Notes under the pieces: generated by a model
Databases searched by the model: none
The model's input: the letters and a program-made list of their open reading frames with translations, nothing else
What the model was told of the DNA's origin: nothing
DNA from: a virus
Reading direction: 5' to 3' (one strand)
Virus record (IMG/VR): IMGVR_UViG_3300025767_000084
Span: 1-30,447 of that record
DNA: 30,447 nt
Shown: one piece after another, positions 1 to 30,447 of the stretch
Layout of the letters: every line of letters begins with the position of its first letter
How positions within the stretch are numbered: position 1 is the first letter of the stretch
Program-made: the position numbers and the translations under genes

Positions 1-99
1 GGGGCGTCCATTCTCAGAGGTACTGGTGCTTTTAAGGCGAGAGAAAGAGCAGAGAGAGTGAGCTATGTGGTTCTTGGTGTGGTTTATGTTTACAAATAA
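1..99 (+). CDS. Partial C-terminal end of an upstream gene (frame uncertain)
   Basis: Frame 1 is open from the left edge to a TAA at 97-99. It reads as a Gly/Arg-containing tail with 'ASILRGTGAFKARERAERV' near its start. An 'RGTGA' tail resembles the ends of some small marine phage structural proteins, which is why this frame is preferred. Frame 2 is also open, from position 2 to a TGA at 59-61, and ends 4 bases before the next ATG, an equally phage-like arrangement. The two cannot be separated without upstream sequence, and no function can be assigned. Confidence 0.3.
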   Translation, partial: GASILRGTGAFKARERAERVSYVVLGVVYVYK

Positions 100-229
100 C
101 AAGTTAGAGCATTATCAACTTGAGCAATTCCCAACAGAGTTGGAGTGCCAAGAAGAGCTTGAGAGAGCCAAGGTTCTAATAACTAACAGCACCACGGTGG
201 TATATTGCTTTGAGGTTATACCGAAATAA
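65..229 (+). CDS. Small hypothetical protein, 54 aa, with hydrophobic N-terminus
   Basis: An ATG-to-TAA frame too short for usual ORF cut-offs. The first nine residues (MWFLVWFMF) are strongly hydrophobic and aromatic. They are followed by a polar, Glu-rich middle (about 14-36) and a beta-like end with a Cys (YCFEVIPK), plus another Cys at residue 28. The two Cys could form a disulfide if the protein is exported, and the N-terminus could be a short signal anchor. A purine-rich GAGAGAGTGAG stretch before the ATG could serve as ribosome-binding site. It sits just upstream of the lysis genes, so a minor lysis or membrane role is possible but not shown. Family not recognised. Confidence 0.5.
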   Translation: MWFLVWFMFTNNKLEHYQLEQFPTELECQEELERAKVLITNSTTVVYCFEVIPK

Positions 230-335
230 ACAAGGAAAATACGTTGTATATGACAAATCAGGAAAGATCGTTATAATAACGTCAGACAAGAGAGTGGCAG
301 AGACATCTGCAAGGAGTTTAGAAGATGCCAAATGA
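210..335 (+). CDS. Small hypothetical protein, 41 aa, TTG start
   Basis: This frame is closed upstream by a TAA at 180-182, and the only usual start is TTG at 210, preceded by GGTGG at 196-200. It encodes a short basic protein whose middle (GKYVVYDKSGKIVIITSDK) reads like a two-strand beta hairpin, ending in a helix-like Glu/Ala/Lys tail. It overlaps the preceding gene by 20 bases and the next by 11, and its last codons contain the AAGGAG (311-316) that serves the following ATG. Such overlaps are normal in compact phage operons. The protein-like composition supports it, but the non-ATG start and short length keep confidence low. Confidence 0.4.
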   Translation: MRLYRNKQGKYVVYDKSGKIVIITSDKRVAETSARSLEDAK

Positions 336-654
336 ATACGATCTGAACGGGAATGGCAAGATTGATCCAGTTGAGCATGAGATCATGCTGGAAGATCGCC
401 GCCGCCGAATGGAAGACGCAGACGCCAAGAGAGACGCGCAGAGGCGCATGACGTGGTTTGCGTTGTCTGGTATGATTCTTTACCCTTTGGTCATCCTAGT
501 GGCTTCTGTGGTGGGTTTAGACACCGCTGCGAAACTGATGGCTGAAATCGCGGCTGTGTATGTAATTGGCGCTTCAGGCATTGCCGCGGCGTATTTTGGT
601 TTTAACGCAATGGAGAGTAAAAATGCTTCAAGCTCTGATAGGTCCAGTAGCTAA
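325..654 (+). CDS. Two-helix membrane protein with an EF-hand loop; candidate holin or lysis accessory
   Basis: A 109-residue protein. Residues 6-17 form a complete EF-hand calcium loop: D6, N8, N10, G11, I13, D14 and E17 fall at loop positions 1, 3, 5, 6, 8, 9 and 12. A highly charged Arg/Asp/Glu stretch follows (18-42), then two likely transmembrane helices (about 43-65 and 70-94) and a Ser-rich tail. AAGGAG at 311-316 sits 8 bases before the ATG. It lies directly upstream of a 3TM-type holin and an endolysin, and its end overlaps the holin start by 32 bases, so a role in lysis (second holin, antiholin or regulator) is inferred. That calcium could gate it is only suggested by the loop. A membrane-bound virion protein is the alternative. 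Confidence 0.72.
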   Translation: MPNEYDLNGNGKIDPVEHEIMLEDRRRRMEDADAKRDAQRRMTWFALSGMILYPLVILVASVVGLDTAAKLMAEIAAVYVIGASGIAAAYFGFNAMESKNASSSDRSSS

Positions 655-1006
655 CCTTGCGGGGTCTTGGCTCCAAGGCAAGGCTGACAAGAACGCTGCC
701 GCTGCCGAATTAAAGTTGACCGAGGCTAAAGCCAAGGCACAGATACTTCTTTCTGAGAAGACTAGCGTTGCCGATTGGGAACGCATCATGGCAGAGGGTG
801 CCAAATCAAGCTGGAAAGACGAGTGGTTTGTAATTGTGCTGTCAATCCCGCTGATTTTAGCCTTCATTCCCGGTGCCGAGGGTTGGGTAGATCGTGGGTT
901 CGAGCAGCTTAATAAAGCACCGGACTGGTATTTTTATTCGTTAGGTATCGCAATAAGCGCCAGCTTCGGTGTGCGCGGTGCGCAGGCTTTGTTTAAGAGG
1001 AAATGA
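623..1006 (+). CDS. Holin, 3TM type (GTA_holin_3TM / DUF3154-like)
   Basis: A 127-residue protein matching the layout of the 'holin of 3TMs' family found in phages and gene transfer agents. A weakly hydrophobic N-terminal segment (1-17) is followed by an Ala/Lys-rich helix (20-62), the diagnostic SSWKDEW motif at about 62-68, a transmembrane helix (about 68-84), a short turn, and a final transmembrane helix (about 101-118) with a basic end (KRK). By family role it would permeabilise the inner membrane to release the endolysin. The start at 623 is chosen because GGAGAG lies just upstream and the protein then begins MLQALIGPVA, the family's usual opening. An in-frame ATG at 566 adds an unlikely extension inside the previous gene. 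The endolysin starts 2 bases after its stop codon. Confidence 0.85.
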   Translation: MLQALIGPVANLAGSWLQGKADKNAAAAELKLTEAKAKAQILLSEKTSVADWERIMAEGAKSSWKDEWFVIVLSIPLILAFIPGAEGWVDRGFEQLNKAPDWYFYSLGIAISASFGVRGAQALFKRK

Positions 1007-1007
1007 A

Positions 1008-1463
1008 ATGACATACAAACTATCACAACGTAGCCTTGACCGAATGGAAGGCGTAGACGAGCGTTTAGTTGCCGTTGCAAAAGCGGCTATAGGACATACG
1101 GAAACAGACTTTGGTGTAATCTGTGGGCTTAGAACCATTGAAGAGCAGCGTGAGCTTTATAACAAAGGTGCGTCCAAAACTATGAAGTCTAAGCACATTG
1201 ACGGCAACGCTCTCGACCTCATGGCTTATGTGGGTTCGCGTGGATCGTGGGAAATAAAGTTGTACTTTGACATTGCTGATGCAGTTAAGGAAGCTGCCAT
1301 TGACGTAGGTGTTGCCATGCGTTGGGGCGCAGCTTGGCATATCAATGACATCCGCGATTGGGATGGCACAATGGAAGAAGCCTATAATGCCTACGTTGAC
1401 TTGCGCCGCAGCCAAGGAAAATCTCCATTTATCGACGGCCCACACTTTGAGCTAATGGACTAA
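1008..1463 (+). CDS. Endolysin, M15-family D-Ala-D-Ala/L-Ala-D-Glu peptidase
   Basis: A 151-residue zinc peptidase of the VanY/peptidase M15 group that would cut peptidoglycan stem peptides. The zinc ligands are visible: H63 and D70 in the SKHIDGNALDL motif (SxHxxGxAxD type) and H146 in GPHFEL near the C-terminus. R42 in the CGLRTIEEQ segment fits the family's substrate-binding Arg. Length is normal for single-domain phage endolysins. No signal peptide is seen, which agrees with export through the adjacent holin. AAGAGGAAATGAA supplies the ribosome-binding site, and the start at 1008 places the ATG just past the holin stop. An in-frame ATG at 969 would lie inside the holin gene. Confidence 0.9.
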   Translation: MTYKLSQRSLDRMEGVDERLVAVAKAAIGHTETDFGVICGLRTIEEQRELYNKGASKTMKSKHIDGNALDLMAYVGSRGSWEIKLYFDIADAVKEAAIDVGVAMRWGAAWHINDIRDWDGTMEEAYNAYVDLRRSQGKSPFIDGPHFELMD

Positions 1464-1468
1464 ATCGT

Positions 1469-1486
1469 AGGTATGGTGTAATACCT
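1469..1486. promoter_or_regulatory. Short dyad AGGTAT-N6-ATACCT between endolysin and tail gene
   Basis: In the 42-base gap between genes, AGGTAT (1469-1474) and ATACCT (1481-1486) form a perfect 6-bp inverted repeat around GGTGTA, flanked by TAG on the left and TAG at 1487-1489. No U-tract follows, so it is not a plain terminator. It could be an operator, a promoter element or an mRNA processing hairpin. A related dyad (CTAG, GGTAT, ATACC, CTAG) lies at 27850-27871. Confidence 0.3.
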
Positions 1487-1505
1487 TAGTAAATGGAGAC
1501 CTATG

Positions 1506-3353
1506 ATGCCTTTAAAGAAGCTACTTTTGAAGTCTGGTGTGAACCGCGAGAACACACGCTATACGAGCGAAGGTGGCTGGTACGAGTGTGACAAGATACG
1601 TTTTCGTCAAGGTACACCTGAGAAAATAGGCGGCTGGCAGCGTATATCTGCTACCACGTTTCAAGGGGTGTGCAGGTCATTGTGGAACTGGGTAACACTA
1701 GGTAGTCAGAACCTTATCGCTGTTGGCACGAACCTTAAATATTACATAGAAAACGGTGGGGCGTACAACGACATCACCCCATTACGTGCTACAGTGACGT
1801 TAACTAACCCGTTTGAAACAACTTCTGGTTCTCCTATTGTAGTCGTCACTGATGCAAATAGTGGGTACACAGATGGAGATTTTGTTACGTACAGCGGTGC
1901 TAGTGCCGTGGGCGGACTTACACTAAACGGCGAATATCAAATAACGCTGACCACAACTCTTAACGAGTATACAATAGACGCGGGTTCCGCAGCTTCTTCT
2001 AGCGCAACAGGTGGTGGCACAGTCACAGCGGCGTATCAAATTAACGTAGGTACAGCGTTTGCCATACCGCTAACAGGTTGGGGCGCATCTTCGTGGGGTT
2101 CTGGTACATGGGGTGTAGGCGCTACGTCTACAGAATCTATACGTCTTTGGAGTCAATCTAACTTTGGCGAAGACCTTGTATTTGGGCCTCGAAATGGACC
2201 AATATACTACTGGGACGCGACCAGTGGCATAACTACTCGTGCTGTGGAGCTATCCACCTTGGGGGGCGCTAGTGGCGTACCTACCAGCCAGAAGCTCATA
2301 GAAATATCAGACATCAACCGTTTTGTGTTCGCCTTCGGCGCAAATGAGTTCGGTACGGCTATAGTAAACCCCATGTTGGTGCGGTGGTCAGATCAAGGTA
2401 GCGTAGTAGACTGGACACCCTCTGTTACGTCACAGGCAGGGTTCCTTACATTATCTCGTGGCACTGAGATCATAGCTTCTAAACAAGCTAGACAAGAGGT
2501 GTTGGTTTGGACTGATGCGGCGCTCTATTCTATGCAGTATGTGGGCGCTCCTGTGGTCTGGTCTGCACAACTTGTAGGTGAGAACATATCTACAGCATCA
2601 CAAAACTGTGTAGCCTATGCTAATGGTGTAGCCTACTGGATGGGCAAAGATAAATTCTACAAGTATGATGGGCGCACTCAACCACTACGTTGTGATCTCC
2701 GTAAGTTTATCTTTGGAGACTTTAATGAACAGCAATACGACCAAGTGTTTGCAGGTACTAACGAGTCATACCACGAAGTATGGTGGTTCTACTGCTCTAC
2801 AGACCAAACAAACATAGACCGTTACGTAGTCTATAACTACCTAGAAGACATTTGGTACTATGGCACAATGGCGCGTACTGCTTGGCTGGATTCCGGCCTG
2901 CGTGGTAACCCGCTAGCGGCTACATACACTTACAACCTTGTGAACCACGAAGAAGGTGTAGATGACAACGAAACGGGCACCACTGCGCCTATACATGCGT
3001 TTGTTGCTTCCGCAGAGTTTGACTTAGAAGACGGCCACCAGTTTGCGTTTATATGGCGTATTCTACCGGACATTCGGTTTGACGGGTCTACAACAGGTTC
3101 CCCCAGTGCGACGATGACGTTGCTACCACTTGCCAATTCTGGGTCTGGGTACAACAGTCCTTTGTCTGAAGGTGGCAGTAATTCACGTACGATAACACGT
3201 ACGGCTGTGCTTCCTGTAGAGGAATACACAGGGCAAATATACACCCGCGTGCGAGGCAGGCAGCTTGCTATGAAGGTCGAATCCACAGGGGAAGGTGTTA
3301 CATGGCAGCTTGGCGCACCGAGGATTGACATGCGCCCTGATGGGAGACGGTAA
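1506..3353 (+). CDS. Tail hub / DNA-stabilisation-type structural protein (P22 gp10-like beta-propeller)
   Basis: A 615-residue protein. The opening MPLKKLLLKSGVNRENTRY, followed by a GGWYECDKIRFRQGTPEKIGGW segment, is the pattern of phage stabilisation/adaptor proteins that plug the portal after DNA packaging and connect it to the tail. Repeated Trp/Tyr-rich strands through the chain (for example WNWV, VLVWTDAALYSM, VAYWMGKDKFYKYDG) fit a beta-propeller. Residues about 105-180 look like an inserted beta domain (GYTDGDFVTYSGASAVGG) of the E1 FCCH-like sort seen in marine phage tail proteins. Two consecutive ATGs occur. The second (1506) sits 7 bases after GGAGA and gives the usual MPLKK start. 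The stop overlaps the next ATG by one base. The family match is from memory of pattern, so the exact role is moderate. Confidence 0.7.
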   Translation: MPLKKLLLKSGVNRENTRYTSEGGWYECDKIRFRQGTPEKIGGWQRISATTFQGVCRSLWNWVTLGSQNLIAVGTNLKYYIENGGAYNDITPLRATVTLTNPFETTSGSPIVVVTDANSGYTDGDFVTYSGASAVGGLTLNGEYQITLTTTLNEYTIDAGSAASSSATGGGTVTAAYQINVGTAFAIPLTGWGASSWGSGTWGVGATSTESIRLWSQSNFGEDLVFGPRNGPIYYWDATSGITTRAVELSTLGGASGVPTSQKLIEISDINRFVFAFGANEFGTAIVNPMLVRWSDQGSVVDWTPSVTSQAGFLTLSRGTEIIASKQARQEVLVWTDAALYSMQYVGAPVVWSAQLVGENISTASQNCVAYANGVAYWMGKDKFYKYDGRTQPLRCDLRKFIFGDFNEQQYDQVFAGTNESYHEVWWFYCSTDQTNIDRYVVYNYLEDIWYYGTMARTAWLDSGLRGNPLAATYTYNLVNHEEGVDDNETGTTAPIHAFVASAEFDLEDGHQFAFIWRILPDIRFDGSTTGSPSATMTLLPLANSGSGYNSPLSEGGSNSRTITRTAVLPVEEYTGQIYTRVRGRQLAMKVESTGEGVTWQLGAPRIDMRPDGRR

Positions 3354-3970
3354 TGCCTAACGAAATCGACAGGGTAGCTACACCCGCGCTTCCTTTAGCG
3401 CCTGAAGGTTATGAACGTCCGTACATGGATCAGAATAGCAACGTGTTACGGCTATTCTTTAATCGCCTTGTAAACTCGCTTAACACTTTACTTAGCACTG
3501 ATGTGGGCGGTAAATTTTTGTATAACCCCTGTGCAGCGTTCTATAGCACGCAGGATCAAACTGCGTCCGTGGTTAACACAGGTTATGCAGTTACGTTCAA
3601 TAACACCTCGTATAACAGTGCAGTTACTCTATCTAATAATAGCAGGATTAACGTACAAAACCCCGGTGTGTACAAGTTTGATGTTACATTACAACTAGAA
3701 CATAACAACTCTAGTGAAACGCCTATAACCGTTTGGGAACAGAAGAATGGTAGTGCTATAGCGTATTCAGGGCATATGTTTGATGTAAAAGGTAACGACG
3801 ATTACGTTGTGCACTGGGGGTTTACCGTCTCCTTGGTAGCAAATGACTACATAGAGGTCTATTGGTCAACAGGCGATACTCAGCTAAACTTACACACAGA
3901 GGCTGCTACGTCACCACACCCCGGTATACCGTCAGCATCTATAGACATCTCCTTTGTTAGCAATGTATAG
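3353..3970 (+). CDS. Tail-fibre/decoration-like protein with jelly-roll C-terminal domain
   Basis: A 205-residue protein. The N-terminal 45 residues (APEGYERPYMDQNSNVLRLF, then a helix ending NSLNTLLS) look like a virion-attachment or trimerisation helix shared by small marine phage tail proteins. The remaining part is beta-rich and Asn/Ser/Thr-rich, with the alternating strands and 'PGVYKFDVTLQLEH' signature of C1q/TNF-like jelly-rolls used for receptor binding or capsid decoration. It starts at the last base of the preceding tail gene's stop (TAATG), so the two are translationally coupled. A host-contact role is inferred from fold and position. A capsid fibre is the alternative. Confidence 0.65.
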   Translation: MPNEIDRVATPALPLAPEGYERPYMDQNSNVLRLFFNRLVNSLNTLLSTDVGGKFLYNPCAAFYSTQDQTASVVNTGYAVTFNNTSYNSAVTLSNNSRINVQNPGVYKFDVTLQLEHNNSSETPITVWEQKNGSAIAYSGHMFDVKGNDDYVVHWGFTVSLVANDYIEVYWSTGDTQLNLHTEAATSPHPGIPSASIDISFVSNV

Positions 3971-3975
3971 TAAAA

Positions 3976-3996
3976 GCACCCTTAACAAACAGGTGC
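3976..3996 (+). promoter_or_regulatory. Hairpin covering the ACP ribosome-binding site
   Basis: GCACC (3976-3980) pairs with GGTGC (3992-3996) around an 11-base loop. AGGTG (3991-3995), the only Shine-Dalgarno-like sequence for the ATG at 4000, is inside the right arm. The stem is short (5 bp), so any sequestering effect would be weak. Confidence 0.3.
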
Positions 3997-3999
3997 AAA

Positions 4000-4287
4000 A
4001 TGGACTTTTTAGAACTATTCGACGCTTGCGTCCGCGAAACTAAACCTCACTTAGACGACTACACAAAACCGACAACACTAGATATTTCTCTTAAAGAAGA
4101 AGACATCGGGCTAGATAGCTTGGATGTGACCCTCACTCTAGTGCTTATATCTGACATATACGGTATTCCAGAAACAGAAGACTTCAATATACCTGTAGGC
4201 TCTCTACGTGAGGTACGGGATTATATGTTGGAGAACAAAAACAAAGACTTTGACTCCGTAGAAGCTGCTATGGAGACTGTTACATGA
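4000..4287 (+). CDS. Acyl carrier protein
   Basis: A 95-residue acidic protein with the acyl carrier signature EEDIGLDSLD. S40 is the expected 4'-phosphopantetheine attachment site, followed by the helix VTLTLVLISDIYGIPETED that matches helix II and its exit loop in type II ACPs. A final helix (SLREVRDYMLEN) corresponds to helix IV. The serine and its Asp/Leu neighbours are intact, so it could be modified by a host phosphopantetheinyl transferase; none is encoded here. The length is slightly above the typical 75-85 residues because of a C-terminal extension. Its TGA overlaps the ATG of a beta-ketoacyl synthase by 4 bases (ATGA), which argues that the two proteins work together. It lies between tail and ejection genes, an unusual place for a metabolic gene. 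Confidence 0.88.
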   Translation: MDFLELFDACVRETKPHLDDYTKPTTLDISLKEEDIGLDSLDVTLTLVLISDIYGIPETEDFNIPVGSLREVRDYMLENKNKDFDSVEAAMETVT

Positions 4288-5396
4288 TCTATATGACACA
4301 TTGTGAAACACTGTGTACTACGGAAAGAACTACCTACGAAGACATAGCGTTTCCGCAGAGCGTACACATTGTAAAAGATACTTTTAGACGTGCTAAATCA
4401 GGACTATTCTACCCCCCGCACAAAGCGTTTGACAAAGTTATCCTGCAGAAAACAATAGATTATGTCGTAGATAACCCAGTCAAAGGTAAGACAGCCTTCC
4501 TGTTTGCTGCCGGTAGTCAGGGCTGGATGGGTACGAGTGGGCGGTACGACCGAAATACAGAAGCCGAGTTACACTACAAGACCAAGATACCGTTCCTTAC
4601 GCTCACCAATATCTACGCGGGGCGTATCGCTAGTATATTCCATGTACATGACCATGTATCTACGGACGCTAGCGCCTGCGCTTCTAGCCTAAAAGTGCTT
4701 ATGGATATGCAGAACCTGTTTTGGCACTACGGGTTTGATAGAGTTATTGTCTTGGCGGGCGAGGATTCTGTGTGCATACCTTCACTAGAGTTTTTTGGGG
4801 ACGCTAAAGCTAGTATACAGTTATCAGAAGAACCTGATCGCAAACCATCCGCGTTTGATGGCGTCAACACAGGATTCCACGTTGGGCAGGGGGCAGCACT
4901 TGCGGTGTTCGAGAAAGAACATGCGGGTATGTCAGAGCCTATGGCTAAGTTTTTAGGCGCGTATACATCTGCGGAGAACAACACAAACCCTCTTGGGCAA
5001 CGCCCTGATGGTGAAGGATACTCTAAAGCTATCGACGGTTCCTTACATGTATCAGGGGTACGCAAGGAAAATGTTAATGTGGTAAAGACGCATGGGACTG
5101 GCACCGATGCTAACAATAAAGCAGAGAAAGCCGCGCTATTGCGTAGCCTTGATACGTTTGTAGCTACATCATATAAACCCCGTATAGGACATACGTTAAG
5201 TGCTAGTGGGTTATTGGAGACAGGGCTGTTGCTAAATGACATGAAACGCGGTATTGTACCACAAATCCTCAATAGGACTGAAGACGATGACGTGTTCCTG
5301 TCCTACGATGCGCCAGCCCCACGAGGGCCGTTCCTTAGTCTAGCCGCTGGCATGGGTAATATATACTCTGCGGCAATTTTTTCTACGGAGGTGTAG
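4284..5396 (+). CDS. Beta-ketoacyl-ACP synthase-like condensing enzyme (KAS/FabF-type)
   Basis: A 370-residue thiolase-fold condensing enzyme. The full catalytic triad is present: C132 in TDASACASSL, H270 in KTHGTGTD and H303 in YKPRIGHTLSASG, with K298 preceding the second His as in KAS II and polyketide synthases. GFHVGQGAALAVFE (about 197-210) matches the conserved GExA-type segment, and RGIVPQILN (about 322-330) the G-x-x-P-x-x-N stretch. The normal reaction is Claisen condensation of acyl and malonyl groups held on ACP. It is about 40 residues shorter than FabF (about 410), mainly at the N-terminus, and the C-terminal glycine loop reads AAGMGN instead of GFGG. It is coupled to the ACP gene by a 4-base overlap, and the next gene starts 2 bases after its stop. 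The product is unknown: it may extend, initiate or transfer acyl chains. Confidence 0.85.
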   Translation: MIYMTHCETLCTTERTTYEDIAFPQSVHIVKDTFRRAKSGLFYPPHKAFDKVILQKTIDYVVDNPVKGKTAFLFAAGSQGWMGTSGRYDRNTEAELHYKTKIPFLTLTNIYAGRIASIFHVHDHVSTDASACASSLKVLMDMQNLFWHYGFDRVIVLAGEDSVCIPSLEFFGDAKASIQLSEEPDRKPSAFDGVNTGFHVGQGAALAVFEKEHAGMSEPMAKFLGAYTSAENNTNPLGQRPDGEGYSKAIDGSLHVSGVRKENVNVVKTHGTGTDANNKAEKAALLRSLDTFVATSYKPRIGHTLSASGLLETGLLLNDMKRGIVPQILNRTEDDDVFLSYDAPAPRGPFLSLAAGMGNIYSAAIFSTEV

Positions 5397-5397
5397 G

Positions 5398-5865
5398 ATG
5401 TTAACTGTAATAGATAGTAAGGCAAGACCGTTACCTGCCCCTACGGTTATTACTATGGTAATCAAAGAGCTTGATTTAGGTGGGGTGCCCCCAGATGCTG
5501 CTATGGCAAGTATCGCAAAGGAGATGACCATGAAAGACGTTGACATGGTGCAGGTAGGAAACACTGTTTTTCTCGGTCATAGAGGTAAGGGTAAAAACAA
5601 AGATTTGATGTGGGGTCGCGCGTTTAACATAGACACTGCACAAAACTTTATAGCCAACGGGTTAAAGTATTTTACACATATGCAAAGAATAGGTGTCAAA
5701 CGATACGTATCTGATTACGAGGGCGACGTATATGATAGCGCGTTCAAGACATGGAAACGGTACACAGACAAAGGTGACAGTGAAATCGCCGTAGGACGGA
5801 AAGCAGATGGTAGCTCCCGTGCGTACATTACTTTGGGTAAAATACCTCTAAGCGAAATTATGTAA
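5398..5865 (+). CDS. Hypothetical protein, 155 aa, possible GNAT-like fold
   Basis: The start at 5398 follows GGAGGTGTAGG with one base between the synthase stop and the ATG. The central part (VQVGNTVFLGHRG at about 51-63, MWGRAFNIDTAQNFIANGLKY at about 71-91 split by strands and a helix, then a helix-strand unit to about 120) has the strand-helix rhythm of GNAT-like proteins common beside the ejection genes of marine phages and comparable with T7 gp13. The classical Q/R-x-x-G-x-G/A acyl-CoA loop is not evident, so enzyme activity is doubtful. There are two readings: a virion assembly protein belonging to the genes downstream, or an acyltransferase partner of the ACP and synthase upstream. 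The sequence does not decide between them. Confidence 0.6.
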   Translation: MLTVIDSKARPLPAPTVITMVIKELDLGGVPPDAAMASIAKEMTMKDVDMVQVGNTVFLGHRGKGKNKDLMWGRAFNIDTAQNFIANGLKYFTHMQRIGVKRYVSDYEGDVYDSAFKTWKRYTDKGDSEIAVGRKADGSSRAYITLGKIPLSEIM

Positions 5866-5866
5866 T

Positions 5867-8800
5867 ATGGCAGTCGTAGTCAAAGCCGTTAAAAACGTTG
5901 TTGATTTCGCTGGAGATGTTCTTGGTGGCGCGGCGGATATTGTTGGCGATGTAGTCGGCGGTGCCGTTGACCTTGTCGAGGACGTTGTTGGCGGTGCTGT
6001 TGATATTGTTGAAGACGTAGTTGGCGCTGTCGGGGACGCTGTTGAATGGGCTGTAGACGAAGTAATCGAACCCGTTGTTGAAGGTGTTGGCGATTTAATC
6101 GAAGCCGTTGTAGATGATCCTATCACTACTATAGCCAAGGTCGCCGCAGTAGCCACGGGGAACACATGGGCTATCCCACTTATCGACGGTGCGTCTACTT
6201 TAGCTAAAGGTGGAGATATTGATGACGCTCTTAAATCCGCTGCGGTATCATATGTAGGTGGTAAAGTTGGCGACGTTGTAGGTACCAATATCAATCCCAC
6301 AATCGCAGAAGTCGCAACGAACGCAGGTGTTAGCGATGCGGTAACTACGGTGGTACAAACGGCTGTTGCTGGGGGAACGGAAGCCGCGGCTACTGCTATT
6401 ATATACGGGCAAAACCCGCTTGACGCTTTCTTAGAAGGTGGTCTTAACTCTGCTGTGGGCGCTACTATCGGTCAAATTTCCGATAAGCTAGATAGTAAAT
6501 TCGGTGACGACGTTGAAACAGTTACCGACAAGGTGACGGATACAGTAACAGATGCAGTGAGCGATATTGCCGCCCCAATCACATCTGGGTGGGAGAACCT
6601 GCAAGACGGATTAAAAGATATTGTCGTTGCAGGTGTGACCGCTGAACTTACTGGAGGTGAAATATCTGCTGCGCAAGTAGGTAGCATTGTAGGTAAGTAT
6701 ACAGGCGTTACAGAGTTTGTATCAGACTTTATAAGTGAAAATACTGGCATAGACGATGCTGGAGTTAAGGTTCTTACCTCTGCGGTAACTAATGCTGCGA
6801 CTACGGCCATAGCAGGCGGCTCTACCGCTGATGCTTTTTTTGGTACGTTGGACGCCGCAGGCGCAGCCGCCCTGACAGAGGTAGTAGACAAGCCTGTAAA
6901 CAGTTTCATTGACAAGGTGTCTGGCACTAGCGCAGCGGTAGAAGAGGCAGCGGCGGCACTTAGAGAAGTAGAAACAAAAGCTACTGAAGCAACAAACGGG
7001 TTTAACGGACTACGCGCAGATTTAAATGGTCGTGTTCAAGAGCAAGATCGCCTAAAGGGCGTGTATAACACTGCACTAGACGCACACAACGCGAATCCTA
7101 CACAAGCCACGTTTGACGCGCTCAACTCCGCAGCTACCGAATTTAATACATATGCAGATGATCTTGATTCGTATTACGCGGAAATTAAACCGCAAATGGA
7201 TCAATACGAAGCAGACCACAGCACATATGTATCGCAGCTTGGGGGCTTACAAGCTACATACGACGAAAATACACAGTACCTTATGTCTGACATGGCTGAC
7301 CTCGAGGAGGCCATGAAACCAATCTACGCTGAAACTAACAGGGTTGTAGCCACTACTCTACGGCCCGGGATTGATGAGGACACATATCGTAGGCTTAACG
7401 GGCTAGATGCAAGTGAAGATGTATACACACACTACTTGAACAACAGTAGTAGGGCGCAGGTCTTTGACCCTGCGGACCTAAACCAAGCCAATCCAGATGC
7501 GTACGGTGAAGGGTACACTTACGACCCTGAAACAAACATGTATTACGTAGAAACTCCTGATGGTAAACAACAAGTTGACCCGTACGCAGAGTACGGCGCA
7601 GGGGCTACGTCATACGATGCTCCGACCATGGAGTCGTTACGTAACAGAATGCCCGCGGTACAGGTCATAGATCGAATAACCGCGGATATGGCAAATATCT
7701 TAGGAGAGTCTGGACCCAAGGGCGGTGTAATATTACCAGAACACTTTAAAGCGTTAAAAGATGCTGGGTATAACCTTGTACCTTACAAAGACGGGGTTAC
7801 GGGCAAAATAATAGACGGCACTGTAGATTACGCCGACGTACTACAAGAATTTAAAGAATATACAAAGCGCGTTGAAGACGAAGACACGGTGATGTCCGGT
7901 ACTGTGTATGACCCAGAGTACGGTGTTCTGTCTCAACCTGTGCAATATACGGGCAACACAATTACGTTTGATGGCACCACACCTGTAACACAAGAGATAC
8001 AGGATGTGCTTGTAGATTCGGGTGAATACACGGTGGAGGAAGTACAACAGTATTTCCCAGTAGGTAGTATGTTCGACCTTCAAGGTGGTGTGCCTAGCCC
8101 TGATCTTGTTGATGCGTTCTATTCAGCAGAATATGCGCCGCCTGACTACGACACTATGATGAAAATTGCCGCCGCGCGGGTGCAAGGAGACGGTACAGAG
8201 TTCGACGGGTGGAAAAATTTAGCTAGTCTTCCGGTTAGCGCAGTGGCAGAAATAAGTAGCGCAGTGTCTGGCCTCTCAGTTATTGCAGGAGCAAACCCTG
8301 ACAATATGGTTGGAAGGTTTGCAGAACGCGCGGGCAAACTTGCGGGTGATTTAAAATCGGATGAGTGGAAGGCCGCAGCGGAAGATATGCGAGCTAATTC
8401 TGCAAACTACGATGCCGAGTGGCGTGCTGCTAACCCGGGCCAAGAACCCACTACGGCGCAAAAAGCGTACCTAAAAACAAAGGCTGTATTTGGCAACATC
8501 TATGACCACCCCGTGCAGTGGATCGCAGAAAACGTAGTTACTGAATTAATACAAGAAATACCAATCCTACTTGCATCAGGTGGTACGGGTAACATAGCTA
8601 AAAAAGCTCTTTTAGAGGCGGGTGAAGCTCATGCTAGAAAAGTTGCCTCTCGTGTAGCTATAGGCACGGGGGTTGTTCTTGATGGTGCAGAAGCCTTTGG
8701 GGGTACCGCCGCGGGTGCTTTTGACGAAGCCTACGCCACATACCAAAAGATGTACCCTGATGCCTCTGAAGAAGATGCCACGACTTATGCGTTAGATGTA

Positions 8801-11800
8801 GCCCAGAAGGCGGGTAGTGTGGCGCTGATAACTATGCTGGCTACGGCAGGGATTGGTGGTCAGGCGTTAAACAAATCTATTTTTGGTGACAAAGGTGGGA
8901 GTGAGTTCTTCACCGAAGCCTATGACACGCTTGGAAGAAAAATAGTAGAGGGCGGAAAAGTTGTTGTCAAAGAGGGGGCGACCGAAACCGTAGAAGAAGG
9001 ACTACCAGCATACTACACAGGTACTGTACTGAGTCAGATTGATCCTTCGTATGACGTAGCAGGGAACGTCACGGAAGCCGCTATAATGGGTAAACTCGCA
9101 GGGGCAGGTACCGCGGCAGGGTTGTATACAGGTAATGCCCTTGTAGATGCTGTGATAGCTGTAAACCCTGAAGTTAGAAAAGTATTAGTAGACGGTAAGT
9201 TAAACAACGTAAGCGTAGCTGACACTAAAGAGGCTTTGAGCAGTCTTGGGTTTACTACCGATACTGAAGTTAACGCGCTCTTAAATGTCGCGCATGATAC
9301 TGATTTCACTACCGAACAAGAAGTAGCAGACTATATAAAACTTAGTAATCCAGAGTTTGCATTTACGGGTGATAACGCTACCGCCGCATATGATAAATTT
9401 GCAGGGGTTAAGTCTGATGCAAACCTAGCCGCCGAAGTAGCTGCATATATAGACCCACTCTTTACAACACGAGAAGAAGCGGCAGCGGCAGCGGCAGCAG
9501 AGGGTGTAACGCTAACAGACGACCAAATTGACGCCATAGTTGGTGACGGCAACGTAACAGAAGAAGATATTGCAGAAGTAATAGACGAAAACACTGTTAA
9601 TGCGGAAGAAGTGCAGGAGGTGCTTGACGGCCTTGGTTACGAAGCAACCGAAGAAGAGATTAACGATCTAGTCGGCACAGACGTGGACCTTTCAGAAGAA
9701 GCTCAAATAGATATTATTAAAGAGTATGTAGATGATCGGCAGGTTACTGAGGAAGAAGCTCGTGAGTTCTTTGAAGAACAAGGTTACGAACCCACTGATG
9801 AAGAAGTAGAAGCACGTGTAGGTCAAGGTGGCGAGGGTTTTGAAAATCAAGTAGCTACAAACGTAGGAGAGTATGTAGACCCCCGTCAAACAACTGAAGA
9901 AGAAGCACGACAGTTCTTCGCTGATCTTGATTATATACCCTCAGATGAAGAAGTCGCAGCCCGTGTAGGTCAAGTCGCAGAAACGGACGTAAAAGAAGCC
10001 ATTGATGCGTATGTAGACCCTCGCTACACAACCGAAGAAGAAATACGCCAGTTCTTTGCAGATCAAGGGTTCGTACCCGATGACCGGATAGTTGAAAGGC
10101 TTGTAGGCCAAGGCGGTAAAAATGCCGAGCAAATGAAGGAAATGCTTGTCGCAGGGTACGTAGACCCACGACAGGTTACCGAAGCAGAAGCTCGACAGTT
10201 CTTTGCAAATCAAGGCTACGAACCAACCGATGAAGAGGTAGCCGCCCGTGTAGGTCAGAGTCTTGAAGAAACCTTTGAGGCTGATACAGAGGCTGGTGTA
10301 GAACCATACGTAAACCCACGACAGGTTACCGAAGCAGAAGCTCGTAAATACTTTGAAGATCAAGGGTATACGCCCACTGATGAAGAGGTAGCTGCACGTG
10401 TAGGTCAGGGTGAAGGTACCTTTGAAACTGATACAAAAACAGATGTCGATTTGTATGTAGACCCAAGACAGGTAACTGACGAAGAAGCGCGCCAGTTCTT
10501 TGCAGACCTCGGATACAACGACCCAACAGACGAACAAGTTGCGCAATTTGTTGCGCAAGTCGAGGAGACCACACAGCAAGATGCTATCTCTAAATACGTC
10601 GATCCACGGCAAGTAACACAGGCCGAAGTACAGGCGATTGCTGACGAAGAGGGTTTGACACTCACAGAAGCTCTTGCTGCTACATATATCGGACAAAGCG
10701 AAGCTGAGAACTTCCAAACAGAACAACTGGCTACCGCTCGCGCAGAATACGACCCGTTAGCTACCACGCTAGAAGAAGCCACACAGTTCTTCGCTGATAC
10801 AGGCTACACCGCAGATACAGACGAGATAGCACAGTTTGTAGCGTCTAAAACTGAGGAAGTTCAGACTAGCGCCATCGGTGCGTATGTAGACCCACGGCAA
10901 ATGACCTCTGACGAGGCTAGAGAGTTCCTGAGTGCTATTGGGTATAACCCGACAGACCAAGAGGTTGCTGACTTTACAGGACAACTAAACGACGAGAACT
11001 ACCAAGTTACGCAGAAGACCGCTATTGACGAGTACGTAGACCCACGGTTCTTTGACGCAGGTGAGGTTCGTGCAGCTTACGAGGAACTAGGTCTTGTAGA
11101 TGTAACGCAGGAGGATGTTGATCGTTTTGTAGGGCAGATTGGCTCCGACTACGAGGGTGATGCTGAAGGCTTTGAAAACGCCCGAATGGATGAGCTGCGC
11201 ACTTACATGCCCACGGCTACGTTCAACGTCATTAAAAGTATCATGGGTTCTCCAGCAGTAGCGGATGATCCCAACACTGAAGCAGATGAATCAAAAGACG
11301 CCACAGGTATATACGCCGAACTAGAGGCAGGTGCCACACGCGACGAAGCCCTACAAGCTGCCGTAGACAAACTAGCTACCGATCTAGGTACTACGAAGGA
11401 CGACCTGCTAGACGAAATTGGCCTATCTGAAGATCGCTTACGTGAAGAGATCGGCGCAGTAATTGACGACGTAACGGGTGTAAAAGAAGACGTAGCTGGA
11501 GTAAAAGAAGACGTTGCGGGCGTAACCGAAGATGTAGGTGATCTAGCAGATATTTTAGGTACGGCAGGTGTAGAGGATGATCCAGATACCGAAGCCAACG
11601 AAAGCCAAGACCCTACTGGGTTGTTTGCAACCATTAAAGCATACGAAGACGCAGGGTTAGATAGAGACCAAGCCTTGCAGAAAGCCATTGACGATGTAGC
11701 AGGCGCACTTGGCACTACCAAAGATGACTTACTGGACGCCATTGGGGAGACAGAAACGTCTCTATCAGGTAAAATAGATACGGCCACAGACGCACTTACC

Positions 11801-12670
11801 GAAACCATAGGTGACGTTGAAACGCGGCTTACAAAGCTAATAAAAGACAACGAAGATGCAGGGTTAGCTCGTGATGAGGCCACACAGAAAGCTGTATCCG
11901 ATCTAGCTACCGAGCTTGGCACGACAAAAACTGATCTACTAACCGCTATCGGGAACACTGAGACAGACATCCTAAATGAGCTCGGTCTTACAGAAACTCG
12001 CCTCTCAGGTGACATCTCTGACGTAGAAACCAGTCTCGGTGCAGATATAGACGCTGTAGCAGACCTTATTGGTAAACCTGCACGCGATGTTACACAGACA
12101 GACATTGATTTCGTAATCGACTTAATTGCGCAAGAAAATGTCAGCGCAGAGTTAACGGCGCAGTATGATGTCAATGCAGATGGTATCGTTGACATAGCTG
12201 ACCAAACACTGCTAGAAACAGCCTTACAGGGTGACCAAGACGTAACCCTTGCGGACACATCCATGTTTACCCCGGCTACGGGGCTTTACCTGCAGCAAGA
12301 ACAAGACACGCAGGCTACACAGGATTTGATGACCGAGCTAAACACTCAACTTAATACGCAAATAAATACGCAAGACCAACAACAAAAGTTACGAGACCTA
12401 GTGCAGATGGAAGAGTTAGGGGCATTTAAAGGCGCTAAAACAACAGTGTCGTCGGCTGACCCTATGAACATTGACTACTTATATGACTTCAGTAGTGTCT
12501 TCGCTAACCCGTCTCAAGAAGGTTTGTTTGCTAGCCCTTATAGCACAACGACACGAAACAAAGCGGCTAATCAGCCTATGGGGCCAATGTCCTCGGCAAG
12601 CGGGTTCGCAGAGGGTGGACAGGTAGAGGATGAAAATGATATGCTACTAAGAATACTTGGAGAAATGTGA
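5867..12670 (+). CDS. Giant repeat-bearing virion/ejection protein, 2,267 aa
   Basis: Residues 1-90 are Val/Ala/Gly/Asp-rich with four perfect-length 11-residue repeats (16-59), probably an amphipathic or glycine-zipper helix. Residues about 90-300 continue as Ala/Gly-rich helices, and about 330-480 are coiled-coil-like. Residues 1194-1779 hold about twelve YVDPRQVTEEEARQFF-type repeats of 45-50 residues. Residues about 1800-2050 hold three copies of a GTTKDDLL-containing helical repeat. Residues 2101-2112 form a dockerin/EF-hand calcium loop (D, N, D, G, D, D at 1, 3, 5, 6, 9, 12). The C-terminus has FAEGGQVEDENDMLL, a tail shared with other large virion proteins here. No enzyme motif was seen. 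Position and architecture suggest an internal virion or DNA-ejection protein. No good ribosome-binding site precedes the ATG, so coupling to the gene one base upstream is likely. Confidence 0.75.
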   Translation: MAVVVKAVKNVVDFAGDVLGGAADIVGDVVGGAVDLVEDVVGGAVDIVEDVVGAVGDAVEWAVDEVIEPVVEGVGDLIEAVVDDPITTIAKVAAVATGNTWAIPLIDGASTLAKGGDIDDALKSAAVSYVGGKVGDVVGTNINPTIAEVATNAGVSDAVTTVVQTAVAGGTEAAATAIIYGQNPLDAFLEGGLNSAVGATIGQISDKLDSKFGDDVETVTDKVTDTVTDAVSDIAAPITSGWENLQDGLKDIVVAGVTAELTGGEISAAQVGSIVGKYTGVTEFVSDFISENTGIDDAGVKVLTSAVTNAATTAIAGGSTADAFFGTLDAAGAAALTEVVDKPVNSFIDKVSGTSAAVEEAAAALREVETKATEATNGFNGLRADLNGRVQEQDRLKGVYNTALDAHNANPTQATFDALNSAATEFNTYADDLDSYYAEIKPQMDQYEADHSTYVSQLGGLQATYDENTQYLMSDMADLEEAMKPIYAETNRVVATTLRPGIDEDTYRRLNGLDASEDVYTHYLNNSSRAQVFDPADLNQANPDAYGEGYTYDPETNMYYVETPDGKQQVDPYAEYGAGATSYDAPTMESLRNRMPAVQVIDRITADMANILGESGPKGGVILPEHFKALKDAGYNLVPYKDGVTGKIIDGTVDYADVLQEFKEYTKRVEDEDTVMSGTVYDPEYGVLSQPVQYTGNTITFDGTTPVTQEIQDVLVDSGEYTVEEVQQYFPVGSMFDLQGGVPSPDLVDAFYSAEYAPPDYDTMMKIAAARVQGDGTEFDGWKNLASLPVSAVAEISSAVSGLSVIAGANPDNMVGRFAERAGKLAGDLKSDEWKAAAEDMRANSANYDAEWRAANPGQEPTTAQKAYLKTKAVFGNIYDHPVQWIAENVVTELIQEIPILLASGGTGNIAKKALLEAGEAHARKVASRVAIGTGVVLDGAEAFGGTAAGAFDEAYATYQKMYPDASEEDATTYALDVAQKAGSVALITMLATAGIGGQALNKSIFGDKGGSEFFTEAYDTLGRKIVEGGKVVVKEGATETVEEGLPAYYTGTVLSQIDPSYDVAGNVTEAAIMGKLAGAGTAAGLYTGNALVDAVIAVNPEVRKVLVDGKLNNVSVADTKEALSSLGFTTDTEVNALLNVAHDTDFTTEQEVADYIKLSNPEFAFTGDNATAAYDKFAGVKSDANLAAEVAAYIDPLFTTREEAAAAAAAEGVTLTDDQIDAIVGDGNVTEEDIAEVIDENTVNAEEVQEVLDGLGYEATEEEINDLVGTDVDLSEEAQIDIIKEYVDDRQVTEEEAREFFEEQGYEPTDEEVEARVGQGGEGFENQVATNVGEYVDPRQTTEEEARQFFADLDYIPSDEEVAARVGQVAETDVKEAIDAYVDPRYTTEEEIRQFFADQGFVPDDRIVERLVGQGGKNAEQMKEMLVAGYVDPRQVTEAEARQFFANQGYEPTDEEVAARVGQSLEETFEADTEAGVEPYVNPRQVTEAEARKYFEDQGYTPTDEEVAARVGQGEGTFETDTKTDVDLYVDPRQVTDEEARQFFADLGYNDPTDEQVAQFVAQVEETTQQDAISKYVDPRQVTQAEVQAIADEEGLTLTEALAATYIGQSEAENFQTEQLATARAEYDPLATTLEEATQFFADTGYTADTDEIAQFVASKTEEVQTSAIGAYVDPRQMTSDEAREFLSAIGYNPTDQEVADFTGQLNDENYQVTQKTAIDEYVDPRFFDAGEVRAAYEELGLVDVTQEDVDRFVGQIGSDYEGDAEGFENARMDELRTYMPTATFNVIKSIMGSPAVADDPNTEADESKDATGIYAELEAGATRDEALQAAVDKLATDLGTTKDDLLDEIGLSEDRLREEIGAVIDDVTGVKEDVAGVKEDVAGVTEDVGDLADILGTAGVEDDPDTEANESQDPTGLFATIKAYEDAGLDRDQALQKAIDDVAGALGTTKDDLLDAIGETETSLSGKIDTATDALTETIGDVETRLTKLIKDNEDAGLARDEATQKAVSDLATELGTTKTDLLTAIGNTETDILNELGLTETRLSGDISDVETSLGADIDAVADLIGKPARDVTQTDIDFVIDLIAQENVSAELTAQYDVNADGIVDIADQTLLETALQGDQDVTLADTSMFTPATGLYLQQEQDTQATQDLMTELNTQLNTQINTQDQQQKLRDLVQMEELGAFKGAKTTVSSADPMNIDYLYDFSSVFANPSQEGLFASPYSTTTRNKAANQPMGPMSSASGFAEGGQVEDENDMLLRILGEM
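5912..6043 (+). repeat. Four tandem 33-bp units (11-residue hendecads)
   Basis: The units encode GDVLGGAADIV, GDVVGGAVDLV, EDVVGGAVDIV and EDVVGAVGDAV with no gaps. Spacing is exactly 33 bases, and DNA differences are mostly at third positions. An 11-residue period is typical of right-handed coiled coils and of amphipathic membrane-active helices. Confidence 0.85.
9446..11203 (+). repeat. Array of about 12 imperfect 45-50-residue repeats
   Basis: Consensus blocks: YVDPRQVTEEEARQFF, then about four residues, then GYxPTDEEVAARVGQ, then a variable 10-16-residue linker. The third to eighth and eleventh units match best. The first two, ninth, tenth and twelfth are degenerate. At the DNA level, 31 bases starting at 10164 recur unchanged at 10314 (exactly 50 codons apart), a sign of recent duplication or gene conversion between neighbouring units. 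Confidence 0.85.
11262..12010 (+). repeat. Three copies of a coiled-coil module with GTTKDDLL motif
   Basis: Unit 1 starts at DDPNTEADESKDATG, unit 2 at DDPDTEANESQDPTG, and unit 3 lacks that start but keeps DEATQKAVSDLATELGTTK. Each carries LGTTKxDLLxxIG followed by heptad-like segments (for example VKEDVAGVKEDVAGVTEDV). The units are of unequal length because the coiled-coil tails differ. Confidence 0.75.
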
Positions 12671-13356
12671 TGGGTATTTTAGAAGACGGGTTAGACGCGC
12701 TAGGTGGTTTGTTTACAAACAATAACGGTACAACTAACTTTAGCAACATAGCTAAGATAGGCGGTGCCATCTTAGGCGGTACAGGCATTATTGGTACTAA
12801 CACTCCCGTAACAGGCTATCAAGGAACTGTACCAGAATATGATGTACAGCGTGAGGTTGTACCCGGCACATATGACCCTAACAGACGCCCCGGTAGTGGT
12901 GGTCAACGATATTTTACGCAAACACAGTACGTACCCAAAAGTGCTACACCTGCACAACCTATGTCTGCCGAAGGACTGGCGGCGTTGAATGCAGCAAACC
13001 CTGCGCGGCAAGAACGTACAAGGCCCGGGGGTCCACGTACACCCGTTCCTGTACAAGATGAGGTACAAGAACTAGCCGCAGGTGGTATAGCCACGCTTAA
13101 AAAGGGCCAGTATTTAAACGGTGCAAGTGATGGCATGGCAGACAAAGTACCCGCTAATATAGATGGCGTGCAAGAAGCGCGGTTGAGTGACGGTGAGTTC
13201 GTTATACCCGCAGATGTTGTGAGCCACCTTGGTAACGGTAACTCCGATGCTGGCGCAAAGGTACTAAAAGAAATGATGTCTCGCGTGCGTAAAGCACGTA
13301 CTGGCAATACGAAACAGGGTAAAGAGATAGACCCTAACAAATTTATACCTGCGTAG
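12670..13356 (+). CDS. Virion-associated protein with GGIATL...EFVIPADVVSHLG C-terminal domain
   Basis: A 228-residue protein. The N-terminal part is Gly/Asn-rich (LGGLFTNNNGTTNF, IGGAILGGTGIIG), perhaps membrane-interacting. The middle (about 55-130) is Pro/Arg-rich and probably disordered. The C-terminal 90 residues carry a compact motif set, AAGGIATLKKGQYLNG, ARLSDGEFVIPADVVSHLG and NGNSDAGAKVL, that recurs at the ends of internal virion proteins in ocean podovirus-like phages. The start at 12670 (TGATG overlap with the preceding gene) is preferred over the in-frame GTG at 12667. Its place between giant ejection genes supports a virion role. The biochemical function is unknown. Confidence 0.68.
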   Translation: MGILEDGLDALGGLFTNNNGTTNFSNIAKIGGAILGGTGIIGTNTPVTGYQGTVPEYDVQREVVPGTYDPNRRPGSGGQRYFTQTQYVPKSATPAQPMSAEGLAALNAANPARQERTRPGGPRTPVPVQDEVQELAAGGIATLKKGQYLNGASDGMADKVPANIDGVQEARLSDGEFVIPADVVSHLGNGNSDAGAKVLKEMMSRVRKARTGNTKQGKEIDPNKFIPA

Positions 13357-13366
13357 GAGGTAAATT

Positions 13367-14254
13367 ATGGTTACTCCCGTACTTACAGGCACTGGTGAAG
13401 AGCCGATCAAAACAGGCGCTGAATCTGGTTTGGCGACATATGCAGGTGACTATGTAACTGACATGCTCGGTAAAGGCCAAGCTCTTGGTAGCGAAGCCTA
13501 TAACGCGTACATGGGGCCACTCACGGCGGGTGCTTCCGGCTTACAATCTCAAGCATTTGAAGGGCTTGGTAGTCTTACGTTACCCACAGACCAGATGGGT
13601 ACAGGTGGATACGAACAACAGCAGTTTACGGGAGACGTGGCACAGCAGTACATGAACCCATACCTGCAAGCGTCGTTGAACCCGCAGTTAGAAGAAGCAC
13701 GACGCCAAGCAGGCATCACTGCAGCGCAGAATGCCAACAAGTTTGCAGGGGCTTACGGGGGGTCTGCTCAAGCACTATTCAACGCAGAAGCTAACCGCAA
13801 CTTAGGTCAAAATCTCTCGGCTATCACAGGTCAGGGCTATGCAGATGCGTACGACCGAGGATTAAGCCAGTTCAACACTGCTCAAGATCGTGCCATGACC
13901 GCGCAAGATAGAATAAATCAGTACGGGATTTCTGGATTGCAGGGGCTTGCTGATATGGGCGCGGTGCAGCGGGGTATTGAATCTGAGGGTATTACCGCAG
14001 ATCGACTGCAGTTTGAAGAAGAGCGTGATTTCCCGTATAAGCAGGTACAGTATATGCAGTCACTTCTGCAGGGGTTACCGATTGGTGCACAAACAGTGCA
14101 GTATGAAGAACCGGGGTTCCTTGAGAAAATGGGCACGGGCGCTAGTGATGTTATGGCGCTATACGAAAGTTTGTTTGGGGGTAGTAGTGGCGGCACGTCA
14201 AGCGCACCATTGACTAGCCCTAGACCCGTCGCCCGCGGCGATACACAAGCGTGA
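13367..14254 (+). CDS. Putative internal virion / DNA ejection protein, 295 aa
   Basis: TAGGAGGT sits 7 bases before the ATG. The protein is Ala/Gly/Gln-rich. Its core (about residues 85-150: VAQQYMNPYLQASLNPQLEE, then ARRQAGITAAQNANKFAGAY, then GGSAQALFNAEANRNLGQ) matches the 'YMNPYxQ...ARRQ' helical family that follows tail genes in many podovirus-like genomes and is usually placed among ejection proteins. A long helix with TAQDRAMTAQDRINQYG continues from there. The C-terminus is Gly/Ser-rich and ends in a disordered Pro/Arg tail. No catalytic motif, signal peptide or certain membrane helix is visible. The next gene follows after 16 bases. Confidence 0.65.
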   Translation: MVTPVLTGTGEEPIKTGAESGLATYAGDYVTDMLGKGQALGSEAYNAYMGPLTAGASGLQSQAFEGLGSLTLPTDQMGTGGYEQQQFTGDVAQQYMNPYLQASLNPQLEEARRQAGITAAQNANKFAGAYGGSAQALFNAEANRNLGQNLSAITGQGYADAYDRGLSQFNTAQDRAMTAQDRINQYGISGLQGLADMGAVQRGIESEGITADRLQFEEERDFPYKQVQYMQSLLQGLPIGAQTVQYEEPGFLEKMGTGASDVMALYESLFGGSSGGTSSAPLTSPRPVARGDTQA

Positions 14255-14270
14255 ATATGAGGGTTAAATT

Positions 14271-16508
14271 ATGGCATTAGGTAACGGCGGTTTAGACGCA
14301 CAAGTAGAAGCGCGTATGGATGCCTATCGAGGCGACCCACAGAAACTACAACAGCGTTACGGACAGAACAAAGAGCTTCTGGACCTGTTGGCGTTGCAAA
14401 AACTCACGGCTGAAAAGAAAGCCGTAGCCGCCGATATGCAGATGAAAGCGCAGCAGAACCCCAACACCATAGCGCAACAACGTGAACAAGAAGCCCTAGA
14501 CCTAGTAAAACAAGAGATGGGCGGTACGCTTGGACAGTTGGCGGCTAACACAAAAGGCACGCTCGACCAGAAGCAGGCCATGCAGCAAAAGAATATGGAT
14601 AAACTAGCGCAAAACGCTTCTCGACCCCAACCCGGCCCCGGCGCGGGTCTTGCGGGTCTTATGGGGGGTGCCGCGCGTCCTCCTGCACGTCCTGCTCAAG
14701 GTGGCGGTGTCGAAGGTATGCTTATGGCAAGGAACGCACAGCGTCCCAATGCACCTGTTCGCATGGCCCAAGGCGGTATTGTATCTTTTGCTGAAGGTGA
14801 AGGAGTGTCGTCTCCTTTTGGTCGGTGGTTCCGTACTACAGTAGATAGTGTCGGTGAAGATATGGCGCTACAACGGCTGAAACAAAAAGTAAAAACCAAG
14901 TACGGTGTGTTTGCGTCTCCAGCGGGAGCATTACGTGCGCAGTCTGATGCACAGCGGGCGTATGCTAAAAATGTGTTAGCAGCGGCGGACGATTTGAGTA
15001 AAGCACAGTTAATTGCATTGGCGGACGCAGAATTTGATTCGGGTATGACTGATCTATCCGCGCTCCCAGCAATTCCCATGAGTGCTTCAGTTACTCCTCC
15101 AGAAGATACTGTGGACGCCGCAGACCCACTGGCAACCGTAGAGTCGGAAGCTCCAGAAATAGACCCGGTGACAGGTAACGTGACTTTCCTACCCGCAGAG
15201 CAAGAGGACTTCTTCAGGGATGTGCAGACATCTTACCAACCTGTAGTGCCAAAAACGGCGGATACCGCACGATTGGATAAGTCTATTACTGAAATGACTG
15301 ACCAAGCAGGTGAAGTTCCTAAAATGGCCGAAGTAGCGCCGTTGGAAGCTGCGCCGTTGGAAGCTGTAGCTGCACCGTACGATGAGCAGGGGCAAGAAAT
15401 ATTGCGTAGTCTAACTGCGCGTTACGCTCAAGACATGACCGCGGACCCAGCGTCTGCCATACAAAACGCAAGAGCAAGTTCTGACACTTACTTTGATCGT
15501 GAGGGTAAAGCCGCAACCTACGCACAGCAAGAAGCAGATGAGCGTGCGCTGCAGGCGGAGACATTAGACCCAGCGCGGTTAAAACGACTTGCTGATATGC
15601 AGACACTTGCTGGAGGACGTAGAGGTTCTGGTGGCATGGGTTCCGCTTACGTAGCTGCGCAGCTTGCGCAAGACGAACGCCGTGGTGGAGGACTAAAAAC
15701 ACTGCGGAGTATTCAAGACACAGGTATAGCCTCAGATACTGGTATCGCGTCTTATGGAGCGCAGTCTGGCGAAAATGCGGGTTCTCGTGCAGAGGCGCGT
15801 AGAAGCGCGGGTATCACTGGGGCACGAGGGCTTCTTACAGACCAAGAAAACCGTGCGCTACAAGCACAACGTGAACGAAATGCCGTCAACATCGAAAATA
15901 AACGGTACGAACAAGACGTTGCTAAGGGCGACTTTAATGCCGCGCGTGAAGCACTGAGCCGACAAGGAGCCGCGTTGCGGGAGATCGTCGCTGCAAACTC
16001 GGACGATGTTAATAATCAAGTTAGAATCAATATTTCCGCTTCCGAAGATGAAAATAAATCCCGTGCAGCCGCAGTAGAGCAGAAGCTCGAAGTAGCAAAA
16101 GCTAAATCTGAAGAGCGGCTAAAACTAAACGAGAAGTTGTTTACCAGCGAGATAGAGCTACAGAAACTCGCGGATGCGAGAGCCGCGACTGTTACCACTA
16201 TGATTACAGAGGCTATGCAGAACGATCCGCAAGCTCTAGCTCTGCAGCAAAAGTTAAGGCAACTGTCACGAGCTGAAAACCCGGTAGAGTATGACCGTTT
16301 AAACGCGGAGCTTAATAAAATTAAAAGAGCTACAATCGAAACTTTGACCAGCATGTATAGCGCGTTTGCCGATAACTACGCAGATATGATTACGCTTAAC
16401 CAACGTATACAGCAAATACGGGCTGGTAACACTGCGATACAAAGTATGCCTCGACGGCTAGACCCGGACGACGTATCTATAAGCGAGCTTCCTACTGGAC
16501 CACAATAA
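14271..16508 (+). CDS. Large coiled-coil virion/ejection protein, 745 aa
   Basis: GAGGG precedes the ATG. Residues 1-110 are Gln/Lys/Ala-rich helix (LLALQKLTAEKKAVAADMQ). Residues about 118-160 are Pro/Gly/Ala-rich with an RMAQGGIVSFAEGEGV block, the same AxGGxV-type element as in the two preceding large genes. Residues about 180-400 are acidic and mostly disordered-looking. Residues about 400-500 contain Arg/Gly patches (GGRRGSGGMG), and about 515-720 is a long charged coiled coil rich in Glu, Lys and Arg. Architecture and order suggest a middle component of the ejection machinery, analogous in position to T7 gp15 or P22 ejection genes. Homology to those is not evident from sequence. Confidence 0.65.
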   Translation: MALGNGGLDAQVEARMDAYRGDPQKLQQRYGQNKELLDLLALQKLTAEKKAVAADMQMKAQQNPNTIAQQREQEALDLVKQEMGGTLGQLAANTKGTLDQKQAMQQKNMDKLAQNASRPQPGPGAGLAGLMGGAARPPARPAQGGGVEGMLMARNAQRPNAPVRMAQGGIVSFAEGEGVSSPFGRWFRTTVDSVGEDMALQRLKQKVKTKYGVFASPAGALRAQSDAQRAYAKNVLAAADDLSKAQLIALADAEFDSGMTDLSALPAIPMSASVTPPEDTVDAADPLATVESEAPEIDPVTGNVTFLPAEQEDFFRDVQTSYQPVVPKTADTARLDKSITEMTDQAGEVPKMAEVAPLEAAPLEAVAAPYDEQGQEILRSLTARYAQDMTADPASAIQNARASSDTYFDREGKAATYAQQEADERALQAETLDPARLKRLADMQTLAGGRRGSGGMGSAYVAAQLAQDERRGGGLKTLRSIQDTGIASDTGIASYGAQSGENAGSRAEARRSAGITGARGLLTDQENRALQAQRERNAVNIENKRYEQDVAKGDFNAAREALSRQGAALREIVAANSDDVNNQVRINISASEDENKSRAAAVEQKLEVAKAKSEERLKLNEKLFTSEIELQKLADARAATVTTMITEAMQNDPQALALQQKLRQLSRAENPVEYDRLNAELNKIKRATIETLTSMYSAFADNYADMITLNQRIQQIRAGNTAIQSMPRRLDPDDVSISELPTGPQ

Positions 16509-16517
16509 GGGCTACCA

Positions 16518-19500
16518 ATGGCACTTTATGAATTAACCGACCAAACTGGCAATAAAGTACAGGTAGAGGGTCCGTCTGGGGCGACCAAAGAACAGATTGT
16601 TCAAATCTACAACAACACTATGGCCGAGCAAGAACGTGCGCCAGAGCGTAAGTTACGCGCAGGGTTAGAGAAATACTACGGCACGCAGCAGGAATTAGCA
16701 GGTAACATCGCACGTAGTAGAAGACCTACGTTTGGCGACTACTTGGGTGAGGTTCCTAAAGGTCTTATTGGTGGCGCTGCAGGTATGGTGGAAACGGGTG
16801 CCTTGGGCCTCGCAGCTTTACTACCCGAAGGCGCAGAAGACGTTGTACGAGATGGCATCAAGGCTGTTGGCGGCGCGGTGCAAGACTACGTAGTCCCAGA
16901 CTTCAACTTAGAAGAAAGCATACCACGCAAAGTCAGTGAAGCCACAGGTTCGTTTGCCGGACTTGCAGCTACCACCATGATAAACCCTATAGCAGGTGTG
17001 GGGCTAGCAGTATCAGCAGGTGCAGGTGAAGCAAGTGAACGTGCCAGAGCCGAAGGCGCTTCTGTAGAAGATCGTAACCTGTCAGCGTTGTTGGGTATAA
17101 TCCCCGGTGCGCTAGAACTCTTACCCATCAAGTTCTTGTCTGTTATAAACAAAGCACAGAAACAAAAGATTACCGATGCACTTGCACGGATTGTGGAACA
17201 AGGCGGCATCGAAGCAGGGCAGGAAGCAGTGTCCTCCGTAGCGCAGAACCTAATTGCCCGTGAAGTTTACAAACCGGAACAAAGTCTAGTCGAAGGTACA
17301 GGAGAAGAAGCTGCGCTTGGCGGTACAGTTGGTGCCATCATCCAAGGCACGTTAGAACTTGTCACACCTAGAACCCGAGGCGGTACAGCAGACGGCGCAC
17401 TTGCAACAGATGCGGGGCCGCAGGGCGAGTTGTTCCCCGGCGAAGATTTGGGACAAGCACCACAACGACAAGAAGCAACCCCTGAACAAGGTGAATTGTT
17501 TCCTGACGAAGATTTAGGGCAAGCCCCAGAGGGACCAGACCCACGCCAAGGAGATTTATTTAGTCAGCCTGAAGAGACGCTTGCACGCCGCGCTAAAGAA
17601 CTAGAACGAGAAAAAGAAACGGTAATGCGCCGTCCTATGGGTGAGGCGATTGCTGAGTTTGAAGCAAAAGACGACAAGTTTTTTGAAAGGAATAAACGTG
17701 AAAGAGACGCGGCTCGTAGAGGAATAGCGTCATTAGAAGCAGCTCGACAACGCCCTGCCGCAGATACACGAGATATGCGAGATATGGTAACGGAGGCTCA
17801 AGATCAGGTTGCCGACGAACAGGCCAGAGAGCGTGAGGGTATACGCGCTGCACAACGGGATGACGTGGCCGCGTTTGAACAACCTGATTTATTTGCGCAA
17901 GAGGTAGAACGCGAACGCCGCCGTCTGGGACCAGAAGAACTTAGAGACCCCGAACAGTATATGGACGCAACCCTGTTTGAAGAAGCGGAAGCACCTGAGT
18001 TTGTAAGGCCCGCCGCAGAACGTGATCTTGTAGACATGATAGGCGAAGACGTTACCGCTACCGCCAGCGCCGCTGTGCGCAAAGGTAGAGCGGGTGCAAC
18101 AGAGCAAGACCTAGAAAATCGTCAAGCATTAGCAGCTCGTGCAAAAGCCGAGTCAGCCGCGGAAACAGCGCAAGGTAAACTAGACGCAGACCGAGCGGCG
18201 CAAACAGAAGCCACGCGTACTAAAGTGTTACAAGACACAGTAGCCAACGCAGGGGAAGTTCGTAGACCCGAAGCATTGCGTAACCTTTACGAGACGGCGC
18301 TAACAAATGCAGGTCTTGCAAACGCCAAGGCGACACCGCAAGAAATGGAAAGCCTGCGCCGTGCGTCTGATGTGATACGCGCAAAAGACCCTACGGTAGA
18401 AGCTATAGCCGCGCGTGAGGAGGCAAAAGACCCTGAACAACTAGCAATGGAGGCTAGAGTAGCACCCAAGGGTATTACACCGTTAAGAGCGAGTGTTGCT
18501 GTCCCTGAAGTTGCGGGGGAACCGTTAACAGCGCCCGAAAGGAAAGCTAATGTTAGTGCTAAAAGACCTGACCCAACAAGAAGTAGAATTAGCCCTGCGG
18601 GTGATCGACCAAGCAGTGCAGACGGAGGAGATGGGGCCGTTCGTCGTACCGGAGAGCCTACAACACCTGACGACAATGGAATGGGATCAGCTTTGCCTCG
18701 TGATGGAATCACTGGTGACGGAACAAAGTCAAGCAGTGATCCACTAGGGACTGTCACTCCTACACCTCGGAAAGTTAACCAGCCGACGGCGCAGGCCAAG
18801 GTAGAGTCTAAGTCAAAACCTGTTACACAGAAGACAGAACCTGCAGGCAATCGCAACGAGACTAACAGTGCCAGCAGACGTTCCGCTTTAGGTGGCAAAA
18901 CAATTCCGGCAGATGCCAAACGTGGCCCTATACCAGCGGGTATTAAAGGCGTTGCGCGTCCTAAAAAGGCAGAACCAGAAGCGAGACAAGTAGCACGTCT
19001 GTACGAAGAAGAAACACCTGCGGTGGTCAAGGAAGCATTTGGGGGCAAGCAAGAGGTTCCAACAACCAACCCGTTTAGCAACGCAGACAACAAGAAGATT
19101 AAAGACAAGATACTAGCTGGGTTTAGCAAAAGCGACAAAAGTAAGAAAGAAGTCGCGCCTGTTGTTGCGTATCTACGTGCGTACCCTAACCCGTTCGATG
19201 GGTTGAGCATGGCGTTGTTTGACCAGATAAACGGCACCCCGATGGCCACCAACGAAAGCACAAACGACAGCACAGCACGAGCAGCGGTAGAAGCTCGCCA
19301 GTTTATGGGCGGTATTCCAGCTACAAAAGGACAAGTGTCACCTGCAAACAGAGCTATCGCGTGGGCGCGGGTCAACTTGAGCAAAGAAGCCAACGAGAAA
19401 TTAGATCGACGCGCTAAAGAGATACAACTAAACCAAGTCCGTGCTGTCGTGTTTGAAGGCGGTCCTGATCGTGTCATGTCCGCACGTGATAAGAAGCTAC

Positions 19501-22500
19501 TACAAGATCGCAAGAGCTTGGAAGCCGCTATAGTCGGTGGCTACGCTGACCCCAAAGAGTTGGTCAAAGATTTTCCTGATGTGTATCCAAACATTGATGC
19601 AGTACGCGAGGCTATGGAAGACCCCGCGTTTGGCCGCATGGCGCTCGACTTAGGTGCGGTAGTCGGGCTAGACCTGCCGCTGCACCCCACTGTAGAAGAC
19701 GCAGTTAAAAAAGGTGACTTGGGCGATGTGCTATCCAATATCGCACTTACAAATCCCGTGCGCCAAGTTCGGCAAACAGCAAATGCTTTCCTGAAAGTAG
19801 TAGGCGACACAAAAGTTATTGTGAAGAAGAACCTCAAAGCCGAGGATGGTCGCCCCGTTGCAGGGTTGTTTGATCCAAAGACCAACACGATTTCGCTTGA
19901 CGCGGATGCTGGTATCAACACGCACACGATACTCCATGAGATGTCCCACGCAGGGATGTCGGCAGCATTGGCTGACCCTAAAAACGGGTTTGCCATACAG
20001 ATGAAAAAGCTATTCAAAGACTTGGATGGCTACCTTGGCAGTGCATACGGCGCACAAAACGTAGACGAGTTCTTGTCTGAGGCGCAGAGCAATCCAAGGT
20101 TCCGTTCTGATTTAGCCAGCATAAACATGAAGGGCGAAGAAGTTACCGCGCTGCAGCGGTTCTTTAACATAGCCAACAACTTCCTGAGTAAGTTCCTACC
20201 GTTTGTGAAGTCTCGTAATATAACTGCCTTGCAAGAAGTAGACGCACTTGTAGATGGGTTACTGGCACCTGCACCGAAATACCGCAACGCTAATCAGATG
20301 GCGATGATGTCCACTGTCGAGGGTGTCAAGAAGTTCACGAAGGACACCGTGCAAGCTACGAAAAAGTCGATAGACGCGGAAAGTCGCCAACAATTTAAAT
20401 ATGGTGCCCGTGACTTCTTATCGGAAGGGTTCTCGAAGAAGTCTAAAAACCTCTTGTTGAAACTTACAGGTTTGCAAGGGCTTGGGGACATAGCAGAATC
20501 AGTCGGATTGGGCAGAATGGGTCACGATCTGGATGAGTTGGTATCCAACCAACGTGGTGAAATTCAAACTGCCAACAAAATGATTGAAGATAAGATTGGC
20601 AAAATATTAACCAAGCTAAACAAAGGTACACCCGAAGCTGCGCAAAAGCGTACGGAAGCTCTAAACCGTTTGATCTACGACAACGACTACGGCGCTACTA
20701 TCTATCAGGTAGACCCAACAAAACCACAGGGTACGTATATCAACAAAGACGGTAGCCCTCGCATGGACAATGATGGTAACGACCTGTTGGAAGTGTGGAA
20801 GAAACAACGCGCTGACTGGAACGCATTGGGGCCAGACGGGCAAGCTGTCTACAACGAGATGCGAGCAGTGTACAAAGATCAGTACGAAAAGCTCAAAGCT
20901 GTTGTTCTTAAACAGATTGACGAGTTGGTACAGAACCCCGATGACGCGGCTAAACTAAAAAGAGACATCTTTGCCAAGCTGTTCGACTCTAGCACCTTAG
21001 ATGTTTACTTCCCGCTGATGCGTGATGGTGACTACGTGCTACGTTACGAGGTTAAAAACCCTAAGTCTTCACGAGAAGCCAGTGTAGTGCAGACATTCAC
21101 CACTGCCGCAGAACGTGATGACGCCGCAAAAATGTACAAGGCAAACAAAGACTACAAGAATGTAGAGTTTGTTGAAGAGATAACCGCGAACACTTTTAAA
21201 GGTACGGGTACTGACCCGAGCTTCGCGTACGATACACTCAGCATCTTGGACAAAAACAAAGTGCCACAAGATGTGAAAGATCAGGTGCTCAAGTTGTTCA
21301 TCAACTCTTTGCCCGAGACATCGTTTGCTAGGTCATTGCAGAAACGTAAGGGAACACCGGGGTACATGCAGGACTCCGTGTATGCTCTCAAGACAAAGGG
21401 CTACACTCTTGCAAGCCAAACGGCCAAACTTAAATACGGTGCGCTTTTACGCCAGTATGAAAAAGACTTGGACGCCTTTGAGCGCCTTGAGGTGCCAGCG
21501 GCTAAAAGTATTGTCGGCAAAGGAGCTGAACGACTCACCGCCGCGTTTGGAGATGTAAAAGCTGAATTAAAAGATCGCGCACGGTTCGCACGGGTGGGCG
21601 CTAAAAATGGTGATGTAGAAGCTATTGCACGTAGGCTTAATCAAACTGCGTTTATCTACACTATCGGCTTCAACGCGTCCTCTGCGCTGGTTAACTTATC
21701 GCAAATACCTCTGCTTGTAGCGCCGTTCTTAGGAGGCAAACACGGGTATACAAAAACGTATAAAGCCATCAAAGCTGCCTACGGCAACACACTGCTGGGC
21801 GGTAAACGCGGTGGTGGAACGAACTCTATCTTGGACTTTTACGATATATCCGACAAAGGTAACTTCACCTTGAAGAGAGGGCTGAAGCTCCCTGAAGGCA
21901 AAGAAGCCGAGCTGCGCAACATGGAAGCCTTGGTGCAGACTGCAGCAAAACGGGGTCTGTTGGGTCAAGGATTCCTAGCGGAAGCTATGGGTCTAAACGA
22001 AAGCAGCCGCATCAAAAAGGGTAGTAAAGTCGGTAACGCTTTGGATAACGCGTCCGTTCTGTCTGCTTGGCTATTCAACCACGCGGAACAACTTAACCGT
22101 CAGGTGACGCTGATGGCATCGTTCAACCTAGCGTTAGATAGCGTGACAAAGGGTAAACCAAACAGCGCCAGCGCAGCGCAAATCGAAGAAGCCGTGCAAC
22201 AGGCCATCTACGACACACAGCAAACAAACGGTGGTACGTTCCTAGAGACCGCGCCTAGCATAGCGCGAGAAGGTGTTGGCCGCGTTGCGTTTATGTACAA
22301 AAACTACGGTTTGCAGATGTACTACACCATGTTGAAGACCGCCAAGATCGCCATGGACAGTGACAAGGGTGCGTTGTTTGGTAAAGAAGGATCACCCGAA
22401 CGTAAGGCCGCGGTGAAACAACTTATCGGTATGCACGGATCAGCGTTGTTCTTCGCAGGTGTCCAAGGTCTGCCGCTATACGGCGCAGTCAAACTAATCG

Positions 22501-23258
22501 CTAACCTGTTCTTCTTGGATGACGAGGAAGAAGATTTTGATACACTCGTGCGTCAGTACATGGGTGAAGGTTGGTACAAAGGCGCTGTAACTGAACTCGC
22601 GGGTATAGACGTTGCAAGTCGTATGGCGCTCACAGGATTGTTGATCCAAGAAAACAGGTTTAACAATGATCCGTCCCTAGAAGAAACTATAGGGTTCTAC
22701 GTAGGTGGGCCTGCACTCAGCGTAGCTAACCGCCTGTATCGTGGTGGTTCTGACCTGTTCTCTTCAGAGGGAGATACGCAACGCGGCATTGAAAATATCA
22801 TGCCAGCGGGTCTGGCAAACGCATACAAATCTACCTTCGGCAGGTACGCGCAGGAGGGTGGTATATACACGCGGCGTAACGACCCCATCTACGATGACAT
22901 GACTGGCGGTGAGTTGATTGCTCAAGCTCTGGGCTTCCCACCAACAGAGTATACGTTCCGTCAAGAACAGAATAGCGTCACCAAACGTATCGACATCGCG
23001 GTTGGGCAACGGCGCTCCGCTCTACATAAGAAGCTATACATAGCGCAGCGCATGGGTGACTTTGATGCTGAGATGGAAATCTACGACGAGATTGACAAAT
23101 TTAACGCTCGTCACCCTGAAGCAGAGATCAACGCTAAATCCATAGAGCGTTCATTGAAGCAACACGCCAAAACTTCTTCAGAGATGTATAACGGGGTAAC
23201 TCTAAGCCCCTTGTATCGTGATGCTCTGGAAATGATCCGAGACTCCTACAAGCAATAA
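16518..23258 (+). CDS. Giant polyvalent/ejection protein with HExxH metallopeptidase motif, 2,246 aa
   Basis: The N-terminus (MALYELTDQTGNKVQVEGPSG) is the small beta domain that often opens phage ejection proteins. Gly/Ala-rich segments (about 75-160) could be membrane-active. Residues 300-460 are charged, with four QGELF/QGDLF/QPDLF motifs. About 665-800 is disordered. A zincin-like domain lies near 1040-1260, with HEMSH at 1140-1144 and candidate third ligands E1184 or E1188. The last 600 residues (IGFNASSALVNLSQIPLLV, YKNYGLQMYYTML, a hydrophobic LFFAGVQGLPLYGAVKLI segment) match the pattern of large polyvalent-protein-associated domains found in phage proteins injected with DNA. It would be packaged and delivered into the host, where the peptidase could act on the cell wall or host proteins. 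The start is supported by AAGGG upstream. A separate reading frame overlaps residues 678-743. Confidence 0.75.
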   Translation: MALYELTDQTGNKVQVEGPSGATKEQIVQIYNNTMAEQERAPERKLRAGLEKYYGTQQELAGNIARSRRPTFGDYLGEVPKGLIGGAAGMVETGALGLAALLPEGAEDVVRDGIKAVGGAVQDYVVPDFNLEESIPRKVSEATGSFAGLAATTMINPIAGVGLAVSAGAGEASERARAEGASVEDRNLSALLGIIPGALELLPIKFLSVINKAQKQKITDALARIVEQGGIEAGQEAVSSVAQNLIAREVYKPEQSLVEGTGEEAALGGTVGAIIQGTLELVTPRTRGGTADGALATDAGPQGELFPGEDLGQAPQRQEATPEQGELFPDEDLGQAPEGPDPRQGDLFSQPEETLARRAKELEREKETVMRRPMGEAIAEFEAKDDKFFERNKRERDAARRGIASLEAARQRPAADTRDMRDMVTEAQDQVADEQAREREGIRAAQRDDVAAFEQPDLFAQEVERERRRLGPEELRDPEQYMDATLFEEAEAPEFVRPAAERDLVDMIGEDVTATASAAVRKGRAGATEQDLENRQALAARAKAESAAETAQGKLDADRAAQTEATRTKVLQDTVANAGEVRRPEALRNLYETALTNAGLANAKATPQEMESLRRASDVIRAKDPTVEAIAAREEAKDPEQLAMEARVAPKGITPLRASVAVPEVAGEPLTAPERKANVSAKRPDPTRSRISPAGDRPSSADGGDGAVRRTGEPTTPDDNGMGSALPRDGITGDGTKSSSDPLGTVTPTPRKVNQPTAQAKVESKSKPVTQKTEPAGNRNETNSASRRSALGGKTIPADAKRGPIPAGIKGVARPKKAEPEARQVARLYEEETPAVVKEAFGGKQEVPTTNPFSNADNKKIKDKILAGFSKSDKSKKEVAPVVAYLRAYPNPFDGLSMALFDQINGTPMATNESTNDSTARAAVEARQFMGGIPATKGQVSPANRAIAWARVNLSKEANEKLDRRAKEIQLNQVRAVVFEGGPDRVMSARDKKLLQDRKSLEAAIVGGYADPKELVKDFPDVYPNIDAVREAMEDPAFGRMALDLGAVVGLDLPLHPTVEDAVKKGDLGDVLSNIALTNPVRQVRQTANAFLKVVGDTKVIVKKNLKAEDGRPVAGLFDPKTNTISLDADAGINTHTILHEMSHAGMSAALADPKNGFAIQMKKLFKDLDGYLGSAYGAQNVDEFLSEAQSNPRFRSDLASINMKGEEVTALQRFFNIANNFLSKFLPFVKSRNITALQEVDALVDGLLAPAPKYRNANQMAMMSTVEGVKKFTKDTVQATKKSIDAESRQQFKYGARDFLSEGFSKKSKNLLLKLTGLQGLGDIAESVGLGRMGHDLDELVSNQRGEIQTANKMIEDKIGKILTKLNKGTPEAAQKRTEALNRLIYDNDYGATIYQVDPTKPQGTYINKDGSPRMDNDGNDLLEVWKKQRADWNALGPDGQAVYNEMRAVYKDQYEKLKAVVLKQIDELVQNPDDAAKLKRDIFAKLFDSSTLDVYFPLMRDGDYVLRYEVKNPKSSREASVVQTFTTAAERDDAAKMYKANKDYKNVEFVEEITANTFKGTGTDPSFAYDTLSILDKNKVPQDVKDQVLKLFINSLPETSFARSLQKRKGTPGYMQDSVYALKTKGYTLASQTAKLKYGALLRQYEKDLDAFERLEVPAAKSIVGKGAERLTAAFGDVKAELKDRARFARVGAKNGDVEAIARRLNQTAFIYTIGFNASSALVNLSQIPLLVAPFLGGKHGYTKTYKAIKAAYGNTLLGGKRGGGTNSILDFYDISDKGNFTLKRGLKLPEGKEAELRNMEALVQTAAKRGLLGQGFLAEAMGLNESSRIKKGSKVGNALDNASVLSAWLFNHAEQLNRQVTLMASFNLALDSVTKGKPNSASAAQIEEAVQQAIYDTQQTNGGTFLETAPSIAREGVGRVAFMYKNYGLQMYYTMLKTAKIAMDSDKGALFGKEGSPERKAAVKQLIGMHGSALFFAGVQGLPLYGAVKLIANLFFLDDEEEDFDTLVRQYMGEGWYKGAVTELAGIDVASRMALTGLLIQENRFNNDPSLEETIGFYVGGPALSVANRLYRGGSDLFSSEGDTQRGIENIMPAGLANAYKSTFGRYAQEGGIYTRRNDPIYDDMTGGELIAQALGFPPTEYTFRQEQNSVTKRIDIAVGQRRSALHKKLYIAQRMGDFDAEMEIYDEIDKFNARHPEAEINAKSIERSLKQHAKTSSEMYNGVTLSPLYRDALEMIRDSYKQ
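17421..17561 (+). repeat. QGELF/QGDLF motif repeats in the giant ejection protein
   Basis: QGELFPGEDLGQAP (residue 302) and QGELFPDEDLGQAP (324) form a 66-base tandem repeat, followed by QGDLF (344). A fourth, QPDLF, is at residue 455 (position 17880). Q-x-[DS]-L-F is the usual bacterial sliding-clamp-binding pentapeptide, so clamp binding is one possible reading. A simple linker repeat is the other. Confidence 0.6.
18550..18747 (+). CDS. Overprinted small gene nested inside the ejection gene, 65 aa
   Basis: This frame lies in the +1 frame relative to the surrounding 2,246-residue gene. AAAGGA at 18538-18543 is 6 bases before the ATG, a near-ideal ribosome-binding site. The product reads like a normal helical protein: LTQQEVELALRVIDQAVQTE, then PFVVPESLQHL, then TTMEWDQLCLVMESLV and a short tail, with Leu/Val/Ile at helix-like spacing. 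In the same stretch the host frame is only Pro/Ser/Gly/Asp/Arg-rich filler (for example RPDPTRSRISPAGDRPSSAD), as expected when the second frame is the one under selection. Function not recognised; a small adaptor or regulator is possible. It is not excluded that the frame is an accident of composition. Confidence 0.6.
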   Translation: MLVLKDLTQQEVELALRVIDQAVQTEEMGPFVVPESLQHLTTMEWDQLCLVMESLVTEQSQAVIH

Positions 23259-23301
23259 AAAACCCCCGCTATTGCAGTGCGAAACCTAGCCAAGCGGGGG
23301 T
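23257..23301 (-). terminator. Rho-independent terminator for the minus-strand operon
   Basis: ACCCCCGCT (23262-23270) pairs perfectly with AGCGGGGGT (23293-23301), a 9-bp GC-rich stem around a 22-base loop. On the minus strand the stem is followed at once by six U residues (the A run at 23257-23262). On the plus strand no U-tract follows, so it ends transcription coming leftwards from the replication genes and at most weakly affects the plus-strand ejection operon, whose stop codon touches it. The loop is longer than usual. Confidence 0.8.
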
Positions 23302-23303
23302 AC

Positions 23304-23335
23304 AGGAGGAGAACGACAAGTAAGTGGGACTTGTC
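23304..23335. other. Orphan ribosome-binding-like sequence and hairpin in the convergent gap
   Basis: AGGAGGAGAACGAC (23304-23317) on the plus strand matches the AGGAGAACG motif this phage uses before minus-strand genes, but it is followed by AAGTAAG with no start codon. Overlapping its end, GACAAGT (23315-23321) and ACTTGTC (23329-23335) form a 7-bp hairpin with a 7-base loop. This may be a remnant of a lost gene or a spacer hairpin at the convergent junction. Confidence 0.45.
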
Positions 23336-23347
23336 AAGTGTAATATA

Positions 23348-23575
23348 TCACACTGTTCTCCACATGCGAACCCCAAACATTTTATTTTCTATGCGTACAC
23401 GGACTTCTATGTTCCAGCTTTTGCGTTGTGCTATATCTGCAAGTTGTTTCTTAACCTTCACAGTGTTTACGCAGGGTATAAAAATAGATGCTCCAACCAC
23501 CATGGCGTCCCAATCTACGATAATCTTTACCCCGTCTGGCGCGAGATCATCAATCCTCAGTGGTTTCTGATACAC
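23348..23575 (-). CDS. Small hypothetical protein at the end of the replication operon, 75 aa
   Basis: GTG start, preceded by AAAGG, inside the last codons of the primase-helicase gene (26-base overlap). The protein has a hydrophobic-acidic first half (GVKIIVDWDAMVVGASIFIP, C49) and a basic second half (VKVKKQLADIAQRKSWNIEV, VRVRIENKMFGVRMWRTV) reading as helix then two strands, which could bind nucleic acid. Similar short proteins with this 'VVGASIFIPC...VRVRIEN...VRxWR' layout are remembered from marine phage replication regions, without a known function. It is the last gene before the terminator. An opposite-strand frame over the same bases exists but is less convincing. Confidence 0.7.
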   Translation of the reverse strand: MYQKPLRIDDLAPDGVKIIVDWDAMVVGASIFIPCVNTVKVKKQLADIAQRKSWNIEVRVRIENKMFGVRMWRTV

Positions 23576-26363
23576 CGCTAAAACCTTTCAACTCTACAGC
23601 GATGGCTCGAATAGGTGGCAGGTGTAAGTTAGTGCCCTTAGACAAACGCATTTGTTTGCGTACGGCACCCATCTCTTTCTGCATCCCTGCCACCACACCC
23701 GTGTAATCTAGCTTCTGCTCCCCAAGCCACCTCTTAAACGGTTTAGGTACAATGTAGAGCATGTTTGTATCTGTCTCGTATCGTGCAACCAATGAACCTC
23801 TTGGATTTTGGTCGGGAATAACCAAAGGCGAGATACCTTCCGCTGATTGTGCGGTATCCGTACTCTTGATTTTTAGTATGCTGCCCCAATGCTCTGTCGT
23901 AAACTCGGTTATCAGTGTCTGTACTGATGCAGTGCTATCATCCACGAATGATTTGACCCGTATTAACTGGTTAACCACCCACTTAAACAGTTTCTTTAGG
24001 TCATAAGATATTATACCTAGACGTTTAGCTACCAAGGCTCCGGTCAATATAGACGTGCACCCGCCGGACCAAAAGCGGTTGACGTTATTAAGCCCCGCTG
24101 CTTTGTCTAGCTCGGCCTTTATCCGTGCGTAATCCGCGGCAATAGTCTCTTTGTTGTTTATGACATACTGCACAAACTCTGGCCCAAAGTGGCCGTAGTT
24201 TAACTGTATATCCCTAAGCTGCGCATCTGCTTCCCGCTGGTCAACAGGAACGCGGGGCATCTCGTCTACTCTAAGCTCTAATAAACGCTGCATCTCGGCT
24301 TTAGTATTATTTTTGTACATAGACATTTGCGCATATATACTCACGTTACCTGTAGAGAACGCCAGCAACCGCCAAGGCTTACCCCTAACACGTTCGTGGT
24401 TACCTCCACCCGCCATACGGTTTTTCTGCACCCCTTCAGACAGTTGATATGCGTACGTTGACGCCTCTTTAGGAGTAAAGTTTGTCAACTCGTCTGTGTT
24501 TAGCATCAGGTTGTGCATAAGTTCCGCTTGGTTCATTTTCGAGTTAACTGTATCTTCTCCCGTGGCTATCTGCCCACGAGGGTCACCCCATATAGATGAC
24601 GCTGCATACATGGCAGTTGTTTTACCGCCACCTGTTTCACCAAACAGATGTACGCCTAGACTGTACAGACCCGAAAGCGGCATGAGCACAGTACCAAAAC
24701 CACCACATACGGTGAATTGATGTAGTTCCATGCCATCACGGTTATACCAATCAAGTAGCTCCCTACTACGTTCTCGCGTACCTTTGTGTTTAAACTTCTC
24801 TATATACCCCGAAGTTTTTGCAGAGGGTGGATTATACTCCACGTCTGTTGCGGTAATCAGTTGATCGCCCAGTACAAACTCGTCCATCTTCTTGTCGTCC
24901 ACCCAACCAAATTGCCGGTGCGCCTCGCTGGCGGTCGTGGTTTGCTGCAATTCTTGTATCCATGTGGCGGTGTATGTCATCAGTTTGTCTACGTCCTTCC
25001 CGAATGTTGCTATGCCCTGCATAGACATGTGTTTACGAAACTCTTCTCTTGAAGTGACACTCGACAGTGGGACAACAAAATCACGTACTCCGTCCCGTGG
25101 TAAGTGCAGTGCAAACGCTATGACTTCACCAAGCTCCACATCATGTAACCTACGCGTGACGTAAAAGTCGTGGTGGTATATACATACTTCTTCTGTGTCG
25201 CCATCTTCATTCGTGCTACGCAAATACACACCGCCGTTCTGACCCCGAAAGTACGGTTTAGGTAGCGCGGGGATTGTTATAGTTTTCGTATCCTCCCCGT
25301 CTATTTCCTCTATGACATTGTCTTCTGGGGTCGCCTCTTTAACCTCTTTGGTTAGCTGCGCAGGAGTTGTTATCTTACCCTTATTGGGACAGCCCTCGCA
25401 CCCTTCAGGGTTAAAACGCTCTATCGTGCTGCAGAACTGTGGGCCACCTGTGTCTTCCATCTTACGTAGTGTGGCTTGAACATCATAATCTTCATGCTCT
25501 GAAGACATAACGTGTGCAGCCTCTGCGCTATCCTCACACACGTTAGCTATAGACAGCCCAGCCCTCCACAAGTCGTGCGATACGGTGCTCTGGTTTTTGA
25601 TTATGTGTTTTATCTGTGCGCAGCCCGTACCGTTCTTGGTCTTCAACAGCAAGCGCCGGAAGCTCCCTTTGTAGTTTTGCTGTAGAGCTTCTCTAAACGC
25701 GCTTGTCGCGGATGCCTCGCGTTTCTGGGGTACTGGTATCGGATCACCCCCTAACAAAACCGAGAACTTATCGAAGTCCACAGTCGTAGGTTCTTCCACC
25801 CCATAAAATTCTACAGGTAGTGGCTCACCATACTTATAGTTGTGAGTGCTTGGCACACGTAACACGCCAGCGGCATCAGATGTTCGAGATGGGTCAGCAT
25901 CAAAACCTTGCTCGGCGCACAACCTCTTCAGTCGTTCAGCGACAGGCCACCAGTCTGCTCGGCACACAGGCTCAGACAAAATCCAGTAAACATGCACCCC
26001 GCGTCCAGAGTTAATCAGGGTGGGGATAGGTAGGCTGTTGTTCTCGCAGAAGACCCGTAGCTCCTCAATCGCCACCTCTTGAGACGGGAACTCCTTGTTA
26101 GGTCCACAGTCTAGGTCCAAGAAAAAAGACTTCATCCATTGCATATTGGTAGCTACGCGAGACCCAGCCTCAAAGAACGTGCCCATTGCAAAGAAAGCGT
26201 TCCACCCGTTTGCGTCGAGATCACGTGCTGCCTGTAGCACCTCATCAGTAGACGAGTAAAATTTCTGTTTGATCTGTTCGTTTGGTTTAGCGCCTTTCAA
26301 AGCCCACACACAGTAGTGGCCCTCGTGCGCCAACACCAAATCTAAAAATCTTTTGTTTATCAT
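23550..26363 (-). CDS. Primase-helicase: AEP-type primase fused to DUF927-type ATPase
   Basis: A protein of 937-940 residues (the count below starts from the GTG at 26372; the ATG at 26363 is residue 4, and TGA lies just before the GTG). The N-terminal archaeo-eukaryotic-type primase shows FFLDLDCG with the catalytic D86 and D88, NSGRGVHVYW (121-130), and SRTSDAAGVLRVPSTHNYK (162-180). A Cys cluster (CSTIERFNPEGCEGCPNKG, near 312-330) probably binds zinc. The C-terminal half is a DUF927-type superfamily III-like ATPase with Walker A GETGGGKTT (578-586) and Walker B-like LMLNTDEL. The two halves together would synthesise primers and unwind the replication fork. Upstream SSB and nuclease genes complete a replication set, but no DNA polymerase lies in the window. 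Neither start has a strong ribosome-binding site. Confidence 0.85.
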   Translation of the reverse strand: MINKRFLDLVLAHEGHYCVWALKGAKPNEQIKQKFYSSTDEVLQAARDLDANGWNAFFAMGTFFEAGSRVATNMQWMKSFFLDLDCGPNKEFPSQEVAIEELRVFCENNSLPIPTLINSGRGVHVYWILSEPVCRADWWPVAERLKRLCAEQGFDADPSRTSDAAGVLRVPSTHNYKYGEPLPVEFYGVEEPTTVDFDKFSVLLGGDPIPVPQKREASATSAFREALQQNYKGSFRRLLLKTKNGTGCAQIKHIIKNQSTVSHDLWRAGLSIANVCEDSAEAAHVMSSEHEDYDVQATLRKMEDTGGPQFCSTIERFNPEGCEGCPNKGKITTPAQLTKEVKEATPEDNVIEEIDGEDTKTITIPALPKPYFRGQNGGVYLRSTNEDGDTEEVCIYHHDFYVTRRLHDVELGEVIAFALHLPRDGVRDFVVPLSSVTSREEFRKHMSMQGIATFGKDVDKLMTYTATWIQELQQTTTASEAHRQFGWVDDKKMDEFVLGDQLITATDVEYNPPSAKTSGYIEKFKHKGTRERSRELLDWYNRDGMELHQFTVCGGFGTVLMPLSGLYSLGVHLFGETGGGKTTAMYAASSIWGDPRGQIATGEDTVNSKMNQAELMHNLMLNTDELTNFTPKEASTYAYQLSEGVQKNRMAGGGNHERVRGKPWRLLAFSTGNVSIYAQMSMYKNNTKAEMQRLLELRVDEMPRVPVDQREADAQLRDIQLNYGHFGPEFVQYVINNKETIAADYARIKAELDKAAGLNNVNRFWSGGCTSILTGALVAKRLGIISYDLKKLFKWVVNQLIRVKSFVDDSTASVQTLITEFTTEHWGSILKIKSTDTAQSAEGISPLVIPDQNPRGSLVARYETDTNMLYIVPKPFKRWLGEQKLDYTGVVAGMQKEMGAVRKQMRLSKGTNLHLPPIRAIAVELKGFSGVSETTED

Positions 26364-26389
26364 TGTTACCACTCATACCATAGGAGTAA

Positions 26390-26413
26390 CCACGGCCACC
26401 GTAGCAGCCGTGG
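26390..26413 (-). other. Intercistronic hairpin between SSB and primase-helicase genes
   Basis: CCACGGC (26390-26396) pairs with GCCGTGG (26407-26413) around a 10-base loop, in the 58-base gap after the SSB stop. There is no U-tract on either strand, so it is unlikely to end transcription on its own. It may stabilise mRNA, be an RNase site, or lower expression of the primase relative to SSB. Confidence 0.45.
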
Positions 26414-26421
26414 ATTTGTGT

Positions 26422-27138
26422 CTAGTCGTCGTCAAACATGCTGTCTACGATGTCGTTCAGATCACCTTTAGACGCTGGAGCCGGAGCCGCTTTATTAACG
26501 GTCTTCTTCACTGGCTCTGCTTCAAACATGTCATCGCTATCCTCTTCTACGGAGGGCTTCATAGCCAAGACGTTGTTTGTTTTTGGTTTCGATGCAAACG
26601 GGTTTGGGTCTTCCATGACGAACCCACCGTCCACAGCACCAAACGGGTTGGCACGTTCCTGCGGTACATACTTGATAACTTGTACAGCATTAATGCGCAG
26701 TGACACACTCTGCTTACCCCCGAAGTCGTAAGGCACCAACTTGACCGCTACGCTAACAGTGCTGCCCGTGGTCAACTGAAAGTCTTCCGGTAGCATGTTA
26801 CCCTGCGAGTCGTATTGGGCTGGCTTGTTTGTTACCTGTCCACCATACGAACCCTTCAACACGGCCTTGTGCGTGATGGTGCCGTTGTCATCTTTAACAA
26901 ACGGGTTGGCTAGTTTCTCAGCCCACTTGTCTTCACGGTTTGCCGCGTATGCTGCGCTCATGGCTTGAAACAAACCTTTTGCAGTGGCGTTGTCCATGCG
27001 GAATGCAATGGAAAACTCTGCGTTAGCATCCCGTGGACCACAGGGCATACTACGATTGGCCTTCTTATCAAACGCGTACGTCTGATCTAGCTTCGGCCAT
27101 AGTGCTTCTACGTTTTCAATAATGTAAGTGTCTGCCAA
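26422..27138 (-). CDS. Single-stranded DNA-binding protein (T7 gp2.5-like / DUF2815-type)
   Basis: A 238-residue protein with a beta-rich OB-fold-like core (about 20-165: NAEFSIAFRMDN, HKAVLKGSYGGQVTN, STVSVAVKLVPYDFGG, SVSLRINAVQVIKY) and a long Pro/Lys/Ala-rich linker. It ends in an acidic-aromatic tip, DLNDIVDSMFDDD, the hallmark of phage and bacterial SSBs that recruit replication partners. The start is TTG at 27138: AAGGAGAACGAC stands right before it, and the protein then begins MADTYI, with no ATG nearby. It would coat single-stranded DNA for the primase-helicase encoded next. The linker contains repeated NPF (ANPFGA, PNPFAS), as in related marine phage proteins. Confidence 0.82.
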   Translation of the reverse strand: MADTYIIENVEALWPKLDQTYAFDKKANRSMPCGPRDANAEFSIAFRMDNATAKGLFQAMSAAYAANREDKWAEKLANPFVKDDNGTITHKAVLKGSYGGQVTNKPAQYDSQGNMLPEDFQLTTGSTVSVAVKLVPYDFGGKQSVSLRINAVQVIKYVPQERANPFGAVDGGFVMEDPNPFASKPKTNNVLAMKPSVEEDSDDMFEAEPVKKTVNKAAPAPASKGDLNDIVDSMFDDD

Positions 27139-27158
27139 TGTCGTTCTCCTTTTTTGGC

Positions 27159-27416
27159 TTATGCGTCTGTGTCGGCGTCGAAGTTAAACTCCAACTGTTC
27201 TTCTACAGGCTCATTACGAATTTCGGCCTGTTCGGCTTCTATGGCTTTACCTGTTAGGGCTTCGGTCACTGAAGTCTTGTTGAAACGGTATGTATTACCG
27301 ATATTAATATACGTGGACCTAGGGATATGCCCCTGTCGCACCCACGCACGGATAGTAGAAATGGACACTGCAAAATGCTTTGCCAAATCCTCTATTGGTA
27401 CAAATGGTTCCGCCAT
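27159..27416 (-). CDS. Excisionase/MerR-type helix-turn-helix DNA-binding protein, 85 aa
   Basis: The N-terminal 55 residues (PIEDLAKHFAVSISTIRAWV, then RQGHIPRSTYINIGNTYRFN) match the HTH_17 pattern: a helix-turn-helix followed by a wing with the family's 'RQGxIPxxxxxxGxxYRF' layout. The C-terminal 30 residues are an acidic Glu/Asp/Ala tail. It could be a transcriptional regulator or a recombination directionality factor. No integrase is visible in the window, so regulation is more likely. Its ATG shares one base with the previous gene's TAA (TAATG), with AAGGA upstream. The SSB gene follows 20 bases on. Confidence 0.8.
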   Translation of the reverse strand: MAEPFVPIEDLAKHFAVSISTIRAWVRQGHIPRSTYINIGNTYRFNKTSVTEALTGKAIEAEQAEIRNEPVEEQLEFNFDADTDA

Positions 27417-27817
27417 TATTTTTTCCTTACTGATATGACATACTCGGTGTCTATGTTCATGCCCTTCGGCAGAACGTCTGGGTTTTCCTCTAAGAATTGT
27501 TTGACATTGGTTTGGTTTAACCGCCTGTCTAAGAACTCAGGTACATCATGCTCTTTTATGAAGCTGTACATCTGTTCCCAATCGCTGGTCCAATACTTGG
27601 TTTTAGTGGACCTGAAAAACAAACCTTCGGAGGTTCTAACGCTTTCGACATTGTGGTTCTCACAGTAGTCAAGCAGCGCGTTCTTTAAGATTTCCTGTTG
27701 GCGCACCAACGCTCCATCTTCTTCTTTAAACCGTGCGGATAGCTCTGCTCTTTTTGCCCGTAGTTTGATGTAGGCTTTTGTCAGTTTATCCGCAGGTATG
27801 TCGGACTGATCCGTCAT
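27416..27817 (-). CDS. Conserved hypothetical phage protein with N-terminal coiled coil, 133 aa
   Basis: GAGGAGAACGC stands before the ATG. Residues 8-55 form a Lys/Glu/Ala-rich helix (KAYIKLRAKRAELSARFKEE, ALVRQQEILKNALLDYC). Residues 60-133 are a mixed alpha/beta unit (VESVRTSEGLFFRSTKTKYW, DWEQMYSFIKEHDVPEFLDR, then QTNVKQFLEENPDVLPKGMN) ending in a basic strand (YVISVRKK). The layout is like the host-nuclease-inhibitor or Gp157-like proteins of phage replication regions, but this is a resemblance in architecture only. It sits between the SNF2 helicase and the HTH protein in one operon. No function assigned. Confidence 0.75.
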   Translation of the reverse strand: MTDQSDIPADKLTKAYIKLRAKRAELSARFKEEDGALVRQQEILKNALLDYCENHNVESVRTSEGLFFRSTKTKYWTSDWEQMYSFIKEHDVPEFLDRRLNQTNVKQFLEENPDVLPKGMNIDTEYVISVRKK

Positions 27818-27841
27818 TTGCGTTCTCCTCTAGTAACGAGA

Positions 27842-27871
27842 ATTATACTCTAGTGGTATAAAATACCCTAG
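27842..27871 (-). promoter_or_regulatory. Possible internal promoter/operator of the minus-strand operon
   Basis: The gap after the helicase holds TATAAT on the minus strand (27842-27847) and a dyad CTAG, GGTAT, AAA, ATACC, CTAG (27850-27871) just upstream of it. ACTAGAG occurs twice on the minus strand here. No good -35 hexamer is found 17 bases from TATAAT; a TTGACT is 22 bases away. A repressor site overlapping a weak promoter is a reasonable reading but unproven. Confidence 0.35.
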
Positions 27872-29403
27872 TCAAGTATTTCTTTGTATAAGTCTATCAT
27901 TTTTGTGTGTACGTCTATTCTGTTATCTAACAGTGAGTAAACACGCTTTTCCACGGCAGAGCCTTGCAACTGCACGACAGTACATCGGTGCTTCTGGCCC
28001 GACCTGTGAACCCGTGCGTTAGCTTGGGCATATGTTTCCAAGGAGGAGGTTGGACCCCACCACACCACCGTGTTCGCTGCAGTTAACGTAACACCATGCG
28101 CCGCAGACTGCGGCTGGATGACTAGCACCCTTGGATCGGGGGTATTCTGGAACCGTTTGAATATGTCGGTTCGTTTTGCTACGGGTACATCCCCCCGAAT
28201 TACTTCAGTAGCAACCCCGTCATTACGCAGCTTGTCGGTCAATATGTCAATAGTGTGTTTGAAAGGCACGAACACAAGAACCTTTTGACTGCTCTCGTCG
28301 ATCACTTCCTTCAGCACTTTGTACCTGTGCTTGATGTCAAACTCTAACGTATCACCATCATCGGTATACACAGCACCAGCAGATATTTGCAGGAGCTTAT
28401 TCATAATGATCGCTGCGTTCATAGCGGTCACTTCGTCGTCGCCCACAGTCATGGTCATACTCTTCTTGAGCAGGTCATAATATTTTTTCTGTTGGCGCGT
28501 AAGTTCGACCACGCGTTTGACGTATGTCATATCGGGCAGGTCAAGACATTCTTCTTTGGTAAAACGTATGGCAGGTTGTAAGATGTTAAACACTGTGTCC
28601 GATGCGTGAGGTTTTATCACCCACCTAAACTGCGTTACCTTTGTCATAACCATATCACGGAACGAACCAAAGAACCTTGGCACAGCATTGGGGTTGACCA
28701 TCTTAGCTAACCCGTAAGCGTCGAGTGGAGACTGCGCAGCGGGTGTACCCGTCATCATCCACAACCATGTGTCTTCGTTGACAATCCGTTTAAGCACCTT
28801 CCATCGTTTGGACTGTGCATTCTTGTAGTGTGTGGCTTCGTCTACAATGATAAGGTCAAAGCCCCCGTTTATGATTGCATCAGCGACGATCTCAACCCCG
28901 TCATAGTTTATTATCACAAAGTCAGCACCCTGCTCTATGATCTCTCGACGTTTTTTAGCCGCGCCATAGGCGATGTCCACACTGCGATGCGGGGCGAACG
29001 TAAACAAATCCTCACGCCACGCACTGTCCATGATAGACAAGGGACATATAACAAGTACGCGATTGATCTTACCCTGCTTCATTAGATAGTCAGCAGCCCA
29101 GATGGCTGAAGCGGTCTTGCCTGTACCTTGCTCGTTAAAACAAAAGGATTTCTGGTTCATCGTAAAAAACGCAGCGGTCTTTTTCTGGTGGTCGAACGGC
29201 GCATACTTACCCGTCCACTCGTACCTCCCGTTGATCGGAGAGGGTACATCAATGTTCAGCTTGCGTAGGCTGAGTGCCTCGTCGATGCCCCACTTCACCA
29301 GCACCTCGTGGTCTTCAACCGCTTTGCTCTTTGGTATCACTTCAGTGACACGTCTCGGGTTGCGTAGCTTCAACAGCAACGCCTTACCATCTATAATCTG
29401 CAT
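27868..29403 (-). CDS. SNF2-type superfamily II DNA helicase/translocase
   Basis: A 511-residue protein with the ordered helicase motifs: motif I EQGTGKTA (91-98), Ia-like VLVICPLS (116-123), II VDEATH (187-192), III MTGTPA (217-222), a C-terminal RecA domain with VLVFVPFKH, and motif VI ANARVHRSGQKHR near 460-475. The combination of DEATH/DEAH-like motif II with 'RxHRSGQ' is typical of the Swi2/Snf2 family used by many phages for replication or recombination. Length is normal for the phage form, with no added domains. ATG at 29403 follows AGGAGAACACG. A perfect palindrome separates it from the upstream HNH-like gene. Confidence 0.9.
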   Translation of the reverse strand: MQIIDGKALLLKLRNPRRVTEVIPKSKAVEDHEVLVKWGIDEALSLRKLNIDVPSPINGRYEWTGKYAPFDHQKKTAAFFTMNQKSFCFNEQGTGKTASAIWAADYLMKQGKINRVLVICPLSIMDSAWREDLFTFAPHRSVDIAYGAAKKRREIIEQGADFVIINYDGVEIVADAIINGGFDLIIVDEATHYKNAQSKRWKVLKRIVNEDTWLWMMTGTPAAQSPLDAYGLAKMVNPNAVPRFFGSFRDMVMTKVTQFRWVIKPHASDTVFNILQPAIRFTKEECLDLPDMTYVKRVVELTRQQKKYYDLLKKSMTMTVGDDEVTAMNAAIIMNKLLQISAGAVYTDDGDTLEFDIKHRYKVLKEVIDESSQKVLVFVPFKHTIDILTDKLRNDGVATEVIRGDVPVAKRTDIFKRFQNTPDPRVLVIQPQSAAHGVTLTAANTVVWWGPTSSLETYAQANARVHRSGQKHRCTVVQLQGSAVEKRVYSLLDNRIDVHTKMIDLYKEILD

Positions 29404-29414
29404 CGTGTTCTCCT

Positions 29415-29434
29415 ATTTAGGGATTTCCCTAAAT
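29415..29434. promoter_or_regulatory. Perfect 9-bp palindrome upstream of the helicase
   Basis: ATTTAGGGA (29415-29423) and TCCCTAAAT (29426-29434) are exact reverse complements separated by TT. The site fills nearly the whole space between the HNH-like gene's stop and the helicase ribosome-binding site (AGGAG). A 2-base loop is tight for an RNA hairpin, so a protein-binding operator is more likely. Confidence 0.5.
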
Positions 29435-29703
29435 CACTTTTTCTTTTTGTAGTTTCTTGCGCGGTTCTTGCTGCGGCTCTCCACCGTCACACCGTCTTTG
29501 TTTGTACCACCCTTCGACAGGGCTTTCTTATGGCTAACGTCTTTGCCTTCGCGCTTGTCAGCCTTACCGTTATTGTTAGCATCTTTGCTGGTGCGATCCA
29601 TCTTGCGGCGGGCTCGCTGGCGTTCCATTCGTGCTTCAAACGTCTTACTGCCTACAGGCGCGTTCTTTTGCTTGGGACGGTCTTTGGGGTTCTTGTATGG
29701 CAT
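29434..29703 (-). CDS. Small basic HNH-like protein, 89 aa
   Basis: The start at 29703 is chosen because the ATG shares a base with the nuclease stop (TGATG) and gives MPYKNPKDRPKQ. An upstream in-frame start would only extend into the nuclease gene. The protein is Lys/Arg/Asn-rich throughout. Residues about 56-83 (GKDVSHKKALSKGGTNKDG, then VESRSKNRARN) follow the layout of compact phage HNH proteins, whose usual form is 'DVDHKKxLSKGGxN...SxSxNR'. The usual acidic residue before the His is Ser here, so nuclease activity may be reduced or absent. An NNNGKADKREG segment resembles a metal-binding loop. It may act as a nicking enzyme or a DNA-bridging accessory. Confidence 0.65.
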   Translation of the reverse strand: MPYKNPKDRPKQKNAPVGSKTFEARMERQRARRKMDRTSKDANNNGKADKREGKDVSHKKALSKGGTNKDGVTVESRSKNRARNYKKKK

Positions 29704-30371
29704 CAGTTTGCTCCGTTGTGAACACATTCGATGATAGGACAGTAGCGTCTGCACAACCCGTTAGGCCGTGCGTTCCACATGTCTTCTTTTGCCGCGGTCT
29801 CCATCTGCCCATACTTGCCGAGCCATTTCTCCCACAGCTTACTCTTATCATACTCCATGTAGGTGTCTTTCACCAAGTCATTACACACCACAAACAGCAG
29901 CGCAGCGCGAACTTTTTTGATCTGTGGGTAACGTGCCATGAGCGCAAGAGCCATCAACTCTAACTGCCCCTTGTCTGCATACTTAGAAGACTTGCCCGTC
30001 TTGTAGTCTACAACTGTTGCCACTTCGTCATTCAGTATCACTAGATCAGCGATACCACGGAACCAAACGTCAGAGGCGTAAAAGTCACAAGCCTCTAGGT
30101 TCTCCGTGATACCCATCTTTATCTCGCATAGCTTGTCACCCTTCCTATCCTTCAAAGATGTTAGGGCTTTGGCCGCAAAACTAAACTTCGCAGGTACAGG
30201 TACGTCCTTGGAAATGAAGTCTTCTGCCATCTTGTGAAACTCATTGCCGTACAAGATAGCTTCTGTCTGCACAAACGGCACCTCCTTCAAGACGTGTTTG
30301 TGGTAGAACTGTTTAGGGCACTGCTCAAAATCTTTGATCTTGCTAAAGGACCACGGCCATACTTTTGTCAC
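29703..30371 (-). CDS. PD-(D/E)XK nuclease of the RecB/Cas4 type
   Basis: A 222-residue single-domain nuclease. The active-site elements are in order: SFSKIKDFEQCPKQFYHKHV at the N-terminus (family opening with C18), GNEFHKMAEDF (His motif), GIADLVILNDE (the D), and VVDYKTGK (the E/D-x-K lysine within DYKTGK). The end carries CRRYCPIIEC, which with C18 could ligate a 4Fe-4S cluster as in Cas4 and AddB-like nucleases. It probably resects or trims DNA ends during phage recombination or replication. The start is GTG at 30371: GGAG lies upstream, and the conserved N-terminal motif begins within 10 residues. The upstream gene's TGA overlaps this start by 4 bases. Confidence 0.88.
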   Translation of the reverse strand: MTKVWPWSFSKIKDFEQCPKQFYHKHVLKEVPFVQTEAILYGNEFHKMAEDFISKDVPVPAKFSFAAKALTSLKDRKGDKLCEIKMGITENLEACDFYASDVWFRGIADLVILNDEVATVVDYKTGKSSKYADKGQLELMALALMARYPQIKKVRAALLFVVCNDLVKDTYMEYDKSKLWEKWLGKYGQMETAAKEDMWNARPNGLCRRYCPIIECVHNGAN

Positions 30372-30447
30372 TCACATTCTCCATATGATTTGCCTGTGCC
30401 ACTCTCACAGGTGATCGGTAGTCCATCAGCCCAGTCAGGCGTCTGGC
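30368..30447 (-). CDS. Partial C-terminal end of an upstream replication-block gene
   Basis: On the minus strand a frame is open from the right edge to a TGA at 30370-30368, reading DWADGLPITCESGTGKSYGE then two residues. It contains two Cys and a Gly/Ser/Lys segment. Its stop overlaps the nuclease's GTG (GTGA), the standard spacing in this operon, which supports that it is coding. Only about 25 residues are visible, so no family is assigned. Confidence 0.55.
   Translation of the reverse strand, partial: QTPDWADGLPITCESGTGKSYGECE

Follow-up and report, generated by a model that had tools for sequence, protein, structure and literature searches.

The gene Rz1 of phage lambda, which lies within Rz, typifies the embedded spanin genes, and in Serratia phage Parlo an o-spanin gene is annotated within the i-spanin gene. 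Gene E of phiX174 lies inside gene D, and it has been reviewed together with other overprinted viral genes (PMC8227390). In Pseudomonas phage Fc02 the overlapping ORFs olg1/olg2 have a measured role in superinfection exclusion (PMC9936078). Phage polyvalent proteins are very large products that carry LPD domains and zincin-like metallopeptidases, the latter being their commonest domain (Iyer et al. 2017, PMC5512222).

The window analysed here, 30,447 nucleotides of IMG/VR virus record IMGVR_UViG_3300025767_000084, contains a 65-codon frame within the gene of such a giant protein. To judge from its conservation, this frame is very probably a genuine protein-coding gene, nested in the giant gene and translated by internal initiation. 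The type of feature is already known; none of the libraries searched here contains the protein family.

The giant ORF (16518–23258, plus strand) specifies a 2,246-residue protein which profile matches place with the polyvalent or ejection-type proteins. Residues 1850–2228 match a DarB-like family [3e-47, PHROG 10089], residues 1378–1472 (20649–20933) an LPD39 domain [7.7e-8, above the curated cut-off], and there is a weak match to the internal virion protein 9sfn_G [E 0.008]. The sequence HEMSH at residues 1140–1144 (19935–19949) is an HExxH motif. Great length together with HExxH and LPD39 fits the architecture set out for polyvalent proteins, with the zincin assignment coming from the motif alone. 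In the parts of PMC5512222 covered here we found no second-frame gene described; the word "overlapping" is absent and the passage with "nested" refers to a protein fold. HExxH was found in nearly all outer genes long enough to show it, a frequency not independent of selection as the motif itself helped to recognise outer ORFs, and it stands 254 to 793 codons downstream of the nested stop.

Two further genes on the plus strand deserve mention. One (4284–5396), part of the plus-strand block to which the giant ORFs belong, encodes a 370-residue protein with beta-ketoacyl synthase domains [PF02801, 8e-17; PF00109, 3e-7] that also matches PHROG 35856, of function not known. The other (5867–12670) is a second giant ORF, of 2,267 residues, with weak PHROG matches only.

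The nested coding sequence runs from ATG at 18550 to TAG at 18745–18747 on the plus strand, in the +1 frame relative to the giant ORF and wholly within it. Its product, MLVLKDLTQQEVELALRVIDQAVQTEEMGPFVVPESLQHLTTMEWDQLCLVMESLVTEQSQAVIH, has 65 residues, a mass of 7.4 kDa and a pI of 4.1. The Shine-Dalgarno sequence AAAGGA (18538–18543) lies 6 nt upstream of the ATG, and the C-terminal His codon and stop occupy 18742–18747. The outer protein over the same bases (about residues 678–743; 18549–18747) is polar filler, SAKRPDPTRSRISPAGDRPSSADGGDGAVRRTGEPTTPDDNGMGSALPRDGITGDGTKSSSDPLG, which evolves fast and contains no stop. A first-pass annotation, made from the sequence of the window, had described a 65-codon frame with a near-ideal AAAGGA site, and both are as it placed them. 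Its picture of low-complexity filler between structured parts holds for the filler, which sits in a longer, poorly conserved linker with no two sharp domains around it. Its name for the giant product, ejection protein, is probably apt: judging from its family, the protein is likely to be packaged and injected with the DNA.

A small-protein search of viral contigs returned close relatives with 79–95% identity and others with 32–44%, and a wider nested alignment gave 28 loci; every match checked lies inside a long ORF and in the +1 frame of that ORF. A search with the outer gene in place of the nested query, which makes the set of relatives less dependent on the nested frame, showed that 66 distinct outer genes carry the nested gene; its frame is +1 each time, and in all 66 it is complete and wholly contained. 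The homologs reach down to about 26–30% identity, on contigs of 39–63% GC. All seven long contigs with a match carry exactly one copy, always at the same site. The position of the gene drifts from about outer codon 288 to 893 among relatives; it lies near codon 288 in L079, L080, L093 and L098 and as far as 893 elsewhere, through relocation or growth of the linker.

The nested alignments found no free-standing homolog in viral contigs, each accepted match that was checked lying in a giant ORF, and GTDB genome contigs gave none either. The first-pass annotation had proposed comparing the product with phage proteomes, and this comparison divided: the viral contigs hold homologs, whereas cultured phages gave none. 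Searches (tblastn) of cultured phages with four family members returned nothing or chance-level matches, and no nested match was detected in the cultured relatives of the outer gene (Parlo, Skulduggery, LASTA, douglas 12A4 and others). Three matches of the outer gene in genome collections (MAG contigs L131–L133) had no significant nested match and offer no reliable host. Profile searches of Pfam, PHROGs, NCBIfam and PDB with the nested protein gave weak, scattered matches only; among these PDB 6nyr [E 4e-4] was set aside, since the match spans 15 residues. A literature search in which subscription journals were mostly outside coverage found no description of the family.

The nested gene has, as a sequence signal, its own means of initiation. 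Shine-Dalgarno matches of at least 4 nt precede 55 of 57 nested ATGs and 17% of 4,341 other ATGs of the same regions; the first figure is biased upward because starts were picked partly by Shine-Dalgarno score, a bias too small to explain the contrast. In a GC-rich relative (L010 9965, 63%) there is no close ATG, and the gene probably begins with TTG behind GGAGG. All 66 homologous frames terminate at a stop, 65 of them directly after a C-terminal His. The conserved start signals are most simply explained by internal initiation: ribosomes would start at the Shine-Dalgarno sequence and ATG on the mRNA of the giant gene, and translate the nested frame independently of the giant protein. One might instead assume that ribosomes translating the giant gene undergo a programmed +1 frameshift and make a shortened giant protein that ends in a new C-terminus, for the nested frame is always +1 and is open for a few codons ahead of its ATG. 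This is very unlikely, as an in-frame stop stands only 7 codons upstream of the ATG in the window, and the Shine-Dalgarno sequence and start codon are conserved.

Coding sequence normally varies most at third codon positions. Among 25 pairs of relatives, pooled, the changes at outer first, second and third positions were 0.30, 0.18 and 0.11 inside the overlap and 0.16, 0.12 and 0.32 outside it (chi-square 481, 2 d.f.); thus inside the overlap substitutions gather at the outer first position, which is the nested third, and shun the outer third. Because sites are not independent, a pairwise tally is safer than the pooled chi-square: the phase was reversed inside the overlap in 23 of the 25 pairs, as against none of 25 outside. 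The two unreversed pairs had equal counts inside the overlap, one of them with zero differences. When the giant gene of the window was scanned against seven relatives, only those of the 202 overlapping scan windows that touch the nested gene were reversed, and outer third-position change, which averages 0.40 over the whole gene, dropped to 0.06 in the overlap. The claim that the nested frame constrains the outer one is borne out by this loss of third-position change, confined as it is to the overlap, and the depression of outer synonymous change for which the first-pass annotation had suggested looking is present. Its companion test, stops in related phages, was passed as well: no stop interrupts the nested frame of close relatives. 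As a qualification, the small gene is missing from several distant lineages.

The outer frame is maintained as well. There is no outer-frame stop in any of 65 overlaps. The outer codon under the nested terminal His has the form xCN, always specifying Thr, Ala, Ser or Pro, and its fourfold-degenerate third base, which lies under the second base of the nested His codon, is A in 65 of 65. With synonymous codons drawn at random according to outer-gene usage, and lineages treated as independent, the joint probability that the outer frame would be open by chance given the nested proteins is ~10^-60 over 33 divergent lineages, and the reverse calculation, for the nested frame given the outer proteins, yields ~10^-49. 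Since the giant frame is also kept open, both products are selected. The locus thus combines selection on the nested protein, depressed outer synonymous change and a maintained outer frame, as in overprinted genes.

A cis-acting element in RNA or DNA could also reduce synonymous change, as could the 408-codon antisense ORF (18287–19513) which covers the site, with no nested gene involved. We regard this as highly improbable: the constraint has the periodicity of nested codons, with nested third positions the most variable; it spans the nested frame alone, whereas the antisense ORF continues to 19513; and the nested protein can be aligned across deeply diverged lineages at 26–45% identity.

The length of the frame was dropped as evidence for a gene, being not significant in the window alone. 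When the synonymous codons of the outer gene were shuffled, 36% of trials left the nested stretch open, and 58% produced an ATG frame of at least 65 codons somewhere in the giant gene. Because the length is within chance (P ~0.36), conservation is the deciding evidence, and codon-phase reversal together with the 66 distinct outer genes raises the nested frame far above chance. That the frame is open merely by chance, owing to the codons that a low-complexity linker happens to use, as its unremarkable length in the window would allow, can be dismissed, since the phase reversal is confined to the nested frame, 66 homologs share one relative frame, and Shine-Dalgarno sequence, stop and terminal His are all conserved.

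In the outer-gene tree, for which four cultured phages supplied the root, every member of the deepest clade has the nested gene, and lineages lacking it are dispersed over the tree. This pattern fits one origin and about five losses, with the root and several long branches uncertain; the count of losses leaves out a fragment (L020) whose frame starts 23 codons before HExxH, short of the nested site. With about five lineages doing without it, the gene is dispensable in some backgrounds. Two long contigs lacking it (68 and 58 kb) have no copy elsewhere in the contig. Complete giant genes without the nested frame (L096/L097, L111, L113, L115, L126/L128 and L129/L130) form a natural loss set for comparison of the outer linker.

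Two AlphaFold models, one built from 29 sequences and the other from 62, both show a two-helix hairpin, with helices at about residues 9–24 and 42–62 (pLDDT 78, pTM 0.59); fold searches of PDB and BFVD with the model returned no significant match. Family members have a median of 66 residues and a median net charge of -5, and as the charge ranges from -14 to +2 acidity is not universal. No membrane segment was found in the family (top 19-residue hydropathy 1.25, below 1.6), and a hydrophobic signal-like N-terminus is absent from the nested proteins listed. An embedded spanin of the Rz1 type was considered and rejected, the family having neither signal peptide or lipobox nor transmembrane segment.

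The product would be a soluble, usually acidic helical hairpin made from the giant protein's own transcript. Such a protein might act late, as a soluble partner or chaperone to the giant polyvalent protein with its HExxH motif, keeping the latter foldable, unaggregated or unprocessed until packaging, a role that we suggest tentatively. The fixed host gene, the presumed shared transcript and the composition seem to fit a partner; the losses and the drifting position in the linker do not. Drift from about codon 288 to 893 argues against a fixed co-translational geometry, and lineages without the nested gene retain the HExxH motif, which also counts against a partner. The coding overlap would hold the two genes together, and the flexibility of the outer protein, a linker at that site, would make the overlap tolerable.

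About as likely, and itself somewhat short of an even chance, is an independent late or host-directed protein which shares the transcript only, acting in anti-defence, takeover or superinfection exclusion or as a virion component. Such jobs are common among small phage proteins, an overlapping ORF of phage Fc02 has exclusion activity (PMC9936078), and repeated losses suit an accessory function. For a mobile accessory gene it would be unusual that deep lineages keep the same site and that no free-standing copy was found.

The presence of HExxH in the outer genes and of a C-terminal His in 65 of 66 nested proteins also brings to mind an inhibitor or regulator of the putative zincin-type module, with the invariant His as metal ligand. 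This we consider improbable, because HExxH persists in lineages that lack the small gene, and zincin activity is itself putative, read from the motif. The fuller version, in which an ancient, previously undescribed nested gene is a dedicated regulator whose terminal His holds the HExxH protease-like module inactive until delivery, is if anything the less probable; if true, a protein and its control subunit would be encoded by the same bases.

Compared with the systems described at the outset, the locus resembles Rz/Rz1 in that a small gene lies fully inside another in an alternative frame, has a ribosome site to itself and is conserved over deep divergence. It differs in that the host gene encodes a giant polyvalent protein and the nested product is soluble, with no membrane segment. 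With olg1/olg2 of Fc02 (PMC9936078), likened by description and without sequence comparison, it shares a small phage ORF in an alternate frame, whereas their setting is beside a repressor gene. With phiX174 E/D and the overprinted viral genes reviewed in PMC8227390 it shares an internal overlap in an alternative frame, where disorder in one partner eases conflict. Here, by contrast, the phages have double-stranded DNA, constraint is stronger on the nested frame than on the outer one, and long contigs of about 58–68 kb make genome compaction a weak motive for overlap. The family occurs in most sampled members of a widespread uncultured phage group and yet is absent from the libraries searched, so that a conserved protein is overlooked where fully contained frames are discarded. 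It is a small candidate for learning about the production and storage of giant injected proteins, and the kept and lost overlaps offer a natural series in which to study tolerance of a long-lived overlap. Few nested genes of double-stranded DNA phages match it in comparative depth.
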